Shown: positions 1 through 64,000 of the stretch, piece after piece | Layout: each line of letters opens with the position of its first letter | Numbering within the stretch: position 1 is the first letter of the stretch | Assembly: GCA_012103255.1 (NCBI GenBank) | Contig: WLXD01000001.1 | Coordinates: forward strand, 868,001-932,000 | Length of the DNA: 64,000 bases | Direction of reading: 5' to 3' | Source: Acidobacteriota bacterium | GTDB lineage: Bacteria > Acidobacteriota > UBA890 > WLXD01 | Made by a program: the position numbers and the translations under genes | Notes under the pieces: model-generated | The model's input: the letters and a program-made list of their open reading frames with translations, nothing else | Told to the model about the DNA's origin: nothing | The model's database searches: none

Positions 1-267
1 GCCATGTCGGAAGATCCGGAAGTCAGCTCCGTCGAAGCGGTTGAGGCCGTCTATCGTTCCGATCCAGACGAAGCCCTGGTCGTCCTGCAACACCGCGAAA
101 GTGGTGTTGCTCGAGAGCCCACGACGAGTGTCGATCGCCTGCACGCCGTAGTTGAGCGCCACCTCGGCCGCAGGACTTGTAGAGGTCTGGGCGGCCGCGC
201 CTGCAGCACTCGCGAGCGTCGCGGCTGCGGCCACCGCGCGCAGACCGCAGGCGGGGGGGCAGTTCAT
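1..267 (-). CDS. Two-component regulator propeller-domain sensor (N-terminal fragment, runs off the left edge)
   Basis: The minus strand reads an open frame of 89 codons from ATG at 267 to the window edge, with an in-frame TGA at 274-276 fixing the start. It begins with an Ala-rich signal peptide ending near AAAQ. This is followed by DTRRGLSSNTTFAVLQDDQGFVWIGTIDGLNRFDG (quoted in pieces: RGLSSNTTF, DDQGFVWIGT, DGLNRFDG), the signature of the first blade of Reg_prop (YvrE/HTCS-type) periplasmic propellers. Such propellers are usually the sensor part of histidine kinases, GGDEF proteins or transcription factors; the output domain lies outside the window. It is divergent from the propeller gene starting at 440. 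Confidence 0.8.
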   Translation of the reverse strand, partial: MNCPPACGLRAVAAAATLASAAGAAAQTSTSPAAEVALNYGVQAIDTRRGLSSNTTFAVLQDDQGFVWIGTIDGLNRFDGADFRIFRHG

Positions 268-439
268 CGGGACTCAATTCGCGTCGTGGTGGTGCGCATA
301 CTCGGGTCCATTCCAGCGAGTCTCGGCACACTTGTAAAGCGGGATGAGTTCCGTACCCGTGCCGACGCCAGCCATTGTGCCGGTGTGGATCGGTATAGTG
401 TCGGCGCATTCCCCGCGCCCCCACCCGGAGTGGTTCCCA

Positions 440-3400
440 ATGAAGTTGTTTGTGCGTTCGCTGTTCGTGCTCCTGCTGATCGCGGCCGTCGCGTCGCTGC
501 CCGGCAATCTGGCCGTAGCGCAGGAAGAGGATTCTGAGGAAGCCGAGGGTCCGGATGTGGCGGCGCAGGTCGCTGGCCTTTCGTGGCGCGGGATTGGGCC
601 GGCCTTCATGTCGGGTCGCATCTCGGACATCCAGGTGCATCCTGACGACAAGTACACGTGGCTCGTGTCGGTGGCGTCGGGCGGGCTCTGGAAGACGACG
701 AACGGCGGTATCCACTGGAAGCCGGTTTTTGATCGATACGGCTCCTACTCGGTGGGCACAGTGACGATCGATCCAAACAACCCGCTGACCGTCTGGGTGG
801 GCACTGGGGAGAACAACAGCCAGCGCTCGGTGGCCTACGGCGACGGCATCTACAAGTCGGTAGACGGCGGCGAGTCGTTTACCAAGATGGGGCTCGAAGA
901 CTCCGAACATATCGCGCGCATCATCGTGCACCCTGAGGACTCGAACACGGTCTATGTCGCGGCGCAGGGGCCGCTATGGCGTGAGGGCGGCGATCGCGGC
1001 GTCTACGTGACCGGCGACGGCGGTGCCAACTGGAGCAAGATTCTCGAGATCAGCGACAACACGGGCGTGACCGATCTCGTGATCGACCCGCGTGACCCCG
1101 ACGTGATGTTTGCAGCGGCGTACCAGCGTCGCCGGCACCAGTGGACGTTGCTCGATGGCGGCCCGGAGGCTGGCATCTACAAGACCACCGATGGCGGCGA
1201 AAACTGGAACAGGCTCAGCCGCGGCCTCCCCAATGGCGATGTCGGCCGTATCGCGCTCGCGATCTCGCCGCAGCGGCCGGACGTTGTGTACTCGCTCATC
1301 GACGCAGCCGAGGGCCGTGGCACCTACGTGTCAATGGACGGTGGTGCCACCTGGACCAAGCGCAGCAGCTACGTGTCGGGTAGCCCGCAGTACTACCAGG
1401 AACTGATCGTCGATCCGCACGAGTTCGATCGCGTGTACTCGATGGACACGTTCGCGCAGGTGACCGAGGACGGCGGGCGCACATGGAACGCGGTGGGTGA
1501 GCAGGACAAGCACATCGACAACCATGCACTGTGGATCGATCCGGATGATGCCCGTCACCATCTCAACGGCAATGACGGTGGTCTGTACGAGAGCTTCGAT
1601 AGCGGCCAGACCTGGCGCTTCATCCCGAATCTGCCGATCACGCAGTATTACAAGATCGGTGTCGGCAACGACGCGCCCTTCTACACGGTCTGTGGCGGCA
1701 CTCAGGACAACGCCACGCACTGTGGCCCGGCCCGCACCGACACGATCAACGGCGGACGCGACGCCGACTGGTACGTGCCGGTCTTTGGTGACGGCTTCGA
1801 TCCGGTGATCGATCCCACCAACTCCGACATCATCTACGCGCAGTGGCAGCACGGCGGACTGGTTCGCTACGACGACAAGACGGGCGAGAGCATCGACATC
1901 AAGCCGCGCGAGGCGGCCGACGGTCCGCCCCTGCGCTGGAACTGGGATGCGGCGATCATCATCAGCCCGCACGACCACGAGCGGATCTACTTCGGCGCGC
2001 AGATGCTCTTTCGGAGCGACGATCGCGGCGACTCCTGGACACCGGTCAGCGGCGACCTGACCCGCCAGATCGATCGCAACACGCTCGACATCTTCGGTCG
2101 CGTCTGGGGCGTGGACTCGGTGCGGAAGAACAACTCCACATCGGTCTTCGGCGCACTGGTTTCGCTCGACGAGTCACCGCTGGTCGAAGGGCTGATCTAC
2201 ACGGGGGCCGACGACGGCCGCATCTCGATCAGCGAGGACGGCGGCGCCAATTGGCGCAGTGTGGACGCGTTCCCGGGCGTCCCCGACATGACCTACGTGA
2301 ACGACATCTTTGCGTCGCGTCACGACGCGGACACCGTCTACGCGAGTTTCAACAACCACAAGAAGGGCGACTTCGCACCGTATGTGGCGATGAGCACCGA
2401 TCGTGGCAACACGTGGACTTCGATTTCCGGCGACTTGCCGGAGCGCGGTTCCGTGTACTCGGTCAACCAGGATCACGAAGATCCGAACCTGTTGTTCGTC
2501 GGCACTGAGTTCGGCGTCTGGTACTCACCGGATGGCGGGGGCCGCTGGCTGGAGCTCGGCTCGGGCATGCCCACGATTGCCGTGCGTGATCTCGAGATCC
2601 AGCGCGAGATGAACGACCTCGTGGCTGGCACGTTTGGTCGTGGCTACTTCGTCATGGATGACTACTCACCGCTGCGCTACACCGAAGCGCCGGCCGACGA
2701 CGTGCAGGCGGCGGTCTTCCCCGTGCGCGATGCGCTCGCATACGTCCAGCGCACCCCGCTGGCGTTGGCCGGCCGCGCGTTTCAGGGCTCGGACTACTAC
2801 CTTGCCGAGAACCCCGACTTCGGTGCCACCTTCACCTACTGGGTGAAGGACACGCCGAAGACGCGTCGGTCGATCCGGCAGGCGAGCGACGCTGAACTCG
2901 CCGAGCAGGACGAAGACGTCTTCTACCCGACATGGGATGAGCTCAAGGCGGAAGATCGCGAGCACTCGCCGGCCGCCTTCCTCGTGGTGCGCGATCAGGA
3001 CGGCAACGTGGTGCGCCGCGTTCCCGCGGCGGCGCGCTCCGGCGTGCATCGGGCCACCTGGAATCTCCGCTATCCGGGCTTCCGTCCGGTTTCCGCGAAC
3101 TCGGACGGCAATGGCCCGATGGCCATGCCGGGCAGCTATACGGTCGAGGTGGTGCGCTGGTTCGACGGCCAGGTCGAGACGCTCAGCGAGCCCGTAGAGT
3201 TCAACGTCGTGGCTCTGGGGGAGCCGACCATTCCCGTTCAGGATCGCGCGGCAGTGGCAGCGTTCAACGCCGAGGTCGGCAGTTTGCAGCGGGCCATGAT
3301 GGCTACCAACGCCGTGGCCGCCGATGCTGCAGAACAGCTCACCATGATCGAGCAGGCTGTGCGCCGCCATCCGCAGGTTGACCTGGCTCTCATCGAGCGA

Positions 3401-3718
3401 GTCGAGGCCATGCGGCTCCAGCTCACGGACTTGCGCCAGGAGCTCAGCGGCGACCCGACCAAGCGGCGCCGTAGCGAACCCGAGATGCCCGGCATCATGC
3501 AGCGGCTGAACACGGTGGTAGGCGGAGCATGGTCGGTCACCTACGGGCCGACGGCGACACATCGCCAGCAGTACGCCATCGCAGCTGATGAGTTCGCGGA
3601 CCTACTGCCACGGATGCGGTCGTTCGTGGACTCCGACCTGCCCTCGCTGCAGGCACAGCTCGAGGCCGCGGGCGTTCCGTGGACTCCGGGTCGTGGCCTG
3701 CCGGACTGGCAGCGCTAG
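440..3718 (+). CDS. Secreted VPS10/sortilin-like Asp-box (BNR) beta-propeller protein
   Basis: The 1,092-residue product starts with a signal peptide (MKLFVRSLFVLLLIAAVAS...AVAQ), so export to the periplasm or cell surface is expected. At least eleven Asp-box motifs (S/T-x-D-x-G-x-x-W), for example KTTNGGIHW near residue 85, KTTDGGENW near 248, VTEDGGRTW near 340, RSDDRGDSW near 525 and SPDGGGRW near 696, define one or two large sortilin-type propellers. The last 350 residues are a mixed Ig-like/helical region without Asp boxes. Such proteins are often auto-annotated as glycosyl hydrolases, but no catalytic residues are recognisable and the substrate is unknown. I prefer ATG 440 over an upstream in-frame start because it gives the signal peptide and has GGAG at 428-431. 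Its stop shares the tetranucleotide CTAG (3715-3718) with the stop of mutY. Confidence 0.85.
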   Translation: MKLFVRSLFVLLLIAAVASLPGNLAVAQEEDSEEAEGPDVAAQVAGLSWRGIGPAFMSGRISDIQVHPDDKYTWLVSVASGGLWKTTNGGIHWKPVFDRYGSYSVGTVTIDPNNPLTVWVGTGENNSQRSVAYGDGIYKSVDGGESFTKMGLEDSEHIARIIVHPEDSNTVYVAAQGPLWREGGDRGVYVTGDGGANWSKILEISDNTGVTDLVIDPRDPDVMFAAAYQRRRHQWTLLDGGPEAGIYKTTDGGENWNRLSRGLPNGDVGRIALAISPQRPDVVYSLIDAAEGRGTYVSMDGGATWTKRSSYVSGSPQYYQELIVDPHEFDRVYSMDTFAQVTEDGGRTWNAVGEQDKHIDNHALWIDPDDARHHLNGNDGGLYESFDSGQTWRFIPNLPITQYYKIGVGNDAPFYTVCGGTQDNATHCGPARTDTINGGRDADWYVPVFGDGFDPVIDPTNSDIIYAQWQHGGLVRYDDKTGESIDIKPREAADGPPLRWNWDAAIIISPHDHERIYFGAQMLFRSDDRGDSWTPVSGDLTRQIDRNTLDIFGRVWGVDSVRKNNSTSVFGALVSLDESPLVEGLIYTGADDGRISISEDGGANWRSVDAFPGVPDMTYVNDIFASRHDADTVYASFNNHKKGDFAPYVAMSTDRGNTWTSISGDLPERGSVYSVNQDHEDPNLLFVGTEFGVWYSPDGGGRWLELGSGMPTIAVRDLEIQREMNDLVAGTFGRGYFVMDDYSPLRYTEAPADDVQAAVFPVRDALAYVQRTPLALAGRAFQGSDYYLAENPDFGATFTYWVKDTPKTRRSIRQASDAELAEQDEDVFYPTWDELKAEDREHSPAAFLVVRDQDGNVVRRVPAAARSGVHRATWNLRYPGFRPVSANSDGNGPMAMPGSYTVEVVRWFDGQVETLSEPVEFNVVALGEPTIPVQDRAAVAAFNAEVGSLQRAMMATNAVAADAAEQLTMIEQAVRRHPQVDLALIERVEAMRLQLTDLRQELSGDPTKRRRSEPEMPGIMQRLNTVVGGAWSVTYGPTATHRQQYAIAADEFADLLPRMRSFVDSDLPSLQAQLEAAGVPWTPGRGLPDWQR

Positions 3719-4845
3719 TCGACTGTCAGGAGCTCGAAAGTACGCCTCGCCGAGGCGGCCAGTGGAATCTGCGCCGCCTCGGTCGGGGTGAACCATCCGG
3801 TCTCAGGCGCGTCGCTGTGCGCAGCGCGCGTCGGCGTGCCGTTGCCGGCGTAGATCTCGCAGGTGATGCGACGATTCGTGATCCCGTGACGGATGGTGCC
3901 GGCCGCTCGCAGCGGCGATGGCTCGACACCGAGTCGGTGCGCGTACGCCCTCAGCCTCTCCTCGCGAACGGCGGGTGGCGTCTCCTCGACGATCGGCTCA
4001 GCCGTGCGCGAATCGATCGTGGGGAACTCCCACATCTCGGTGAGCACACCAACCCGTTGACCGCGCGTTAGCAGGTAGCTCCCGTCGTGCTCGATCACCG
4101 CGGCCGCTTCGATTGCCTCGTGCACCTTGGTCTGTTTCCGCACCGGCAGGAGTGCCTGTGAGCCGTCGGCACGGGCCGCGCACCCAGAACGAATCGCGCA
4201 CTCACCGCAGGTAGGGGAGCGTGGCGTACACATTCGCGCACCAAGCTCCATGAGAGCTTGTGTCACGTCGCCAGGCGGCTGCCCGTTGAGCAGTGACTCC
4301 GCTGCGGCGCGCAACACCCGTCGCGTCGCTGCCCGGGTCGGGTCATCCGCGATCGCGAAGTAGCGGCAGAGCACGCGGATCACATTGCCGTCGATGCCGA
4401 CGTGCGGAGCACCGAAGGCGATGCCGGCTACCGCTGCGGCCGTGTAGTCGCCCACGCCGGGAAGTTCGCGAAGGCCGGCGTAGCTGCGCGGGAACTCGCC
4501 CATGTCCTGCACCGCGACTGCGGCTGCGTGGAGATTCCGTGCCCGTCGGTAGTAGCCGAGGCCCGACCACTCGGCCAGCACCTCGTCGACCTCGGCTTCG
4601 GCCAGTGCTGCGACCGTGGGGAAGCGTTCCAGGAAACGCTGGTAGCGCGGGGTGACGACCTCAACCCGGGTCTGCTGCAGCATGAGTTCAGACACCAGAA
4701 TCGAGTAGGGGTCGGCGGTGCGACGCCACGGCAGGTCGCGTCGCTCCGTCGCGTACCAGCGCAGCAGCTGGTCGCCCGCTTCAACGCTGAAGCGCGGCGG
4801 CGGTGCGGCGTCAGTCGAGTCGGCCGGCATCGCGTAGTAGTCCAC
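3715..4845 (-). CDS. mutY: A/G-specific adenine DNA glycosylase
   Basis: MutY removes adenine mispaired with 8-oxoguanine in base excision repair. The 376-residue protein shows the catalytic Glu at residue 53 (VSELMLQQT), the helix-hairpin-helix LPGVGDYTAAAV at about 128-139, the catalytic Asp at 152 (GIDGNV) and the [4Fe-4S] ligands C206-X6-C213-X2-C216-X5-C222. The C-terminal 150 residues form the NUDIX-like 8-oxoG recognition domain. The start at 4845 overlaps the upstream hydrolase gene by 35 nt; an alternative ATG at 4830 would give a shorter overlap. The two genes are probably cotranscribed. Confidence 0.96.
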   Translation of the reverse strand: MDYYAMPADSTDAAPPPRFSVEAGDQLLRWYATERRDLPWRRTADPYSILVSELMLQQTRVEVVTPRYQRFLERFPTVAALAEAEVDEVLAEWSGLGYYRRARNLHAAAVAVQDMGEFPRSYAGLRELPGVGDYTAAAVAGIAFGAPHVGIDGNVIRVLCRYFAIADDPTRAATRRVLRAAAESLLNGQPPGDVTQALMELGARMCTPRSPTCGECAIRSGCAARADGSQALLPVRKQTKVHEAIEAAAVIEHDGSYLLTRGQRVGVLTEMWEFPTIDSRTAEPIVEETPPAVREERLRAYAHRLGVEPSPLRAAGTIRHGITNRRITCEIYAGNGTPTRAAHSDAPETGWFTPTEAAQIPLAASARRTFELLTVD

Positions 4846-5629
4846 GCACGAGGTGTTCGGCGGACCATTCGCCGCGCGAAACGATCTTGTGGGCCCGGTC
4901 AGCGATGCCGAGCGCCCGCGTGATCTCGCGAATCGAGCGACCTTCTTCGAGGTGGACGATTGCGCGGTTTCTAAGGCCGAGCATGCGGTCGAGCTTCTTG
5001 CCGATCTGGTGTTGGTGACTCATGTGTCGCCCGGTGTGCTGGCAGAAAAGCTCGCAGTCGGGGATGGCCAGCACGGTGCGCATGGACTGGATCATGACGC
5101 CGATGTCTTCGTATTCGAATGCCCGCGATACCCGATCGGTGAGATACAGGTCGCCGCTGAATACCCAGTTCTGATCCGGCTCATGCAACACGACATGATC
5201 GTGGGCGTGGCCGGGCGTGTGAACTACACGGAAGCTGAACCGGCGGGTCGACACTTCGTCGTCGAGGGTGGACGTCTCGAGCCCCGCGGGCTGTCCCCAG
5301 ATAACCTTGCGATAGGTAGGCAGTGCTTTGGGCGCCGCGGTGGCTGCCTGGCCCGAGTGATGCATCAACGGGATGACGCCGAGCCTGTCTGCGACGAATG
5401 CCGCATTGCCGATGTGATCTTCGTGGTGATGGGTAAGCACCACCTGGTCGATATCGTGCTCCTCGATGATTCCGGCAACGCACTCGCGCGCATGTCGGGG
5501 ACCGGTGTCGATCAGGGTGCCGTCCACCACATACACGCCCACGCGCATCGGGCGTGCGCCCGGGACGGCACGTTCGATCTCGTAGAAAGTCACCGGTCCG
5601 TGGTCGGACCGTTCGCAGTGGGTCGCCAT
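4811..5629 (-). CDS. MBL-fold metallo-hydrolase
   Basis: This is a metallo-beta-lactamase-fold hydrolase of about 272 residues. It carries the HxHxDH zinc motif as THHHEDHIG, a second metal His in HTPGHAHDHV, and a metal-bridging Asp in FSGDLYLTD. The C-terminal 70 residues are helical (LGLRNRAIVHLEEGRSIREI), as in LACTB2-like/glyoxalase-II-like hydrolases; the substrate cannot be told from sequence. The frame remains open up to 5689, but the extra 20 residues are Pro/Ser/Ala-rich, so ATG 5629 is preferred. No Shine-Dalgarno sequence decides between them. It precedes and overlaps mutY. Confidence 0.85.
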   Translation of the reverse strand: MATHCERSDHGPVTFYEIERAVPGARPMRVGVYVVDGTLIDTGPRHARECVAGIIEEHDIDQVVLTHHHEDHIGNAAFVADRLGVIPLMHHSGQAATAAPKALPTYRKVIWGQPAGLETSTLDDEVSTRRFSFRVVHTPGHAHDHVVLHEPDQNWVFSGDLYLTDRVSRAFEYEDIGVMIQSMRTVLAIPDCELFCQHTGRHMSHQHQIGKKLDRMLGLRNRAIVHLEEGRSIREITRALGIADRAHKIVSRGEWSAEHLVRGLLRDAGRLD

Positions 5630-5742
5630 CGCCTGAGCGTAGCAGGAGGTGCGGGCACTCGGCGGCGCCGGGTGACTGGGCGCGGCCATGCCGCTACGCT
5701 AGCGCGCACCAACGTTTCGTTCCGGCAATCGCGGAGTCTGCC

Positions 5743-7524
5743 ATGCGTCTTTCTCGGATCTCTGTTCTGTTCGTCGCGGCGCTTCTTGTGGTTGCGTGTC
5801 AGCCGGCGCCACCGGCGACAGACGCGGTGAGCGACGCGGAGTCGCTGGGGCAGATCGCGGACGAGATCTGGGCACGACAACTCGACAACAACGTGTATGC
5901 GCGCTTGTGGAAAGGCCTCCCCTTCGAGAGTCTCCCGGACCTGTCGTACGAGTTCGCCGAGGGCGAGGCGCAGTACGCGCAGACGGTTCTCGATCGTCTC
6001 GGCGCGATCGACGAGACCGCTCTCGATCACGACGACTGGCTCACCTGGGCGGTGTTCAAGCGCAACGCCGAGATGACAGTCGAGGGCTTCGACTTCTATT
6101 GGTACAGCAACGTGCTGACGCCCTATTCCAACGCGGTGGCCGGCCTGCGCCAGGTCTTCGCCGCGGCGGGTGTCGCTAGCCCTGAGGAGCGTCAGACGTA
6201 CCTCGACCTTCTGCGGCAGGTTCCCGGTTACGTGCAGCAGGTCGAGATGCTGGCTCGCGGCAACGTGGAGAGCGGTTTCACAGTTTCGGCGCAGAACATG
6301 CCTGCGGTGATCGGCCTCACGCGCGGTGCGATCCAGCCCGGCGAGGCTGGAATGTTTGCTGTGCCCGCCGCGCGTCTGGAAGCGAGCGAAGCCGATGAGC
6401 AACCTAGTGACGATGTAGATGCGTTTCAGGTTGAGCTGGCCAGGCTGGTTGAGGAGGAGATCAACCCGGCGCTCGAGCAGCTCGCCGAGTATCTCGAGAC
6501 CGACTACGCCGCCAGCGCCCCGGATGGCGTGGGTCTCAGCCAGTACGAACTCGGCGACGCGTACTACCGCTACCTCGTACGACTGCACACCACCATGGAC
6601 GTCACTCCTGAGGAAGTGCAGCAGATCGGCTACGAGATGATCGCCGAGATGAAAGCGGAGATGGCCGAGATCCAGGCTGCGATCGGTTTCGACGGAACGT
6701 TCGAGGAGTTCCGCGAACATATCCAGACGACACCGGACTACTACCCGGCATCGCCCGAGGAAGTCGACGAGCGCATCGAAGCGGCGGCGAATGCGTTCTA
6801 TGAGCGTCACGACGAGTTCTTCGCGCGGAAGCCCGAGGCGCCGTTTGCGGCCCGGCGTCTGAACCCAGCGCTCGAGGCATCGCAGACCTACGGGTACTAC
6901 AACCCGCCTGCCGGCAACGATCCTGCCGGCTACTACAACTTCAACGGTTCGAACCTCGATCAGCGCGCGTGGATCAACTTGAAGGGGTTGGCGTACCACG
7001 AGCTATTCCCGGGCCACCACTACCAGATCGTGCGTGTGCTCGAGGACGACAGCCTGCCCGAGGCGCGCAAGGCCATGCTGGTGACTGCCTACACGGAGGG
7101 GTGGGGGTCCTACTCGACGTTTCTCGGGCTCGAAGCCGGCATGATCGAGGATCCCATCAGCCAGTACGGCATCTACATTCTGGAGATCTTCCTGGCGAAT
7201 CGGCTCGTGCTGGATCCCGGCATGAATGCACTGGGGATGACACTCGAAGAGGCGCGGCAGTTCATGCGCGACAACACCTTCGAGTCGGAAACGCAAATTG
7301 GCACCGAGTCGTTGCGCTACTCAACCGATATGCCAGGTCAGGCGCTCGGCTACCAGATGGGCAAACGCAAGCTCATGGAAATTCGCGCTCATGCTGAAGC
7401 CGAACTCGGCGACGCGTTCGATCTACGGGCCTTCCACGAGGCCGTGCTCAGCCCCGGCGCACTCCCGATGAGCGTGCTCGAGGAGCACATCAACTGGTGG
7501 ATTGATCAGCAGCGGGTCGGCTAG
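5743..7524 (+). CDS. DUF885 family lipoprotein (putative zinc metallopeptidase)
   Basis: The 593-residue product has a lipoprotein signal peptide with lipobox LVVAC (Cys19), so it should be membrane-anchored in the periplasm. It is full length for the DUF885 family and carries the family hallmark HELFPGHH at residues 419-426, an HExxPGHH zinc-binding motif. Family members are suspected carboxypeptidase-like peptidases, although few have been tested. The ATG at 5743 starts the signal peptide directly; the upstream in-frame extension has no signal. Its stop shares CTAG (7521-7524) with the convergent downstream gene. Confidence 0.88.
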   Translation: MRLSRISVLFVAALLVVACQPAPPATDAVSDAESLGQIADEIWARQLDNNVYARLWKGLPFESLPDLSYEFAEGEAQYAQTVLDRLGAIDETALDHDDWLTWAVFKRNAEMTVEGFDFYWYSNVLTPYSNAVAGLRQVFAAAGVASPEERQTYLDLLRQVPGYVQQVEMLARGNVESGFTVSAQNMPAVIGLTRGAIQPGEAGMFAVPAARLEASEADEQPSDDVDAFQVELARLVEEEINPALEQLAEYLETDYAASAPDGVGLSQYELGDAYYRYLVRLHTTMDVTPEEVQQIGYEMIAEMKAEMAEIQAAIGFDGTFEEFREHIQTTPDYYPASPEEVDERIEAAANAFYERHDEFFARKPEAPFAARRLNPALEASQTYGYYNPPAGNDPAGYYNFNGSNLDQRAWINLKGLAYHELFPGHHYQIVRVLEDDSLPEARKAMLVTAYTEGWGSYSTFLGLEAGMIEDPISQYGIYILEIFLANRLVLDPGMNALGMTLEEARQFMRDNTFESETQIGTESLRYSTDMPGQALGYQMGKRKLMEIRAHAEAELGDAFDLRAFHEAVLSPGALPMSVLEEHINWWIDQQRVG

Positions 7525-8045
7525 GCAGCCCGTTTTTCTTCCGCCTGCTGGCTCTCGAGTGCCCGTGCGAGTTCATTGAGGGCAGCGGCCACGGGTTGTA
7601 GTTCGTCGCCACCGCGCAGACGGCATTCGCCGGAGTAGTCGCCGGACTCGAGCTTGCCGATGAACCGCTTGAGCGCGACCTGCGGGCCGACGAACTTATG
7701 CGTGACCCAAATCGCGAACGCAGCGCAGATCATCCCGAAGATCGGATACATCACGGTCATGCGTAGGGCGAGCGCCTGAAGCGGTGCGCCTACCGCCGCC
7801 TGCAGCGCAGCTGGGTCGATGTTGGTCCCCACCAGTGTCTGGATCAGGATCGAACGAAACGCTCGCACCATGAGCATCTGATTGACGACCGCTGCCGCAA
7901 TCGCGAACCCGAAGAAGTACAGCGCGTAGCGATACTGCACACGCGAGTCCTGCACCATGTTGCGAATCTTGCGGCGCTCTCTGCCGCTCGGGAGCTTCGA
8001 CATTTTGGGCGCTACCTTGTCGCTGGACGGCCGGCGTCGGGCCAT
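7521..8045 (-). CDS. Two-TM HAMP-domain membrane protein
   Basis: A 174-residue protein with a basic, Ser-rich cytoplasmic N-terminus and two membrane segments (YALYFFGFAIAAAVVNQMLMV near 40-60; MTVMYPIFGMICAAFAIWVT near 93-112). A HAMP-like linker follows: HKFVGPQVALKRFIGKLESGDYSGECRLRGGDELQPVAAALNELARAL. No kinase, cyclase or chemotaxis output domain follows, so it is a stand-alone sensor/adaptor fragment or a structural membrane protein. Stand-alone TM-HAMP proteins with the same THKFVGP start occur in other proteobacteria-like genomes, so it is not obviously truncated. Function unknown. Confidence 0.7.
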   Translation of the reverse strand: MARRRPSSDKVAPKMSKLPSGRERRKIRNMVQDSRVQYRYALYFFGFAIAAAVVNQMLMVRAFRSILIQTLVGTNIDPAALQAAVGAPLQALALRMTVMYPIFGMICAAFAIWVTHKFVGPQVALKRFIGKLESGDYSGECRLRGGDELQPVAAALNELARALESQQAEEKRAA

Positions 8046-8262
8046 TGCCGGGGTCCTGTGGAGTTACTCAAACGCAACCAATCTCGCTCAGAGCGCGCCA
8101 AAGGCCAATAGCGTCGCCAAGAGGACTGGCCAGGCAGGGTCACGGCTCATCACCGCTGTGGGCCAGACCGTCGCCAGGTCGGTCAGGATCGGTTGGTTGC
8201 GTCGCGGCGGCGCCGCGAACAAACTCGGCGGGTGATGCTCCCGGCTCGAAGAAGGAGGCGTG

Positions 8263-8628
8263 ATGGAACTCGACGAAATGCGGGAACACTTGCTTGCCAT
8301 GTCAGGCGCGGCGGAGTCGACGCCTTTCGACGAGGTCTCGCCCGTTTACAAGGTCGGCGGCAAGATCTTCGCGATCCTCTCGATTGACGCGCTGCCGCCC
8401 TTCGTCAATCTCAAGTGCGACCCTGACCGCGCGATCGAACTTCGGGAGGAACATCCCGAAGACATCCTGCCCGGCTACCACATGAACAAGCAGCACTGGA
8501 ACTCGGTGCAGTTCTCTGAGCTGCCGCCTGCGCTGGTGAAAGAACTCTGCCAGCACTCGTGGGATCTGATCGTGGCGAGCCTGACGAAGAAGGCGCGTGC
8601 GGAGCTCGAAGCCGAGCTGGCCGGCTAG
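8263..8628 (+). CDS. MmcQ/YjbR family protein
   Basis: A 121-residue protein of the MmcQ/YjbR (CyaY-like fold) family, recognised by SPVYKVGGKIFAILSI, the block around NLKCDPDRAIELREEHPEDILPGYHMNKQHWNSV and the C-terminal SWDLIVASLTKKAR. The family is sometimes called DNA-binding on structural grounds; its cellular role is not established. AAGGAGG at 8252-8258 places the ribosome on ATG 8263; the GTG at 8260 is too close. Its stop shares CTAG (8625-8628) with the convergent amidohydrolase gene. Confidence 0.88.
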   Translation: MELDEMREHLLAMSGAAESTPFDEVSPVYKVGGKIFAILSIDALPPFVNLKCDPDRAIELREEHPEDILPGYHMNKQHWNSVQFSELPPALVKELCQHSWDLIVASLTKKARAELEAELAG

Positions 8629-10139
8629 CTACCCGGGCGTCGCAGGCCGCCGCCAGGCCGCGCATCGGTCGGCGAGCCATCACGCCAAACAACCTGACCC
8701 GCGACCCACGTGCGGCGCACGCCTTCCGCCTGGCGGAGTGAGTAGCGGAACGTGCTGCGGGCGTGAATCGTGATCGGGTCGAAGGCGACCAGATCCGCAC
8801 GCTTGCCTGGCGCGACGATTCCTCGATCTTCCAACCCGAGTCGCGCGGCCGGCATGGAAGTGCCGCGCTGAATCGCGCGTTCCAGGCTGATCAAGCCGCG
8901 TTCACGTACGTAGTGCCCGAGCACCCGCGCGAACGCTCCAGCGCCGCGAGGGTGCGCGCTCCCGACGCCCCCATCACTGGCGGTCATCACCCATTCGGAG
9001 GCCATGAAGCGATCCACGTCGTCTTCGCTCATCGTGTGGCCGATCACGCCGGAGCCGCCTTTCGCCATCATGTCCATATACGCGTCGACGTCCGACATGC
9101 CCCACTGCGCAGCGGCCTCGTTGAGCCGCATGCCGTTCACCGACGGGTCCGGCTCGTAGCCCACGATCTGGAGTCGGTTGGCCCCGCCGATCGCCTCGAG
9201 CCCGGCGCGTACCTCGTTGGGATCCTGGAACTTCCGTGAGCGAACGACGATCGCCAGGCCTGACTGCCACGCTGTGTACGGGTACTGGTCCGCCAGCACG
9301 TCGACGCCGCGCGACCGCGCCTCGTCGATCAAGGCGAGGATGTCGACCGACTTGCCCCACACGGATGCGTTTCCGGCTTTCACGTGAGAGATCTGCACAG
9401 GAAGGTCTCCCTCCTCTCCGATTCGAATCGCCTCAGCGACCGCATCGAGCACGCCTTCTTCCTCGTCGCGCATGTGCGACATGTAGAAGCCGCCGTGAGT
9501 ACCGGCGACGCGGGCCAACTCGATGAGCTCCTCGGTGGTGGAGTAGAAGCCGGGGTCGTACTCGAGGCCGCTCGACAGCCCGAACGCTCCGTCGCGCATG
9601 CCGCGTTCAACGCGCCCGCGCATGTCGGACATCTCGCTGGTGGTCGCGGCCCGCGCGTAGTCGTCGCCGAGAGCGGCCCGTCGGACGGTGCCGTGGCCGA
9701 CCGTGACTCCAACCTGGAGGGACACCCCGATCCGGTCGATTTCATCAAGGTACTCGCCGACAGGCCAGGGCGACGAACCGTCAGCACCCACGATGATCGT
9801 CGTAACGCCCTGGGCGATCTGCGTCCGCGCAGTGGGGTCGCCCGCGATGCGATCTGTCGAGTGGTTGTGGATGTCGATGAAGCCGGGCGCAAGCACGAGA
9901 CCGGTCAGGTCTTCGGTCGCCGCGTCTGGAGGCACGTCGATCGAGCCAGCGGGCCCAACGGCCACGATCGTGGGCCCCTGAATCAGAACGTCGCCGACAA
10001 ACCCGGCTTGGCCGGTACCGTCGACAATGGTGGCTCCGCGCAGCAGGGTCGCAGTGGGCTCCTGGGCGGCGGTCGGGGCAACAGCGATCAAGGTCGCACA
10101 CGCGATCAGAAGGGCCCGTTGAACCAACGTGCGGGGCAT
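8625..10139 (-). CDS. Secreted N-acyl-D-amino-acid deacylase-type amidohydrolase
   Basis: The 504-residue protein starts with a signal peptide (MPRTLVQRALLIACATLIAVAPTAAQ), so it acts in the periplasm. It belongs to the D-aminoacylase branch of the amidohydrolase superfamily: HxH metal ligands H91/H93 in GFIDIHNHS, the D-aminoacylase block SSGLEYDPGFYSTTEELIELAR followed by YMSHMRDEEEG, the metal-binding region LPVQISHVK, the catalytic Asp region TASDGGVGSAHPR and the closing APGKRADLVAFDP. It probably hydrolyses an N-acyl D-amino acid or a related cyclic amide; the substrate is inferred only from family. The frame extends upstream to 10247, but only the ATG at 10139 gives a signal peptide. 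It is divergent from the giant ETF/ACAD fusion gene. Confidence 0.88.
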   Translation of the reverse strand: MPRTLVQRALLIACATLIAVAPTAAQEPTATLLRGATIVDGTGQAGFVGDVLIQGPTIVAVGPAGSIDVPPDAATEDLTGLVLAPGFIDIHNHSTDRIAGDPTARTQIAQGVTTIIVGADGSSPWPVGEYLDEIDRIGVSLQVGVTVGHGTVRRAALGDDYARAATTSEMSDMRGRVERGMRDGAFGLSSGLEYDPGFYSTTEELIELARVAGTHGGFYMSHMRDEEEGVLDAVAEAIRIGEEGDLPVQISHVKAGNASVWGKSVDILALIDEARSRGVDVLADQYPYTAWQSGLAIVVRSRKFQDPNEVRAGLEAIGGANRLQIVGYEPDPSVNGMRLNEAAAQWGMSDVDAYMDMMAKGGSGVIGHTMSEDDVDRFMASEWVMTASDGGVGSAHPRGAGAFARVLGHYVRERGLISLERAIQRGTSMPAARLGLEDRGIVAPGKRADLVAFDPITIHARSTFRYSLRQAEGVRRTWVAGQVVWRDGSPTDARPGGGLRRPGS

Positions 10140-10254
10140 AGCGTCATCCGTGTTCTGAGTTGCTAGTGGGGTTTCGGAGCATCGCATACCATTGAGGGCA
10201 TACATACCTGGGCGTTCGCGTGTCTCCGTCGTTTTCTCCGTCCTCATAGCCTAG

Positions 10255-13200
10255 ATGACCACGCTCCCATCGCACCGTTTCGACGTCATCGTCGTCGGTG
10301 CCGGCCCCGCTGGCGTCACTGCCGCGATGGCCCTGGGGAAAGCCGGCTTCTCCGTACTTGTGTGCGAAGCCGGCATCTACCCGGGTGCTGAAAACTGGTC
10401 CGGCGCCGTCTACTTCACAGAGAACCTCGAGCACCCGGATGCGTTCGGCAAAGAGGGCGTCGAAAGTGCGCCCTACGAGCGACGCCTGGTCGAGCGCGGG
10501 GCGTTTCTGTACAACGGCCACAGCCTGGTCGGCGCCAGCCTGAAATCGCCCGACGTGTTCCGGTCTTGCTACACGGTGCTGCGGCCGGTCTACGATCGCT
10601 ACCTCGCCGAAGTAGCCCGCGATACCGGTGTGGTGCTCTCTTGCGAGACCACGGTGCAGAGCTTGATTCGGCACGACGGTCGCGTGATCGGCGTACACAC
10701 CGAGCGCGGCCCGGCGTATGCCGACGTGGTGTTTCTTGCCGAGGGAGATGCGTCGCATCTGGTGACTCAGGAAGGCTACGAGCGCGTGTCCGCCGAAGAA
10801 CAGGCCGAGGGTGCGCCGCACTTCCTGCAGGGCGTGAAAGAGGTGATCAGCCTCGATCCGGGCGTAATCGAGGAGCGGTTCGGCCTCGCTCCGGGCGAAG
10901 GCGCCGCGATGGAGATGCTGCTGCGCAATGCCACGCGCAAAGGGCGCACGATTCGTCTCAACATGGGCGGTTTCCTGTACACCAATCGCGACAGCATTTC
11001 GCTGGGGTTCGTGCTGCCGCTCGACAACCTGAAGCACCACTTCGAAGGCAACCACAACATCCTGATGGAGTGGTACAAGCAACTGCCGGAGGTCGCCCGG
11101 CTGCTCGGCGGCGGCGAGCTGACGTCGTACGGCGCCAAGATCATCCGGGGTGGCGGCCTGCGTGAGATCCCGCGCATGGTCGCCGACGGGCTGGCCATCG
11201 GTGGCGCCGCTTCGGGAATTGGCGTCGACTTCCCCTATCCGAACTTCACCGGTCCAGCCACATCGATGGGCCTGCAGTTTGCTCAGGCGGTGATCGCGAT
11301 TGCCGGCGAAAACGGTGGTCCGGGCGGTGTTGCCAACCCCGCCGACTCGCCGTACACCGAAGCAGCGCTGCGCAAGAGCTACCTGAGCGCGGTCGAAGCC
11401 TCGCACTATTACCGCAGCGTGGACTACCTGCGGGATTGGCCGGCGTACATCGAGCGCACGCAGTTCTTCTTCGATCGGCAACTGGATCTGGCCAACAATG
11501 CGGCCGTCGCCGTGTCGCGACCCGGCCGTGGCCCGCTCGGTCGCTGGTGGGACTTCACGAAAGTCGTACGTCGCGCCGTGCCGGCGGCGGCGCTCGGCGA
11601 GGTTATGCGCGACACGAGGGAGCTCGGCGCCACGATCGGCCTCACCGGTTTGATCGGCGCTGCGCTGACTCCCGCGAACCTGGTCCGGGTGCTGTGGAAC
11701 ACGGTCGGCGCGCTGATTCCGTTCTCAAGCGACGCGCGCATCGGGGCTTCGGAACCGGACGCGTCCATTGAGACGAGCGGTGTTGCGGAGGCGACGAGTC
11801 ACGACGGCGCCCGGCTCCGCGCTGTGTTCCGTGTCGCCGCGGGCACCGAAGAGCCTGGCAGGCCGCCACTGCTGTTCCGCTGGTTCTGGCGTCGCTACGG
11901 CGGTGCACTGGCGAGTGCGTTCAGCGAGGTCTACACAAACGACGATGCCGCCATCGGCGACAAGCTCCGCGCGGCGGCCAGGCACGTCGGCGGGCGGGCT
12001 TCGATCTGGGACCTGATCGCGAAACTCGGTCTCGGGGCGATCCTCGGTGTCACGTGGGCGCTACAGGCTCTCTTTGATCGCCCCGGAGCGCAGATCGACG
12101 AGGACAGTGTCGACGGAACACTCGCCGCGAACCGCGAGCGCATCCGGCTGGACGACAGTCGCGTGAACATGAGCGTTCCGTACGAGACCAAGCTCGGAAC
12201 GATCACGTACCAGGAAGGCCATACGTCCCACATCAAGGTCATGTGGCCAGACGATCTGGGTGCCCGTCACGACATCACGAGTTCCGAGTTGTGGAACATC
12301 TGCCCGGCGAAGGTCTACGAGGTGCGGCGCAACCGCATGGGGCACCCCGGCATCGTCGTGAACTTCGACAACTGCATCAAGTGCGAGACCTGCTGGCGTG
12401 CCACCGACGACGTGCACTGGAGTCGCGCCACGCAGCAGCGGCTGATCTATCAGGTGTACACCCCGGCCCAGGCCGAACTGCACGCGTTTATCGAATCGCG
12501 ATCTGAGCCGACACCACGGTTGGGGAAGGGGAGCACCGTTCCGGGCGGGCTCGTTGACGGTACCAGCGCGATCAGCGCGACCGACGAAACGCTGTCAGCA
12601 GCGCGGCTTTTCCGAACGCACCTGGCGCGGGCGCGCGTGGCATTCGAAGCGTTCGCCGCTGACCTGCATCGTGCCCCGATGGCGCTGGACGCGGGGCGCC
12701 GAGCCAATCTAGGCGCCCTGGGCGCCAGCGCCGCGGAGGCGTGTGCGGAGGCTCGAGCAGTCTGGGACAGCACAGCGATGGGCGAGGTTCGCGCCACATG
12801 CGGCCCGGACGCCGCAGCTGTGTGGGAAGACGCGACCGCCAGGCTCGCGGAGTACGGCGGCCATATCGAGCGACGCCGGTTCTTCTGGGCCGAATTGTTG
12901 GGCCGCCAGCTTCTCGATCACCACTTCGCCACCTTGCAGCGCGCGTGCGACCGTGCGGTTCCGGCCGACGACATAGCCCCCGACACCTTGACTCTGTGGA
13001 GCGATGCCTTGGCCTGGCGCGCCCAGGAAGCCGGGTTCGAAGGTGAGGCCGAGACACGGTTGGCCATTCAAGAGTCGGCGACGGGCGTGTTCGATACCCA
13101 TGGGCTTCGCGCGATCGATCGCGGCGCGGAGCTCGAACCCGAACAGAAGGCGTGGCTTTGGCATCAAGTTCAAAGCGTCGCCGGGGCTGACCGGCGTCGC

Positions 13201-16200
13201 CGCGAGATCCTGGTTGAAGAACTTGCCGGGATCGACCCGGCGCTTGCGTATGTCGCCGGCTCCCACTTGTTGGCTCTCGACGTGCTCACGCAGGCCGGGC
13301 AGGTGGTGCCGACCGGCTGGCTGACGCTCGTTCACGGTGGATTGCGTGCCGTGACAAACGGGGAAGTGACGGCGGACGTTGACTTTGTTCCCGCCGCTGC
13401 CGCCGAGCATGCCGTGGTGGTGGCCGGCTCAGAAGCCGCGGTCGTACCGCTGCGGGCGGTCGGCGTATCGCTTGAAGATGTAGGCACCGTGGGCCTGATC
13501 GGGGCGCAGATTCGCCGCTTGCGCGTGAACGGATATCGGAGCGCGGCGTTCGACGTGACCAGCCAACTAGATTCGGTTGCTATCGAGTCTCCCGCCGCGG
13601 GCGAGCCATGGGCAGCGTTACTTGGTCCTTCGAGCAACTTCCTGGCTGCGCTCGTGCGCGGGGCCGGCAACTACCTTCTCGACCGAGCCCGCGATCACGC
13701 CTCCGGCCGCGTGCAGTTCCCTGGATCCTTCGAGGACGAAGCCGGCCGGGACACCATCGCCAAGTTTGGCGCGGTGAAGCAGATGCTGGCCGAGATGGAA
13801 GCCCATCGCTATGTGCTGGAGACGGCGTCGATGACGCCGTTGGCCGGTGACGACGAGTGGGCACACTCGGCCTCGCTCAAGATTCTGGCGTCCGACGCGT
13901 TCGGACCGGGCGAGCGTTCGTTTGGCTATCTCACCGGGCAGCTATTCGGCGGAACCGCGTTCTCCGAAGATGACGTGATCGCGAAGTTCTACCGCGACAG
14001 CGCTCCAGCGCGTTTTCTGTTTGGTCATGATGACGCCATCCGCGTCGCGCTCGGCCAACATCGACTAGCCGCAGACCGGCTCGTTCCGACATCGGCGGAC
14101 GAACAGGAGTGGCTCGATCGAGCGGGCGCTGGCGGAGCTCTTGCAGCACCTACAGCGCGACTTCTTCAGGCCATACATATTTTCGAGGCGTGGGGCCGCG
14201 AGGCGCAGGGCACAAATGACGAGCTGCTGCTGCATGTTGCCGGCACGATGGTGGTCCGAGCGCTCGCCGTGAAGGTGGTGCTCGTGCGTGCCGCCCGGCG
14301 TATCGAAGCCGGCCTGCCAACCGTTGCTCTCAGCGAGGCCGCGCGGCTGCTGGCCGATCGCTTGCTTGCGGACGCGCCAGCCCTTGCCGAGGAAGCAGAA
14401 CTCGCTCGCCACACCCTGGCAGCTGGTGAGGACCTGATCGCGCACGGCGATCCGTTCGTACCGCCCGCAGTCGCTGATGCGGCCGACTACGAGACTCTCT
14501 GCGCCGAGGAACGCGACCATCGTTCCGGCGAGTGGCTCACGGACGGCTTCGACGTCACGCACGCCCGCTACGTTCCGGAAATTCTCGGCAGCGATCCCCA
14601 CCTGGCAGACGCCTGGCGCGAACTCGAAGCTGAGTTCCGCGAACGCTATGTCGAGAAGGAATTCGATGGCCACCCGTACGGCCGCTGGCTTGAGCACCTG
14701 CACCTGATCCCACAGGAAGATCTCGACTACATGGTGCGGCGTGGCTTCATGCGCATGGTGATCGACGGCGAGCTGGGTGGTGAAGGACTCAAGAAGGCCC
14801 GCTACTACGTGTTGTGCATGCTCATCGGTCGCTACGGCGACGCCGCGCTCTCGCTGGCGATCATGGCGAACACGAGTATCGGTACGACGCCAACGACGAT
14901 CGGCCTCTATCAGGATCTGCCTCGCGCCCGCGCCGAGCTCGAGCGAGTCCGCGAGAACCCGGCGGTGCTCGGCGAGATTCGTGATGGCATCGATCGCGTC
15001 CTCACGATGGTGCCGCAAGGCGACCTCGAGGCGATCACAACGGCCTACAAAGAGGTTGGTGGACTCGTTCGTGGACGCGTGGCGAAGTCGATGGTGCTGC
15101 GCTACATCGGTGGTGGGTTCCTGCGTGCCTTCAATGGCGCGGGTCGCTCTGCCAAACAGCGCGATCTCATCGGCTTCGAGAAAGGCCTCCGGGGCGCGCG
15201 CGAGCTCATCGATGGAATTCTTGCCGGCGTCAATGAACGGCTCGAGGAATATCCCCGCCGCGAAGCTGCGCATCACTTCTTCCTGAAGACAATTTCCGCT
15301 GGCTACATCTCGGCCTTCGCGCTCACGGAACCCACGGCCGGCTCTGATTCGGGTGGGGTGAAGACGACGGCCCGCGCGGAAACACGCAGGGTTCGCCGCG
15401 ACGAGGACGGAGTGCTCTGGTTCTGGCTCGACGAGGACGCGCAGTCCGAACGGCGGTACGTGCTCGATGCCGACCGCGTCGAGTTCGACTACGACGGAAG
15501 CCGACTTCTGTACCGCTATGCCGACGACGCGCCCGCAACCCCGATCGATCATTCGGAGTACGACTACGACAAGGATTCGCCGGAGCGCATGCGGTCGTAC
15601 ATGCACGGTGACCGACGGGTGTACTTCACCGATATCGCGCAGCTACGGCTCGGCGAGGACGGTGAGCCGAGATACCAGTTCTGGGTGTTGAACGGCGCGA
15701 AGATGTGGATCACCAACGGGCGCTTCTCACACTGCATGGCCCTGTACGCGCGTACGGAGCCCGAAGGTGTCACAGGCTTCATGGTCGACCGACACGCCGA
15801 GGGTCTGGTGATCGGTGCGGATGAGGAGAAGCTGGGCCAGCGCGGCTCGCCGACCAATGAGATCTCCCTGAACAACGTCCGCGTGCCGCGCGAGAACATT
15901 CTCGGGTTCCGTGGCCGTGGTCAGGTGAACGCGCTTGAAACGCTCAACACCGGACGTGCGGGCCTGTGTGTCACAACACACAGCGCGATCCAGGAAATGG
16001 TCGAGGACGCGCACATCTATCTCAACGGCGAACCCTTGCGGCACTTCCCCTACCGGCAGCGATCCGCGGCGCGGCCGCTTGAGCGCTACTGGACGGGGCG
16101 CCTGGCCGAAGAGCTACTGGGCACGGCCGGCACTACCTACGAGATCATCGGCCTGCTCGACAACAAGCACACCGATTCGGTCCGGATGGAGTCGGCTGTA

Positions 16201-18822
16201 GGCAAGTATTACGGCTCGGAAGCGCAACACGACTGCGTCGACTGGATGGAGCGCGTCCGCGGGCTCGAAGGACAGACCTGGCTGCACCGGGTGGAGAAGA
16301 CGCGTCGTGATGCGCGCGTGCTCAACATCTACGAAGGCACAAATGAGGTGCAGCGATTCCTCGTGCTGAAGGATCTGGTGCAGCGCGTGCTGCCGGCCGT
16401 GCGCAAGACACCGCCGGCCGCGCCGTCGGCCGAGCTGGCGCACGCGGACCTGGCGGCGGAACTCTACGCGGCTCAGACCGCGCTCATGAAGCATGTTGGC
16501 GACGCCGTGGATCGCTTCGGTCAGCTCGTCTGGGCCAACGTAGGTGCACAGCCGTGCTTCCTCAGGCTTGCCGAGATTGCCGGAATGACCAAGGTCATTG
16601 ATTCCGTGCTCTATCGACTGGAATGGTGTGCTCGCCACGAGACTCCCGGAGAGCACCGCGACCGGATCGAGGCTATCGGGCGGCACTACATCCGACGCGC
16701 ACTGAGCCGGATCGGTGTTCTCGAGCGTCGGTACGAGCTTGCATATGCCTATCAGCTCGAAGGGCGGTATTCGCCCGAGACGCTGCTCGGAGTCCTTTCG
16801 CTCGAAGACAACGGAGCGGTGGTGGAAGCCCAGGGCGTGGTGCCGGCGGCGGCGAAAACGCCCGCGACCGCCGAGCCACTTTCGCGGCCGGTGCGGATCG
16901 CGGTACTGCTCCGACCGGTCCCGATGGATGCGCCTCGTCCTCGTCTCGACGGTGGGCGGTTCACCGAGCCGTTGCGCATCGCAAATCCGGACGACGCCGC
17001 CGCTCTCGAACTGGCGTTGCAGTTGCGTGCCCGGGATACGACCAACGTGGAGGTCGTTGCATACGGTTTGGGCGGCGACGACGTGCGACCACTACTGCGC
17101 GACGCGCTGGCACGCGGCGCGAGCAGCGCCTTCCACATCGATGTCGGCGCCAACACCTCGCTCCCCTACGACACACGGTTGGCGGCCGACGTGTGGGCGG
17201 CGACGATGCAGGAGCAGGCGCCTGATCTCGTGCTTTGCGGCGAGGTGGCGACAGACACGGGCCAGGTCGGAATCGGTTCGTTCGTAGCGGCAGTGTCAGA
17301 TCGCGAGCTCGTGATCGGTATCGACGGCGCCTCGTGGAGTCCCGAAGGTGAGCTCGCGGCTCGCAGCGACAACTGGGGCGGGACCGAAATCGAGGTTGCT
17401 CTGCCCGCTGTGCTCAGCGTAGTTGCGGGTCAGGGCACCGAAGCCGACGCCCAACTAGCGGATGTACTCGGAGCCGCGGCTGCCGAGATTCCACGCATCG
17501 CGGCGGCGGACCATGTGGCCGGCGTGCTTGCCCTCGATATTGCGCACGCAGCCCGAGTCACTGCCTCGGCTGGCGACGAGACCGGGGCCGTGGACTCTCC
17601 CGAAGACGCAGCGGGACTCGTGGCGGCCATGGCCGGTGAGTCCGCTGCGGGCGCGGGCAATGAAGCCCCCGCTTACGAAGGCCGCATGATGAGTCTGGGC
17701 GAACAGCCGCCCACGGACGAGCCGTCGTGTGTGTTCATCGCCGCCCCGGTTACGAATGAAACTGCTGGCACCGTAGCGTGCGGCGAACTCGAGGCCGCTG
17801 CGCGACTTGCCGCTGCCTCGGAGCTTCCGCTCGACGTGGTAGTTCCCGTAGACGGCGACGCCGCCGCAGCCGCGCTGGCCGTCGGCGCAGTTCTCAACGC
17901 CGCCACGCCGCGTCGGATCATCGCGATCACGGCCGCGGGCCTGAAAGACTTTGGCACTAGTGGACATCTGGAGTGGCTCGAGGAGTTCTGGGCCATGTAC
18001 CGTGCCGCGCCGCGCTGGCTCTTCGGCACGGAGTGGGCGAACGACCTGTTCGCGCGCTTTGCGCCACGCGTCGCAGCGACCGCGGAGGCCGGGCGGTGCT
18101 GGAACTGGCACAACGTTGAACTGCTCTCGAACGGCGATGGATTCCATGCTGCTACCCAGATCCTGGGCGGCGCCGCGCGCGCCGACGCCAAACTTCCCGT
18201 GGGCGATGGACTCCGGCTCATCACTCTAGCGAGCAACGTAGAGGCGCAGCTGAGGGACTGCGAGGTGTCTGCAGGCGAACCCGAGGTCTACGGGTGGGTG
18301 CCCCAGCTTGGCTACGCTCTGGGCAACGACCCCGTCGCCGCCGTGCTCGCTGCTCTAGGTCAGGACCAGGACGGATTGGAGAACGCCGAGTTCCTCATCG
18401 ATCTCGGCTACGGCGCCGGAGGTCGCGACGGCATCGACGAACTGGTCGAGCCACTCCGCAAGCTGCTCGCGGATGAGCTTGGTCTGGAACGCGTGATGGT
18501 CGGTGCTACCCGGAAGGTGACACAGGACCTCGAACTGCTTCCGATGGATCGGCAGATCGGCCAGACCGGGGTCAGCGTGAATCCCCGATTGATCGTCGCG
18601 TTGGCCGTATCGGGTGCACCGCAGCACGTCGACTACATCGGCGAGCGTGCAACGATCCTGTCGTTCAACATCGATCCGGACGCACCGCTGATGCGGCTCA
18701 ACGACCAGCGTGCTCGCCCGATCGTGCATCCCATCGTGGGTGATATCTGGGAGACCGTGCCGCGCTTCATCGAGGAGCTGCGGCGCCGCGCCTCCAGCGA
18801 TAGCTCGACTGACGAGAACTAG
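10255..18822 (+). CDS. Single-chain ETF-QO / ferredoxin / acyl-CoA dehydrogenase / ETF-beta / ETF-alpha fusion
   Basis: One uninterrupted 2,855-residue frame; an in-frame TAG sits immediately before the ATG. Residues 1-420 are FixC/ETF-QO (FAD motif VGAGPAG). About 440-630 holds hydrophobic stretches that could dip into the membrane. A [4Fe-4S] ferredoxin follows with C683-X23-C707-X2-C710-X2-C713. About 1000-1290 resembles an acyl-CoA dehydrogenase C-domain that lacks its catalytic Glu (Phe1256). About 1448-2060 is an intact-looking acyl-CoA dehydrogenase (TEPTAGSD from 1691, GAKMWITNG from 1814, catalytic Glu2027 in IYEGTNEVQR) with roughly 90 extra residues between the two flavin-site strands. 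ETF-beta covers about 2211-2460 and ETF-alpha 2490-2855 (QIGQTG, SGAPQH, FNIDPDAPL flavin-site residues present). Inferred role: passing electrons from acyl-CoA to quinone in one polypeptide. No clear Shine-Dalgarno sequence is seen. Confidence 0.9.
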   Translation: MTTLPSHRFDVIVVGAGPAGVTAAMALGKAGFSVLVCEAGIYPGAENWSGAVYFTENLEHPDAFGKEGVESAPYERRLVERGAFLYNGHSLVGASLKSPDVFRSCYTVLRPVYDRYLAEVARDTGVVLSCETTVQSLIRHDGRVIGVHTERGPAYADVVFLAEGDASHLVTQEGYERVSAEEQAEGAPHFLQGVKEVISLDPGVIEERFGLAPGEGAAMEMLLRNATRKGRTIRLNMGGFLYTNRDSISLGFVLPLDNLKHHFEGNHNILMEWYKQLPEVARLLGGGELTSYGAKIIRGGGLREIPRMVADGLAIGGAASGIGVDFPYPNFTGPATSMGLQFAQAVIAIAGENGGPGGVANPADSPYTEAALRKSYLSAVEASHYYRSVDYLRDWPAYIERTQFFFDRQLDLANNAAVAVSRPGRGPLGRWWDFTKVVRRAVPAAALGEVMRDTRELGATIGLTGLIGAALTPANLVRVLWNTVGALIPFSSDARIGASEPDASIETSGVAEATSHDGARLRAVFRVAAGTEEPGRPPLLFRWFWRRYGGALASAFSEVYTNDDAAIGDKLRAAARHVGGRASIWDLIAKLGLGAILGVTWALQALFDRPGAQIDEDSVDGTLAANRERIRLDDSRVNMSVPYETKLGTITYQEGHTSHIKVMWPDDLGARHDITSSELWNICPAKVYEVRRNRMGHPGIVVNFDNCIKCETCWRATDDVHWSRATQQRLIYQVYTPAQAELHAFIESRSEPTPRLGKGSTVPGGLVDGTSAISATDETLSAARLFRTHLARARVAFEAFAADLHRAPMALDAGRRANLGALGASAAEACAEARAVWDSTAMGEVRATCGPDAAAVWEDATARLAEYGGHIERRRFFWAELLGRQLLDHHFATLQRACDRAVPADDIAPDTLTLWSDALAWRAQEAGFEGEAETRLAIQESATGVFDTHGLRAIDRGAELEPEQKAWLWHQVQSVAGADRRRREILVEELAGIDPALAYVAGSHLLALDVLTQAGQVVPTGWLTLVHGGLRAVTNGEVTADVDFVPAAAAEHAVVVAGSEAAVVPLRAVGVSLEDVGTVGLIGAQIRRLRVNGYRSAAFDVTSQLDSVAIESPAAGEPWAALLGPSSNFLAALVRGAGNYLLDRARDHASGRVQFPGSFEDEAGRDTIAKFGAVKQMLAEMEAHRYVLETASMTPLAGDDEWAHSASLKILASDAFGPGERSFGYLTGQLFGGTAFSEDDVIAKFYRDSAPARFLFGHDDAIRVALGQHRLAADRLVPTSADEQEWLDRAGAGGALAAPTARLLQAIHIFEAWGREAQGTNDELLLHVAGTMVVRALAVKVVLVRAARRIEAGLPTVALSEAARLLADRLLADAPALAEEAELARHTLAAGEDLIAHGDPFVPPAVADAADYETLCAEERDHRSGEWLTDGFDVTHARYVPEILGSDPHLADAWRELEAEFRERYVEKEFDGHPYGRWLEHLHLIPQEDLDYMVRRGFMRMVIDGELGGEGLKKARYYVLCMLIGRYGDAALSLAIMANTSIGTTPTTIGLYQDLPRARAELERVRENPAVLGEIRDGIDRVLTMVPQGDLEAITTAYKEVGGLVRGRVAKSMVLRYIGGGFLRAFNGAGRSAKQRDLIGFEKGLRGARELIDGILAGVNERLEEYPRREAAHHFFLKTISAGYISAFALTEPTAGSDSGGVKTTARAETRRVRRDEDGVLWFWLDEDAQSERRYVLDADRVEFDYDGSRLLYRYADDAPATPIDHSEYDYDKDSPERMRSYMHGDRRVYFTDIAQLRLGEDGEPRYQFWVLNGAKMWITNGRFSHCMALYARTEPEGVTGFMVDRHAEGLVIGADEEKLGQRGSPTNEISLNNVRVPRENILGFRGRGQVNALETLNTGRAGLCVTTHSAIQEMVEDAHIYLNGEPLRHFPYRQRSAARPLERYWTGRLAEELLGTAGTTYEIIGLLDNKHTDSVRMESAVGKYYGSEAQHDCVDWMERVRGLEGQTWLHRVEKTRRDARVLNIYEGTNEVQRFLVLKDLVQRVLPAVRKTPPAAPSAELAHADLAAELYAAQTALMKHVGDAVDRFGQLVWANVGAQPCFLRLAEIAGMTKVIDSVLYRLEWCARHETPGEHRDRIEAIGRHYIRRALSRIGVLERRYELAYAYQLEGRYSPETLLGVLSLEDNGAVVEAQGVVPAAAKTPATAEPLSRPVRIAVLLRPVPMDAPRPRLDGGRFTEPLRIANPDDAAALELALQLRARDTTNVEVVAYGLGGDDVRPLLRDALARGASSAFHIDVGANTSLPYDTRLAADVWAATMQEQAPDLVLCGEVATDTGQVGIGSFVAAVSDRELVIGIDGASWSPEGELAARSDNWGGTEIEVALPAVLSVVAGQGTEADAQLADVLGAAAAEIPRIAAADHVAGVLALDIAHAARVTASAGDETGAVDSPEDAAGLVAAMAGESAAGAGNEAPAYEGRMMSLGEQPPTDEPSCVFIAAPVTNETAGTVACGELEAAARLAAASELPLDVVVPVDGDAAAAALAVGAVLNAATPRRIIAITAAGLKDFGTSGHLEWLEEFWAMYRAAPRWLFGTEWANDLFARFAPRVAATAEAGRCWNWHNVELLSNGDGFHAATQILGGAARADAKLPVGDGLRLITLASNVEAQLRDCEVSAGEPEVYGWVPQLGYALGNDPVAAVLAALGQDQDGLENAEFLIDLGYGAGGRDGIDELVEPLRKLLADELGLERVMVGATRKVTQDLELLPMDRQIGQTGVSVNPRLIVALAVSGAPQHVDYIGERATILSFNIDPDAPLMRLNDQRARPIVHPIVGDIWETVPRFIEELRRRASSDSSTDEN

Positions 18823-18829
18823 GCCCGGC

Positions 18830-20977
18830 TCACTGCCAGCCGATAGCGATCGTGAAACGATTGCGGCCGTCCTGGGCCCAACCGTAGTCGAGTTGTAGCG
18901 GACCAATCGGGGTCGCAACTGTGGCACCGATCCCGATGCCGCCGATCATGCTGTTCCAGCCGATCTGTTCCACGTGCTCCCAGGTGCCGGCGACGCCCAC
19001 CCTCGTGTACACACGCGCGATCGAGAACGGGTCGTAGCCGATCGAGATGGATGCACCAAGGGCTTGCGGCCCCCAGAATTCCTCACGCGCAGCGCCCGGC
19101 ACAAACTCCGGGCCGCCGAGGATGAACCACTCGGAAACCGGTGGCTCTCCCGAGGAGAATCCGTAGCGTGCGCGGCCTTCGAAGACAGCGGCGCCGAGCG
19201 ATCGGACCAGACGCAGTCGCGCATCGGCGCGCCAGTAGGAAGTCGTTGCGCCCACGCTCGCCTCATTGCGTTCGCCGATCGCCTCCAGACTGATCCCCTG
19301 TCGTGGCAGCGTGAGCGACTCGAGCGTATCCCACACGTAGCGTCCGAAGAGAATCCGCTTCTGTTCGACAGTGGCTTCGTAGGGCAAGCCGAGCCGTTCA
19401 GCCGCGCTCACGCGCCCTATGAGGATGCCCGCCTGACCGAGGTGGTTGCCGCCGAGTTGCCAGTCCACGCCCAGGCGAACATGCCTGCGGTCGAAATCCG
19501 CGCGGTTAATGAACTCCTTGTTCACGTAAGCCTTCGGACGCTCCTCGTGATACTCGACATCGACCTGGTAACCGAAGTGGGCGCCGAAGAGTTGTTCACC
19601 GCGGAGCGTCACGCCGACCTTGAGATCGCGCGCGCTGGCGAATCCGTTGAGCTGCAGCCGCTCCCCTCCACCAAAAACGTCGCGCGTCTCCAGTCGCAGA
19701 AACCCTTGCGCCTGGTCGTCGCTCTGATACGCCAGCCCGACATCGGCCGTGTGGCGGTACTGCTCGATCACGCGCAATTCCGCCACCATCGAGCCATCCT
19801 GGTGCTCGCGGAGGTCGATCCAGGCACCCTGCACCAGACTGGTGGAGTACAGGTGGTCCAGGGCGTGCAGCACGTCGTCGAACATGAAGCGACGGTCGAG
19901 TTTGAGGTCGCTCTCACGGATCAGGAACCGATCGGAGAGATACTCATTGCCGATGACTTCGATGTGGCCCAGGCGGCGCTCGCCGAAAGCCTTCTCACGG
20001 AGTGGAGGCGCGCGGTTCGGGCGCGTCTCCTTGAATCGATCGGGAATACGGTCGAGGGCGGCCTCCGCGGCCTCACGGCCGCGCTGGATCACGACTTCGA
20101 GAGTGGAGTAGTCGCTGAAGCTGTGATCGACGAGATTCGGTTCGATCGAAAGGTCGGGATCGGCGGCGTACTCGCGGTTCTTGGTGTCGTAGAGCAGGTC
20201 GACGATGCGCTGCGTTACACCGACAAGGTCGGGATCTACGTCGGGCTCGAGTGGAGTACGCACGTCCACGGCAATCACGTACTTCGCGCCCATTTTCTTG
20301 GCCAGGTCGACCGGGAGATTATCGACAAGGCCGCCGTCGACAAGCACTGCATCACCCCAAGCCACGGCAGGGTAGGCGAGGGGCACAGACATGCTGGCTC
20401 GCACTGCCCGCGCGAGGTCGCCCTCCGAGAGGATCACGCGGTCGCCGGTCCGCAGGTCGGTTCCGACGGTTCGAAACGGGATGGGTAGACGGTCGAACTC
20501 ACGCCCGGCCGCAAATCCGGCGGGGGCGAGGAGTTCAACGAGCGCGTTGTTCAGCTGCCCATCGTGAAGGATGCCGCGGGGGAACCGCACGCCGTCGGCA
20601 CCGAAGCCAATGCGCAGCGCGGTGCGCTCCTGCTCTAGGCGATGCGCGATCGGCACAGCGCCGCGATTCATCGGTTCGGCGTAGATGTTGCGCCACGTCA
20701 GCCCGCCGATAAGCGCGTGGATGTCGTCGAGGCCGTACCCCGCAGCATAGAGCGAACCCACGATCGCACCCATACTCGCGCCGGTCATGCAGTCGGGGCG
20801 GATGCCGTTCGCCTCCAGTACCTCGAGCACGCCTACATGCGCAGCGCCGCGTGCACCGCCGCCGCTCAATACCAGGCCGAGCTCGCACGTTGGTGGCGCG
20901 GCCGATGCTGGTTCCTGGGCATGCGCCTGCCAGGTGATCGTGAGCAGGGCCATGATGGCGGCGCTTCTTGTCAGCAT
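18830..20977 (-). CDS. Patatin-like phospholipase with C-terminal Omp85-type barrel
   Basis: A 715-residue protein with signal peptide (MLTRSAAIMALLTITWQAHAQ). The patatin domain has the oxyanion motif SGGGARG (39-44), the nucleophile motif GASMG with Ser68, and the Asp of the dyad in VLVDGGLVDNLPVDLA. A POTRA-like segment (LGHIEVIGNEYLSDRFL) and a 16-strand BamA/D15-like barrel ending in an aromatic-rich strand (FTIAIGWQ) follow. This is the architecture of PlpD-type (type Vd) autotransporters/phospholipases, suggesting a lipase delivered to or held at the outer membrane. The start at 20977 is chosen for the signal peptide; the upstream extension has none. Only 7 nt separate its stop from that of the convergent fusion gene. 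Confidence 0.9.
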   Translation of the reverse strand: MLTRSAAIMALLTITWQAHAQEPASAAPPTCELGLVLSGGGARGAAHVGVLEVLEANGIRPDCMTGASMGAIVGSLYAAGYGLDDIHALIGGLTWRNIYAEPMNRGAVPIAHRLEQERTALRIGFGADGVRFPRGILHDGQLNNALVELLAPAGFAAGREFDRLPIPFRTVGTDLRTGDRVILSEGDLARAVRASMSVPLAYPAVAWGDAVLVDGGLVDNLPVDLAKKMGAKYVIAVDVRTPLEPDVDPDLVGVTQRIVDLLYDTKNREYAADPDLSIEPNLVDHSFSDYSTLEVVIQRGREAAEAALDRIPDRFKETRPNRAPPLREKAFGERRLGHIEVIGNEYLSDRFLIRESDLKLDRRFMFDDVLHALDHLYSTSLVQGAWIDLREHQDGSMVAELRVIEQYRHTADVGLAYQSDDQAQGFLRLETRDVFGGGERLQLNGFASARDLKVGVTLRGEQLFGAHFGYQVDVEYHEERPKAYVNKEFINRADFDRRHVRLGVDWQLGGNHLGQAGILIGRVSAAERLGLPYEATVEQKRILFGRYVWDTLESLTLPRQGISLEAIGERNEASVGATTSYWRADARLRLVRSLGAAVFEGRARYGFSSGEPPVSEWFILGGPEFVPGAAREEFWGPQALGASISIGYDPFSIARVYTRVGVAGTWEHVEQIGWNSMIGGIGIGATVATPIGPLQLDYGWAQDGRNRFTIAIGWQ

Positions 20978-21057
20978 CGTGCTCCGGATAGCTTCCACGC
21001 CCCGTAGCGGACGTGACGCCGTCAAGCGGTTCGAGGCAATATTACTTCTTCAAGGTC

Positions 21058-22113
21058 ATGAAGAGCCGTACCCCCAGGAACTCATCGATGGCGCGCGCCG
21101 CCGCAGTGACTGCCGTTCTCGCGGCGGGCGCCGTGGCTATGGTCGTGGCTGATGCCGCCGCGCAAGCGCCGATGCCGACGCGCGCGCTGAGTTTCGACGT
21201 AGGTGAGGAGCGGCGATACCGGATCGGTCCCAAGGAGTCACTCGGGGTCGGTGAGTCCGCCGAATGGACGCTCGCGCTCCGCAGTATTGTCGACGAGAAC
21301 GGTGAATACGTCGCCAATTTCGAGTTCACTCACGAGCGCTTCGAATCGATTCCGGGAAGTTTTGATCCGGCCGCCGGGTTCATGATCGTCAACGTGACCG
21401 GGCGGCTACGTACGAACCTCGCAGGCTTCCCGCTCTGGCTCGAGTACACCCAGGAGTTCGACGGCGATGATGGCGAGTGGAGCGACAGCGGACAGCGGCT
21501 GTTTCGCTACGTGTACGAGGGTGAAGGCAAGTACCGGAAATTCATCAAGGCCGGTCGCAATGACTGGGACTTCAAGGTGCCGATCCCGAAGTACAAGCAC
21601 ATGGACTTCGAGGGTCCGCAGGGGCTCTACATGTACCTGCCCACGGCGCTGGAGTGTGTCGGCACTTCTCGTGGGACGTGCATAGAGTCGGAGCCCGCAT
21701 TCGCCAACCCGGGTTTCCTGAGTATGCTCGCCGCCGCCCTCGAGGAGGTTGAAGAAGGCAAGCGAGACTTCATGTTCTTCATGCCCGGCGGATTGGCGCA
21801 GTCGCCGTTCATGCCACTGACGTCCGGCAGCTGGCTATCGCGCGAGCGCGACCAGATCGGCTCAGCCCGCCGCTACTTCGACACGGTGAAACTCACGCTG
21901 GGTACGAGTTGGGACATCGACGTCGGCCCGAAGAACCTTCACGCCTGGGAGGTTGAGCTCTGTTGTGGCATCAAGCACGTCTACATCGAGCCGGGCGGCA
22001 GGGTTTTGCGGGTGAATCTCGATACCACCGTGACGAATCCCGACGAGCGATACATCCGACTGGTGTTCCCATTCGAGGAATTCCTGTCGAACGAGGACCC
22101 TGTCCTGCGCTAG
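21058..22113 (+). CDS. Secreted protein of unknown function
   Basis: A 351-residue protein with an N-terminal signal sequence (a basic stretch then AAAVTAVLAAGAVAMVVADAAAQ). The rest is beta-rich with many aromatic residues (FDVGEERRYRIGP; FEFTHERFESIPG; YTQEFDGDDGEWSDSGQRLFRYVYEG; LDTTVTNPDERYIRLVFPFEEF) and contains an exposed Cys pair (VELCCGIKHVY) plus two further Cys near residues 200-207. I recognise no domain. ATG 21058 is chosen because AAGG lies just upstream and the signal peptide follows. It is divergent from the patatin gene, 80 nt away. Confidence 0.7.
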   Translation: MKSRTPRNSSMARAAAVTAVLAAGAVAMVVADAAAQAPMPTRALSFDVGEERRYRIGPKESLGVGESAEWTLALRSIVDENGEYVANFEFTHERFESIPGSFDPAAGFMIVNVTGRLRTNLAGFPLWLEYTQEFDGDDGEWSDSGQRLFRYVYEGEGKYRKFIKAGRNDWDFKVPIPKYKHMDFEGPQGLYMYLPTALECVGTSRGTCIESEPAFANPGFLSMLAAALEEVEEGKRDFMFFMPGGLAQSPFMPLTSGSWLSRERDQIGSARRYFDTVKLTLGTSWDIDVGPKNLHAWEVELCCGIKHVYIEPGGRVLRVNLDTTVTNPDERYIRLVFPFEEFLSNEDPVLR

Positions 22114-22214
22114 AGACGGTCGCCGTCGAGACGGCTTTTAGGTGCGTTTCTGGGTTTGGCGCGGCGTTGGCGCTACAATCGCGCCGTCTACGCCGCTCAG
22201 GTTCGAGGTATCTC

Positions 22215-23519
22215 ATGAATCGTCGTCATTTTCTCGGTGCTATGTCCTGGCCCGCCGCGGCCGCCGCCGCTGGCGGTCTCTTGCCCTCCGGTCGTGCCAA
22301 CGCGCTCGAGGTCGCCGAAGAAGTAGCGGCCTATCCGGGGACGGCTTCGGAAGTCGTGGACGATGAGTACTTCTGGAACCAGGTGCGGCAGGCGTTCAGT
22401 TCGGAAGCCGGGATCATCAACCTGAACTCCGGCGGGGTCAGTCCGTCGCCCGTGCCAGTTCAGGAAGCGATGAAGCGCTATCTCGACTACTCGAACACCT
22501 CGCCGACCTACGCGATGTGGCAGATCCTCGAGCCGCAGCGCGAGCAGGTGCGCGAGCGCATGGCGCGTGAGTGGGGCGTGGATTCGGAGGAAGTCGCACT
22601 GGTGCGCAACGCCTCCGAAGGGCTGCAGATCTGCCAGCTTGGACTCGACCTGGAGCCGGGTGACGAGATCCTGACAACGAATCAGGACTACGGGCGCATG
22701 ATTACCACCTGGCAACAGCGCGAGCGCCGCGAGGGGCTAGTGCTCCGCCAGATTTCGATACCTGTGCCGGCCGAAGACGATGACGAGATCGTGCGGCTGT
22801 TCGAGTCGAATATCACGCCTCGAACGCGCGTCATCCATATGTGCCACATCATCAACCTCACTGGCCAGATCTTGCCCGTGGCCAAAGTCACCAATATGGC
22901 GCGCAAGCACGGCATCGAGGTGATCGTCGATGGCGCGCACGCGCTGGCGCACTTCGATTTCAAGATCTCCGATCTGGAGTGCGACTACTACGCGACGAGT
23001 TTGCACAAATGGTTGTTCGCTCCGCATGGCACTGGCCTGCTCTACGTCCGACGCAACAAGATCGCGAACCTGTGGCCGATGATGGCTGCGCCGGCGCGGA
23101 TGGATGACGACATTCGCAAGTTCGAGGAGATCGGCACTCATCCCGCCGCGAACTATCTGGGCATCGGCGACGCGCTCACCTTCCATCAGGGCATCGGTTC
23201 ACTGCGCAAGACCGCACGGCTGGTCTATCTCCGGGACTACCACCTGAATCGTCTGATGGACTTCTCCGACCGGGTTCAGGTAAGCACCAGTCAGACGCCG
23301 GGCAAAGCCGCGGGCATCTCGACGGTGGGTGTGGAGGGCATCGATACCAGCGAGCTGAATAGCTGGTTGTGGCGCGAGCACAAGATCATCTCCGTGGGCA
23401 TCAACCACGCTGAGTTCACCGGCTTGCGTATCTCGCCCAGCGTTTTCACGACGCTCGAAGAACTAGATCGGTTCTGCGACGCGATCGAGCACGCGATTCG
23501 TCACGGAATCGCGGCCTGA
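22215..23519 (+). CDS. Tat-exported aminotransferase class V-fold PLP enzyme
   Basis: A 434-residue fold-type I PLP enzyme of the class V (isopenicillin-N epimerase/cysteine desulfurase-like) group. PLP lysine K265 lies in YYATSLHKWLFAPHGTG, the PLP-binding Asp/His in VIVDGAHALAHFD, and the phosphate-side Asn in VALVRNASEGLQI. The N-terminus MNRRHFLGAMSWPAAAAAAGGLLPSGRANA looks like a Tat signal (twin Arg, FLG, then a hydrophobic stretch), which suggests a cofactor-loaded enzyme folded before export. Its reaction is unknown; active-site context suggests an epimerase, lyase or desulfurase. Its last 57 nt overlap the 3-prime end of the convergent membrane-protein gene. Confidence 0.85.
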   Translation: MNRRHFLGAMSWPAAAAAAGGLLPSGRANALEVAEEVAAYPGTASEVVDDEYFWNQVRQAFSSEAGIINLNSGGVSPSPVPVQEAMKRYLDYSNTSPTYAMWQILEPQREQVRERMAREWGVDSEEVALVRNASEGLQICQLGLDLEPGDEILTTNQDYGRMITTWQQRERREGLVLRQISIPVPAEDDDEIVRLFESNITPRTRVIHMCHIINLTGQILPVAKVTNMARKHGIEVIVDGAHALAHFDFKISDLECDYYATSLHKWLFAPHGTGLLYVRRNKIANLWPMMAAPARMDDDIRKFEEIGTHPAANYLGIGDALTFHQGIGSLRKTARLVYLRDYHLNRLMDFSDRVQVSTSQTPGKAAGISTVGVEGIDTSELNSWLWREHKIISVGINHAEFTGLRISPSVFTTLEELDRFCDAIEHAIRHGIAA

Positions 23520-24164
23520 ACGAGGCTTTGGCGGGCCGCTGATCTCGAGCAAGGCACCGAGCATCAGGGCCATCCCGATCAGTTCGAGTGCTTCTTCGAG
23601 CACGACCAACGCGCGGGGCATGCCGAGAATCGGGTCCAGGAACTCGGCGAGAGGCACGCAGCACCAGATGGCGATGGCGGTCGGTACGAGCCATCGTGCC
23701 GAGTAGCCAGCTGGGATCCGGCGCAGAATCCAGCGGGCCATCACCAGGGCAATGATGAGCGCGGGCGGAGCCACGATGGCCACCCAGGCGTACAGCCCTG
23801 GCAAGGCCTGAAGTTCGGCGACGCGTTCGCTGAATAGCAATCCGACGAGCTCGTGAATCGATGCGGTCTCGTCGAGCGACAGCAGGGCGAAGAACGCGGC
23901 GACCAGACCCCAGCCCAGCCGATGGGATCCGGGGTCGCGCACCGCCAGACCGGCGGCGAGCGCGGCAATCAGCAGAAGGCTCGTGGACGAGAACCAAACG
24001 GAGGCGTTGCTCTCCGCGTTGAGCTCGAACAGTGCCGCAACGCTCCAAGAGTTGATCAGGGGCGAAATGTTTATGGTCACGAGCACGGCGGTCACCGCCA
24101 GATGCACGGCCATGGCGGGACGCGCGAGTGCCCCCCAGTCGATGTTCTCAGCGCGCTGGTTCAT
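23463..24164 (-). CDS. Six-TM integral membrane protein of unknown function
   Basis: A 233-residue protein with about six hydrophobic segments (for example PAMAVHLAVTAVLVTINISPLI; TSLLLIAALAAGLAV; LGWGLVAAFFALLSLDETASIHELVGLLF; YAWVAIVAPPALIIALVMARWIL; WLVPTAIAIWCCVPLAEFLDPIL; ALMLGALLEI). The DETASIHE segment between helices has charged residues and a His that recur in multi-TM proteins of unknown function beside cell-envelope genes. The start codon at 24164 overlaps the stop of the upstream acyltransferase gene (ATGA), so translation is likely coupled. The frame stays open upstream to 24344 but then overlaps the neighbouring gene. Confidence 0.7.
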   Translation of the reverse strand: MNQRAENIDWGALARPAMAVHLAVTAVLVTINISPLINSWSVAALFELNAESNASVWFSSTSLLLIAALAAGLAVRDPGSHRLGWGLVAAFFALLSLDETASIHELVGLLFSERVAELQALPGLYAWVAIVAPPALIIALVMARWILRRIPAGYSARWLVPTAIAIWCCVPLAEFLDPILGMPRALVVLEEALELIGMALMLGALLEISGPPKPRSGRDSVTNRVLDRVAEPI

Positions 24165-25378
24165 TCTGCCTCCGGTCGAAGTAGCCGGCGCGCCAGAGGT
24201 TCCATGCCGGTGCGCCTCACGAGAGCCTTGGCCTGTTCGCGCCTCGGCATGTCGAGACAACGCGCGGCAAGTCCGCGCAACCCGGGGCTGAAGAGCCAGA
24301 GTGCGTGTGTGGTGATCTGGCGCGGCTCCCATTGCAGATGCCACGGGAGGCCCGTGACCATGTTCACTGCGGGCACGTCGTTTTCAGCGCACCACACTCG
24401 GATGGTCTCCGCCAGAAGCAGTTTTCCCACGCCGAAATTGGCCCAGTCCTCGTCGTAGGAGGTCTTCACGAGGTGCAGCTCGTTGTCGATCACGACGCAG
24501 AGTTGCGCAGCAACATCTTGACCGTCGACGCGTAGGAAGTGGGCCACGGAGCGGCCGTTCCGCGCGCAATGACGCATGCTCGTACGTAGCGCTTCGCGTT
24601 GGGCAACGTCACTGCGGAGAACGGAGCCGTCGTTGCGTTTCCACGAGCGATCGTCCACCTGCAGGTACCGGTTGAAGGCGGACTCCATCTCGACACCAGC
24701 TGTGACGGCGTCCATTTCGACGTCGTGATTCGCGCCGAGTCGGCGGCCCAGACGCCGCACACCTTTGCGCGCACTGGGCGACATGGATTTCAGCAGCGCC
24801 TCGTAGCCGTCGGGAAACTGGATCAGCGACCGGAAGCTCACAGGAGAGCTAACAGCCCCCTCTGTTACGCGTAGCGGGTGGTCCTCCTCGATTCGACCAA
24901 GGTGGAGACTCCGCACCCGGCTGTCGCCGATGCGGCTACGGAAGAGAGCATTGAGAGCAGCTTCCTGATGACCTTCCGCGACCGACCAGGACTGGCTCGG
25001 GTATCCGTGGGAGTGGCGAAGCCTCCCACCGCCCCGGTGGGTCACGGGAGCGATGGTGTGCGGTTCCCCGTTGGCGAGAACGATCATGACAAAGGCGTCC
25101 GGCGGGCTCACTGCGAGCTGGCCGGCCAGGTGTCCGGCAAGCCATGCCGGATCGGTCAGCGCGTCGCGCTCGTCCAAGGCCAAGCCGTTCCAGTATTGCT
25201 GCCAGGCCGCGAATGTCTCGCCGGTCGCAGTCGCGACGCGCCGCACCTCGCTCGAGTCGAGCGGTACGAAGACGATCTGATCGGGGGCATGAAGCGCAAC
25301 GGCTCGAGGTTCCGTCGCCTGATCTTGCGACGGGGAAGCGGTTGCGGCGGCGGCATGAACGGACTGGCGCATGGGCAC
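24161..25378 (-). CDS. FemAB/BioF2-like GNAT acyltransferase
   Basis: A 405-residue protein with the GNAT fold of the FemAB/CelD (acetyltransferase PF13480) group. Recognisable blocks are FPDGYEALLKSMSPSARKGVRRLGRRLG, a conserved W in VDDRSWKRNDGS, VAHFLRVDGQDVAAQLCVVIDNELHLVKTSYDEDWANFGVGKLLLAETIRV and the terminal TGLPWHLQWEPRQI. Proteins of this group transfer acyl or aminoacyl groups during cell-envelope polysaccharide or peptidoglycan modification. Coupling to a multi-TM protein gene (4-nt overlap) supports an envelope role, which is an inference. A second ATG two codons downstream is possible. Confidence 0.78.
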   Translation of the reverse strand: MPMRQSVHAAAATASPSQDQATEPRAVALHAPDQIVFVPLDSSEVRRVATATGETFAAWQQYWNGLALDERDALTDPAWLAGHLAGQLAVSPPDAFVMIVLANGEPHTIAPVTHRGGGRLRHSHGYPSQSWSVAEGHQEAALNALFRSRIGDSRVRSLHLGRIEEDHPLRVTEGAVSSPVSFRSLIQFPDGYEALLKSMSPSARKGVRRLGRRLGANHDVEMDAVTAGVEMESAFNRYLQVDDRSWKRNDGSVLRSDVAQREALRTSMRHCARNGRSVAHFLRVDGQDVAAQLCVVIDNELHLVKTSYDEDWANFGVGKLLLAETIRVWCAENDVPAVNMVTGLPWHLQWEPRQITTHALWLFSPGLRGLAARCLDMPRREQAKALVRRTGMEPLARRLLRPEAE

Positions 25379-25493
25379 AGACTAGCTATCGGTGCCGGTG
25401 CTTCGGAAACCTAAAGACACGCGGGCTGGGTGCCGGACAAAGGGACCGGATAACAGCGGTCAATCGCGGACGCTGGTGACAGTTCCGCGCAGC

Positions 25494-25499
25494 TATACT
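25494..25499 (+). promoter_or_regulatory. Putative -10 hexamer for a leaderless transcript
   Basis: TATACT (5 of 6 matches to the -10 consensus) lies only 6 nt before the thioesterase ATG at 25506, so transcription would begin at or next to the start codon. No Shine-Dalgarno sequence is visible in between. No convincing -35 element is seen at the usual distance. Confidence 0.35.
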
Positions 25500-25505
25500 G
25501 CGCCT

Positions 25506-25952
25506 ATGGAAACTGCGCCCATGGAAGATTTCAGCGTCACGGTTCCGGGTGAGGTCACGTTTCGCGATGTCGATGCGATGGGGCATGCGAACAACGCGGT
25601 CTACCTCACGTGGTTCGAATGCGGCCGGATCGGCTACTGGAAGGCCATCGAGGGCGAGGCGGCGAACTACGCCGACGTCCCTTTCGTTCTGGCACGCACC
25701 GAGATCGACTTCGTGCTGCCAACGTACGCCGGCGAGCGCCTGGTTGTGGGAACTCGGGTCACACGGCTGGGCAACCGGTCCTTCGACATGGCCTACCGGA
25801 TCGAACGGCGGCAGGACGGGGCCCTCATCGCGTCAGGCACGTCGGTTCAGGTCATGTACGACTATTCGGCGCGCGCGTCTATGCCGATGCCGGAAGAGTT
25901 CAGGGCAACCGTGATTCGCATCGAGGGTCACGGCCTGCTGGCCCGACCCTGA
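25506..25952 (+). CDS. Acyl-CoA thioesterase (hotdog fold, YbgC/4HBT type)
   Basis: A 148-residue single hotdog-domain thioesterase. The family signature is near the N-terminus: FRDVDAMGHANNAVYLTWFECGRIGYW, with the catalytic Asp in DxDAMGHANN. VLARTEIDFVLPTYAGERLVVGTRVTRLGNRSFDMAYRI completes the fold. It hydrolyses acyl-CoA thioesters, with chain length unknown. The chosen ATG at 25506 has no ribosome-binding site but has a -10-like hexamer just upstream; an internal ATG at 25521 would still leave the domain whole. Its TGA overlaps the ATG of the glycosyltransferase by one base (TGATG). Confidence 0.88.
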   Translation: METAPMEDFSVTVPGEVTFRDVDAMGHANNAVYLTWFECGRIGYWKAIEGEAANYADVPFVLARTEIDFVLPTYAGERLVVGTRVTRLGNRSFDMAYRIERRQDGALIASGTSVQVMYDYSARASMPMPEEFRATVIRIEGHGLLARP

Positions 25953-26734
25953 TGGACAGCCTCGCGGTTGTAGTTATCACGCGTGACGAAGAGGAGAACC
26001 TGGCTGAGTGCCTCGACAGTGTGCCGTTCGCCGACGAGATCATCATCGTCGACGATGGATCCAGCGATTCCACGTTGGATGTGGCGGGCCGCTATACCGA
26101 GAAGGTGTTCCGGCGACGACTCGATCGGTTCGGACGACAGAAGCAGTTCGCGATCGAGCAGGCCAATGCCGACTGGATTCTGGTGCTCGATGCGGATGAG
26201 CGAGTGACCCCCGAACTGGCGCAATCGATCAAGTCGGTTCTCGCCGAGTCCGGTCCGATCGACGGGTATCGCCTGAGGCGTCGCACCTGGCTGTTCTCTG
26301 AGCCGGTCACATGCACCGGCTGGTACAAGTTTGCGCACTTGCGCTTGTTCCGCCGCGGCAAGGCTCGCTACGTCGATCGGCGTGTCCACGAATTCCCCGA
26401 GCTGGAAAATCCGGATAGATGCGGGCGACTGCAGGGCGACCTGGACCACTTCACTTACGCGAGCCTTGATGAGTACCGCGAGAAGCTAGATCGCTATTCC
26501 CGTCTGGCGGCTTCGGACTGGTACGACGCTGGAAGGCGGGTGACCTGGATTACCGCCCCGTGGTGGATGCTGGTGGTGCCGTGGGCTGCGTTCGTGCGTG
26601 AGTTCTTCGTGCAAGGCGGCTGGCGCGGCGGCAGGGTCGGCCTGCGAATCGCCGCGATGTCGCGCGAATCTGCTGCGCTGACGGTGCGCTACCTGCGCCG
26701 GCTCACCGTCGGAGCGATGACGCCATCTCCGTAG
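25952..26734 (+). CDS. Family 2 glycosyltransferase (LpsE/WaaE-like)
   Basis: A 260-residue GT2 enzyme. ITRDEEENLAECLDSVPFADEIIIVDDGSSDST is the nucleotide-sugar fold, LDADERV the DXD-like metal site, and TGWYKFAHLRLFRRGKARYVDRRVHEF the acceptor region typical of LPS-core and capsule transferases related to WaaE/KdtX. A hydrophobic segment near residue 200 (WITAPWWMLVVPWAAFVREFF) may touch the membrane. It should add a hexose to lipopolysaccharide core or another surface glycan on the cytoplasmic side. It is translationally coupled to the thioesterase gene. Confidence 0.88.
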   Translation: MDSLAVVVITRDEEENLAECLDSVPFADEIIIVDDGSSDSTLDVAGRYTEKVFRRRLDRFGRQKQFAIEQANADWILVLDADERVTPELAQSIKSVLAESGPIDGYRLRRRTWLFSEPVTCTGWYKFAHLRLFRRGKARYVDRRVHEFPELENPDRCGRLQGDLDHFTYASLDEYREKLDRYSRLAASDWYDAGRRVTWITAPWWMLVVPWAAFVREFFVQGGWRGGRVGLRIAAMSRESAALTVRYLRRLTVGAMTPSP

Positions 26735-26744
26735 GGCAGCTTCG

Positions 26745-27551
26745 CTAGCGCGGCACCGGCCGGCGTGAACGCGGACCGCGCGACTGCTCGTTGAGGGTCC
26801 AGTCGTAGTCCATGATCCTCACCGTAATGTCGTCGCGGTTGGCCTGCACGTACGTCGCGATGTCCTCGGGGCCGTAGCTCAGGGCGTAGTCCACTCGGGA
26901 GTCGGCCTTCTGGAGGAAATCGTCCTCGTACCAGTCGAAGTAGCTCGACAGGTAGAGCGTGTTGGAGGTCCGATCGAGCTGCATCCCGCGAGGTTGTGCC
27001 AGGAACTCGTGTGACTGTGCCTGCAGGGTCTGATCGAGCGTCTCGGCTCGGTAGGGCACGTTGAGCAGCCGCGGACATCCGAACGCCGCGCAAACCAGCG
27101 CCCAGTGAATCCTTTCATCGTCGAACTGGGCGCGGAGAGTGTCATGTTCGATGTTGTCAGCAGACATGTCACTGCCGGCGACCGTGTAGGTCTGCTTGAA
27201 GAAACCGCCGACCAGTCCCCAGAGGACGCCGACGTCACGGACCGAATCGATGGGGTGGCGTTCCACCACCTGCCAGATCACCACGGCGTTGTAGGCGTTG
27301 ATCCAGAACGCCATACGCTCCGCTTCGGTGGCAAATGTGTTCGGGTCGGTTCGGGCGAGCACGTCCATGAACGCCTGCAGGTCGCCCAATCCGCGCGTCT
27401 TGAGTCCGGCGTAGTCAACCAGGCCCTCGTCGTTCACGAACTCCGCGAGCGTTCGCTCCCAGGTGGCGTACATGTCGCTCTGCTGCGCAGTGGCGGCGCT
27501 CGGCGCGAGGAGGGCGATTGCGATCAGGGCGCTCGCGATCCGACGGGTCAT
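26745..27551 (-). CDS. Secreted DUF547 protein
   Basis: A 268-residue protein with signal peptide MTRRIASALIAIALLAPSAATAQ and a DUF547 domain, recognised by EAERMAFWINAYNAVVIWQVVERHPIDSVRDVG, HDTLRAQFDDERIHWALVCAAFGCPRLLNVPYRAETLDQTL and FLAQPRGMQLDRTSNTLYLSSYFDWYEDDF. The His and paired Cys in HWALVCAAFGCPRL are conserved in the family and could form an active site, but no activity is established. AGGAGA about 8 nt upstream supports ATG 27551. Confidence 0.88.
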   Translation of the reverse strand: MTRRIASALIAIALLAPSAATAQQSDMYATWERTLAEFVNDEGLVDYAGLKTRGLGDLQAFMDVLARTDPNTFATEAERMAFWINAYNAVVIWQVVERHPIDSVRDVGVLWGLVGGFFKQTYTVAGSDMSADNIEHDTLRAQFDDERIHWALVCAAFGCPRLLNVPYRAETLDQTLQAQSHEFLAQPRGMQLDRTSNTLYLSSYFDWYEDDFLQKADSRVDYALSYGPEDIATYVQANRDDITVRIMDYDWTLNEQSRGPRSRRPVPR

Positions 27552-27650
27552 GAACTCGTTTCTCCTGCGCCGTTGCCCGGGCAAAGGCGCGAAAATCAGT
27601 TGGCTCTCACGAGAGGTAAGTTTGTTGTGCGCGGCGCATTGGTTTCCAGT

Positions 27651-27669
27651 GTCCACTGAACGAGTGGAC
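27651..27669. other. Perfect 7-bp hairpin
   Basis: GTCCACT and AGTGGAC flank a 5-nt loop between the glutaredoxin-like gene and the DUF547 gene, both on the minus strand. There is no T-tract on either side, so it is not a standard terminator; it could be an RNA hairpin between cistrons or an operator. Confidence 0.3.
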
Positions 27670-27692
27670 GGTTCGCCGGAGAGCCGACGACT

Positions 27693-27941
27693 TCATGTTC
27701 CGCGACGGAGTCGCTGCTCGATCCACGCCGGGTCGAAACCGACGGAGTGCTCGTCGCCGATGGTCACCACGGGCGTCGCGATCGGACCGCCTGTGATGGC
27801 TCTCAGCGTACCCCAGGGATCATCGAGTTGATCGATCTCGATGTAGTCGAAGTCGACTCCTGCCTGCGAGAGAAACTCCCTCGCTGCCTGGCACGGAGCT
27901 CAGCCGGGACCGCTGCTGTACAGGACGATACGTTGCGTCAT
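27693..27941 (-). CDS. Candidate selenocysteine-containing glutaredoxin (in-frame TGA at 27900-27902)
   Basis: An 82-residue minus-strand gene that a standard ORF search misses because of an in-frame TGA at codon 14. The product reads MTQRIVLYSSGPG-U-APCQAAREFL..., followed by a cis-Pro motif GGPIATPVVTIGD and SVGFDPAWIEQRL, a complete glutaredoxin/NrdH-like fold. The TGA replaces exactly the first Cys of the usual CxxC (U-A-P-C). A hairpin at 27866-27884 matches a bacterial SECIS. Other genes here use TGA as stop, so the code is standard. It starts 25 nt after tRNA-Gln on the same strand; no Shine-Dalgarno sequence is visible. Sec-containing glutaredoxins are known from marine metagenomes. 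The alternative is a nonsense pseudogene, which the precise position makes unlikely. Confidence 0.75.
27866..27884 (-). promoter_or_regulatory. Putative bacterial SECIS element
   Basis: Starting 16 nt downstream of the in-frame UGA, the minus-strand RNA forms an 8-bp stem GCGAGGGA / UCUCUCGC (one G-U pair) closed by the loop GUU, placing the loop 24-26 nt after the UGA. Flanking UGCC and GGCA (27861-27893) can extend it across an internal loop. Bacterial SECIS elements lie within the coding sequence just after the UGA, with a G in the first loop positions; SelB contacts a GU in the E. coli loop. Spacing and loop both fit. Confidence 0.6.
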
Positions 27942-27966
27942 GGTAGGCGCTGGCGCGGGGTATGAA

Positions 27967-28041
27967 TGGTTGGGGCGCAGGGATTCGAACCCCGATTCTA
28001 CGGTCCAGAGCCGCATGTCTTGCCAATTGGACGACGCCCCA
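27967..28041 (-). tRNA. tRNA-Gln (anticodon CTG)
   Basis: The minus strand folds into a full cloverleaf: acceptor TGGGGCG / CGCCCCA, anticodon loop CTCTGGA with CTG at positions 34-36, T-arm GGGG-TTCGAAT-CCC, discriminator A at 27970 and encoded CCA at 27967-27969. The TGGGG start and the anticodon fit glutamine. It lies directly upstream of the candidate Sec-glutaredoxin and could be cotranscribed with it. Confidence 0.96.
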
Positions 28042-28142
28042 ACCCGGCCGACGCTCAGTGGCGCCGCGGCGTGCGACCCGAAAGGTCGCAGGCCCCAAGG
28101 GTACGGTGCTACGCCGCGCCCCGCAATCTCCTGAAGTTGCCG

Positions 28143-30617
28143 CTAGGACGACTCTTCCGGTGCGTCCGTCGGGTTCAGATCGGGGATGTCGATCGCCGGA
28201 TTGCTGTCGCCCGCGCCGGGATCCATGTCTTCATCATCGTCGACCTGGCTCTGGCGCCAGCCGAGCAGGCCTGGAAGAAGCACGGTGGCGGTTAGCCAGG
28301 TGCAGGTGAGACCGACAACGGCGAGATGGCCGATCGAACGCAGGCCCGGGTGGTGCGCGAAAGCCATACCCGCGTAGCCCATGATCGTCGTCACGGTTGC
28401 GACGGTGATCGGTTCGAAGAGTTCCAGCTGCGTCTTGCGGGTACTCTGCCCGAGTTCCCGCCATCGGCGGTAGAAATGAACGCCGTGGTCGACCCCGAGA
28501 CCGAGCAACGTGGGGAGCACCACGATGTTGAAGAAGTTGAGCTTCCAGCCAAGCGCGATCACCGCGCCAAACGTGAGCAGCAGACTGGCCACGAGGGGCA
28601 CCAGGACCCAGGCCGCCTGGTTGACGTCACGCCTATCGATCACGACCAAAATAAAAATGCCGAGGAACGTGAGAACCACGATGAGTGGCGTCTCGCTGGT
28701 GACGAGCCACAGGATCTCCGCGAGCACCGGCTTGTCGCCCGTTGGCCCACGAATTCCATCGGGCATCTCCATGTCGTGAAGCTGGCGCGTGAACTGCATC
28801 GTCACGAGACCGTCTTTGCCGTTGCCGGTGGCGTGCAGGCCAAGCACGTACTCGCCCGAGCCATCGCGCGCGATGAGTCGCTCGCGGATCACGTCCGGGA
28901 TGTCGCGCGGCCGGGAGAGCCGTTCCGGGATCTCGAAGGCAAGCACGTCGTCGATGAGGCGGACACGATCGGGATCTTCGATCCGTCGCACCCAGCGGCC
29001 CGAGAGCATCTGTTGGATGTCGGTGATGTACCGCTCGCGCTCCAGCCCTTCTGACGCCGATGGCGCGAAGTCGCGGACGCTCGACATCGACCTGATGACG
29101 TTGTCTTCGCGATCCCTGGATTCGTCGATCAGAGTCAGAGCGCGATCGAGAGCATCGAGGTCTTCAGCGACGTAGATCGCGGATGGGCCGAAGAAGATCG
29201 GATAGACCTCTTCCTGCTTGGCCTTGATGGCATCGAGTTCATCGAGGTTGGCGCTGAAGTTCGCGAAGTCGTAGTCAAATTCCAGCCACTGCGCGGACGC
29301 CGCTGCGGAGCCGAGCACAAGAAACCCGAGCAGAGCAGCAGCCCATCGCGGCGGTATCGCCAGGTGGCGACTCGGGATCCGTGGCTTCTGCGCGCGAACG
29401 AGCCCCAGTCGGTGACCGAGGGAAAGTGTCGCCGGCATCACGAACAGCATCGTGAGCGTGACGACGAAGATCGAAATACCGCCGATGAGGCCGAAGTCGT
29501 AGAACCCGCGAAAGTCCGAAATCGCGAGGATGAGGAGCCCGAATGAGGTCGTGATACCGGAGGTGGCCACCGAGCGACCTGTGGAGGTGAAGGTCTCAAC
29601 CAGAGCGTCTTCCGGGTCTCGCTCGAGCAGTTCGTGACGATAGCGCTTGGTGAGGTGGATCGAGTAGTCCACCCCCATGCCGAAGAGCACCATCAGGAGA
29701 AACGACGTGATGGTGTTGAGTTCGCCGACCAGGTGCGGAACGAACGCGAACGCGTAGACGAGCCCGACCCCGAGTGGGTAGACGACGACCGGGAGTATTC
29801 GCATTGAGCGGAAGCTCACCGCCAGCGCCAGCATGATCGCGAGCACCGCCACGATGCCGGTGCGCTGAACGTCGCTGATGATCACGCGGAACTCCTCGAC
29901 GCGCGTGCGCAGCGAACCACCGATCGAGATGGTTACGCCGTGCGCCCCCTCGATCGAGTCGGCGGAGCTCCGCATCTCGTCGTAGAGCGTTGCCGTGGCG
30001 GCCATGTCCGACAGCCCCTGGCTGATGTTGACGATCATCCCGTACATCGTGCTGTCCGGAGTGCGGTGATACTCCGGCAACTCGCGGTACTGATCCATCA
30101 ACTCTTCGAGCTGCTGTGAGGTCTCGCTTTCCTCTTCGTCGACCCCGAAATCGTCGAGGAAAGGGTTCACCTGGGCTTCCCATTCCTCGATCGTCGTGAC
30201 CATGTCCTCGAGTTGATACGAGGGCACCAGGGTGTACTTGTACTGATTGATGAAGTCGGTCGGGTAGCGATAGTCGATCGTGGCGATGCCATCGATCGCG
30301 CGGAGTCGCTCGACCATCGCTTGGACGGCGGTTTCCAGCGTGTCGGGCGTGCTGCCCTCGAAGATCAGGCTGAAGTAGCCGCCGTCGCCAACGAGCGGTT
30401 CGAGCTCTTCGCTCCACTGCACCGCCGGGCTGTTCTCCGGCAACAAACGAGTCAGGTTGGTATCAAGCCCGAGTGTCCGTGCCTGCATGAACGCGGGGAC
30501 GGCGAGCAAGAGCGTGGCCAGCAGCCACACGGCGGCCCAGCGGTGCGACCAGCGGCAAACGAGGGTGAGCTCGCGATAAAAGAGCGTGCCTTCTCGAGCG
30601 GTGCGAAGTTCGGACAT
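28143..30617 (-). CDS. RND superfamily (MMPL/HpnN-like) transporter
   Basis: An 824-residue RND-type permease: an N-terminal TM helix (VWLLATLLLAVPAFM), a large periplasmic domain, a 5-TM block with FGMGVDYSIHLTKRY, then the same pattern repeated (WAAALLGFLVLGSAAASA, periplasmic domain, TM block with LGLGVDHGVHFYRRWRE). Conserved Asp residues in both TM4-like helices (GVDY, GVDH) fit proton coupling. The closest known type is the MMPL/HpnN group, which moves hydrophobic lipids such as hopanoids. It diverges from a TolC-MlaC pair and lies next to ceramide-type genes, so a lipid substrate is the best guess. The acidic C-terminal tail (DDDEDMDPGAGDSN) is cytoplasmic. Confidence 0.88.
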   Translation of the reverse strand: MSELRTAREGTLFYRELTLVCRWSHRWAAVWLLATLLLAVPAFMQARTLGLDTNLTRLLPENSPAVQWSEELEPLVGDGGYFSLIFEGSTPDTLETAVQAMVERLRAIDGIATIDYRYPTDFINQYKYTLVPSYQLEDMVTTIEEWEAQVNPFLDDFGVDEEESETSQQLEELMDQYRELPEYHRTPDSTMYGMIVNISQGLSDMAATATLYDEMRSSADSIEGAHGVTISIGGSLRTRVEEFRVIISDVQRTGIVAVLAIMLALAVSFRSMRILPVVVYPLGVGLVYAFAFVPHLVGELNTITSFLLMVLFGMGVDYSIHLTKRYRHELLERDPEDALVETFTSTGRSVATSGITTSFGLLILAISDFRGFYDFGLIGGISIFVVTLTMLFVMPATLSLGHRLGLVRAQKPRIPSRHLAIPPRWAAALLGFLVLGSAAASAQWLEFDYDFANFSANLDELDAIKAKQEEVYPIFFGPSAIYVAEDLDALDRALTLIDESRDREDNVIRSMSSVRDFAPSASEGLERERYITDIQQMLSGRWVRRIEDPDRVRLIDDVLAFEIPERLSRPRDIPDVIRERLIARDGSGEYVLGLHATGNGKDGLVTMQFTRQLHDMEMPDGIRGPTGDKPVLAEILWLVTSETPLIVVLTFLGIFILVVIDRRDVNQAAWVLVPLVASLLLTFGAVIALGWKLNFFNIVVLPTLLGLGVDHGVHFYRRWRELGQSTRKTQLELFEPITVATVTTIMGYAGMAFAHHPGLRSIGHLAVVGLTCTWLTATVLLPGLLGWRQSQVDDDEDMDPGAGDSNPAIDIPDLNPTDAPEESS

Positions 30618-30790
30618 GGGGCGGTGGGGTTCCGTAAGTGAACGGGTCTCTCGCGCCGTAGCGCTGCCAAGGGCGCCGGGCGCGCGCCCGGCGATCTTGC
30701 TGGAGCGCCCAGGACCCCTAGAAGGATACGCTACGACCGCAATCGTGGAATGTTAGATTTCAAGGCTCCCCCCGCCGATTCGGAGTAGCC

Positions 30791-32203
30791 GTGCGCCCTC
30801 GTTCCGTTCAGAGAGCCGTCGTCGTTGGCCTGATCGCGGGCCTGACAGTGCCTGGCCCGGGCGACTTGCTCGCCCAGCAGGCCGAGGAGCCAGCGCGGCG
30901 GAGTTTCGGTTTGGCCGCGGTCGTCGCGAAAGTCGTTGACGCGAATCCACTCGTTCGCGCCCATCGCCTCGATTCGCAGCGCGCCCAAATCGACGTCGAT
31001 CAGCTTGAGGGTTTCTGGGCCCTACCCCAGGTGTCGTTCAACAGCTTGTCGGGAGTCGTGCCGGCCGCGCGCGGCAATGTCGTTGACTCTCCCGACACGG
31101 CGAACGATCTCGACAACCTCGGGCCGTTCTACAACTTCTCGGTGAACGTCGTGTTCCCGTTGTACACGTTCGGTCGTCTCGAGCACGGCGCGGCCGCGGC
31201 GCGGAACATCGTGACAGCCCGCAATGCCGAAGGTGACAAGGCTCGCGACGATCTCTCGCTGCAGGCGATCATGGCGTACTGGGGTGTTCTCGCCGGCGAA
31301 GAGTACGTGGATCTGTTCACGGAGATGAACGATTCCTACGACGACCTCATCGTTCAGGCCGAGGAGAAGGTCGAGACGAACGCCATCGATCTGAACGACG
31401 CCTTCGAGATCAAGTCGGCGCGATTCGATGTCGAGGCGTTGTTGCTGCGGGCGGTCCAGGTGGAGCGAGTCGTGCGGCGTTCACTGGGTGAGTTTCTCGA
31501 CCTTCAGCCAGGCGAGCAATACGACCTTCGCGAGGCCGGTACACCCGAGGTCAAGTTGACGCTCGAGGATCTAGGCCGACTCCAGACCATCGCATCGTCC
31601 AGGCATCCTCAGGTTCGCGCCCTGAAAGCAGTCGTGAACGCGCTGGACGAGACCATGGAGATCGAGCGCAGCAATCGCTGGCCGGTGATTCTCGTAGGCG
31701 GCGGATTCGGCTGGGCGCGATCACCCAATCGGGACTCCCAGGACAACCCATTTGTCTTCGACGAGTTCAACTACACGCGCGTGGCAGCCGCCTTCAATGT
31801 GCGTTGGGATCTGAATTTTGCGCGCCATGATCTCAATTACATGCGGCGCAAGCTCGAGCGTGACGCCACGGAGTCACGGCGTCGAGCGCTGCAAATGAAG
31901 ATCAATATCGAGGTGCACGAGGCCCTCGAGGCGGTGCTTATGCAGCAGCAATTGCTAGCCTCGGCGCGTGAATCCAGGCGTGAATCGCGCCGCTGGCTGC
32001 GCACGGCGGCCGACGATTTCGACCTAGGAATCGGCGAGGCACAGCCACTGATCAAGGCTTATCAGGCGGACTATCGTTTACAGGCCACCGTGATTCAGTC
32101 AGAATATGACCTGAATGTTGCCTTGGCCTCGTTGGCCCTAGTAATTGGCGACATGCATTCATACTTAACGTGGATTGCTGATGGCCAGGTTGCGCTCGAT
32201 TAG
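30791..32203 (+). CDS. TolC family outer-membrane efflux protein
   Basis: A 470-residue TolC-family channel with signal peptide (VVVGLIAGLTVPGPGDLLAQ) and long helical repeats typical of the outer-membrane efflux domain (VVAKVVDANPLVRAHRLDSQRAQIDVDQLEGFWALPQVSFN; repeated around residues 270-330 with SRHPQVRALKAVVNALDETMEIERSNRWPVILVGGGFGWA). The coiled region QMKINIEVHEALEAVLMQQQLLASARESRRESRRWLRTAADDFDLG forms the periplasmic tunnel. No membrane-fusion protein gene is adjacent, which is unusual for a TolC system. Its 3-prime end overlaps the MlaC gene by 23 nt. Confidence 0.85.
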   Translation: MRPRSVQRAVVVGLIAGLTVPGPGDLLAQQAEEPARRSFGLAAVVAKVVDANPLVRAHRLDSQRAQIDVDQLEGFWALPQVSFNSLSGVVPAARGNVVDSPDTANDLDNLGPFYNFSVNVVFPLYTFGRLEHGAAAARNIVTARNAEGDKARDDLSLQAIMAYWGVLAGEEYVDLFTEMNDSYDDLIVQAEEKVETNAIDLNDAFEIKSARFDVEALLLRAVQVERVVRRSLGEFLDLQPGEQYDLREAGTPEVKLTLEDLGRLQTIASSRHPQVRALKAVVNALDETMEIERSNRWPVILVGGGFGWARSPNRDSQDNPFVFDEFNYTRVAAAFNVRWDLNFARHDLNYMRRKLERDATESRRRALQMKINIEVHEALEAVLMQQQLLASARESRRESRRWLRTAADDFDLGIGEAQPLIKAYQADYRLQATVIQSEYDLNVALASLALVIGDMHSYLTWIADGQVALD

Positions 32204-32789
32204 CCTCGGGGCACTCGTCTTCTCCATGACTGCGGTTGCGGCCGGCCAGGGCGCAGAAACCCGCACGCCGATGGAGATAGTCCGAGAGTCCAACGAGGCG
32301 ATTACCGCCATACTCGGCGAGTACGATCCTCTCGGTTCCGAGGGGGAAGCGCTCGTGTACGAGGTCATGGACGGCGTCACCGACTTCCAAGAGATGTCGG
32401 CAGCGACGATCAATGATCTGTGCGGGGAAAACGAAATCCCCGGCGAGAAGTGCGGCGAGTGGAAAAAGGTCTTCGGAGATCTGCTCCGCATTCGTTCCAT
32501 TAAGGGTGTCGGCCGTTATCGGGCCGACAGCTTCGATTATCTGAACGAGGAGATCGCCGGCGAGCGCGCGGTGGTTAACACCCTGGCCCACTACGAGGAC
32601 GAGGAGGTCACGATCGACTACGAGCTGGCGTCGCGAGGCGACGGCTGGGTGATCGTGAACTACGTGATCGACGACGTCGATACGTCCTATAGCTACAACC
32701 GCCGCTTCGGACGCCTGCTCGACGACGACACCGTCGACGATGTCATTCAGCTTCTGCTCGATCGGATCGAGGATTTTCGGGCGGAGTAA
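32181..32789 (+). CDS. MlaC/Ttg2D/HpnM-type phospholipid-binding periplasmic protein
   Basis: A 202-residue exported protein (signal MARLRSISLGALVFSMTAVAAGQG) of the MlaC/Ttg2D family: TPMEIVRESNEAITAIL, VMDGVTDFQEMSAATI, the WKKVFGDLLRIRSIKGVGRY region, and the closing strands VTIDYELASRGDGWVIVNYVIDDVDTSYSYNRRFGRLL. MlaC proteins carry lipids across the periplasm. ATG 32181 is chosen; its ORF lies inside the last 23 nt of the TolC gene, indicating coupled translation. TolC and MlaC next to an RND of HpnN type recall hopanoid and sphingolipid transport sets. A Cys pair (DLCGENEIPGEKCGEW) is unusual for the family and may form a disulfide. Confidence 0.85.
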   Translation: MARLRSISLGALVFSMTAVAAGQGAETRTPMEIVRESNEAITAILGEYDPLGSEGEALVYEVMDGVTDFQEMSAATINDLCGENEIPGEKCGEWKKVFGDLLRIRSIKGVGRYRADSFDYLNEEIAGERAVVNTLAHYEDEEVTIDYELASRGDGWVIVNYVIDDVDTSYSYNRRFGRLLDDDTVDDVIQLLLDRIEDFRAE

Positions 32790-32851
32790 TTCCGCCTGGA
32801 ACGATTCAGTTCGGTCAGGCAGGCGACATCGAGACCAGGCCAGGGATCAGC

Positions 32852-32870
32852 TCCGCACCCTAGGTGCGGA
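32852..32870. promoter_or_regulatory. Perfect 8-bp inverted repeat upstream of the ceramide-type operon
   Basis: TCCGCACC and GGTGCGGA flank a 3-nt centre (CTA), 36 nt before the serine palmitoyltransferase ATG and 62 nt after the MlaC stop. There is no T-tract, so a repressor or activator operator, or a transcript hairpin, is more likely than an intrinsic terminator. Confidence 0.35.
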
Positions 32871-32905
32871 CTGTGCGCGCGTGCGCGATCTCGTGTGAGT
32901 ACACG

Positions 32906-34141
32906 ATGACAAACTCGAAGACTGCGACGGCCGCCGTTCCGACTCTGGATCCGGCGGACATCTTCACGAAGGCATACAACTTCGAGCAGGCGGATGATCT
33001 CCGCAATGCCGGGTTGTTCCCGTACTTCCAGCCGTTGGGCGGCCAGATTGGCAATGAAGTCAATGTCAATGGCAACCGAATGGTCATGGTGTGCTCGAAC
33101 GACTACCTGGGGCTGTCCCAGGACCGTCGAGTGCAGCAGGCCGGAATTCCGGCGCTCGAGGAGTTCGGCACCAGCTGCACGGGATCACGCTTCCTGAATG
33201 GAACGCTGTCTCTGCATGAGGGGCTGGAGCGCGACCTCGCGAAGTACCTGAACAAGGAAGACGCGCTCACCTTCAGTACCGGCTTCCTCGGTTCGTTGGG
33301 AGTTCTGAGCGCTCTGGTTGGCCGCCGCGAGATCATGTATTTCGATCGCGAGAACCACGCGAGTCTTTACGACGGTGCGCGGCTCTCCTGGGGCGAACTT
33401 CGGAAGTTCCGCCATGGCGACCTCGAGCATCTCGAGTTCCTGCTGAAGAAGGACGCCGACAAGGCCGTCGGGAAGCTCATCGTCACGGACGGGGTGTTCT
33501 CGATGAGCGGTGAGGTCGCAGACCTGCCCGGCATCATCGAGCTGGCCCGCAAGTATGGCGCCCGTGTTCTGGTGGACGATGCGCACTCGACCGGCGTGAT
33601 GGGTCCGAACGGCCGCGGCACCGCCGAGCACTTCGGCGTTGAAGACGAGGTGGACCTCATCATCGGTACGTTCTCGAAGGCGTTCGCCTCGGTCGGCGGT
33701 TTCCTTGCCGGGCCGGCAGACGTCGTCGACTACGTGAAGTGCATGGCCCGCCCATTCATCTTCACGGCAGCGCTGCCGCCAGCGCAGGTGGCCTCGACGC
33801 ATGAATCACTTCGGATTCTCTCGAGTGAACCGGACCATCGCGAGAGACTGTGGAAGCGGGTGGCCCTGTTCCGCGAGGGGCTCTCGGCTCTGGGCTTCGA
33901 CACGATGAAGTCGGAGGGCCCGATCGTTCCGGTGCTCATCGGCGACTTCGATCACGCGCTCGGATTCTGGAAGCAGGTTTGGGACCACGGCGTCTTCGCG
34001 CTGCCCGCAGTTCCGCCAGCAGTTCCGCCCGGCGAATGCCTGATCCGCATGGCTGTGAACGCCAGCCACACACGCGAGGAAATCGATCGCGTGTTGGCGG
34101 TGTTTGCAGAGGTCGGCCGCGCCACCCGGATGATTCCCTGA
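32906..34141 (+). CDS. spt: Serine palmitoyltransferase-like AONS-family enzyme
   Basis: A 411-residue alpha-oxoamine synthase. PLP lysine K258 in GTFSKAFASVGGF, ring-stacking His151 in NHASLYDG, and PLP-binding D225/H227 in VDDAHSTG are all present. CSNDYLGLSQDRRVQQA, FGTSCTGSRFLNGTLSLHEGLE and FSTGFLGSLGVLSAL match bacterial serine palmitoyltransferases better than KBL or BioF, which prefer other wording after GSRFLNGT. It would condense L-serine with an acyl thioester to 3-ketosphinganine. The next two genes match the ceramide synthase and reductase of bacterial sphingolipid synthesis, which supports the assignment. ATG 32906 begins just before the first conserved residues. Glycine C-acetyltransferase is the main alternative. 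Confidence 0.75.
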   Translation: MTNSKTATAAVPTLDPADIFTKAYNFEQADDLRNAGLFPYFQPLGGQIGNEVNVNGNRMVMVCSNDYLGLSQDRRVQQAGIPALEEFGTSCTGSRFLNGTLSLHEGLERDLAKYLNKEDALTFSTGFLGSLGVLSALVGRREIMYFDRENHASLYDGARLSWGELRKFRHGDLEHLEFLLKKDADKAVGKLIVTDGVFSMSGEVADLPGIIELARKYGARVLVDDAHSTGVMGPNGRGTAEHFGVEDEVDLIIGTFSKAFASVGGFLAGPADVVDYVKCMARPFIFTAALPPAQVASTHESLRILSSEPDHRERLWKRVALFREGLSALGFDTMKSEGPIVPVLIGDFDHALGFWKQVWDHGVFALPAVPPAVPPGECLIRMAVNASHTREEIDRVLAVFAEVGRATRMIP

Positions 34142-34174
34142 CGTGCATCGCTCCTCTGCGACGCCGAGGTGCCT

Positions 34175-35296
34175 ATGGCCTCGGTGACAGTGCGCGCGGT
34201 TGCTCCGCGTGACGAGAAGACGTTCATGCGGCTTCCGGAGCGACTCTACGCCGGAGATCCGCACTGGGTGCCGCCGCTGTGGATGGCAGAGAAGGAACGG
34301 CTAAGCGCGAAGAAGAATCCGTTCCTGGCGAGGGTCGCTCACCAGAAGATGGTCGCCTGGCGTGGCAACGAGCCCGTGGGACGCATCATGGCCATCGACG
34401 ATCCCCGACACAACGAGATTCACGGCGACAATCTCGCCTTCTTCGGTTTCTTTGAAGCACTCGATTCCGAGGTTGCGGCTGCCCTGCTCCACGCGGCAGA
34501 GGAATGGGCGAGGGAACGCGGTCGCGACGTGCTGCGAGGTCCGGCAAACCCGTCGCTCAACGACACTTGCGGCCTGCTCGTCTGGGGGTTCGATGACGAC
34601 CCGATGATGATGATGCCGTACAACCCGGCGACCTACCCGGAGTGGGTCGAAGCGGCGGGGTACACGAAAGCGAAGGATCTCTACGCGTGGACCATGGATC
34701 TCACCAAGGGCGTGAACCCGCGTTCTCAGAAGATCCTTGAGCGGATGGAGAAGCGCCTGGATCCGGCCCCTGTGGTTCGGGATCTCCGCAAAGAGACATT
34801 CAAGGAAGACATCTTCACGGTGCGGGAGATCTTCATCGCCTGCTGGCAGGACAACTGGGGATTCGTTCCGCCCACCAAAGAAGAGTTCTGGCACGCCGCC
34901 AAGGACATGAAGCTCATCCTCGACTGGCAGCTGGCCAAGATGATGGAGATCGACGGCAAGCCCGTGGCGTTCTCGCTCTCGCTCAGCGACCTGCATCAGG
35001 TCTACAAGCTCATCGGTGGACGCCTTCTTCCGTTCGGTTTCATGAAGCTTCTGCGCCGGCATCGATACATGGACCGGGGGCGCATGTTGCTGCTGGGGGT
35101 CCTCCCGGAGCATCGCAACAAGGGGTTGGAGCTACGCCTGATCACGGAGTCCATGGCCGCAACGCAGACTGTCGGCTGGAAAACCGGTGAGAGTTCCTGG
35201 ACTCTCGAGGACAACGCTGGCGTGGCCAAGGCGATTCAGATCGTCGGCGGGTGGCACTACAAGACCTATCGCCTCTACGACAAGCCTCTCGACTGA
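34175..35296 (+). CDS. bcerS: bCerS-like GNAT-fold acyltransferase (putative bacterial ceramide synthase)
   Basis: A 373-residue protein with a GNAT-like fold: N-terminal FMRLPERLYAGDPHWVPPLWMAEKERLSAKKNPFL, ARVAHQKMVAWRGNEPVGRIMAIDDPRHNEIHGDNLAFFGFFE, RDVLRGPANPSLNDTCGLLVWGFDDDPMMMMPYNPATYPEWVEAAGY, and a final acyltransferase strand RMLLLGVLPEHRNKGLELRLITES. The wording is that of the large GNAT proteins now known in Caulobacter as bacterial ceramide synthase, which N-acylate a sphingoid base. The assignment rests on sequence style plus position between spt and cerR and is not proven. GAGG at 34166-34169 selects ATG 34175 over GTG 34169. Confidence 0.7.
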   Translation: MASVTVRAVAPRDEKTFMRLPERLYAGDPHWVPPLWMAEKERLSAKKNPFLARVAHQKMVAWRGNEPVGRIMAIDDPRHNEIHGDNLAFFGFFEALDSEVAAALLHAAEEWARERGRDVLRGPANPSLNDTCGLLVWGFDDDPMMMMPYNPATYPEWVEAAGYTKAKDLYAWTMDLTKGVNPRSQKILERMEKRLDPAPVVRDLRKETFKEDIFTVREIFIACWQDNWGFVPPTKEEFWHAAKDMKLILDWQLAKMMEIDGKPVAFSLSLSDLHQVYKLIGGRLLPFGFMKLLRRHRYMDRGRMLLLGVLPEHRNKGLELRLITESMAATQTVGWKTGESSWTLEDNAGVAKAIQIVGGWHYKTYRLYDKPLD

Positions 35297-35308
35297 AAGG
35301 AGGTCCCG

Positions 35309-36304
35309 ATGGACGCAGCTGCGCGGCCCATCGCGGTCGTGACCGGCGGTACTGGCTTCATCGGCTGGGCACTCTGCGAGGCATTGAGAGATGCCGGTTG
35401 GTGCGTTCGTGCAGTCGTCCGACCCACCAGTTCCAATCCGCTCCCAGAGGGCGTCGAGCGGTACGATGCGAATCTCGACGCAGCCGCTCTTGGCGATGCC
35501 TGCGCAGGTGCACAGGTCGTGTTCCATCTCGCCGGACTCACCCGCGCGAGGACCTACGAGGAATTCCACAGCGTCAACGCTGATGGCGCGGCCGAGGTCG
35601 CCCGCGCCGCTCGCCGGGCCGATGCTTTCTTCGTGCTCGTGTCCAGCCAGGCAGCAGCGGGCCCGGGAACTGTCGACAACGTTCGGATGGAAACGGATCC
35701 CGAGGCGCCCCTCAGCGACTATGGGCGCAGCAAGCTGGCCGGTGAACACGCCGTGAGAGCCATTGCAGGGCTGCGCTACTCGATCATTCGGCCGCCTGGT
35801 GTCTACGGCCCGCGCGACAAGGATTTTCTCGTGCTGTTCCGCTCCGCTCGTCGTGGGCTGCTGCCGCGCCTGGGAAGCGCTTCAAAGGCGTACACCTTGA
35901 TTCATGTTTCGGATGTTGTCGGGGCGTTGCTCGCCGTCGCTCGAACGGGTAGGGAAGACCCTGCAGCCGTCGACGGGCTGACCGCGTTCATCGGACACTC
36001 ACAACCGGTCACCCAGGGCGAATTGCTGCAGAGCATCGCTCGGGCCGTGGACAAGCCGCGCGCGCTTCGGCTGCCGGTGCCCCTTGGGGTGTTGCGGGTT
36101 CTCGCGGAGTTCGGTGAACTGCAGGGCGCGGTCACAGGCCGGCCAGCCGTGCTGAACCGTTCGCGATTCCGCGAATTGTCGGCGCCAGGGTTCGTGTGCA
36201 ACGTCGAGCGAATCGCTGACGCGACCGGTTGGCGGGCCGCGATTGGATTCGACGCGGGAATGAAAGAGACTGCGCGGTGGTACATCGCGGAGGAATGGGT
36301 ATAG
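35309..36304 (+). CDS. cerR: CerR-like NAD(P)-dependent epimerase/reductase (putative ceramide reductase)
   Basis: A 331-residue extended short-chain dehydrogenase/reductase. NAD(P)-binding motif TGGTGFIG at 12-19, active-site Y138-x3-K142 (DYGRSK) and SSQAAAGPG with the catalytic Ser region. Extended SDRs of this type are annotated as epimerases, and the Caulobacter CerR reductase that reduces the 3-keto group of oxidised ceramide belongs here. A strong ribosome-binding site AAAGGAGG lies just before ATG 35309, 12 nt after the bCerS-like gene, so the three genes form one operon. HpnA of hopanoid clusters is a related alternative. Confidence 0.7.
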   Translation: MDAAARPIAVVTGGTGFIGWALCEALRDAGWCVRAVVRPTSSNPLPEGVERYDANLDAAALGDACAGAQVVFHLAGLTRARTYEEFHSVNADGAAEVARAARRADAFFVLVSSQAAAGPGTVDNVRMETDPEAPLSDYGRSKLAGEHAVRAIAGLRYSIIRPPGVYGPRDKDFLVLFRSARRGLLPRLGSASKAYTLIHVSDVVGALLAVARTGREDPAAVDGLTAFIGHSQPVTQGELLQSIARAVDKPRALRLPVPLGVLRVLAEFGELQGAVTGRPAVLNRSRFRELSAPGFVCNVERIADATGWRAAIGFDAGMKETARWYIAEEWV

Positions 36305-36367
36305 TTCGGCGTCGGGCTGCTGGGATTCGATTCAGCGCGACGATCCTGAACCACGAGGAGAGTACAG

Positions 36368-36928
36368 ATGCGGAAGTTGGTAGTTGCGGCACTAGCTCTT
36401 GGAATTCTTGTCACCATGCCGGTGGGAGCTTTGCAGGATCAAGAGCCGGAGACTTTCATCGGCAATGCGATCTCCACTGGCGGTCGCTCGGGGACTTCAC
36501 GGATCCAGCTGCGGATCGACCGTTGGAACACGCCGGAAGAGCGACAGGCGTATCTCGCGTTGTTGGCCGAAGGTGGCCAAGAAGCGCTTGTGAAGCAGTT
36601 CCAGCAAAGCGAGATCGGCCGAGCGCGAGTGGGCCAGCGGAACTCCTATCCGATTTCCTATGCCTATCAGTTCGTCGCCGAGGACGGGACGCGGCGGGTG
36701 GTCATCGCGACAGATCGCCCCATCGGCGCGCTCGAAGCCGTTGGCCGAGCCAGCACGATGGAGTGGGGGGTATCCATTGTTGAACTCCGCATGCCTCCCG
36801 AAGGCAATGGCGAGGGTGCTCTCGTGGTTGCCGGCGCGGTTGTCGCTAATGCCGAGACGCACACGCTGAGCCTCGAGAACTACGGGCAGGCGCCTGTGCG
36901 CTTGAGCTCCGTGCGGTCGGAGAAGTAG
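36368..36928 (+). CDS. Secreted protein of unknown function
   Basis: A 186-residue protein with signal peptide MRKLVVAALALGILVTMPVGALQ and a compact beta-rich domain (STGGRSGTSRIQLRIDRWNTPEERQAYLALLAEGGQEALVKQF; SYAYQFVAEDGTRRVVIATDRPIGALEAVGR; WGVSIVELRMPPEGNGEGALVVAGAVVANAETHTLSLENYG). I recognise no named family. GAGGAGA at 36356-36361 fits ATG 36368. It ends the rightward lipid/ceramide cluster and is followed by a strong two-way terminator. Confidence 0.75.
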   Translation: MRKLVVAALALGILVTMPVGALQDQEPETFIGNAISTGGRSGTSRIQLRIDRWNTPEERQAYLALLAEGGQEALVKQFQQSEIGRARVGQRNSYPISYAYQFVAEDGTRRVVIATDRPIGALEAVGRASTMEWGVSIVELRMPPEGNGEGALVVAGAVVANAETHTLSLENYGQAPVRLSSVRSEK

Positions 36929-36957
36929 CGACCAACTCACCCAGCGTTAAGGACAAA

Positions 36958-36990
36958 AGACAGGCCGGGGCGCGTTGCCCCGGCCTGTCT
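36958..36990. terminator. Bidirectional intrinsic terminator
   Basis: A perfect 14-bp stem (AGACAGGCCGGGGC with its complement) and a GCGTT loop lie between two convergent genes. Read on the minus strand, the stem ends in GTCTTTTG, a T-rich tail that suits termination of gltX; read on the plus strand, CTTTG follows, which is weaker. Confidence 0.8.
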
Positions 36991-37013
36991 CTTTGCTACG
37001 TAGTGGCTAGCGG

Positions 37014-38513
37014 CTACTTCTTGGCCGCAGCAGCCGCGATCTGTTCGAGGCGCTTGGTCTTCGCCTCTTCGAGCTTGCTCAGGTAGCGGATCATCCGGTC
37101 GAGCCGGACGCGAGCCTTCTCGCGGCCCATCAATTCGAGAACCTCGAAGATCCCGGGCGACGCCTTCTTGCCCACGAGGGCGATTCGCGTCGGATGGATC
37201 AGCTCAGCGGCTTCCTTCTCGGCGCCGGTCGCCACCTCGCGGAGGGATTCCTCAAGCTGCTCCTGGTTCCAGGGGTCGACCTGCAGCAGCGCCTCGCGAA
37301 ACGCCTGGACGACGCCGAGGAGATCCTTGCCATGGACGTGCTCCTTCAGGCCGTCGGGCTCGTAGGCGAACGCTTCGGTCAGGAAGGGTGCGATGTGGTC
37401 GGCCAGTTCGTTGATGGTGCGCGAACGCGGCTGCCACAGCTCGATGAGCGCGAAGAAGAAGTCGCGACGCTCCATGTCGAGCTCTTCATTCCAGCAACCG
37501 CGAACCTGAAGGGCTTCGCGCACTGCCGGACGCAACTCGCCTGCGGGCACTTCCTTGATGTACTCGCCGTTGAGCCACGACAACTTCTCGACGTCGAACT
37601 TGGGGTTTGCCTTGTTGACGCGCTCGAGCGAGAACTCTGACGTCAGCTCGGCAGACGTGAAGACCTCGCGGTCGTCACCGGCGTTCCAGCCGAGCAGCGC
37701 GAGGTAGTTGATCACTGCGCCGGGCAGGTATCCCTTGTCGTGGAAGTGCTCAACGGAAGTCGCACCATGGCGCTTGGAGAGACGCTTACCGTCTTCGCCG
37801 AGAATCAGCGGCAAGTGCGCGAAGATCGGCAGCTTGGCGTTGAGAGCCTCGTAGACGAGCACCTGCTTCGGCGTGTTCGACAGATGATCGGCTCCACGAA
37901 TGACGTGGGTGATCCCCATCTCGATGTCGTCGACGACATTCGACAGGTGATAGGTCGGCTTTTCGTCCGACCTCTGCAGCACGAAGTCTTCGATGTGGGC
38001 GCTCTCGAAGGTGACTTCACCCTGGACAGCGTCATCGACCGTGATAGTTCCTTCATCCGGAACCTTGAACCGAACGGTGTGCGGCTCTTCGGCATCGAGC
38101 TTGGCGCGAACCTCATCGCTAGAGAGTTCACGATCGGCGCCGCGGTAAACCCAGTTCTCGTCGGCCTCGAGCGCCTCGCGGCGCTGCTCCTCGATGTCTT
38201 CCTGCGCGGCGAAGCAGTAGTAGGCGTTGCCCGAGCTCATCAAGAGCGAGACATAGTCGTTGTACAGGTCGAGGCGGTCGCTCTGCAGCACCGGACCCTC
38301 GTCCCAGTCGAGACCGAGCCACTGCATCGAGCGCAAGATGGTCTCGAGGTTCTCCTCTGTCGAGCGTTTCTCGTCGGTGTCCTCGACACGGAGGATGAAT
38401 TTGCCGCCCAGGTTCTTGGCGTAGAGCCAGTTGTAGAGGGCGGTGCGGGCGCCACCGACGTGCAATTCGCCGGTGGGGCTGGGCGCAAAACGTACGCGTA
38501 CTTCGTCTGCCAT
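37014..38513 (-). CDS. gltX: Glutamyl-tRNA synthetase
   Basis: A 499-residue class I aminoacyl-tRNA synthetase. HIGH-type motif in RFAPSPTGELHVGG (9-21), KMSKS-type motif as KRLSKRHGATS near residue 250, the connective YCFA...EEQRREAL region and the C-terminal anticodon-binding helical bundle. It loads glutamate on tRNA-Glu; whether it also mischarges tRNA-Gln cannot be decided here, although a tRNA-Gln lies in the window. Length is usual for the family. It is transcribed away from the flanking membrane-protein gene. Confidence 0.97.
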   Translation of the reverse strand: MADEVRVRFAPSPTGELHVGGARTALYNWLYAKNLGGKFILRVEDTDEKRSTEENLETILRSMQWLGLDWDEGPVLQSDRLDLYNDYVSLLMSSGNAYYCFAAQEDIEEQRREALEADENWVYRGADRELSSDEVRAKLDAEEPHTVRFKVPDEGTITVDDAVQGEVTFESAHIEDFVLQRSDEKPTYHLSNVVDDIEMGITHVIRGADHLSNTPKQVLVYEALNAKLPIFAHLPLILGEDGKRLSKRHGATSVEHFHDKGYLPGAVINYLALLGWNAGDDREVFTSAELTSEFSLERVNKANPKFDVEKLSWLNGEYIKEVPAGELRPAVREALQVRGCWNEELDMERRDFFFALIELWQPRSRTINELADHIAPFLTEAFAYEPDGLKEHVHGKDLLGVVQAFREALLQVDPWNQEQLEESLREVATGAEKEAAELIHPTRIALVGKKASPGIFEVLELMGREKARVRLDRMIRYLSKLEEAKTKRLEQIAAAAAKK

Positions 38514-38701
38514 GGGTTACCTCTCGTCGCGGTGGGACGGCGCGCCGCTCCCGGACTCGGGGCGCGCGCCACTCAAGATCTAAATCGCGGTCCCCGGCCG
38601 GGGAGAGACTCCAGGTAAATGAACGACCCGTGCCGGAGCGAGCCCAAATGGTAGCCGCCGCGGCCACATCGCGCCAGCAGCCGTGCTCGAAGCGTCTCCT
38701 G

Positions 38702-39046
38702 CTAGGAGCGCTTCTCCACCATGCCGCAAACCTGGCAGACCATGGCCGTGCGCTTCCACACCATCACGGCGACGCCCATCGCGGCAAGGCCCAGTGCGGG
38801 GAGCCAGGTCAGATCGAGAAACAGGTTCGCGAAGGCTGCCCAGAAGGAGAGAACGAGCAGCGTGACGCCGCCAAACGGATTGAACCGGTGCCGGCTACTG
38901 AGTTTCCAGGCCCCCGGGGTGTCGCATGAAGGACACTGGTCGCCAGCGGCACCGGCGCTCCGTGCCTGAGAGTCCACGGGATCGGCGAGCGCGACGGATG
39001 ACTCGGTCGGCGGCTCGTGGTCCTGGCCTGGTGTCACAGCGTCCAA
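38702..39046 (-). CDS. Small two-TM zinc-ribbon protein
   Basis: The reading frame runs back into the tRNA-Ser gene, so the true start must lie inside it. TTG at 39046 is preceded by GGGAG five nucleotides upstream, giving about 114 residues; GTG 39067 is an alternative. The product has a split zinc ribbon, CPSC near residue 38 and CQVC near the C-terminus, flanking two hydrophobic segments (FGGVTLLVLSFWAAFANLFL and WLPALGLAAMGVAVMVW). The Cys pairs would meet on one membrane face. Function unknown. It follows the tRNA-Ser pair on the same strand. Confidence 0.55.
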   Translation of the reverse strand: MDAVTPGQDHEPPTESSVALADPVDSQARSAGAAGDQCPSCDTPGAWKLSSRHRFNPFGGVTLLVLSFWAAFANLFLDLTWLPALGLAAMGVAVMVWKRTAMVCQVCGMVEKRS

Positions 39047-39156
39047 TGTCTCCCGCAGTGCGCCCACTTTCAACGGAGCGCGCCGAGCAGGCCCGCTTCG
39101 CAGTCGGGACTGTACTGCCGAGCCCAGCGCGATTCGCAGTAGTTGTGTAGAAAAAG

Positions 39157-39245
39157 CGGAGGGGGTGGGATTCGAACCCACGGCACGAGAAAACCCGTGC
39201 AACGGCTTAGCAGGCCGCCCTATTCAACCACTCTAGCACCCCTCC
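39157..39245 (-). tRNA. tRNA-Ser (anticodon GCT)
   Basis: The minus strand folds to acceptor GGAGGGG / CCCCTCC, anticodon loop CTGCTAA (GCT), the long variable arm of class II tRNAs (GCACGGGTTTTCTCGTGC) and T-arm GTGGG-TTCGAAT-CCCAC. Discriminator G; no encoded CCA. TTTTT follows directly, which may aid termination. It is the second tRNA downstream of serS. Confidence 0.95.
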
Positions 39246-39255
39246 TCAAGGGTAG

Positions 39256-39347
39256 CGGAGGCAGAAGGATTCGAACCTTCGGACCGCCTTGTGAGCGGTC
39301 AACGGTTTTCAAGACCGTCGCATTCAACCTGACTCTGCCATGCCTCC
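39256..39347 (-). tRNA. tRNA-Ser (anticodon TGA)
   Basis: A 92-nt class II tRNA: acceptor GGAGGCA / TGCCTCC, anticodon loop CTTGAAA (TGA), long variable arm (GACCGCTCACAAGGCGGTC) and T-arm GAAGG-TTCGAAT-CCTTC. Discriminator G, no encoded CCA. It starts 53 nt after the serS stop on the same strand and is followed 10 nt later by tRNA-Ser(GCT). Confidence 0.95.
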
Positions 39348-39399
39348 AGCGGCGACTGCCTAGGGTACCAAACGAGGCTGATTTCGTTGCCCGCTTGTT

Positions 39400-40677
39400 C
39401 TAGGCGCGCGGCGTGATCGAGTCGAGTCCGCCGAGATAGGGTCGCAGCGCCTCTGGGATTGCCACAGTGCCGTCGGCTTGCTGATGATTCTCGAGCAGCG
39501 CCACAAGGGTGCGGCCGACTGCGAGGCCAGATCCGTTGAGCGTGTGCGCAAGCCGGCTCTTGCCGCCTTCGGCCGGCTTGTAGCGGATACCCGTGCGGCG
39601 GGCCTGGAAGTCGGTGCAGTTGCTGCACGAGGAGATCTCGCGATACGTATCCTGCGAAGGCAACCAGACCTCCAGGTCGTAAGTCTTCGCTGCGCCGAAG
39701 CCCATGTCGCCGGTCGAGAGCGTCATGACGCGGTATGGCAGTTCGAGCCCCTGAAGTACCGACTCCGCTTGCGCGGTGATTGCTTCCAGCGACTCGAATG
39801 ACGTCTCCGAGTCGGTGATCCACACCATCTCGACCTTGTTGAACTGGTGCACCCGAATGAGGCCGCGCGTGTCCCGCCCGTACGAGCCGGCTTCGCGACG
39901 GAAGCACGGGGTCAAACCGCAGTACTTCAGCGGTAGAGCCGACCCGTCTAGCGTTTCGTCACGGTGAAGGTTCACGAGTGGAACCTCGGAAGTCGGGATC
40001 AGGTAGAGGTCGTCCTTCTCGATGTAAAACGCGTCGTCGGCGAACTTAGGTAACTGGCCGGTGCCGTGCATCGACTCGGGGCTGACTAGGAACGGCGTCA
40101 GGACTTCCGTATAGCCGGCAGCCGCATGGAGGTCGATCATGTACGCGGCAAGGGCGCGTTCCAGGCGCGCACCCATGCCGAACTGAGCGCTGAACCGCGC
40201 ACCGGTAACCTTGGCCGCGCGGCTCATGTCGAGGATGCCGAGGGCTTCGCCGATATCCACGTGGTCGCGAATCTCGAAGTCATAGGCATGTGGCGTGCCA
40301 TGGCGGCGTTCCTCTCGGTTGGCTGCCTCGTCCGGCCCAACGGGCACGCTCTCGTGTGCCAGGTTGGGGAGCGTTTCGAGAATCGCCGCGATAGCCTCGT
40401 CGACGGCCTTGCGGCCTGCGTCGAGATCCTTGATCTCCTCGCCCACGGCGCGCATCTGGGCCATCACTTCCTCGGCGTCGCCGCCGGCCCGCTTGACCTC
40501 GCCGATCTGTTTGCTCGTCTCATTGCGCTTGGCCTGCAGCGCCTCGACTTGCTGGATCACGGCGCGGCGTTTCTCGTCGAGCCTGAGCAGCGCGTCGACA
40601 TCGAAGGTGGTGCCGCGGTCGGCTAGTGCCGCGGTAACGCTTTCCGGGTTCTGGCGGATCTTGCTGAAATCGAGCAT
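39400..40677 (-). CDS. serS: Seryl-tRNA synthetase
   Basis: A 425-residue class II synthetase beginning MLDFSKIRQNPESV, with the long N-terminal coiled-coil arm (AVIQQVEALQAKRNETSKQIGEVKR) that binds the tRNA-Ser variable arm, motif 2 (FRREAGSYGRDTRGLIRVHQFNKVEM) and motif 3 (LNGSGLAVGRTLVALLENHQ). Length is normal. ATG 40677 is chosen because it gives the canonical start; the frame is open upstream. Its two cognate tRNA-Ser genes follow on the same strand. Confidence 0.97.
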   Translation of the reverse strand: MLDFSKIRQNPESVTAALADRGTTFDVDALLRLDEKRRAVIQQVEALQAKRNETSKQIGEVKRAGGDAEEVMAQMRAVGEEIKDLDAGRKAVDEAIAAILETLPNLAHESVPVGPDEAANREERRHGTPHAYDFEIRDHVDIGEALGILDMSRAAKVTGARFSAQFGMGARLERALAAYMIDLHAAAGYTEVLTPFLVSPESMHGTGQLPKFADDAFYIEKDDLYLIPTSEVPLVNLHRDETLDGSALPLKYCGLTPCFRREAGSYGRDTRGLIRVHQFNKVEMVWITDSETSFESLEAITAQAESVLQGLELPYRVMTLSTGDMGFGAAKTYDLEVWLPSQDTYREISSCSNCTDFQARRTGIRYKPAEGGKSRLAHTLNGSGLAVGRTLVALLENHQQADGTVAIPEALRPYLGGLDSITPRA

Positions 40678-40865
40678 GCGATGAGGCGTCTCTACCGAAC
40701 TGTCCCCGGAGCAGGGAGCGTAGGAATAATTCTCCGACGAGTGACGCTCAGGATAACTGCGCTGGCTGTCGGTGACGAGCGACGCATGGGACACTCGCGT
40801 CGTCGGCGCTCGTAAGCCGAAGCCATCGCGGATCCGCAGCTCACACAAACGCCAGGGATTACTTC

Positions 40866-41720
40866 GTGCGTAAGACAGTCATGCCTGTGGCCGGTCTGGG
40901 TACTCGTTTCCTGCCGGCGACGAAGGCTCAGGCGAAAGAGATGTTCACGGTCGTTGATCGACCGTTGATTCAGTACGCCGTGGAAGAGGCCGCGGCCTCA
41001 GGCAGCAACGAGATTGTGCTCGTCTCCGCTCCGGGCAAGGGGGCGATTCTTGAGCACTTCAGCGTTGATGCGGCGCTCGAAAGGACTCTGGCGGAACGCG
41101 GCAAGAGTGCGCTGCTCGAGGTTGTCGAGCATGCCGGACGGCTCGCGGAAGTGTCGGCGGTCATGCAGGGCGAGCCTTTGGGAGTCGGCCACGCCATCCT
41201 CCAGGCCCGCGAAGCAGTTGGCGATGAGGTGTTCGGCGTTGCGTTCCCCGATGACTTCATCCTCGCCGAGACCCCGGTACTCGAACAGTTGCGTCGCGTT
41301 CACGCCGAGCGCGGCGGCATCGTAGTCGCCGTCGAACCGGTCCCGGAGGATCGCGTAGACCAGTACGGCGTGATCGAGGGGGCCGAGGTCGCTGACGGCG
41401 TGTACGAGGTGTCTCGCCTCGTCGAGAAGCCTCCGGTGGACGAGGCGCCGTCGAATCTGTCGATCGTTGGCCGCTACGTGTTCCCGGCCAGCATCTTCGA
41501 GTGGATCGAACGCACCGGCACGGGTGCTGGCGGTGAATACCAGATCACCGACGCGATGCAGGCGGCTTTGCGTGCCATGCCGTGCCATGCCGTCGTGTTC
41601 GAGGGCACTCGCTACGACTGCGGCAGTCGGCTCGGCTTCCTACAGGCCTCGGTCGCGGTCGCTCGCCGGGATCCCGAGATGGCGGGCCCGCTGGCTGAAT
41701 GGCTCAGCACGCTCGACTAG
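40866..41720 (+). CDS. galU: UTP-glucose-1-phosphate uridylyltransferase
   Basis: A 284-residue nucleotidyltransferase: MPVAGLGTRFLPATKAQAKEMFTVVDRPLIQYAVEEA (nucleotide-binding loop), AFPDDFIL, DQYGVIEGA and GGEYQITDAMQAALR match GalU. It makes UDP-glucose for surface glycans. The start is GTG at 40866; ATG 40881 would remove the first conserved residues. The DGS/DCGSR segment near the C-terminus is standard. It overlaps the extended, probably frameshifted tail of the convergent fmdB-type gene. Confidence 0.95.
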   Translation: MRKTVMPVAGLGTRFLPATKAQAKEMFTVVDRPLIQYAVEEAAASGSNEIVLVSAPGKGAILEHFSVDAALERTLAERGKSALLEVVEHAGRLAEVSAVMQGEPLGVGHAILQAREAVGDEVFGVAFPDDFILAETPVLEQLRRVHAERGGIVVAVEPVPEDRVDQYGVIEGAEVADGVYEVSRLVEKPPVDEAPSNLSIVGRYVFPASIFEWIERTGTGAGGEYQITDAMQAALRAMPCHAVVFEGTRYDCGSRLGFLQASVAVARRDPEMAGPLAEWLSTLD

Positions 41721-42021
41721 GCGGATCGCGCGGGGCGACCGGTTCAGTCGTCGGACTTCTTCTTCGACGACTCTTTCTTCGGCTCGCTCTTGCCTGAATC
41801 CTTGCCGCTGGGCGCGCCCCCTTGTCGGACTTGCCGCCGCTCTTGTCGGCGTAGTCCGTCACGTACCAGCCGGTGCCTTTGAACTGGATCGCAGGCGCGT
41901 TGACCACACGCTCAACACGACCCTTGCATTCCGGGCAGGTACGCACCTGGCGGTCCGAGAACTTCTGGATGCGCTCGAAGGTGTGGCCACACTTCTTGCA
42001 GCGATATTCGTAGATCGGCAT
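41704..42021 (-). CDS. FmdB-family zinc-ribbon protein, probable frameshift in the C-terminal tail
   Basis: The first about 70 residues are a typical FmdB regulatory protein: MPIYEYRCKKCGHTFERIQKFSDRQVRTCPECKGRVERV, with Cys pairs CKKC and CPEC, then the QFKGTGWYVTDY signature. The frame then changes to an Arg-rich tail and ends at 41704 inside galU. One base more in the G-run near 41820 would give GGAPSGKDSGKSEPKKESSKKKSDD and a stop at 41744-41746, the usual Lys/Ser-rich FmdB tail clear of galU. This points to a one-base deletion in the G tract, real or from sequencing. The role of FmdB proteins is unclear. Confidence 0.8.
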   Translation of the reverse strand: MPIYEYRCKKCGHTFERIQKFSDRQVRTCPECKGRVERVVNAPAIQFKGTGWYVTDYADKSGGKSDKGARPAARIQARASRRKSRRRRSPTTEPVAPRDPPSRAC

Positions 42022-42028
42022 GGCTCGA

Positions 42029-42034
42029 ATTCTA
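42029..42034 (-). promoter_or_regulatory. Putative -10 hexamer for a near-leaderless fmdB transcript
   Basis: On the minus strand TAGAAT (5 of 6 consensus) ends 7 nt before the ATG at 42021, which puts the transcript start at the start codon. No ribosome-binding site lies between. The same arrangement occurs before the thioesterase gene at 25506. Confidence 0.35.
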
Positions 42035-42072
42035 CCGCTTCAACCCGTGTCCGATCGGCACTTTGGGGGCGC

Positions 42073-44751
42073 CTAGCCCTTCGCGTCCATCCAGGTTGCT
42101 CCGACGCCCACGTCGACAACGAGCGGGACATCGAGCGAGATCGCACCTTCCATTTCGGCGCGCACGATCTCGGCTACCTGATCGATCTCCTCGGCGTCGA
42201 CCTCGAAGACCAGCTCATCGTGCACCTGGATAGTCATGCGTGCTGCGATGTTCTCTTCGGTGAAGCGCCGATCGAGGTTCACCATGGCGAGTTTGATCAG
42301 GTCGGCCGCGGTTCCTTGGAGGGGAGTATTGACCGCGATGCGCTCACCAAACGCTCGCACCATCGGGCGGCCACTCTGCAGCTCGGGAAGGTGTCGCACA
42401 CGGCCCAGGAGCGTGGTCACCAGTCCCTCCTCCTTCGCCTGTTCGACGGTCTTGTCGAGGTATTCGCCGACCTTCGGATAGGCACTCTTGTACTTCTCGA
42501 TGAATTCCTTGGCTTCCTTCACCGAGACCTCGAATTCCCGCGCGAGCCGTTGTGGCCCCATCCCGTAGAGCACCCCGAAGTTGATCACCTTGGCCCGGTC
42601 GCGTTGCTCGTATGACACGTCGTCCGGCTCTACATGGAAGATGGCAGCCGCGGTCGCGCGGTGGATATCGAACCCTTCGCGGAATGCACGCTGCAGTTCG
42701 GGGTCGCCCGAGAGGTGCGCCATGAGCCGGAGTTCGATCTGCGAGTAGTCGGCAACGAGCAGCACCGAGCCGGTGTTTGGCACGAAAGCCTGACGGATCT
42801 GGCGGCCCGTGGCTGTGCGGATCGGGATGTTCTGGAGGTTGGGGTTACTGCTCGACAGGCGCCCGGTCGCGGCGACAGCCTGATCGAACGACGCGTGTAC
42901 GCGGCCGGTCTCGGCGAAAACGTAGGTCGGCAGCGCGTCGAGATAGGTGCTCTTGAGCTTGGTCGCTTCTCGGAACTCGATGACCTGTCCGGCGATGGGG
43001 AAGTCGGCGGCCAGAGCCTCGAGCACCTCCGCTTTGGTCGAGCGATTGCCGCTCTTGGCTGTCTTGCCGCCCGCCGGGAGTTCGAGTCGATCGAACAGCA
43101 CCTCTCCCAGTTGCTTGGGCGAATTGATGTTGAAACTCATCCCGGCAGCCTCGTAGATCGAAGCCTGGAGTTCGTCGATGCGTTTGGTGAACTCCGCCGA
43201 CAACTCGCTGAGGTATGACGAGTCGATGCGCACGCCGTACCACTCCATGCGCGCGAGCACGCGGGCGAGGGGCATCTCGATGGTCTCGAACAGTTCATGA
43301 AGTCCGGCCTGCGACTCGAGTTCGACCTCGAACGCTGCGGCAATTCGGAGAGCGACGTCGGCGCGTTCCGCCGCGTAGCCAGTCGCCTCTGGAATCGGCA
43401 CCGTATCGAAGGTCGCCTTCTTGTCCGGCAACACGTCCGCGAGTTTCGTCGGGTCGAGCCGGAGGATGTCGAGAGCGAGAGCTTCCAGGTCGTGCGACTG
43501 CCGGGTGGGGTGCAGTACGTACGAGGCCAACATGGTGTCGAGCGCCGGCTTCGGCATGGGTACGCCGTGGTGCGCCAGCGTGATCAGCGTGCGTTTGAGG
43601 TCGTGCCCGATCAGTTTGACCTCCGGGTCAGCGAGCACTGGTCCGAGTAGTTCCAGACACTCGGCTACGGTCATCGCGTTTGCCGCCGTGAGGCCCTGGT
43701 GCCCGAGGGGCAGGTAGCCGGCGGTGCCAGGCTCGATCGCGACTCCGAGGCCGACGATGTTGGCGCGGATCGGCTCAGGATGGTCCGTTTGGAGCACCAG
43801 AGTGAGTCGTCCGGCGGCGCGCGCGGCCTGCAGCAGTGCCAGGAACCCGGCGGCGTCGGCGATGGTTTCGTAGCTGCCGCTCGCGGCTTCGGGCTCGTCG
43901 GAGTAATCGTCTATCAGCCGACGGAACTCGAGTTCCATGAACAGGTCGCGCACCGCGGATCGATCCGCATCGGCGGTTGCGAGGTCGTCCAGTGAGACCG
44001 GCAGTTCGAGGTCCGTGTGGATCGTTGCCAACTGCTTCGACAGGACAGCCTGGTCGGCGAACTCAGCGAGGTTGCGGCCGTACTTGTATCGGGAGAGTTC
44101 CTCAGCGTGGTCGATGGCCCCCTCAACCGATCCGTAGGCCTGGATCAACTCGCGCGCCCGTTTGGGGCCGACACCGGGAACACCGGGGATGTCATCAACG
44201 CTGTCCCCCATCAGTCCGAGAAGGTCGGCCATCTGGCCGGGTACTACCCCGTACTTTTCCTCGACGGCACCCTCGTCATACACCCGAACCTGGTTGCGGT
44301 CGCTGCGTAGCCGAACATGGTTGTTGACGAGCTGCAGAAGGTCTTTGTCCTCCGAGGCGATGATCGTGTCGATTCCCGCTGCGGTTGCCTGGCTGGCGAG
44401 AGTGCCGATGACATCGTCAGCTTCGTATCCGCTGAGCTCGACCATGGTCACGTTCATGGCCTCGATGACTTTCCGTACCCATGGAACCTGCGCGCGGAGA
44501 TCGTCCGGCATCGCCGATCGGCTGCTCTTGTAGTCGGCGTACTGCTCGTGGCGCACCGTCTTGCCGCCCGGATCGAAGACTACGGCGATGTAGTCGGGCG
44601 ACTCCTCCTGCAGCAGCTTGCGGAGGATTGTGGTGAATCCGTACGTCGCGTTCGTTGGAACCCCCTGTGCGGTCGTGAGCTCAGGTAGCGCGTGATAGGC
44701 CCGGTGTATCTGGTTGAAGGCGTCTATCAAGCACAGTTTCTTGGCGGCCAT
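42073..44751 (-). CDS. polA: DNA polymerase I lacking proofreading residues
   Basis: An 892-residue family A polymerase. The N-terminal flap/5-prime nuclease is intact (GYEADDVIGTLA, SEDKDLLQLV, LMGDSVDDIPGVPGVG), as is the polymerase (DYSQIELRLMAHLSGD, the O-helix region RAKVINFGVLYGMG, motif C VHDELVFEV). In the middle domain the 3-to-5-prime exonuclease residues of E. coli (Asp355, Glu357, Asp424, Asp501) align to Val, Gln, Thr and Arg (LTLVLQTDHPEP, GHDLKRTLI, YAAERADV). The enzyme should do Okazaki-fragment and repair synthesis without proofreading, as Taq polymerase does. Confidence 0.97.
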   Translation of the reverse strand: MAAKKLCLIDAFNQIHRAYHALPELTTAQGVPTNATYGFTTILRKLLQEESPDYIAVVFDPGGKTVRHEQYADYKSSRSAMPDDLRAQVPWVRKVIEAMNVTMVELSGYEADDVIGTLASQATAAGIDTIIASEDKDLLQLVNNHVRLRSDRNQVRVYDEGAVEEKYGVVPGQMADLLGLMGDSVDDIPGVPGVGPKRARELIQAYGSVEGAIDHAEELSRYKYGRNLAEFADQAVLSKQLATIHTDLELPVSLDDLATADADRSAVRDLFMELEFRRLIDDYSDEPEAASGSYETIADAAGFLALLQAARAAGRLTLVLQTDHPEPIRANIVGLGVAIEPGTAGYLPLGHQGLTAANAMTVAECLELLGPVLADPEVKLIGHDLKRTLITLAHHGVPMPKPALDTMLASYVLHPTRQSHDLEALALDILRLDPTKLADVLPDKKATFDTVPIPEATGYAAERADVALRIAAAFEVELESQAGLHELFETIEMPLARVLARMEWYGVRIDSSYLSELSAEFTKRIDELQASIYEAAGMSFNINSPKQLGEVLFDRLELPAGGKTAKSGNRSTKAEVLEALAADFPIAGQVIEFREATKLKSTYLDALPTYVFAETGRVHASFDQAVAATGRLSSSNPNLQNIPIRTATGRQIRQAFVPNTGSVLLVADYSQIELRLMAHLSGDPELQRAFREGFDIHRATAAAIFHVEPDDVSYEQRDRAKVINFGVLYGMGPQRLAREFEVSVKEAKEFIEKYKSAYPKVGEYLDKTVEQAKEEGLVTTLLGRVRHLPELQSGRPMVRAFGERIAVNTPLQGTAADLIKLAMVNLDRRFTEENIAARMTIQVHDELVFEVDAEEIDQVAEIVRAEMEGAISLDVPLVVDVGVGATWMDAKG

Positions 44752-44824
44752 GAGCCTCTCGCAGTTGGGCTTTCGTCGGGGCGGTGGATGCTACACCAGG
44801 GCTGGAGGCGCGGCGCTGTCGCAC

Positions 44825-44854
44825 ATGACCGGCCCGGCCTGTCCGGGGTACAAT
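44825..44854 (+). promoter_or_regulatory. Sigma-70-type promoter candidate
   Basis: ATGACC (44825-44830) and TACAAT (44849-44854, 5 of 6) are separated by 18 nt. The transcript would have a leader of about 135 nt, including a small GC hairpin near 44895, before the barrel protein gene at 44997. No experimental support. Confidence 0.4.
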
Positions 44855-44996
44855 ACGGTCTCGGACGAAAGGGGTCCGAACCCGACTGCGGTCGGGGCGA
44901 TCCTGGCAATTCGCCGCCAGTTGACCGCTGTCGTCAGCCGGTGATAGCTTGCTCGTACCTAACCCCCCTGAGCCGAGCCTGAAAAGGTCCTTGCCG

Positions 44997-46715
44997 ATGC
45001 CGACTTTGAAGCGCATCGGGGCCGCAGCGGTGGCCCTCAGCCACCTTGCCGCTCTAGCGCCTGTTGCTGAAGCCCAGGTCGCGACGGTTCCAGTAGCCGT
45101 CGGCGATGCTGTGAGCGCAGAAAGTACGCTCTCAGGGGTAGTGCAGGATCCGCGCGGACTGCCGTTGCTCGGTGCGTTCGTTGCCGTAATCGCTCTCGGG
45201 GCCGATGAGCCCACTGCGGTTGTGGTCACGGATGGCGGTGGCAAGTTCAGCGTCGGGAACCTGCCGCAAGGAATGTATTCGCTACTGGTAGGTAGTTTGG
45301 GATTCGCCGGCACCGTTCTGCAGGGGATTAGCGTGCCCAGCACGGTTCCCGTTACGTTGCAGCTTGAGCCTGAAGAGCAGCGGACACTGTCCGCGTTTGA
45401 TGCTCCGCTTGACCTCGGATACGCGCTCCGGTCATCAAAGCGCGACGTCCTCCGGCAGACCGACACCACGATCGTGACCGCTGACGGCACGGCTGCAGCG
45501 CCGCGCCAGGATCTGAGTGGCGCGGTGGCGCCCAGCCTGGCAATGGGCGGCGAGGTTCGGCTGTGGAGCTTCACGAACGTGGGCAGCAGCAGTGCGGAGA
45601 GCGAGACAGTTGGAGTCACCACCGTTGATCTGCGCAGCGGCAATCTCTGGGACCTTCGGGCGCATGTGGGCCACGAGGGCGCCGTTTGGGCGGCGAGCAA
45701 CCTGCGCCAGGATCTTGGAGGTGGACACAGTCTTCGCGTCGGCTTCGGCTACGTGGGCGGCGGATTTCAGCTCCAGATGCCTGAGGAAGCGGGAATCCCC
45801 GGCAGCTGGATTGGTCGGTTGCTGGTTGAAGACACCTGGCAGGCATCGGATCCACTCGAGGTCCGCTACGGCGTGCGCTACGAGCACCACAACTACCTTG
45901 GCAACAGCGAACTGGTGTCGCCAGCCTTCGAACTCGCGTACGAACTGGTCGACAATACGCGCCTGACAACCGGCGTCGCGATGAACACGACGGGGCTCGG
46001 CTTGGCCGACGACAACGGCTTCGAAGTCATGTCGGTCATCAACAAAGCGAACGTCCGCGTTAATGACACAAGCCAGGTAGTTCCTGAACGCGCCCTGCGC
46101 TACCACTTCGGCGTGGAGCAGTACATCGGGCCTGCGGCGGTCAGCGTGCGGGCCTACTACGACGACGTGACGAATCAGCTTCTCGGCGTCTACCTGTCTG
46201 GTGACGCAGGCCAGCACAACTATCTATTCTTCAACGTCGGCGACTCAGCAGCTCGCGGTGTTGAGCTCGGTGTGGCCGGCCAAATTGCCGACGCTGTCTC
46301 GGGGCAGGTGACGTACGCCTATCGTGATCGCGATGCGGCATACACCTTGCCGATGCCGACCACCTTCGGTGTGGGACAGGCGGAAGATCTCGATCGCCTC
46401 GGCCAGCAGACGCACGAAGTGAATGCGACGCTCGCAGCTCAGATCCCAACGGCGCGGACGTTCCTCGAGGCCAGCTACAGTTGGCGGCACGGAATGCCGG
46501 TTGTCCGTGACGGCGAGATTCGTCCCGACGTTGGCCGCTTTGACTTCCGCGTTCGGCAGCCGTTGCCTTTCCGGGCGCTGCAAACCGAATGGTCGGCCAT
46601 GCTGCAGGTTCGTAACCTGCTCGGGCCGCAGTACGACGGACTCTATGACGTCACCTTTGCCGAGTTGGTGGGCCTGACTCGCGGCATCGCGGGTGGCCTG
46701 GCGGTGAGCTTCTAG
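44997..46715 (+). CDS. Outer-membrane TonB-receptor-like barrel with carboxypeptidase-regulatory domain
   Basis: A 572-residue protein: signal peptide (RIGAAAVALSHLAALAPVAEAQ), a CarboxypepD_reg-like beta-sandwich (TLSGVVQDPRGLPLLGAFVAVIALG...FSVGNLPQGMYSLLVGSLGF), then a long barrel with alternating strands (HSLRVGFGYVGGGFQLQM; EVRYGVRYEHHNYLG; AVSVRAYYDDVTNQLLGVY) ending LAVSF, the terminal Phe used by the BAM machinery. It lacks a recognisable TonB plug domain and is shorter than most SusC/TonB receptors, so it may be a plug-less relative. AAAAGG at 44982 supports ATG 44997. A strong terminator follows. Confidence 0.8.
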   Translation: MPTLKRIGAAAVALSHLAALAPVAEAQVATVPVAVGDAVSAESTLSGVVQDPRGLPLLGAFVAVIALGADEPTAVVVTDGGGKFSVGNLPQGMYSLLVGSLGFAGTVLQGISVPSTVPVTLQLEPEEQRTLSAFDAPLDLGYALRSSKRDVLRQTDTTIVTADGTAAAPRQDLSGAVAPSLAMGGEVRLWSFTNVGSSSAESETVGVTTVDLRSGNLWDLRAHVGHEGAVWAASNLRQDLGGGHSLRVGFGYVGGGFQLQMPEEAGIPGSWIGRLLVEDTWQASDPLEVRYGVRYEHHNYLGNSELVSPAFELAYELVDNTRLTTGVAMNTTGLGLADDNGFEVMSVINKANVRVNDTSQVVPERALRYHFGVEQYIGPAAVSVRAYYDDVTNQLLGVYLSGDAGQHNYLFFNVGDSAARGVELGVAGQIADAVSGQVTYAYRDRDAAYTLPMPTTFGVGQAEDLDRLGQQTHEVNATLAAQIPTARTFLEASYSWRHGMPVVRDGEIRPDVGRFDFRVRQPLPFRALQTEWSAMLQVRNLLGPQYDGLYDVTFAELVGLTRGIAGGLAVSF

Positions 46716-46773
46716 TAGAGCGAGAGCTTGCGATGGCGGTTGCCTTGGCGGCTGCTCGGGCAGAAAGTTTTGC

Positions 46774-46803
46774 GGCGAGGGTGAAGTATCCCTCGCCTTT
46801 TTT
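46774..46803 (+). terminator. Rho-independent terminator
   Basis: GGCGAGGG and CCCTCGCC form a perfect 8-bp stem with an 8-nt loop, followed by six T residues (46798-46803). It closes the barrel-protein transcription unit, 59 nt after its stop. Confidence 0.95.
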
Positions 46804-46812
46804 CGTGGATCG

Positions 46813-46849
46813 ATTCAACATGATGGATCAGCCATTCATCATATTGAAT
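46813..46849. promoter_or_regulatory. 37-bp imperfect palindrome, candidate activator/enhancer site
   Basis: Two 16-bp arms match at 14 of 16 positions around the spacer CAGCC; the arms read ATTCAACATGATGGAT and ATTCATCATATTGAAT. It is AT-rich in otherwise GC-rich DNA and is centred about 115 bp upstream of the sigma-54 -12 element, the range expected for an NtrC-type enhancer. There is no T-run directly after it, so it is not an intrinsic terminator. Confidence 0.6.
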
Positions 46850-46931
46850 TTCGATATGTCAATAATTGTCAAGATGAGCGTTGGGCCCTTTGAAATCAGC
46901 ACTTTGGGACGTTCTCGAAAACTTGCCCCAC

Positions 46932-46946
46932 TGGTACGGGTCTTGC
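46932..46946 (+). promoter_or_regulatory. Sigma-54 (-24/-12) promoter
   Basis: TGGTACGGGTCTTGC matches the consensus TGGCACG-N4-TTGC with one mismatch and the exact GG-N10-GC spacing (GG at 46933-46934, GC at 46945-46946). It lies 66 nt before the start of a kinase whose partner is a sigma-54 activator. Confidence 0.75.
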
Positions 46947-47011
46947 GTTAATACGCGCGCGAATGCGCGGCAGATCACGCTGGACGCCAACCCAACGACA
47001 CCAACACTGCA

Positions 47012-49885
47012 ATGACTCATAGCGAACGGAGAATGGACACGCTGCAGATCGCCGGGCTCATCGCCCTGGCGGGTGCGCTGCTGTTCCTCGGAGTCATTTC
47101 GTTCACCAACCAGCTGAGCTGGCGCGAGCCGCACGACGGCATCGTCTGGGAGCAACGGGGCCCCGACGTAGTTGCTGTGGCGGTCGATCGAGACGGGCCC
47201 GGCGCCGAGGCCAGGATCCGCGTTGACGACATCCTGCTTCAGGTTGACGGCCAGCCACCGGTAACCCCTGAAGTGGTCGAGGTGATGCTCTACGCCCGTG
47301 ATATCGGTGAGCGCATCTATCTCCAGGTCGATCGTGCCGGGCGGCAGCTGGAGCGCGAGCTGATTGTTGGCGGATTCCAACCGAACGAAATCCGCCCCAC
47401 TTTCTACCTGGCGTTCGTTGGCCTGGCATTCCTGATCGCCGGCGTGTTCGCGATACTCAGAACGCCCGACGCGACGAGTCGGCGGTTTCTGGTGCTGGCG
47501 ATCGGGTTTTACGCGCTCTTCGCGCTGTCGCCCACTACACGCACGGCCGACCCCTGGCACGGCACAATCTATTGGCTCGATCAGATTGCCCGCGACCTCG
47601 TGCCGGCTCTGTTCCTGTACTTCGCACTGACATTTCCGAAGCCCAAGCCGGAACTCGAGCAGACGCCGCGCCCGATCCTTGCCGCAATCTTCGGTCCGGC
47701 GGTTGCCCTACTGGCACTCAATGCGTTCGTCCAGTTTGGTGCGCATCGCGTCGGCATCGGTCAACTCGGAGCGGAGCGGCTGTTCCAAGCCGGTGTCCGT
47801 CTTGAGTTGATCTACTTTGCGGCGGCGATCGGGCTCGGAATCCTGGCGTTCGCGCATTCGATCGCGAATACGACTAATGCGCAGGAACGCCTACGCTTGA
47901 AGTGGCTCGTCGGTGGCGTCTCCGTTGGTCTCCTGCCGCTCGTGACGCTGTACATCCCGATGCGCTTGCTCGGGCTTGAGTACACGCCACTGGTGATCGT
48001 CTCGGTGTTGCCTGTGTTCCTGGTGCCGCTGGCGTTCTCCTACGCAGCGGTCGGGTTCCGTCTCTGGGACGTCGAAGTCATCTTGAAGGGCGCCCTGACC
48101 TACGCCGTGACCGTGGTGGTAGCCCTCGGCGCGTACTTCGGCACCCACTGGGCTCTGGCTCGCGCGCTGGGCCCCGAGGACAACCTGGTGCAGACCGCTG
48201 CGCTGCTTGCGACCCTCGCGGTGGCCATTGGGTTCGCTCCGCTACGCCTGAAGCTGCTGGATCTCGCCGACCGGCTGTACTACCGCGATTCCTACCGCGC
48301 CCGCCGGACGCTGATGGACTTCGGCCGCGAGCTCAATAGTGAGACCGACCTCACCAACGTCGTCGATCTCCTCGTGCACAGGGTGCGCGAAACAATGCGC
48401 GTTGGTCGTGTAGGTGTACTCCTTCGGCTGGAGGACAACGATGATCTACGCATCGTGCCGACCAGCGGCCACGTGTCCGGCGGAGAAGCGTTGTCGTCGA
48501 ACTTCTCGCAGTTCGTCGCCGGAGCTCTGGTAAAACGCCCCTACCTCTACATCGATGATCTGGCGCCCGTGCTCGAGGAGTATCCAGCCGACGCCGAGAT
48601 CTTGCACAACGAGGACTTCGCCTACTTCCTGCCGCTCGACGTGAAGGGCGACATCATCGGCGTGCTCGCGATCGGACGACGCCTCTCGGGTGACTATCTG
48701 TCGAGCGATGACTTGAAGGTGCTTCAGCCACTCGCTGCTCATCTGGCTCTCGCAGTCGACAACGCGCTCCTGTATCGCGAGGTTCAGCGCCGCGCGACGG
48801 AACTCGAGCACCTCAAGGAATATAGCGAGAACATCGTCGAGAGCATCACGGGCGGACTCATGGTGCTCGACGCGGATGGTCATGTGCAGTCCTGGAACCG
48901 GTCGCTGGCGGACCTGCACGGGGTCGAGCCGGAGGATGCACACGGTCATACCGTCGAAGAGCTGTTCCCGAAGAGCTTCTGCCGGGTGCTCAACGCGGCG
49001 CGAGAGAAAGTGGAACGAGGGCAGGAGGCGGTTACGTCCGCCTACCGGATCCCGCTTCGTACACGCCACGACGAGGACCACGTGGTCACCCTGTCGATTG
49101 CACCTCTCCTTGGCGAGGAAGGCGACGCGGGCACCGTTGTGATCGTCGATGACGTGACAGAACGCACGGCGATGGAGTCGCAGTTGCGCCAGGCGGAGAA
49201 GCTCACCTCAGTCGGTCTACTCGCCGCCGGCGTTGCACACGAGGTCAACACGCCGCTCGCGGGGATCTCGGCCTACGTGCAGATGCTGCAGCGCAAGCTG
49301 CCCGACACAGATCCGCGCGGTGCGATTCTGGAAAAGATCGAGAAGCAGACGTTCCGCGCCTCGCAAATCGTCAACAGTCTGCTGAATTTCTCAAGGCAGG
49401 AAACGGGCGACTTCCGCCCCGTTGATCTCAACAATGTCGTCGACGAAACGCTGTCCCTGGCGGAGATTCAGCTGCGCAAGCGTCAGATCGAGGTTCGCAC
49501 CGAACTGGACGAGGATGTGCCAGTGGTCGGTGACCCGATCAAGCTGCAGCAGGTATTGATGAACCTCCTGCTCAATGCTCGCGACGCCATGCCCCAGGGC
49601 GGCGCCGTGCGCATCAGCACGATTCGCCAGAACGGCAACGCGATTTTGCAGGTCCGCGACTCGGGCACAGGTATCGATGCCGAGACGATGGAGAAGGTCT
49701 ACGACCCGTTCTTCACCACGAAGGGCATCGGCAAGGGCACTGGCCTCGGACTTTCCGTTTCGTACGGCATCATCCAGGAGCATCGCGGCTCGATCACCGT
49801 TGACAGCGAACCTGGTGAGGGCACCGTCTTCCGGATCAGCCTGCCCGCCGCTGCCGACACTGATATTCACGCCGCGGCCGGTTAG
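47012..49885 (+). CDS. Membrane sensor histidine kinase with PDZ, GAF and PAS domains
   Basis: A 957-residue kinase. TM helix near 12-30; a PDZ-like domain about 45-115 (GPDVVAVAVDRDGPGAEARIRVDDILLQVDGQPP); seven or eight TM helices about 130-410; GAF about 430-590; PAS about 600-720 (NIVESITGGLMVLDADGHVQSWN); HisKA with phospho-acceptor His743 in AAGVAHEVNTPLAG; and HATPase with DARDAMPQGG, GTGIDAE, PFFTTKGIGKGTGLGLS. The PDZ is probably periplasmic. It heads an operon with the NtrC-type regulator 41 nt downstream, behind a sigma-54 promoter. Confidence 0.93.
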   Translation: MTHSERRMDTLQIAGLIALAGALLFLGVISFTNQLSWREPHDGIVWEQRGPDVVAVAVDRDGPGAEARIRVDDILLQVDGQPPVTPEVVEVMLYARDIGERIYLQVDRAGRQLERELIVGGFQPNEIRPTFYLAFVGLAFLIAGVFAILRTPDATSRRFLVLAIGFYALFALSPTTRTADPWHGTIYWLDQIARDLVPALFLYFALTFPKPKPELEQTPRPILAAIFGPAVALLALNAFVQFGAHRVGIGQLGAERLFQAGVRLELIYFAAAIGLGILAFAHSIANTTNAQERLRLKWLVGGVSVGLLPLVTLYIPMRLLGLEYTPLVIVSVLPVFLVPLAFSYAAVGFRLWDVEVILKGALTYAVTVVVALGAYFGTHWALARALGPEDNLVQTAALLATLAVAIGFAPLRLKLLDLADRLYYRDSYRARRTLMDFGRELNSETDLTNVVDLLVHRVRETMRVGRVGVLLRLEDNDDLRIVPTSGHVSGGEALSSNFSQFVAGALVKRPYLYIDDLAPVLEEYPADAEILHNEDFAYFLPLDVKGDIIGVLAIGRRLSGDYLSSDDLKVLQPLAAHLALAVDNALLYREVQRRATELEHLKEYSENIVESITGGLMVLDADGHVQSWNRSLADLHGVEPEDAHGHTVEELFPKSFCRVLNAAREKVERGQEAVTSAYRIPLRTRHDEDHVVTLSIAPLLGEEGDAGTVVIVDDVTERTAMESQLRQAEKLTSVGLLAAGVAHEVNTPLAGISAYVQMLQRKLPDTDPRGAILEKIEKQTFRASQIVNSLLNFSRQETGDFRPVDLNNVVDETLSLAEIQLRKRQIEVRTELDEDVPVVGDPIKLQQVLMNLLLNARDAMPQGGAVRISTIRQNGNAILQVRDSGTGIDAETMEKVYDPFFTTKGIGKGTGLGLSVSYGIIQEHRGSITVDSEPGEGTVFRISLPAAADTDIHAAAG

Positions 49886-49926
49886 TTCCTTCCCCCGGGC
49901 CAAACGGCCTGACACCCGAGCAGCAC

Positions 49927-51324
49927 TTGGCCAATAGCAGAACCATCCTCGTCATCGACGACGAGATCATCATGCAGGAGACCCTGTCGGACTTCCTGCA
50001 AGAGGAAGGGTTCCTGGTCGACATCGCTTCTTCAGGGGAGGAAGGTGTCGAGCTCGCCAAGGCGAAGCCCTACGACTGCGCGATCGTCGACTTGATGATG
50101 CCGGGTATGGACGGCATTCAGACGACGCAGCGACTCAAGGAACACGACGCCACCCTGCCGGTCATCATGATCACGGCCTACGCGTCCGTCGAGTCGGCCG
50201 TCGAAGCCATGAAGCAGGGCGCCCACGAGTACATCACGAAGCCGTTCAAGATCGACGAAGTGCTTCTGGTAATCGAGAACGCGATTCGGCAGCGTCAGCT
50301 GGAACTCGAAGTTCGCAATCTCCGCGAAGCGCTCCGCGACAAGTACAAGTTCGAGAACATCGTCGGCAAGAACCGCAAGATGCAAGAGGTCTACAACCTC
50401 ATCACTCAGGCGGCGCCGTCTCGGTCGACGATCTTGATCCTGGGGGAGAGCGGTACCGGGAAGGAACTGGTCGCCAAGGCGATCCATGCAAACAGCACTC
50501 GCGCTGACAATGCTTTTGTCACCGTCAACTCCGGGGCCATGTCGGCCGAGCTGCTCGAGAGCAATCTTTTTGGCCACGAGAAAGGTTCTTTCACCGGCGC
50601 GGTCAGCACGAAGAAGGGGCTTTTCGAGGTGGCCGACGGCGGCACGATCTTCCTCGACGAGATCGCAAACGTCGCGCCCGACGTCCAGGCCAAGCTTCTC
50701 CGTGTTATTCAGGAGCGCGAGTTCATGCGGGTGGGCGGTCTTGAAAACATCAAGACCGACGTACGCATCATCTCTGCGACCAACGTCGACCTGCGGCAGA
50801 AAGTCGCCGACGGTGAGTTCCGCGAGGACCTTTACTACCGCCTCAACGTCATCACGATCTCTATCCCGCCGCTGTGCGACCGAGCCGACGACATCCCGTT
50901 ACTCACTCAGCATTTCCTCGACAAATACGCCGAAGAGAACAACCGCGAAGGCGTCGTGATGGCAGAGGACGCCCTGGAGGTCCTCAAGGGCTACCACTGG
51001 CCTGGCAATGTCCGCGAACTCGAGAACGCGGTGGAACGCGCCGTCGTGCTGGCGCCACTCGACGGCCACATCGGCCCAACACTCGTGGGCGAATACATCA
51101 GTCCCGAACCGTTGGACGGCGCAACCCTTCCGAACCCGATGCTCGGCACCGCTCCGCTTCGCGGCATGGTGGAGGAGTTCGAAAAGCGCCTGATCCTACG
51201 CGCGCTCGAACAGACCGACTGGGTACAGAAGGAAGCGGCCAATCTGCTCGATGTGAAGCCGACGACGCTGAACGAGAAGATCAAGCGGTACGGGATTCGG
51301 GCGGTGGTGAAGGAGCACGCTTAG
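49927..51324 (+). CDS. NtrC-family sigma-54-dependent response regulator
   Basis: A 465-residue activator. Receiver domain 1-120 with phospho-acceptor Asp55 (CAIVDLMMPG) and the TKPF switch; AAA+ ATPase with Walker A GESGTGKE near 174, GSFTGA (variant of GAFTGA that contacts sigma-54) near 221, and Walker B region FLDEIANV; C-terminal Fis-type helix-turn-helix ALEQTDWVQKEAANLLDVKPTTLNEKIKRYG. The start is TTG at 49927, because no ATG precedes the conserved receiver start. It is paired with the kinase upstream and presumably activates sigma-54 promoters, possibly its own. Confidence 0.95.
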   Translation: MANSRTILVIDDEIIMQETLSDFLQEEGFLVDIASSGEEGVELAKAKPYDCAIVDLMMPGMDGIQTTQRLKEHDATLPVIMITAYASVESAVEAMKQGAHEYITKPFKIDEVLLVIENAIRQRQLELEVRNLREALRDKYKFENIVGKNRKMQEVYNLITQAAPSRSTILILGESGTGKELVAKAIHANSTRADNAFVTVNSGAMSAELLESNLFGHEKGSFTGAVSTKKGLFEVADGGTIFLDEIANVAPDVQAKLLRVIQEREFMRVGGLENIKTDVRIISATNVDLRQKVADGEFREDLYYRLNVITISIPPLCDRADDIPLLTQHFLDKYAEENNREGVVMAEDALEVLKGYHWPGNVRELENAVERAVVLAPLDGHIGPTLVGEYISPEPLDGATLPNPMLGTAPLRGMVEEFEKRLILRALEQTDWVQKEAANLLDVKPTTLNEKIKRYGIRAVVKEHA

Positions 51325-51333
51325 GTTTAGGGC

Positions 51334-51471
51334 GGCGGCGCGGGGCATGGGCTCCTGGCACAACCGTCGCCGCTCGTGCTTTATCAGCCGTCCTTGCTCG
51401 CGCGTCTTGTTCCAGTTGGCTTCTATGCCGTGCCGGCGGGGTTGTTTTCGGAGCCCATGCCCCGCGCCGCC
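51334..51471. repeat. Palindromic element A (138 nt, 22-bp perfect inverted arms)
   Basis: Arms at 51334-51355 and 51450-51471 are exact reverse complements over 22 nt, enclosing 94 nt. The interior starts near CAACCGTCGCCGC (51361) and has TTGCTCGCGCGTCT and GCGGGGTTG blocks that recur, inverted, in element B at 51577-51712. The 3-prime end of the sigma-54 regulator gene lies only 10 nt away. No T-run follows the arms. Confidence 0.8.
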
Positions 51472-51576
51472 CGGCAACACCGAGCCGGACGCGCTCGCGA
51501 CCACGCCCGGGCGGTCGCGGATCGTCTCCCCGCGCACACTTCGATGTGGAACTGCGGGTCGAACGCGGTAGTCCGG
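51472..51576. other. Spacer between the two palindromic elements
   Basis: A GC-rich 105-nt stretch with no credible gene. Open frames cross it on both strands, but they also cross the repeats and show no recognisable protein. I see no promoter or terminator in it. Confidence 0.5.
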
Positions 51577-51712
51577 TGAGCGGAGGGCATGTTGCTCAGC
51601 AGCAACCCCGCCTGCACGGCGCTGACGTGACCTGGGCCCAGACGCGCGAGCAACCCCGCCCGGTTGAGCACGAGCGGCGACGGTTGCGGAGGAGCAGCAT
51701 GCCCTCCGCTCA
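51577..51712. repeat. Palindromic element B (136 nt, inverted relative of element A)
   Basis: Arms at 51577-51597 and 51692-51712 are complementary over 21 nt with one mismatch. Its reverse complement aligns with element A: a 20-nt block at 51667-51686 is the exact complement of 51361-51380, and GCGCGTCT and GCGGGGTTG blocks also match. The outer arms differ from those of element A yet each pair remains self-complementary. Confidence 0.8.
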
Positions 51713-51747
51713 CCCTGCACATCCTCCCGCCCGAGCCGATCCGTCGG

Positions 51748-54018
51748 CTAGAACATGAACAGGTAAGTCGCCTTCAAGATGATCGCCCGATCCGCCGGCC
51801 GGGAGTCGGCGCCTGTTTCCCATTCCTGGTTGTAGACCAGGAAGACGTCGGCACCTGGGCGATAGATCCAGTTGAGCCTTGAGTTCAGGCTCATCAGGTC
51901 GTCCGAGTCGTTGTACTGGACGAAGCTGTTCCAGAACAGGTTCGGACTGAGCGCTACGTTCACACGCTGGCGGAGGACGTTAACCGTGAACTCGCCGCCG
52001 GGCAGGTCGACGTCGTTGTAGTTCCAGTCGGTATTCAGATTCAGGTACTTGTTGACGCGAATCGTGAGGCCGTTGCTGCCCTGGAGGCGGGTGCCGTTGT
52101 AGAAGCCACCCTTGGTCCAGAAACCGAAGTACGAAACCGGTCGACTGGAGTCCGTGCGGACGAAGATGCCGATGGTCGTCCAGCTGTGCTTGCCCGCCTC
52201 GATGAAGATACCGTCCTGGATCTCGAACGGCTGATCGAGTCGGTCGAACTTGTGGTCGGCGAAGAAGGTCGCGCGGTCACCGGAAAGCAGATCGAAGCCG
52301 AAGAACCTCAGCGTGGCTTCGGCGCTCTCGAGCTCGCCGTTGTCGTCCACGAAGTAGGTCGCGCGGTGAGCGAAGCTGAGGTTCCTGACACCTGCGTTGT
52401 TCGTTGGGCGAGGCTCGAAGTTGACGTTGTAGCTGTAGCGCGACACGCCGGAACGGAGCAGGAAGCCCATCTCCGGGTTGAAGTCGTCCGTGATGTGAGT
52501 CGCGTTTGCGCTCGCCTGCCACACGTTGCCGCGGTAGTTGAATCCCAGGTCTCCGGCGAAGCCCGTGCCGTTGACGCCGGCGTCGCGGCTCATCGTCGCC
52601 GATGCCGCGAGATTGATCTTCTGACTCGGATTGATGTCGGTGTCGAGTCCGAGAACGCGGTTCCAGCTGTCGCCGCCCGACTGGCGGTTGGTGAAGATCC
52701 CGCCGACGGAAGACCGGGCACCGATGTTGCGTTTGAGGCGCGCCACGCCCCAGTTGGTCGATGCGACGCCGAGGTCATCCACCGAGTCTGTCTGCACGTC
52801 GAGCAATCCCCAGTTCCATCCTCCTGCTCGGCCAGTGAAACGGCCGCCGGCCAGGATCGGGATGATCTCGCCGTTGTCGATTCCGATAGTTCGGGAGTGG
52901 AAGACACGCCACAGAGGGCCGCCGCGTCCGGTGCCGCCGGCCGACTGAGTATTCGCGAAGTCGAAGATGCCGGCGTTCTCGAGAAAGAACTCGCGCTTCT
53001 CCGGGAAGAAGAGCGAGAACCGCGTGAGGTTGACCTGCTGATCGTCCACCTCAACCTGCGCGAAGTCGGTGTTGGCCGTGAGGTCGAGAGTCATCGAGTT
53101 GGTGACGCCCCAGCGCAACAAATCGAGGCCGACCTCGAAGTTGTTCTCAGCCTCGCTCATGGGATCCGTGTAGTCGCGAGCGTTCGATCCGGTTCCGAAC
53201 GGCTTGATGCGCAGATTCAGCCCCGGTTCGAGCCCGCGCATGCCGATGAGATCTCCGGCGAGAGAGACGCGGAGAACATCCTCACCCAGATCGATTGGCG
53301 CCCAGTGGACTTCCTCGTTCTTGCGACGGATGAGCCGACGAACGTTGACACCCCAGGTGTCGCTGGCCGGATTGAACCGAAGCGTCGAGAACGGGATCAC
53401 GAACTCGGCGGTCCAGCCCTCGTCGGTGCGTCGCCCGGCCACGTTCCACACCCCGTCCCATTCGAAATTCGCGTTGCGCTCGTTTTCCACGAGCGCGTCG
53501 GCTCGGGCGCCGTTCGGATTTGTTTCGAAGTAGAAGCCGTTGCGGCCGTCGAGGAAGGTGTCGAGCACCAGGGCCACGGAATCGTCGTCGCGGTAGGCAC
53601 CACCAAGGCCGCCAAATCCACCGAAGCTGCCTTCGCCGTCGCGTTGCATGTCCTTCGCGAGAATCGCGTCAGGGTCGGAGTCGAACGCCCACACCCCGAC
53701 GTAGAGGTTCTTTCCGTCGTACGCGAAGCGGACTTCGGTTCGTTCGCTGGCGGCCTGCCCAGGGTTGGGTTCGCGCTGGGTGAACCCGGTGGCCGGCTCG
53801 ATGCGTGCCCAGAATGCCTCGTCGAGGTAGCCGTCCATCCGAACGGGTTCGTCGATCAGCAGCGCCCCGGTGGCCTTGGTGCTCTGGGTTTGCTGGCCAT
53901 CAACGTTGGCTGACGGCAACAGTGTGACCAGGGCCGCCAGAAGTCCGGTGAGGACACCGCGCACGGCGGCCGCAGATCGGGCGCTGAGCGCACGTATGTC
54001 GGCAGCGATCTTAGGCAT
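51748..54018 (-). CDS. DUF5916 outer-membrane protein with CBM9-like domain
   Basis: A 756-residue protein with N-terminal signal (AVRGVLTGLLAALVTLLPSANVDGQ), a carbohydrate-binding family 9-like sandwich (RMDGYLDEAFWARIEPATGFTQREPNPGQAASERTEVRFAYDGKNLYVGVWAFDSDPDAI...DDSVALVLDTFLDGRNGFYFETNPNGARADA) and a long DUF5916 beta-barrel with FFPEKREFFLENAGIF, ending in KATYLFMF, a terminal Phe for BAM recognition. The CBM9-like part suggests a surface ligand such as a glycan; this is an inference. Usual length is 700-900 residues, so it is complete. The palindromic elements lie beyond its 3-prime end. Confidence 0.88.
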   Translation of the reverse strand: MPKIAADIRALSARSAAAVRGVLTGLLAALVTLLPSANVDGQQTQSTKATGALLIDEPVRMDGYLDEAFWARIEPATGFTQREPNPGQAASERTEVRFAYDGKNLYVGVWAFDSDPDAILAKDMQRDGEGSFGGFGGLGGAYRDDDSVALVLDTFLDGRNGFYFETNPNGARADALVENERNANFEWDGVWNVAGRRTDEGWTAEFVIPFSTLRFNPASDTWGVNVRRLIRRKNEEVHWAPIDLGEDVLRVSLAGDLIGMRGLEPGLNLRIKPFGTGSNARDYTDPMSEAENNFEVGLDLLRWGVTNSMTLDLTANTDFAQVEVDDQQVNLTRFSLFFPEKREFFLENAGIFDFANTQSAGGTGRGGPLWRVFHSRTIGIDNGEIIPILAGGRFTGRAGGWNWGLLDVQTDSVDDLGVASTNWGVARLKRNIGARSSVGGIFTNRQSGGDSWNRVLGLDTDINPSQKINLAASATMSRDAGVNGTGFAGDLGFNYRGNVWQASANATHITDDFNPEMGFLLRSGVSRYSYNVNFEPRPTNNAGVRNLSFAHRATYFVDDNGELESAEATLRFFGFDLLSGDRATFFADHKFDRLDQPFEIQDGIFIEAGKHSWTTIGIFVRTDSSRPVSYFGFWTKGGFYNGTRLQGSNGLTIRVNKYLNLNTDWNYNDVDLPGGEFTVNVLRQRVNVALSPNLFWNSFVQYNDSDDLMSLNSRLNWIYRPGADVFLVYNQEWETGADSRPADRAIILKATYLFMF

Positions 54019-54086
54019 CGGGAACGTCCGGCGGGGAACAGTCGGCGAAGGCTAGCACGGTCAGATATCACCGGTGGTCGAGGCCG

Positions 54087-54722
54087 CTAGCTCTGGTGCC
54101 GCGGGACGTAAACGCGGCGACCCGCGTCCATCGCATCGATTTGATTCATCAGATCACGGAAGTCCGTCGTGTCTTTGACGAAGTCGATCTCGGTGGTGTT
54201 GATCACCAGGAGTGGTGTGTCGTCGTACTGCAGGTAATAGTGGGCGTAGGCCTCCGCTACCTGGGCCAGGTAGTCTCGCGAGATCTCGCGCTCGGCGGGC
54301 CGATCGCGCATCTGGACACGTTCCACCAGAACGTCTGTTGATCCCTGCAAGTAGACGATCAAGTCGGGCTTGGGGACCTGGGGTTCGAGGACGCCATACA
54401 GCTTCTCGTAGAGCAGCAGTTCGCTATCCGAGAGTGTCAGGTGCGCGAAGACACGGTCCTTTTGCATGGTGAAATCGGCGACCGTCACTCGCGAGAACAG
54501 GTCGCTCTGTCCGGCCTCGGTGAGCACCTGGTATCGGGCCAGCAGGTAGTAGAGCTGGGCCTGGAAAGCGGCCCCCGTCTCTTCCTTGTAGAAGGACTCC
54601 AGGAAAGGGTTGTCGGGGTCCTCGAGGATCTTGGTGGCACCAAGGTGTTGAACCATGAGGTTCACTAGGCTGGTCTTGCCGACGCCAATCGGACCGTCGA
54701 GCGCGATGTAGTTCTTGCGCAT
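54087..54722 (-). CDS. Deoxynucleoside kinase (dCK/dGK family)
   Basis: A 211-residue kinase: P-loop GPIGVGKT at 10-17, the substrate-binding LEDPDNPFLESFYKE, the YYLLARYQVL helix, ADFTMQKDRVFAHLTLSD, PDLIVYLQGSTDVLVERVQMRDRPAE lid region and YDDTPLLVINTTEIDF. It phosphorylates deoxynucleosides for nucleotide salvage; which base is preferred cannot be told. The ATG overlaps the stop of folK by one base (TGATG), a pairing seen in other bacteria. Confidence 0.92.
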   Translation of the reverse strand: MRKNYIALDGPIGVGKTSLVNLMVQHLGATKILEDPDNPFLESFYKEETGAAFQAQLYYLLARYQVLTEAGQSDLFSRVTVADFTMQKDRVFAHLTLSDSELLLYEKLYGVLEPQVPKPDLIVYLQGSTDVLVERVQMRDRPAEREISRDYLAQVAEAYAHYYLQYDDTPLLVINTTEIDFVKDTTDFRDLMNQIDAMDAGRRVYVPRHQS

Positions 54723-55216
54723 CAGCGCAGCCCCGGCGCGAGCAACCAGGCTCGCTCGTCTGAAACCAGGTCGTCGCGCAGAGCGGCGATCGAGCGGCCT
54801 GCAACCGGATGCTCGACGTCACCGGCGATCTCGGCCAGCGGGTTCAGGACGAAGCGTCGGTCGACCATACGCGGATGCGGCACCTCGAGACCGGGTGAAT
54901 TGACGACGCGGCAATCATAGAGCAGAACGTCGGCGTCGAAGTTGCGGGCGGTGATCACCCCCGGAGTTCGCTCGCGCCCGCAGGCTTGTTCGGCCTGCAG
55001 CGCGGCTCCGAGCAGTGCGCTCGGCGGCGGTGGGTCTGCGACTCGGATCGCACAGTTCACGAACCAGGGGAGTCGCGGATCGCCGACAGGTTCGGATAGC
55101 CAGAGGCTGGAGCAGGCGTCGATTCGGAGCCCGGCTCCCTCGAGGGCGCGGATCCCGGCGTTCAGCCACTCTGCGCGACGGCCGCGATTCGAACCAAGTC
55201 CCAGATAGGCGTGCAT
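54722..55216 (-). CDS. folK: 2-amino-4-hydroxy-6-hydroxymethyldihydropteridine pyrophosphokinase
   Basis: A 164-residue HPPK of the folate pathway: YLGLGSNRGRR at the N-terminus, LWLSEPVGDPRLPWFVNCAIRV, the ATP and pterin-binding RNFDADVLLYD, and VPHPRMVDRRFVLNPLAEI. It transfers pyrophosphate from ATP to 6-hydroxymethyl-7,8-dihydropterin. Length is normal. It is coupled to the downstream kinase gene. No divergent RNA gene is seen in the 111 nt before the dehydrogenase gene. Confidence 0.95.
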   Translation of the reverse strand: MHAYLGLGSNRGRRAEWLNAGIRALEGAGLRIDACSSLWLSEPVGDPRLPWFVNCAIRVADPPPPSALLGAALQAEQACGRERTPGVITARNFDADVLLYDCRVVNSPGLEVPHPRMVDRRFVLNPLAEIAGDVEHPVAGRSIAALRDDLVSDERAWLLAPGLR

Positions 55217-55226
55217 GAAAGTCTGC

Positions 55227-55256
55227 TTGCTCGGGTTTGAGGCGTGTACCTATACT
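55227..55256 (+). promoter_or_regulatory. Sigma-70-type promoter candidate
   Basis: TTGCTC (55227-55232) and TATACT (55251-55256, 5 of 6) are 18 nt apart, giving a leader of about 65 nt before the dehydrogenase start at 55328. The -35 match is weak. Confidence 0.4.
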
Positions 55257-55327
55257 GCCTCTTCAGCTCGCCCCACGATCGCGCACTCGTACCGGAGCAG
55301 GCGCGCTATCTCGTCGATCGGATACCG

Positions 55328-56635
55328 ATGAACGACTTGTTGACTCGCATCGAAGAACGGAATGCCCACGTCTGCGTGGTTGGGCTGGGCTATGTGGGAC
55401 TCCCGCTGGCCGTCGCTTTCGCAGAGGCCGGTTTCCGCGTGACAGGCTTTGACGTAGATTCGAACAAGGTCGAAGCCATCAATCGCGGCGAGTCCTATAT
55501 CCCGGACATCGCCACCGACCGACTGCAGGCGCAGACGAGCTCAGATCGACTGGACGCCACCACGGAAGCCGCGATCCTCGGTCGCGTTGATACGGTGCAT
55601 ATCTGCGTGCCAACGCCGTTGGGAAAGACTCGGGAGCCGGACATCTCCTACGTGGTTTCCGCCGGCGACGAGGTCGCACAGCATCTGCATGCCGGCATGC
55701 TCGTGGTGCTCGAGAGCACGACATACCCGGGCACGACCGAAGAGATTCTGGCCCCCAGGCTCGCCGAGGGCGGCCTCGAGCTGGGCAGCGACTATCACCT
55801 GGCCTTCTCGCCGGAGCGCATCGATCCCGGCAACGCGGAATTCACGCTCGAGAACACGCCCAAAGTGATGGGCGGTATGACGGCGGAGTGCACAAGAGTC
55901 GCGGCCGCCATGTACGGCACGATCGTAGGCCAGGTCCACGAGGTCTCCTCGCCCGCTGCCGCTGAACTCGTGAAGCTTCTCGAGAACACTTTCCGATCGG
56001 TGAACATCGGGCTGGCCAACGAAATGGCGCTGATGTGTGACCGCATGGGAATCGACACCTGGGAAGTCATCCAGGCTGCGGCAACGAAGCCGTTCGGATT
56101 CATGCCGTTCTTCCCGGGACCGGGTCTTGGCGGCCACTGCATACCGGTGGATCCGCACTACCTCACCTGGAAGGCCCGCACGCTCAACTACCAGGCTCGT
56201 CTCATCGAGGTCGCCGCCGAGATCAACGCCGCGATGCCAGAGCACGTGGTGGCCAAGGTTGCCGCGGCGCTCAACGATCACGAAAAGAGCGTCCGCGGCT
56301 CACGCGTGCTGATGATCGGGGTCGCGTACAAGCGCGACGTGGACGACACGCGGGAATCACCGGCCATCGATGTGATGCGGATGCTCCAGGACCGCGGTGC
56401 CGTAGTCGAATACGCGGATCCCTTCGTGCCCGAATTGACGGTGCAACATGGGGTGGTCGCGGATCAGAAGGCCGTGACCGGTCTTCCGCAAGTCTGCGCG
56501 AACTATGACTGCGTTGTGGTGGGCACCGATCACACCGATATCGATTGGCCGGGCGTCGTGACGGCATCGGAGCTCGTAGTGGACACACGCAACGTGGCGA
56601 GCGGCTTGTCGGGCGACAACGTCGTCCGGATCTAG
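55328..56635 (+). CDS. Nucleotide-sugar 6-dehydrogenase (UDP-GlcNAc/ManNAc dehydrogenase type)
   Basis: A 435-residue UDP-sugar dehydrogenase. NAD motif GLGYVGLPLAVAFAEAG near 20, VPTPLGKTREPD, ESTTYPGTTEE, LAFSPERIDPGN, KLLENTFRSVNIGLANE and the catalytic Cys271 in GPGLGGHCIPVDPHYL, then GVAYKRDVDDTRESP. The PERIDPGN and HCIPVDPHYL wording is closest to WbpA/TviB/WecC-type enzymes, which oxidise UDP-HexNAc to the uronate for surface polysaccharide. A UDP-glucose dehydrogenase is less likely. The start at 55328 is the first ATG at the family start; upstream frame extension lacks conserved residues. Confidence 0.9.
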   Translation: MNDLLTRIEERNAHVCVVGLGYVGLPLAVAFAEAGFRVTGFDVDSNKVEAINRGESYIPDIATDRLQAQTSSDRLDATTEAAILGRVDTVHICVPTPLGKTREPDISYVVSAGDEVAQHLHAGMLVVLESTTYPGTTEEILAPRLAEGGLELGSDYHLAFSPERIDPGNAEFTLENTPKVMGGMTAECTRVAAAMYGTIVGQVHEVSSPAAAELVKLLENTFRSVNIGLANEMALMCDRMGIDTWEVIQAAATKPFGFMPFFPGPGLGGHCIPVDPHYLTWKARTLNYQARLIEVAAEINAAMPEHVVAKVAAALNDHEKSVRGSRVLMIGVAYKRDVDDTRESPAIDVMRMLQDRGAVVEYADPFVPELTVQHGVVADQKAVTGLPQVCANYDCVVVGTDHTDIDWPGVVTASELVVDTRNVASGLSGDNVVRI

Positions 56636-56642
56636 CTCGACC

Positions 56643-57104
56643 ATGGGCGCCGGCGAAAAGACGGTTGTTTCCAACCGCCGTGCGCGCAAGGACTACGAGA
56701 TTCTCGACACGTACGAAGCCGGTCTCGTGCTCCTCGGCACTGAAGTGAAGGCGCTGCGCGCCGGGAACGCGAACCTGAAGGACGCGTACGCGGCGCTAGA
56801 TACCAACGAGCTCTGGCTGCGGAACCTATACATCGGTCCGTATCCGCCAGCCGGCCCCAACAATCAGCACGATCCGGAGCGGGTTCGGAAGCTCCTACTG
56901 CAGCGTCGTCAGATCGATCGACTCATTGGTAGGGTGATCGAGAAGGGACTCACGTTGGTGCCATTGCGCATCTACTTCAAGAAGGGTCGCGCGAAGCTGG
57001 AACTCGCCGTCGGACGTGGCCGGAAGCAGCACGACAAGCGCGATATCAAGCGTCGCGAGGCCGCCGATCGCGAGATCGAGCAGGCGCTCAGGCGACGTCG
57101 CTAG
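56643..57104 (+). CDS. smpB: SsrA-binding protein
   Basis: A 153-residue tmRNA partner for ribosome rescue. VVSNRRARKDYEILDTYEAGLVLLGTEVKALRAGNANLKDAY and the basic C-terminal tail KQHDKRDIKRREADREIEQALRR are typical. It begins 8 nt after the dehydrogenase gene, so the two are likely cotranscribed. Its last 17 nt overlap the 3-prime end of pdxA. Confidence 0.96.
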   Translation: MGAGEKTVVSNRRARKDYEILDTYEAGLVLLGTEVKALRAGNANLKDAYAALDTNELWLRNLYIGPYPPAGPNNQHDPERVRKLLLQRRQIDRLIGRVIEKGLTLVPLRIYFKKGRAKLELAVGRGRKQHDKRDIKRREAADREIEQALRRRR

Positions 57105-58119
57105 CTACGTTCCCGGCGAGCTGTACGGCGAGCTGCATCGCGGCCAGGGTTGCCCCGTGGTCGGCACGGCCCGTACCAGCGAGTTCGTATGCCGTACCGT
57201 GATCAGGGGACGTTCGCACGTACGAAAGACCCAGGGTCAGGTTCACGGTTGGCCAAGGGGCGCGCTTCGCCATGATGGTGCCCTGATCGTGGTACAGCGC
57301 GAGAATGACGTCGAGGTCGGCGCGCTGGAAGATTGAGTCCGCGGGGTAGGGGCCCGAGACGTTGGCCCCGGCTGCGGCCGCCTGCCGGACTGCCGGTGAC
57401 AACACGCGCGCTTCCTCGGAGCCGATCTGGCCACGCTCGCCGGCGTGCGGATTGAGCGCCGCGAGCCCCAGACTCGGCGCTCGTCCGAAACAGCTGGCCC
57501 AGTCCGCAGCCAGTCGCGTGAGCGCCTCCGCCACGATGTCAGCACGTATCAGCGACAGAGCCGTGGCCAGGGGCAGGTGAGTGGTCAGTAATGCGATGTC
57601 GGGCGTGTGCGTCTTGGAGTTGCGTGGCGCCGCGAAGACCATCGTGGGATTGGCACCCCCGTCCAGAGTCGCCAGAAATTCGGTGTGTCCTTTGAAGCCG
57701 GGCGCGTGGCGGGCGACCTCGTGCTTGCTCAGCGGTGCGGTTACGAGGGCATCCACTTCGCGGTTGGCCGCCATTTCTGCCCCGATCATCACGGAGGCTA
57801 GCGCAGCTCCACCATCCTCGGTGCGGGGCCTGCCCGGTGTGAATCCATTCGGCACGCGGGCGCATTCGAGGAGGAAAGGACCTCGGTGGCCGCGTCGAAT
57901 CGCGTCGCGCGCTTCCATCGCGCTCGATACGAGTACCGGCGGGTCGACATCTGCGACCACTCCGGCGTAGGCGGCGAAGACGGCAGCATCTCCGAGAAAT
58001 AGACAGCCAGTCGGCGTCGAGGCGTGAGCGTCGCCGAGGTCGGCAGCGGCGCGAAGGAGCATCTCCGGGCCGATACCCGCCGGATCGCCCATCGTGCAGG
58101 CGACTAGCCGCTCGCTCAC
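57088..58119 (-). CDS. pdxA: 4-hydroxythreonine-4-phosphate dehydrogenase
   Basis: A 343-residue PdxA of vitamin B6 synthesis: TMGDPAGIGPEMLLRA, VTAPLSKHEVARHAPGFKGHTEFLA with metal-binding His, MVFAAPRNSKTHT, LNPHAGERGQIGSEE, GPYPADSIF and ALYHDQGTIMAKR, GTAYELAGTGRADHGATL. The correct start is GTG 58119, which overlaps the holB stop in GTGA; the extended frame upstream runs inside holB. Residues are complete. Translational coupling to holB and the SurA-like gene echoes the conserved surA-pdxA pair of Gammaproteobacteria. Confidence 0.95.
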   Translation of the reverse strand: MSERLVACTMGDPAGIGPEMLLRAAADLGDAHASTPTGCLFLGDAAVFAAYAGVVADVDPPVLVSSAMEARDAIRRGHRGPFLLECARVPNGFTPGRPRTEDGGAALASVMIGAEMAANREVDALVTAPLSKHEVARHAPGFKGHTEFLATLDGGANPTMVFAAPRNSKTHTPDIALLTTHLPLATALSLIRADIVAEALTRLAADWASCFGRAPSLGLAALNPHAGERGQIGSEEARVLSPAVRQAAAAGANVSGPYPADSIFQRADLDVILALYHDQGTIMAKRAPWPTVNLTLGLSYVRTSPDHGTAYELAGTGRADHGATLAAMQLAVQLAGNVASDVA

Positions 58120-59207
58120 GAGGCGGGGCCGGGGGAGAGGCTCTCGCCTACCTGCACGAGCGTGCGCTCGAATGCCATTTTGATGTTCGGCTGGATACCC
58201 GTGGTGAAACGCTCGATACCATCGTTGATGGCCCGCAGCGCGGCAACGACCTGCTCGGAGTCGACCTCCGCCGCCCATGCGACCCAGGCTTCACGTTGCT
58301 CCGCATTCACGAGGTCAGCGTTGGCGCCTGTCGACACGACCAGAAGATCGCGCATTACGTCACGAGCAACCCGGAGAACGCTCGCTGCTCGCTGCGTGGC
58401 GGTTTCACCATCGCCAAGATTGGCCAGTGTCTCGGCTGCCGCTACCACGCCGCCGCCACCGGACTGGGTCATTCGAAGACACTCGACAACGGCTTCGAGT
58501 ACGCCTGTATAGGACTCGATGTCGAGGGCGAGCGCCTTTCCGATGCTGCCCGGTGTGAGCGCTGCCCGGAGCCGCGCCTCATCAGCTGGCATTTCGTGCT
58601 CCGTTTCCAGATAGGCGCACAGGGCATCGCGACCTATGCGCGAGAGTCGGAGCTCCTGACAACGCGAGAGGACGGTCGGCAGGAGAGCCCGCGGCGCCGC
58701 TGTGACGAGCACGAGCGTAGTCGAGGGCGGAGGTTCCTCGAGTGTCTTGAGTAGGGCGTTCTGGGCCTCGGGGTTCATGGTGTGAGCTGCGTCGATCACC
58801 ACCACCCGGCGATTCCCCTCGTACGGGGTGTAGCCCACGAAAACCGTGACCGTCTGGCCCGCAGGTACGGGGCTTTGCGAGCGCGGTGTGATCTGGCGTA
58901 CGCGGATCGACTTTGGGTCCGGGCCTACCCAGAGTACGTCGGGGTGCAGGCCGCGCGCGATCTTGCCGCATGACACGCAAGTGCCGCAGGCTTGGCGAGG
59001 ACCACCTGCGCCGCAATTCAGCGCTTGCGCCAGAACCAGCGCGGTCGTTGCTTTCCCGATTCCCTCCGGACCAGCGAGCAGGAGCGCGTGGTGGAGTCGG
59101 TCGCGCTCCATGGCCTGCTGCAGCGCCCGAATTACCACCGACTGTCCGACGATGCCATCGAAACCGGCGGCCGGCGGAGTTGGCAGATTCGTCGCGTCGC
59201 TGCTCAT
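58116..59207 (-). CDS. holB: DNA polymerase III delta-prime subunit
   Basis: A 363-residue clamp-loader subunit: P-loop GPEGIGKATTAL, the zinc-binding Cys set C-X8-C-X2-C-X2-C in CGAGGPRQACGTCVSCGK, VIDAAHTMNPEAQNALLKTLEEPP (Walker B-like and sensor region) and LPTVLSRCQELRLSRI. The ATP-binding loop is still present, unlike the E. coli delta-prime, and the C-terminal domain is helical. It overlaps the SurA-like gene by 4 nt (ATGA). Confidence 0.93.
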   Translation of the reverse strand: MSSDATNLPTPPAAGFDGIVGQSVVIRALQQAMERDRLHHALLLAGPEGIGKATTALVLAQALNCGAGGPRQACGTCVSCGKIARGLHPDVLWVGPDPKSIRVRQITPRSQSPVPAGQTVTVFVGYTPYEGNRRVVVIDAAHTMNPEAQNALLKTLEEPPPSTTLVLVTAAPRALLPTVLSRCQELRLSRIGRDALCAYLETEHEMPADEARLRAALTPGSIGKALALDIESYTGVLEAVVECLRMTQSGGGGVVAAAETLANLGDGETATQRAASVLRVARDVMRDLLVVSTGANADLVNAEQREAWVAWAAEVDSEQVVAALRAINDGIERFTTGIQPNIKMAFERTLVQVGESLSPGPAS

Positions 59208-59929
59208 GGATACTTCCGACGGATCGTTGCGCGTTCGCGGAGGTCGAGGATCCAGGATTGTACTCGCCTGTTGACCTCGCGCTGTTGAAGGATCGGTACC
59301 AGGAGGTCCTCAGCGACCGTTTCGTAGGGCGGCACTGGAATGCCCCGCGCCTGCATATCCGGTACGAACTCCGTGTCCCATGCCTCGCGGGCAGCCTGAT
59401 CGGTGATATCAACCGTGGCAAGGAAGCGATTGTCGATGTATTCGCTGACCAGGAGTTGCCGTCGCAGATCGGCTCGGAGCTCCTCGTTGGTGAGTCCGAC
59501 CCGTTCGAGTTCCGCCTCGAGCTCAACCGCGGACTCGAAGCGTTCGACAAGATCAGCTACGAGCTGGTCGATCTGCTCGTCCGTCGCGGCAATCCGTGGA
59601 AATCGTCGAACTTCTCGGAAGACGAGCCTCGTGTCGATCAGGCATTCGCGCGCCTGCTCCAGCTCTTGGTTGCTCAGTGGTTGTCCCGCGACGACGGGAG
59701 CTCGCTCGATCGGCGTACCCGCGGCAAGTTGGGCTGCCGGCATGCGCTCGCCACGACACAGTGCACCCAAACCGAAACGCTCCTCGCGGGCGAGACGCGC
59801 GGCCCGGCGGACTTCGCCGATGCTGATGATCTCCTCATTCACGGCCGCGGCGATCCCGTCGAGAGGGTGCTGCGGGGCTGCCATCAGCACGGCCGCAGGC
59901 AAGACTGCGAAGAGTGTGAGTGCCCGCAT
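59204..59929 (-). CDS. SurA N-terminal-like chaperone lacking a PPIase domain
   Basis: A 241-residue secreted protein (signal MRALTLFAVLPAAVLMAAPQ) related to the SurA N-terminal chaperone: DGIAAAVNEEIISIGEVRRAARLAREE and the RLVFREVRRFPRIAATDEQIDQLVADLVERFESAVELEAELERVGLTNEELRADLRRQLLVSEYIDNRF helical domain. No parvulin prolyl isomerase domain follows, so it is shorter than SurA. Its position directly after an Omp85 gene and before holB/pdxA, with a TGATG overlap to the Omp85 gene, indicates a role in outer-membrane protein folding. Confidence 0.8.
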   Translation of the reverse strand: MRALTLFAVLPAAVLMAAPQHPLDGIAAAVNEEIISIGEVRRAARLAREERFGLGALCRGERMPAAQLAAGTPIERAPVVAGQPLSNQELEQARECLIDTRLVFREVRRFPRIAATDEQIDQLVADLVERFESAVELEAELERVGLTNEELRADLRRQLLVSEYIDNRFLATVDITDQAAREAWDTEFVPDMQARGIPVPPYETVAEDLLVPILQQREVNRRVQSWILDLRERATIRRKYP

Positions 59930-62688
59930 CAGAACGTGTGGCCTACGGAGAAGAACAGCTGGTACTCGTCTTCGCCCTGACGACGATCCATCAGGCGCGC
60001 AACGTCGAAGCGGATGGGACCGACGGGCGTGGCGTATCGGAGGCCGGCTCCCAGAGTCTCGCGCACCTCATTCCAGCGCACCGACTGAGGCAGCGCGAAG
60101 ACGTTGCCGATGTCCGCGAAGAGCACACCGCCCAGGCTTCCCCAAAGCCGCGCCCGGAGCTCTGCGTTGGCGATGAGAAGAACCCGACCGCCCAGAGGAT
60201 TGCCGTTGTCGTCCACCGGGCCGGCGCCGTCCAGTCTGAAACCACGAAGGGTCGTCGAGCCACCCGCGAAGAACCTCTCGGGCAGTGGGATCGACGTACT
60301 GCTGCCGTAGGGAATCTTGACTCCGGCACGCCCGCCGAGCGCCACCGTGAAGCGCTCGCTGACGTCCAGATATGTGAACGTTCGCCCAACGAGTGTCGCG
60401 AAGTTGGTGTTGCTTCCCAGCATTTGCGAAGCGAGTTCGGCGTCAACGGTTCCATAGAGACCATCGGTCGGTTCGATGGGATCAGATCGAGTGTCGACAA
60501 TGAACGAGTACGCCAGAGCTCCCACACGCGTCGATTGATCTTCCGGGCGGATGAGTTCGGGGTCGATTTCGACGTTGAACGTGCTGGTATCTCTGAACAA
60601 GAGGCGAGGCAGGCTGGCGAAGTGGTCACCGTGCTGGAACAGGAGTTGGAACGAGACACCGAAACGCTGAATAGAAAAGGACGTCTTCTGCTCGTTCGTG
60701 TAGAAGGCAGTCGCGGTGCCTTCGGTTCGTCGGCCGAAAAAGTAGGGCTCGCGGAACAGAACTCGGAATCGTTGCTCGCGCAATGACGCACGAGTCGCGA
60801 AAGACAGTTCCTGGTTGCGGCCGCTGATGTTGTTGTGACCGATCGTGAACGTCCCACGAACCTTCTCCTCGGTATCGAAGCCGGCGCCGTAGGTGACGAA
60901 GAGAGGAGGTGCCTCCTGGACGCGCACCACCATCGCCTGCTCAGCGTCCAGGCCGTCCGGGACGGTGGGTTCGACGTCGACCTGACTGAATAGCCCGGTG
61001 GCGTAGAGGCGGCTCTGGGTCTCGAGTTGGTCACTGAACGAAAACGGCTCGCCGCGCGTGAAGGCCAACTCTCGTTCGATGACGCCATCCCGCGTCGCCT
61101 CGTTGCCGGCGACGAGAACGTCGCCGACTTGCTGCCGCACGCCCGGTAGCACCTCGTGCACCACGCGGATCGGCCCCTCCTCGTCCAGGATGGTGGTCGT
61201 GACGAAGGCTCTTGGGAAGCCGCGATTGGCAAGAAACGCTCGGATCCGGTCGGTATCGCGACGGATTCCCGACAGGTTCAGTGGATCACCTACGGCGTTC
61301 GCCAGACTCGAGCGGAGCTGCCGGCGCTCATCCTCCTTCAGAGGTGAGAGTGCGTCAGAAATCGTCACCTCCAGGGTGTCGATCATCGTCTGCGGACCTT
61401 CGTCGAGCGTCATGGTGGCGACCACACCGCCCAGATCGGAGTCGAATCGCACGCTCTCGTCTGAAATCGAAGCTCTCCTGAAGCCATTGCGGCGATAGAG
61501 GCTCACCACCGCACGCTGATCTGCTTCCCACCACTCGGTCAGGAAGCGACGTGGTGCCAGGAACGCGGCGGGCTCCGAGCGAATCGCGGCCGCGAGTTCG
61601 GCAGCGTCCAGGTGCGCGTTGCCGCGGAAGCCGATATCCACGAGCTTGGCTCTCTGACCCGCAAGGACCCGGATGCTGACCTCGACGTTGCGCCCCTCCT
61701 CGTCGCGCCGGCGTGTATAGCTCACGAGTGGGCGCCAGTGGCCCCGCTCCTGTAGCCAACGGACGAGCTCGTGACGAGTGTCCTTCAGCGCCCAGTCTTC
61801 CACCGTGCCGAACTCGTAGATCGCCAGCCGGGCGCGCACCTGTTCCGGGCTGAAGGGCACTCCGGAGACGTCGAGGGCGACGCGCGGACCCATCGTGGCT
61901 TCGATCTCGACCCACATGGAGTTGTCGCGCAGATCGAGCGACTGTTCAACCACTCGGATTTCATGGAAGAAATAGTTGCTCGCCAGGATTCGATCACGGA
62001 TCCGATCGAGACCTGCTTCGAACGTTGCCGGCTCGTAAGGCGACCCCGTGGGCAACCCAAGCGCCGCCGTGAGGTCTGCGCTGGAGATCCCTTCGTCGCC
62101 TCGCACACTCGCTCCGCCGAGCCGCGCCCGGACACCCGGCACAATCGCGAGTCGAAGGACTCCGCGGCTCGGGCTCGTCCCTTCGATAACGGTCGGGGTA
62201 ACCGAGGCGAGCAAATACCCGCCGTCGGCCAGTGCCGACTCGAGTCGGCGTGCCTGTTCGCCTGCCGTATCGGCATCGAGCGGAGAGCCCTCGCGTATCG
62301 CAAGCGTTTCGCGGAGTCGACGTTTGCTCCACGGCCGCTCCCCTGTGAATTCGACGTCCCAGAACAGTGTCTGCGGGATCACGATGAAGCGGATAGCCAG
62401 TCCGTCCGGCCCCCCGGTCGCTTCGACTTGCACATCGGCAACGGCACCGAGGGCATATAGATTCTGGAGGGCCTGGCGCATGGGCGCTATCTCGTAGACG
62501 CTGCCCGCGGCGACCGGAGCGACGGCCGCCGCCGCCGGTCCAGACAGGGCATCCCAGCTGGTCGTGACCTCGACCGTCGCAATCGGAGTTCCCGTCTTCA
62601 CGGACGCCGACGGGGTCGGCTCCTGTGCCGCCGCCGGCACTCCAATGAGCAGCGCAACGCCGACGAATCCTACGAGACGGCTACGCAT
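59929..62688 (-). CDS. Omp85/TamA-BamA-family barrel with POTRA domains
   Basis: A 919-residue outer-membrane protein: signal MRSRLVGFVGVALLIGVPAAAQ, four or five POTRA domains (for example LFWDVEFTGERPWSKRRLRETLAIREG; RAKLVDIGFRGNAHLDAAELAAAIRSEP; RQQVGDVLVAGNEATRDGVIERELAFTRGE), then a 16-strand barrel with the Omp85 signature LPERFFAGGSTTLRGFRLDGAGP and a terminal FSVGHTF. It is either a BamA-like insertase or the related TamA; length and POTRA number do not settle it. ATG 62688 lies in the end of the upstream TPR gene and an 8-nt overlap couples the two. The SurA-like gene follows. Confidence 0.88.
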   Translation of the reverse strand: MRSRLVGFVGVALLIGVPAAAQEPTPSASVKTGTPIATVEVTTSWDALSGPAAAAVAPVAAGSVYEIAPMRQALQNLYALGAVADVQVEATGGPDGLAIRFIVIPQTLFWDVEFTGERPWSKRRLRETLAIREGSPLDADTAGEQARRLESALADGGYLLASVTPTVIEGTSPSRGVLRLAIVPGVRARLGGASVRGDEGISSADLTAALGLPTGSPYEPATFEAGLDRIRDRILASNYFFHEIRVVEQSLDLRDNSMWVEIEATMGPRVALDVSGVPFSPEQVRARLAIYEFGTVEDWALKDTRHELVRWLQERGHWRPLVSYTRRRDEEGRNVEVSIRVLAGQRAKLVDIGFRGNAHLDAAELAAAIRSEPAAFLAPRRFLTEWWEADQRAVVSLYRRNGFRRASISDESVRFDSDLGGVVATMTLDEGPQTMIDTLEVTISDALSPLKEDERRQLRSSLANAVGDPLNLSGIRRDTDRIRAFLANRGFPRAFVTTTILDEEGPIRVVHEVLPGVRQQVGDVLVAGNEATRDGVIERELAFTRGEPFSFSDQLETQSRLYATGLFSQVDVEPTVPDGLDAEQAMVVRVQEAPPLFVTYGAGFDTEEKVRGTFTIGHNNISGRNQELSFATRASLREQRFRVLFREPYFFGRRTEGTATAFYTNEQKTSFSIQRFGVSFQLLFQHGDHFASLPRLLFRDTSTFNVEIDPELIRPEDQSTRVGALAYSFIVDTRSDPIEPTDGLYGTVDAELASQMLGSNTNFATLVGRTFTYLDVSERFTVALGGRAGVKIPYGSSTSIPLPERFFAGGSTTLRGFRLDGAGPVDDNGNPLGGRVLLIANAELRARLWGSLGGVLFADIGNVFALPQSVRWNEVRETLGAGLRYATPVGPIRFDVARLMDRRQGEDEYQLFFSVGHTF

Positions 62689-64000
62689 CACCGTCGTGGG
62701 GCACCAAGAGGTCGTCCAGGATCCGCTGGATGCGAGGTTCTTCGGCGATGTCCAGAAGGTAGGGATTGGCCAGCAGAGCAGGAACCCAGATCGCGCGCAG
62801 CGCGTCGGCCTCGAGAATCGTCTCGATTGCTGCGGCTCTGTCTCCGAGTCCTTCATACGCCGTGGCTAGTGCGAGCGCCGCCGCGGCGGGGTCGAGCTGC
62901 TCCAGCTGGCGAACTGCTTCACGAGCGGCGCTCTCGTTGCCGGCTCGGGCTTCCGATAGCGCCAGCGGGCCGAACTGAAGCTCGTGCCCGGGCATGCTGG
63001 CTGCGCGGCCGCAGATGCGGCGAGCCTCGTCATGTCGTTCTTGCAGGTTCCCGATCGCGCATAGGCCGGCGTAAGCGTCGGCGAAGGAATCATCGACCTC
63101 GATGACGCGGTCGAAGGCTCTCGAAGCTCCGGCGAGATCTCCGGCCAGCAGCAGGCTCCAGCCGTGACTTACGGCGAGGTGCGGAGCGTCGGGCTCAAGT
63201 GCTACGGACTCGCCGGTCCGTACGACGGCATCTTCGTAGCGACCGAGCCGCCGCAGGTAGCGACCGTAGCGCTCGTGTGCGAAGGCTGACTCCGGGTCCA
63301 GTTCGATTGCAGTCTGGAACCGTCGTTCCGCTTCGAGCCAGTCCTGATTCCGTTCCGCGGCGACGGCCGCAAGAATCGCGTGCGCCTCGGCGAGTCTCGG
63401 TTGCAGATCGAGGGCCGTGTGTGCTGCCGAGCGTGCTTCGGCGTATGCCGTGGCCGGCAGCGACCAGTTGCGCCAAGCCAGCGTCGCGTGTGCGTCCGCG
63501 AGATGGGCCCAGGCCAGCGCGTACTCCGGATCGATCTCCAGCGCTCTACGGAAGTGGTCCAGGCTTCTCACGGAGTCCACCGGGTTTCCGCGTGTCGCCA
63601 GCAATCGACCGCGATCCAGTTCTTGGCGAGCTTCAGGGTTCTCGGGGCGGACCGTCGGCAGGCCGCGTAGCGAGGCGAGCGCAACGGCGATCTCACGCGT
63701 TGCCTGCACGGCAACCTCGTTCTGGATCTCCATCCAGTCGTCGCCGCGCTCCTGATAACTGCCGCCCCAGACCAAACGGTCTCCGGGGGCCTGGATCAGT
63801 TCGAGGCTCACGACGGTACGGTTCGAGGACCGCTGTACCGTGCCGTCGACGACCGCGTCGACGCCAAGCGCTTCAGCAATGGCCGAGCCGCTTGCGTCCG
63901 CATCGCGCGCAAGGCGTGCCGCACGACCCGAGACCACGCGGATCGATTCGATTGTCGCGAGGTTCGCGATCAACTGCTCGGTAAGGCCTTCGGCGAAGAA
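62681..64000 (-). CDS. TPR protein with TolB/FlgO-like N-terminal domain (runs off the right edge)
   Basis: An open 439-codon minus-strand fragment that continues past 64000; at the edge the frame reads FFAEGLTEQLIANLATIESIRVVSGRAARLAR, so TTG 63973 is internal and not a start. The motif FxxGLTEQLIxxLA with VDGTVQRSSNRTVVSLELIQAPGDRLVWGGSYQ is the FlgO/TolB-like sandwich found in transcription-regulator and adenylate-cyclase-linked TPR proteins. About six TPR-like repeats follow (for example ALEIDPEYALAWAHLADAHATLAW; AIELDPESAFAHERYGRYLRRLGRYEDAV). The N-terminal output domain lies outside the window. It overlaps the Omp85 gene by 8 nt. Confidence 0.85.
   Translation of the reverse strand, partial: FFAEGLTEQLIANLATIESIRVVSGRAARLARDADASGSAIAEALGVDAVVDGTVQRSSNRTVVSLELIQAPGDRLVWGGSYQERGDDWMEIQNEVAVQATREIAVALASLRGLPTVRPENPEARQELDRGRLLATRGNPVDSVRSLDHFRRALEIDPEYALAWAHLADAHATLAWRNWSLPATAYAEARSAAHTALDLQPRLAEAHAILAAVAAERNQDWLEAERRFQTAIELDPESAFAHERYGRYLRRLGRYEDAVVRTGESVALEPDAPHLAVSHGWSLLLAGDLAGASRAFDRVIEVDDSFADAYAGLCAIGNLQERHDEARRICGRAASMPGHELQFGPLALSEARAGNESAAREAVRQLEQLDPAAAALALATAYEGLGDRAAAIETILEADALRAIWVPALLANPYLLDIAEEPRIQRILDDLLVPHDGDA

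Follow-up and report, generated by a model that had tools for sequence, protein, structure and literature searches.

The hand-over of electrons by ETF has usually been studied with diffusing, transient partners, in systems where acyl-CoA dehydrogenase (ACAD), ETF and ETF-quinone oxidoreductase (ETF-QO) are separate proteins. Some ACADs are tandem proteins, such as FadE34. In the alpha2beta2 ACADs, the catalytic Glu and the isoalloxazine site are located on one subunit, whereas the other, Glu-less subunit holds the ADP-ribose of the FAD (PMC11153573). Among the Group-2 ETFs, replacement of the Arg of the RPXFGG motif in the EtfABCX of T. maritima abolishes ferredoxin reduction (PMC10734219). 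A literature search of partial coverage returned no description of a single-chain ACAD-ETF-ETF-QO-like fusion, in agreement with the preliminary description of the present DNA, which knew of none.

The window, the whole stretch of 64,000 nucleotides analysed here, derives from a 1.47 Mb contig of a 4.8 Mb acidobacterial genome (G000) and is free of N. It contains a single ATG-to-stop frame of 2,855 amino acids that is present exactly as first reported, and its codon-position GC is of the coding type over the full length of the ORF (Table 1). The encoded modules follow each other as a FixC FAD domain, a hydrophobic linker, a FixX/ETF-QO-type [4Fe-4S] domain, a degenerate ACAD (ACAD*), an intact ACAD, EtfB and EtfA. 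This order had been proposed before, and was recovered by Pfam, NCBIfam and PDB profile searches (FixC FAD at residues 1-405, Fer4_ETF_QO at 675-722, a strong ACAD match at 1805-2040, EtfB at ~2240-2420 and the EtfA FAD domain at 2708-2792) and, for ACAD*, by a profile of its homologues. The proposal of a single-chain ACAD-ETF-ETF-QO-like electron path is thereby supported at the level of sequence, with all of the modules in one frame and the redox-site motifs conserved. An antisense ORF of 513 amino acids inside the fused gene (14065-15606, minus strand) failed the codon-position filter and is probably a shadow ORF.

Table 1. Features of the fused gene (window positions; residues of the encoded protein in brackets)
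Feature	Position	Strand	Evidence
Fused protein ORF	10255..18822	+	full-length fused homologues L010 (70%), L009 (52%)
FixC/EtfC-type FAD, quinone-reductase domain (aa 1-405)	10255..11469	+	7koe_C FixC 1e-38; NCBIfam FixC 4e-44
Linker with two hydrophobic segments (aa ~459-477, ~588-606)	11470..12174	+	hydropathy peaks; no family match
FixX/ETF-QO-type [4Fe-4S] domain	12202..12474	+	PF05187 2.6e-5; Cys683, Cys707, Cys710, Cys713
Helical extension ahead of ACAD* (aa 780-930)	12592..13044	+	no family match; poorly conserved
ACAD*, acyl-CoA dehydrogenase without the catalytic Glu (aa 935-1290)	13057..14124	+	homologue profile, AlphaFold2, fold match
ACAD* R-x-Q-F (Arg1152, Gln1154, Phe1155), partner-side FAD motif	13696..13797	+	kept in all fused homologues
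ACAD* Q-x-F-G-G (Gln1229, Gly1232, Gly1233), second partner-side FAD motif	13930..13974	+	invariant
ACAD* catalytic-Glu position, here Phe1256 (Leu/Ile/Tyr in homologues)	13999..14043	+	alignment/motif table
ACAD* helical C-terminal extension and junction (aa 1291-1425)	14125..14529	+	
ACAD, intact catalytic, two insertions	14530..16389	+	PF02770, PF00441, PF02771; VLCAD/ACAD9-type PDB matches
ACAD catalytic motif IYEGTNE, Glu2027	16315..16356	+	conserved in every homologue covering the site
VLCAD-like helical C-terminal extension and junction to EtfB	16390..16824	+	
EtfB (beta) domain (aa 2211-2420)	16885..17514	+	1o94_C 5.7e-16, 1efp_B profiles; 1efv_B fold 5.8e-12
EtfA (alpha) domain (aa 2475-2850)	17677..18804	+	PF00766 2.9e-14; 7koe_B, 5ol2_A, 1efv_A

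Two MAGs, assembled separately, each carry a full-length fused homologue on one contig, JAJCXT010000052.1 (L010, genome G002) and PBML01000034.1 (L009, genome G004), the latter from a different family. As both carry the identical module order in one frame, chance is excluded, and so is an assembly join at 10255-18822, an error that the preliminary description had wished to see checked. Substitutions between homologues are rich in third codon positions in the modules, and wherever lengths differ they do so by whole codons. Two junctions, FixX/ACAD* and ACAD/EtfB, show the variability of free linkers, which favors the alternative that one gene gives rise to several proteins, with internal starts or proteolysis yielding ordinary subunits. 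This is very unlikely, as the frame at these junctions is open in all homologues, none of which is divided into separate genes by stop codons at the domain borders, a pattern that would have spoken against a fusion. Nor does any domain boundary in the fused gene have a Shine-Dalgarno sequence with a start, and internal starts were not supported on this ground; such sites occur only within domains, at residues 1720, 2272 and 2581. A scan for promoters and terminators was uninformative.

Other genomes do share the domain order. In a sample of the class comprising nine genomes from four genera and two families, the fusion is present in six, which span three genera and both families, and the three genomes lacking it are all incomplete (72-83%). 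In three of the carriers (G001, G003 and G007) the gene spans contig ends, which overlap between two contigs in G001, and locus L011 holds half a fused homologue, interrupted by the end of its contig. One G003 contig (C142, L038) is near-identical to L016 over the first ~900 residues and then diverges, while another (C151) covers the same stretch; C142 looks like an assembly chimera of G007-like and G003-like copies of the fused gene, and was therefore excluded from domain alignments A2-A7. A peptide scan of 84,980 species genomes, which reaches close relatives only, had matches at just three loci (L010, L009 and L011), all in Acidobacteriota MAGs. Among 396 Acidobacteriota genomes, an ACAD* profile detected nothing comparable outside the class (~387 other genomes), and an ACAD-domain profile likewise found no comparable protein there, the full-length carriers scoring 1,520-1,650 bits and the best outsider 137. 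Other phyla were covered by the peptide scan and by a search of 72,556 plasmid records, in which no place covered 80% of the fused-protein query; fused forms on plasmids were rejected accordingly.

The FixC domains of the fused proteins group as a single clade in a small tree (100/99), separate from the stand-alone FixC that these genomes also encode; as some branches are long, the wider placement is unsure. Every genome of the order, carriers included, has at least one stand-alone EtfA, and G000 additionally encodes a stand-alone FixC followed by FixX. The fusion is thus an addition to the ordinary machinery, and the separate FixC clade together with the ordinary ETF of each carrier suggests an old, dedicated paralogue. 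Most simply read, the fusion arose before the two families diverged and was retained thereafter. We judge it quite probable that the gene has been vertically inherited and encodes a real single-chain acyl-CoA:menaquinone oxidoreductase.

The surroundings of the gene are partly conserved. In the genus, an amidohydrolase gene lies syntenically upstream and a patatin-Omp85 gene downstream, and the synteny of the amidohydrolase extends to the family. The downstream gene (18830-21025, minus strand), which is convergent with the fused gene, combines a patatin phospholipase with an Omp85-type barrel. In both families, a secreted protein family with no Pfam match is encoded downstream of the fused gene (21013-22113, plus strand, in the window; L010:20900-21967), with further copies at L009 ~9208-11241 and L039 ~1478-2984 and an apparent duplication in G004 and G007. 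In G004, a gene resembling hotdog acyl-CoA thioesterases comes next after the genes of this family.

The quinone side of the chain comprises two domains of the ETF-QO and FixC-FixX quinone oxidoreductases, a FixC-type FAD domain and a four-cysteine [4Fe-4S] domain. The claim of a FixC/ETF-QO module thus stood insofar as a quinone module is present, although its FAD domain resembles FixC/FixX more than mitochondrial ETF-QO, the nearest relative being the FixC of EtfABCX (7koe_C, 1e-38) and the mitochondrial protein matching far more weakly (2.5e-10). The FixC domain is 74-87% identical among the fused homologues, with VVGAGPAG and GLAIGGAAS conserved. PF05187, the cluster domain, scores 24.8 bits against a cut-off of 24, and the four cluster cysteines are conserved wherever the base is readable, the first being obscured by an N in L009. 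PF21162, which represents the quinone-binding/membrane-surface region, scores 18.2 bits, below its cut-off of 27.7. The hydropathy peaks of the linker recur at equivalent places in several homologues, and the two segments are candidate membrane-dipping helices.

The ACAD region had been described as a degenerate ACAD followed by an intact one. The first of these (residues ~935-1290) has no Pfam match. A profile built from its homologues, however, picks up VLCAD-type ACADs among PDB entries (best E 1.3e-5) as well as ordinary ACADs of other genomes (best 2e-12), and conversely the region is matched by a panel of ordinary ACADs from Acidobacteriota. By these comparisons, ACAD* is a diverged ACAD, with 38-59% identity overall among the fused homologues. 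Its catalytic Glu and the isoalloxazine-side motifs are lost, and to this extent the description as degenerate stood; mere decay probably does not account for it, since the FAD-partner motifs are invariant. The intact ACAD exceeds the Pfam cut-offs (PF02770 69 bits against 33.3, PF00441 73.8 against 22.4, PF02771 23.1 against 22.9) and conserves TEPxAGSD and WITN. Its two insertions (residues ~1561-1680 and ~1706-1805) are unmatched in outside relatives, and the first is partly absent in G003.

The losses in the two domains are complementary. ACAD* lacks the Glu and has RxQF and QxFGG, whereas ACAD has the Glu and lacks RxQF in all fused homologues covering the region, with the Gln of QIFGG also lost. 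On the basis of known ACAD structures, we take RxQF and QxFGG to be the motifs lent to the FAD of the partner subunit, equivalent to Arg281, Gln349 and Gly353 of MCAD. At the level of sequence motifs, ACAD and ACAD* show the division of labor seen in heteromeric ACADs. The likeliest reading of this complementarity is that the two domains form an intrachain pseudo-heterodimer sharing one FAD, in which ACAD* is probably not dead but serves as a half-site FAD-binding partner. Structure modelling, which had been suggested as a check, agrees with the fold assignments but does not show the ACAD*/ACAD interface. The AlphaFold2 model of residues 935-2125 (seven sequences) has a mean pLDDT of 50, reaching ~80 in the N-terminal helical and beta-barrel part of ACAD*, and its top fold matches are VLCAD/ACAD9. 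For residues 2195-2850 (five sequences) the mean pLDDT is 56, and this low-confidence model gave the EtfB match to 1efv_B (Foldseek, 5.8e-12). Given the low confidence, only the ranking in the fold library was used.

The best named NCBIfam matches of the two ETF halves are mft_etfA and mft_etfB. EtfA conserves the FAD motif TR..QIGQTG..SGAPQH..NID and scores 53 bits with PF00766 against a cut-off of 27. EtfB is the fastest-evolving module (32-47% identity); it keeps D-T-G/A-Q, and its nucleotide site is putative. The nearest solved relatives of the FixC and EtfA modules come from the bifurcating EtfABCX and EtfB keeps D-T-G-Q, both of which are consistent with an ETF module that bifurcates or confurcates between NADH, ferredoxin and acyl-CoA or quinone, in the manner of EtfABCX or Bcd-EtfAB. 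Against this, the RPXFGG Arg needed for ferredoxin reduction is absent from EtfA in every fused homologue covering the site, as judged from an alignment with CarE and a motif table, EtfB evolves fast, and there is one four-cysteine set where EtfX has two clusters (PMC10734219). Bifurcation by this chain is, therefore, highly improbable. With the bifurcation Arg missing, the ETF module is predicted to be non-bifurcating and a linear electron chain is favored.

For the usual separate proteins the preliminary description named ubiquinone as the acceptor, which is the less probable choice for this linear chain. G000 encodes two MqnA/MqnD-type proteins of the futalosine menaquinone pathway and three haem-copper oxidases, and has no match to MenD, so that the host uses menaquinone and is probably aerobic, and the acceptor is probably menaquinone. 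Two other genomes of the class (G006 and G008, genus g4) have ETF and no FixC match, and may use an alternative link from ETF to quinone. The potential of saturated acyl-CoA is near 0 mV. Menaquinone, at about -74 mV (PMC10734219), is poorly suited to accept its electrons, which makes the reverse reaction a serious rival: menaquinol would reduce enoyl-CoA by way of FixC, FixX, ETF and ACAD, in a respiratory or biosynthetic reductase. A menaquinone genome and the presence of the acryloyl-CoA reductase AcrC and the caffeyl-CoA reductase CarC among the better ACAD matches would fit such a role. The ACAD is equally VLCAD/FadE-like, haem-copper oxidases are present in the genome and no linked reductive pathway occurs among the neighbors examined, and the reverse direction is on balance unlikely.

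In the oxidative direction, which is preferred here, acyl-CoA would be oxidized at the FAD shared by ACAD and ACAD*, with ACAD contributing Glu2027 and the isoalloxazine half and ACAD* the Arg/Gln half, which would bind the ADP moiety of the FAD. Single electrons would then pass to the alpha-FAD of a tethered, swinging ETF domain, and from there to the FixX cluster, the FixC FAD and menaquinone at the membrane face; this order of transfer is drawn by analogy with the separate-protein ACAD/ETF/ETF-QO system. Tethering may raise rate and exclusivity and leaves the equilibrium unchanged. The fused chain would work beside the ordinary EtfBA and FixCX, not replace them, and would be dedicated to one set of acyl-CoAs, bypassing the shared ETF pool; the earlier ideas of a single acyl-CoA class, of channelling and of a swinging ETF domain may hold.

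A protein that works as this sequence suggests would lead electrons from acyl-CoA to menaquinone like a self-contained wire. We lean towards regarding it as the first acyl-CoA:menaquinone oxidoreductase known to occur naturally as a single chain; in it, a split ACAD would deliver electrons to a captive ETF and a membrane-bound FixC, taking a step of beta-oxidation off the shared ETF pool. With the partners covalently joined by nature, their stoichiometry is fixed, and expression, assay and imaging of the entire path could become possible on a single molecule. The ACAD/ACAD* pair offers a clear example of two domains that have decayed in complementary ways, and the fusion is a possible answer to the drainage of electrons from acyl-CoA in a menaquinone-using aerobe.

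With the ACAD, ETF and ETF-QO of beta-oxidation, the fused protein shares the redox modules, the presumed electron order, the catalytic Glu, the EtfA FAD site and the four-cysteine cluster. It differs from them in being one chain, in its FixC/FixX-like quinone module and menaquinone genome, and in the split of the ACAD into a catalytic and a FAD-partner half. EtfABCX and FixABCX have the same set of FixC, FixX, EtfB and EtfA, with 7koe_C as the nearest FixC, whereas here an ACAD has been added, everything is fused, the bifurcation Arg is lost and there is one ETF-QO-type four-cysteine set. Bcd-EtfAB and CarCDE resemble the fusion in their stable pairing of ACAD and ETF, but consist of separate subunits, bifurcate and are without a quinone module. 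Mycobacterial EtfD also links ETF to menaquinone, but is not homologous and carries haem and multiple clusters (PMC13083937). The mycofactocin-associated EtfA-FixC-ferredoxin-EtfB cluster brings the same modules together, although as separate genes and with no ACAD; one such mycofactocin-linked set of separate genes is located on a Streptomyces plasmid (L085, NZ_CP108009.1 131765-136037). The alpha2beta2 heterotetramers FadE26-FadE27, FadE28-FadE29 and IpdE1-IpdE2 likewise pair a catalytic with a non-catalytic ACAD around one FAD site (PMC11153573), whereas here the two stand in tandem in one chain, are VLCAD-like and are fused to the remaining electron chain. Every module of the fused protein is known; what is new, as far as tested, is their covalent assembly and, within it, the pair of complementary ACADs.

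Follow-up and report, generated by a model that had tools for sequence, protein, structure and literature searches.

In the window analysed here, a stretch of 64,000 nucleotides from a genome of the phylum Acidobacteriota, a frame resembling a glutaredoxin is interrupted by a TGA, which raises the question whether the gene is broken or whether the codon specifies selenocysteine (Sec). The initial annotation had described a glutaredoxin frame broken once, by a TGA at the position of the catalytic Cys (GPG-U-APC), and codon 14 is indeed the sole internal stop: among 83 codons, only this TGA and the last codon are in-frame stops. The frame runs on the minus strand, which the initial annotation had left unspecified. 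With TGA as U, the translation reads MTQRIVLYSSGPGUAPCQAAREFLSQ...FDPAWIEQRLRRGT and is followed by the terminal TGA (full product MTQRIVLYSSGPGUAPCQAAREFLSQAGVDFDYIEIDQLDDPWGTLRAITGGPIATPVVTIGDEHSVGFDPAWIEQRLRRGT). ORF-based annotation was expected to miss the gene, and the table-11 ORF list (at least 60 aa) contains no ORF in this frame. Our analysis corrects a gene lost by standard ORF calling. The gene very probably encodes a single-domain glutaredoxin/NrdH-like redoxin that is a selenoprotein, with the UGA at codon 14 predicted to be read as Sec. The case rests on a frame conserved on both sides of the UGA, retention of the UGA itself, covariation in a hairpin behind it and complete decoding machinery. 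Coordinates of all features are compiled in the table.

Features of the Sec-glutaredoxin locus, in positions of the window
Feature	Position	Strand	Remark
Sec-glutaredoxin gene, 82 residues	27693..27941	(-)	glutaredoxin-like frame read through UGA
Start codon ATG of Sec-glutaredoxin gene	27941-27939	(-)	
In-frame UGA, codon 14, first residue of UxxC motif	27900..27902	(-)	TGA kept in relatives
Terminal TGA of Sec-glutaredoxin gene	27693-27695	(-)	
SECIS-like hairpin, 8-bp stem + GUU loop	27866..27884	(-)	pairing, covariation
Hairpin left arm	27877-27884	(-)	
Hairpin loop GUU	27874-27876	(-)	
Hairpin right arm	27866-27873	(-)	
tRNA-Gln(CTG)	27967..28041	(-)	25 nt upstream of start codon; neighbour, not mechanism
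DUF547 gene, downstream	26745..27656	(-)	neighbour in 5/5 loci examined

The read-through protein, with U given as C, matched the Pfam family Glutaredoxin (PF00462) with 41.9 bits (E=1.2e-10) and lies above the gathering score of 22.9, which makes it a member of this family. Positions U/C14, C17 and T56-P57 are invariant across 11 aligned rows, so that both a CxxC-type active site and a cis-Pro (T-P) loop are present. The best NCBIfam matches were UXX-star family 2, YruB, Uxx-star and NrdH, none of which reached its curated cut-off: 43.2 of 100 bits for NF041211, 42.1 of 66 for NF041212, 19.6 of 72 for NF041114, 39.3 of 85.75 for NrdH (TIGR02194) and 42.8 of 88.55 for YruB (TIGR02196). On these scores we rejected the protein as a member of the NCBI-defined UXX-star, NrdH and YruB families. 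Six TGA homologues, drawn from 10 TGA rows including that of the window, also stayed below the NCBIfam cut-offs, one of them narrowly (88.3 of 88.55, YruB), and the Cys homologue of genome G138 barely made the Uxx_star cut-off (66.3 of 66).

The protein is nonetheless related by profile to the UXX-star family (NF041211, NF041212, NF041114), with NF041211 as its top NCBIfam match, and its GPGU fits the motif GxGU given for NF041211 in the table of PMC13188914. It differs from UXX-star in scoring far under the curated cut-offs and in having Cys as the fourth motif residue. The NrdH/YruB redoxins (TIGR02194, TIGR02196; PDB 1r7h, 1h75) can be aligned almost end to end. NrdH is known as a Cys protein, and we take the GFDP near the C-terminus of the window protein to be similar to the NrdH signature.

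With the 11-row profile the nearest solved structure was 7c10 (81.1 bits), the glutaredoxin-1 of Clostridium oremlandii, which according to the available text of PMC7642778 is natively a selenoprotein, its motif being U(or C)PXC. Both proteins are single-domain glutaredoxins with Sec for the first active-site Cys and a retained resolving Cys, the motif being U/CPXC in C. oremlandii Grx1 and UAPC in the window protein. However, the window protein alone matches only distantly (28.4 bits), and the solved C. oremlandii proteins (7c10, 7c12, 7c13) have Cys replacing Sec. C. oremlandii Grx1 was proposed to reduce Sec-MsrA, whereas the only MsrA found in the window's genome is without an internal stop; a Sec-MsrA partner in this genome was therefore rejected.

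Predictions of Sec-glutaredoxins with UxxC go back to 2005 (PMC1088965); such proteins are listed as verified in the table of PMC13188914 and also appear in the available text of PMC9312934 and PMC1794560. The accessible part of the Sargasso Sea survey gives 10 UXXC glutaredoxin sequences (PMC1088965), in agreement with the initial annotation, which had mentioned Sec-glutaredoxins from marine metagenomes; the GOS survey tabulates Grx and Grx-like UxxC rows (PMC2398784). The lineage of the window is not mentioned in the available text of these surveys. By published description of family and motif the window protein resembles these marine proteins in its PF00462/COG0695 family and UXXC motif. 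For Acidobacteria, three selenoprotein families with four selenoproteins were counted, but not identified by name, in the available text of PMC1794560, and one acidobacterium with three selenoprotein genes is described in that of PMC12013277. In our searches of open-licence papers, no study of an acidobacterial Sec-glutaredoxin came up. The UxxC selenoglutaredoxin is an already known kind of protein, of which the window gene is a well-supported further member, under the UXX-star and YruB cut-offs.

We determined how far the UGA is retained among relatives. A search of 199 genomes with the single protein gave matches in 26; the six matches above 60 bits (the window's own genome, two congeners, one member of the family and two of the order) each carry one TGA at this site and, own genome excluded, show 48–65% identity to the window protein. 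When 396 Acidobacteriota genomes were searched with an 11-row model, a glutaredoxin of some kind was matched in 234, and the matches listed include 20 genomes in which a copy is interrupted at this position by a single TGA. Homologues in which Cys aligns with U, proposed earlier as a check, were found: C stands for U, and the in-frame UGA is aligned with Cys. A scan of named genomes yielded six loci, five from Acidobacteria/Acidobacteriota MAGs and one from a Burkholderiales MAG (a short match of 30 residues); a tblastn search of plasmids gave no match.

The TGA form is nearly always accompanied by SelA. SelA was detected (E up to 1e-40) in 251 of the 396 genomes and in 19 of the 20 listed TGA genomes; the exception, G007, is 75% complete and has neither SelA nor SelB over the cut-off. 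None of the eight genomes whose full-length Cys forms are closest, a set picked by coverage, has SelA (Fisher 2.9e-6 against the TGA genomes, genome kinship uncorrected). When the Cys set is extended by three matches that are partial or less closely related (G010, G023, G376:C83), SelA is present in 3/11 (Fisher 1.7e-4, kinship likewise uncorrected). A tree of the 20 TGA and eight Cys rows requires two label changes, with the Cys row of G138 sitting among TGA rows at moderate support (81/84). Since 12 of the 25 internal branches lack resolution and two rows sit on very long branches, we draw no history from the tree beyond the placement of G138.

Past the UGA the frame bears the marks of a coding sequence. 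Over 64 codons, pairwise comparison of four family-level sequences gave pS of 0.42–0.59 and pN of 0.16–0.30. Identity in frame 0 was 0.56–0.70 against 0.35–0.59 in the other frames, frame 0 being the most conserved in 6/6 pairs, and changes at third codon positions are about twice as frequent as at either of the other two. From these substitution patterns, translation most likely continues past the UGA. A conserved UGA with purifying selection downstream is a testable observation.

The initial annotation had pointed to a hairpin 16 nt past the TGA, with a stem of 8 bp and the loop GUU. We found it with all eight pairs formed, one of them G-U (GCGAGGGA-GUU-UCUCUCGC), and with its first stem base as the 16th base after the TGA. 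A stem-loop directly downstream of the UGA whose small apical loop contains a G is the bacterial feature described in the available text of PMC1088965, and the window hairpin has this form. The 36-base stretch folded alone gave z = -2.91; folds of 60–66 bases were unremarkable (z about -1.2 to -1.3), and the hairpin ranked only 57/500 against synonymous recodings. The single-sequence fold is therefore weak evidence; comparative evidence lifts the hairpin above chance. An Rfam search at the site returned no SECIS family, and an alignment scan with 11 rows gave no useful result.

In an ungapped alignment (A3) of 16 TGA homologues, 85.9% of the 128 cells of the named stem are paired. Five measures were taken. 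Stem covariation was 0.316 against 0.165 in shuffles, of which 0/500 reached this value, and sliding the stem along the alignment gave no more than 0.186. Two measures were less striking: the four stem pairs changed on both sides were matched or exceeded in 40/500 shuffles, and the further pair types in 127/500. The hairpin is absent from the eight Cys homologues, in which 45.3% of cells are paired, near the shuffled mean of 42.1%, and covariation is 0.129. Seven or eight of the eight pairs form in register in 13/16 TGA homologues and six in G286; G004 and G007 form 3/8, and their sequences fold instead into a stem of 7 bp capped by a 4-base loop. All 16/16 homologues keep the loop G. In G332, G190 and G337 the loop-closing A-U pair is replaced by C-G at the cost of two residue changes (GAG-TTT to GCG-TGG). 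SECIS hairpin pairing kept even where the protein changes is likewise open to test. The window hairpin contains rare codons, Arg AGG (5% of 169 Arg codons) and Phe TTT (13% of 98), as judged from five neighbouring genes.

A separate branch (G075, G120, G264 and G256; loci L060, L061, L062 and L063) has a stem of 6 to 8 bp that is shifted some nine bases downstream. These shifted stems are compensated as well (CCUCUC/GAGAGG, CCUUUC/GAAAGG).

The initial annotation had inferred that the organism encodes Sec machinery and had named the absence of selA, selB or selC as grounds for abandoning the candidate selenoprotein; the opposite was observed. In the genome (4.81 Mb, 9 contigs, 95% complete) the complete set exceeds the curated cut-offs: SelA with 534 bits (cut-off 268), SelB with 319.6 bits, or 346.3 with frame neighbours (242), SelD with 330 bits (125) and tRNA-Sec with 65.9 bits (gathering score 47), the same tRNA being named tRNA-SeC with anticodon TCA (UCA) by ARAGORN. 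The Sec trait of this acidobacterium is thereby shown to be complete. SelB is over the cut-off in 8/9 genomes of the order, again with G007 as the exception. SelD (L045:1021-2526) itself has one in-frame TGA (TSGGUAAK) and thus appears to be a second gene of the genome using the Sec system. Roughly a dozen bases past the UGA of SelD lies a strong hairpin.

Two other sets of matches were noticed during these searches. A tandem tRNA-Ser pair at 39156-39347 scored 45–47 bits with the tRNA-Sec model, just short of the gathering score of 47, and was named Ser(GCT) and Ser(TGA) by ARAGORN. Two equal-scoring SelB-profile matches 16 kb apart (G000:C8:101308-102168 and G000:C8:117642-118502), with frames of about 400 aa, are presumably duplicated EF-Tu genes.

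A pseudogene or a sequencing error, in which a Cys codon was mutated to TGA and the frame is decaying, would also account for a single stop in an otherwise complete frame, as expected of a recent nonsense mutation, and broken copies do exist in the phylum: besides the 20 genomes counted above, SelA-positive G012 has a homologue (L074) with the TGA at the site and a later in-frame TAG, the result of decay or of misassembly. Nevertheless, the TGA occurs at the same codon in independent genomes with purifying selection downstream, the hairpin covaries, and the genome decodes Sec (SelA, SelB, SelD, tRNA-Sec). With the TGA conserved and constraint behind it we rejected this explanation, which we consider highly improbable.

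Slightly less credible still is a UGA read without Sec insertion, either by a near-cognate tRNA or by general reassignment of TGA, with the hairpin as nothing but coding sequence. The weak single-sequence fold would fit such a hairpin, and the identity of the inserted residue is deduced from sequence. However, the internal TGA lies at the catalytic Cys, the residue that homologues carry, and compensatory changes maintain the pairing of the hairpin. The gene's own frame also ends at a TGA, as do the copies of G001, G002 and G003, no more than five codons past their last aligned residue. TGA thus seems to serve as an ordinary stop codon here, and general reassignment was rejected because of the terminal TGA.

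For the selenoprotein reading, UGA at codon 14 would be decoded as Sec by SelB and charged tRNA-Sec, which the hairpin after the UGA would recruit. Going by what is known of the family, Sec14 would be the attacking residue of UxxC and Cys17 the resolving one. We infer redox activity along with Sec insertion, and reduction by thioredoxin reductase rather than glutathione: a search of the genome for the glutathione synthetase GshB gave 57.8 of 299 bits, under the cut-off, and thioredoxin reductase exceeded its cut-off with 371.6 bits, for which reasons thioredoxin reductase is favoured as the putative reductant. The genome has three other PF00462 matches, all without stops, so it encodes glutaredoxin-like proteins besides the Sec form.

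More tentatively, and with rather less than even confidence, the TGA homologues may form a separate selenoredoxin lineage scattered in Acidobacteriota, outside the NCBI cut-offs for UXX-star, NrdH and YruB. Its members would act independently of glutathione and be reduced by thioredoxin reductase, Sec and Cys forms would swap with the Sec machinery, and the SECIS hairpin would have moved nine bases in G075, G120, G264 and G256 yet still be compensated.

The surroundings of the gene were compared across five order-level loci (L048-L052). A tRNA-Gln lies upstream in 5/5, close by in the two same-genus MAGs only. DUF547 is found downstream on the same strand as the Sec-glutaredoxin in 5/5, and in L049 a 389-aa ORF lies between the two genes.

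Follow-up and report, generated by a model that had tools for sequence, protein, structure and literature searches.

The question raised by this locus, a block of six genes in the 64 000-nucleotide stretch of acidobacterial DNA analysed here (the window), is whether enzymes that make a ceramide are coupled to proteins that carry it to the outer membrane. The route of sphingolipids from the inner to the outer membrane has been stated as unknown, with only Lpt paralogues being suspected in Caulobacter (PMC11324152). In the preliminary description, MlaC- and TolC-family genes and a divergent gene for an MMPL-type RND transporter preceded a trio of Spt-, GNAT bCerS- and SDR CerR-like genes, and the ORF positions and domain scores confirm this layout and the order of the trio (Table 1). 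All six ORFs are open across window positions 28143-36304, the exact positions of their start codons being uncertain. The TolC and MlaC genes overlap by 29 nt and are followed by gaps of 74 nt (MlaC/Spt), 27 nt (Spt/GNAT) and 12 nt (GNAT/CerR). The RND gene lies on the opposite strand from the TolC, MlaC and spt genes, so that its position does not imply co-transcription.

Table 1. Features of the six-gene block (window coordinates) and of the putative gammaproteobacterial carrier (coordinates within the loci named).
Feature	Position	Strand	Basis and remarks
RND/MMPL transporter, 824 aa	28143..30617	-	MMPL 120 bits; HpnN-like but not of the HpnN clade; candidate sphingolipid exporter of the inner membrane
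Divergent intergenic region, 173 nt	30618..30790	.	ORF coordinates; presumed promoters for both directions
TolC-family outer membrane efflux protein, 470 aa	30791..32203	+	OEP 119 bits; apparent signal peptide; kept in family
MlaC-family periplasmic lipid-binding protein, 204 aa	32175..32789	+	MlaC 49 bits, HpnM model 32 bits; apparent signal peptide
Alpha-oxoamine synthase (AONS), serine palmitoyltransferase-like (Spt), 425 aa	32864..34141	+	Aminotran_1_2 192 bits; SPT side of tree
GNAT-type ceramide synthase-like protein (bCerS), 375 aa	34169..35296	+	GNAT 23.5 bits (weak); homology to cluster GNATs
SDR/epimerase-type ceramide reductase-like protein (CerR), 331 aa	35309..36304	+	Epimerase 108 bits; near spt in phylum
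Protein X, between Spt and RND	L158:2535-3650, L160:8603-9868, L178:7308-8402, L195:8582-9865		Exported, no Pfam family

The AONS was compared with solved structures and scored 371 bits against the best SPT, 283 against the next SPT group, 256 against KBL and 207 against BioF. In a maximum-likelihood tree of 47 rows, for which the outgroups were checked by their neighbours (kbl beside tdh, bioF beside bioA/bioD), it fell on the SPT side with support of 94/92, just below the starred level. This phylogeny, proposed as a check in the preliminary description, groups the enzyme with the SPTs apart from KBL and BioF; tree and scores together rule out either of these identities, and that of an ALA synthase is ruled out by score only. 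The NCBIfam equivalog cut-offs for SPT are missed (SerpalmtaseCFB, 439 bits versus 640; BetaP, 386 versus 500), as they are by the gammaproteobacterial and Nitrospinota Spts described below, and SPT models nonetheless score best. The shortfall from the curated cut-offs, the presence of a cysteate acyltransferase among the PDB relatives (248 bits) and the inability of the tree to tell which amino acid the enzyme picks would all suit a trio that starts from an amino acid other than serine and yields a related lipid (a sulfonolipid or 1-deoxyceramide) under the same exporter logic. We regard such a product as quite improbable, since the enzyme's best matches, in the PDB and among protein families, are to SPTs that use serine, and it groups with the AONSs of ceramide-type clusters.

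Within the tree, the window AONS is sister to an enzyme encoded on a Rubrobacter radiotolerans plasmid (100/99) and not to other acidobacterial Spts, which suggests transfer. The plasmid carries spt, GNAT and SDR genes in the same order as the window trio, and the trio has likely passed between phyla, in either direction. Located at L220:11908-15275, the plasmid trio is the closest outside the family of the window genome; its Spt is 60% identical, and the Rubrobacter GNAT beside spt 47% identical, to the window protein.

For the GNAT, the reference sequence for Caulobacter-type clusters was that of a Klebsiella michiganensis plasmid cluster rather than Caulobacter's own; the two proteins share 34% identity over 374 aa (E 4e-65). 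The plasmid cluster has acyl-AMP ligase, SDR, ACP and Spt genes in a row followed by LptF-LptG, a set that resembles the one published for Caulobacter (PMC11324152), and Roseomonas has a similar set. A Caulobacter-type cluster thus contains a GNAT that the window protein matches over almost its full length, which bears out the bCerS likeness noted in the preliminary description. The predicted structure of the window GNAT is poor (pLDDT 58). Among plasmid records, Escherichia coli YghO shares 33% identity with the window GNAT (34169-35296) over 98% of its length. No obvious signal peptide was seen in the window CerR, whereas in Caulobacter CerR is periplasmic and Spt and bCerS are cytoplasmic (PMC11087976). 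Judged by sequence, the assignment of the trio to ceramide synthesis is well supported and very probably correct.

The published Caulobacter crescentus cluster (aasR, cerR, acpR, spt, cerS/bCerS and LptC2/F2/G2; PMC11324152) likewise groups Spt, GNAT and SDR genes with transport genes, and Spt, bCerS and CerR lie together in the window as in a Caulobacter-type cluster. The Caulobacter lipid is meant for the outer membrane, and the same is proposed for the window lipid. Where Caulobacter has an ACP, an acyl-AMP ligase and Lpt paralogues, the window has RND, MlaC and TolC. No tblastn match for ACP, fatty acyl-AMP ligase, LptF or LptG was found in the window, and the three PP-binding matches in the whole genome (one 125-aa frame and two large frames) all lie outside it, in agreement with the earlier remark that the ACP and acyl-CoA ligase are not in the window.

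The ceramide trio recurs across Acidobacteriota. The GNAT was found in 84 of 297 genomes; of the 28 spt loci compared in Acidobacteriota, 26 have a related GNAT within 5 kb, 23 the SDR and nine a PAP2_3 protein. Fungal inositol-phosphorylceramide synthase belongs to the PAP2_3 superfamily, and the PAP2_3 protein is a candidate head-group transferase; it was observed after or beside the trio in other Acidobacteriota at, for example, L059:10975-11820, L067:11061-12023 and L063:7877-8929.

The exporter genes have a distribution of their own in the phylum. MlaC is present in six of the 297 genomes (four from the window genome's family, a fifth from its order and a distant sixth), and the window MlaC, which scores 49 bits against a cut-off of 26 bits, is the sole match in its genome. 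Strong RND matches are restricted to the four genomes of the family, with one much weaker match in the order. The arrangement RND<>TolC-MlaC-Spt-GNAT-CerR is kept in all four family genomes, the other three at 49-82% identity, and the block is therefore more than a chance association; other acidobacterial spt loci are without these exporter genes. The nearest named relatives of the window genome are the MAGs OFTM137, OFTM26 and B23T1B8. In a genome of the same order (G080) MlaC overlaps the RND gene on a short contig that carries no spt, and no GNAT was found genome-wide, which indicates that the MlaC-RND partnership does not depend on spt. An MlaC fragment on contig C173 of G001 lies at the contig end among unrelated neighbours and may be a contaminant.

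The preliminary description called the RND HpnN-like, which holds as a resemblance but not as an identity. The window protein scored 242 bits against the HpnN model (cut-off 752) and 128 bits against the BstA model (cut-off 1400). A FastTree phylogeny, in which plasmid RND relatives, all of them partial or remote matches, served as HpnN references, placed the spt-linked RND family apart from the Burkholderia, Mycetohabitans and Azospirillum RNDs at 100. HpnN is thus ruled out by score and by position outside its clade, and BstA by score. HpnN, an RND of the same broad type, moves hopanoids. The HpnN/HpnM pair resembles the window set in combining an HAE3/MMPL-type RND with an MlaC-fold partner, the two being divergent neighbours in Mycetohabitans as well; the window RND differs in being linked to spt and accompanied by TolC. 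The BstABC proteins of Methylococcus, of which the RND BstA is proposed to move sterols (PMC10942540), similarly comprise an inner-membrane RND, a periplasmic lipid binder and an outer-membrane partner encoded beside lipid-synthesis genes, but the binder is a phosphonate-type binding protein in place of MlaC and the outer-membrane partner is BstC in place of a TolC-family protein. With Mla phospholipid transport the window shares the periplasmic MlaC fold, whereas an RND adjoins MlaC in place of the MlaFEDB ABC complex, a TolC-family protein is present and the MlaC is single in the genome. Among the ten proteins scanned at window 24161-36928, an RND and an OEP were found without the fusion protein of a tripartite RND efflux pump, as the preliminary description had remarked; one elsewhere in the genome is possible.

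The likeness of RND and MlaC to HpnN and HpnM raises the alternative that RND-MlaC-TolC moves some other lipid (a hopanoid, phospholipid or glycolipid), adjacency to the trio then telling nothing of the substrate. This was weighed against the distribution of the RND in other phyla, where relatives were found by scanning named genomes with the RND alignment. An MlaC-family gene lies at most 150 nt from the RND gene in 28 of 77 relatives, often with TolC nearby, and the MlaC-RND pair, commonly joined by TolC, thus recurs as a module in Aminicenantes, Gemmatimonadota, Latescibacterota, Rokubacteria and others. Some neighbours of the module favour another lipid: an NRPS in Aminicenantes (L142), nucleotidyl-/CDP-alcohol transferases in Gemmatimonadota (L146) and a glycosyltransferase adjoining the RND in Desulfobulbaceae (L145). 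Among relatives of the window's own RND clade, a strong Spt is encoded elsewhere in the genome in Rokubacteria, Aminicenantes and one acidobacterial locus (L144), and none was found in the genomes of the Gemmatimonadota, Latescibacterota and Desulfobulbaceae relatives. The other-lipid alternative is nevertheless unlikely in our judgement: the RND is far below the HpnN cut-off and outside the clade, no hopanoid gene is present among the ORFs read, and on that view neither the fixed linkage across the family nor the reappearance of the RND beside spt in two other phyla would be expected. A set of TolC, nucleotidyl/CDP-alcohol transferase, MlaC, RND and GMC oxidoreductase genes with no nearby spt was also observed in Gemmatimonadota/Latescibacterota (L146:3573-14763, L149 and L154) and is perhaps the same exporter for another lipid.

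The recurrence with spt was seen in Gammaproteobacteria and Nitrospinota, and the co-occurrence check proposed earlier came out positive for the RND in both. In one gammaproteobacterial order of 109 genomes, 14 encode Spt and precisely these 14 encode the RND, the two genes lying within 3 kb of each other in 12 and on separate contigs in the other two; the gene order is CerR-Spt-X-RND, and bCerS was not found beside this operon. A second Spt, sharing 58-59% identity with the first query, is encoded in four of these gammaproteobacterial genomes with no adjoining RND or CerR (L253-L256; G347:C72, G342:C30, G344:C13 and G343:C49). Of 77 Nitrospinota genomes, 42 have the RND, and a strong Spt is present in 38 of these 42 versus nine of the 35 without it; the two genes are adjacent in 21 genomes (a hand tally from coordinates). 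One Nitrospinota operon runs Spt-bCerS-CerR-CDP-alcohol phosphatidyltransferase-RND with overlapping genes (L248-L251, e.g. L249:2960-9653), a second arrangement is RND-desaturase-Spt-GNAT-CerR and a third group has the RND without a nearby spt. Fisher values for the co-occurrence in the two groups (6e-18 and 4e-9) ignore shared ancestry, and the figure that counts is therefore that of three separate spt-linked RND clades, each of which received full local support in the FastTree phylogeny, in a family apart from HpnN. The linkage may have arisen three times or may be old and frequently lost; on the simplest view, several lineages have coupled this RND family to ceramide synthesis. The three clades share only about 25% RND identity, so that a common substrate is not required.

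Protein X, encoded between Spt and RND in Gammaproteobacteria (Table 1), is about 365 aa in length and has an apparent signal peptide; Pfam gave nothing beyond one chance-level match. Its HMM relatives are also close to the RND gene in L164 and L203. In its AlphaFold model (mean pLDDT 78), about 300 residues align with AttH and related proteins of double-lipocalin fold at Z scores of 20-23, the next rows having a score of 9. The possibility that X is another bCerS was rejected, as its HMM missed the GNATs and it is modelled as an all-beta protein with a double-lipocalin fold. Several members of the AttH-type double-lipocalin fold group are enzymes, and the fold likeness therefore does not establish function. 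A two-lipocalin ceramide carrier, Svf1, has been described in yeast (PMC10583516); it was not among the solved structures in the fold comparison, and the likeness is that of the two-lipocalin build only. As modelled, protein X would nonetheless put a fold suited to hydrophobic ligands in the place of MlaC, which fits an exchangeable carrier.

From these sequence comparisons, the block probably couples ceramide synthesis to lipid export by an RND, the periplasmic carrier being an exchangeable component. The trio would make a ceramide-type sphingolipid and the rest of the block would export it. The RND, driven by the proton gradient, would lift the lipid out of the inner membrane, the MlaC-fold protein would ferry it across the periplasm or link the pump to the outer membrane, and the TolC-family protein would take or pass it there. 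That RND-MlaC-TolC serves the product of the trio is likely on genome context, from which we infer the substrate, the direction, the order of steps and the part of TolC. Of the original proposal that the locus makes a ceramide and exports it, the synthetic half is well supported by the SPT tree and the GNAT homology, and the export half is strengthened by the spt-RND linkage in two more phyla.

More tentatively, these RNDs could form a new exporter class that, in at least three phyla, delivers sphingolipids to the outer membrane by way of interchangeable carriers, namely MlaC (with TolC) in Acidobacteriota and an AttH-type double lipocalin in Gammaproteobacteria. If so, the role of HpnN/BstA-like RNDs would widen from hopanoids and sterols to ceramides, and the three lipid types would be served alike. 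The RND set is in itself a second, testable candidate route for sphingolipids, unrelated to Lpt, for which the genes can be named and which is found again in three phyla. Our literature search found no paper joining sphingolipid with an MMPL or RND exporter, or spt with TolC; most subscription literature was outside its scope, and an earlier mention is possible.

On the flanks of the block, a 186-aa ORF after CerR was rejected as a member of the system, as it has no Pfam match and the CerR-GltX spacing in the sister genomes is too tight. Genes for a FemAB-like GNAT, a 4HBT thioesterase, a glycosyltransferase and a DUF547 protein adjoin the block (window 24161-27656) and are kept in the sister genomes. 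A tRNA-Gln gene (window 27967-28041) lies directly beyond the 3' end of the RND gene, and two tRNA-Ser genes are located at window 39156-39347.
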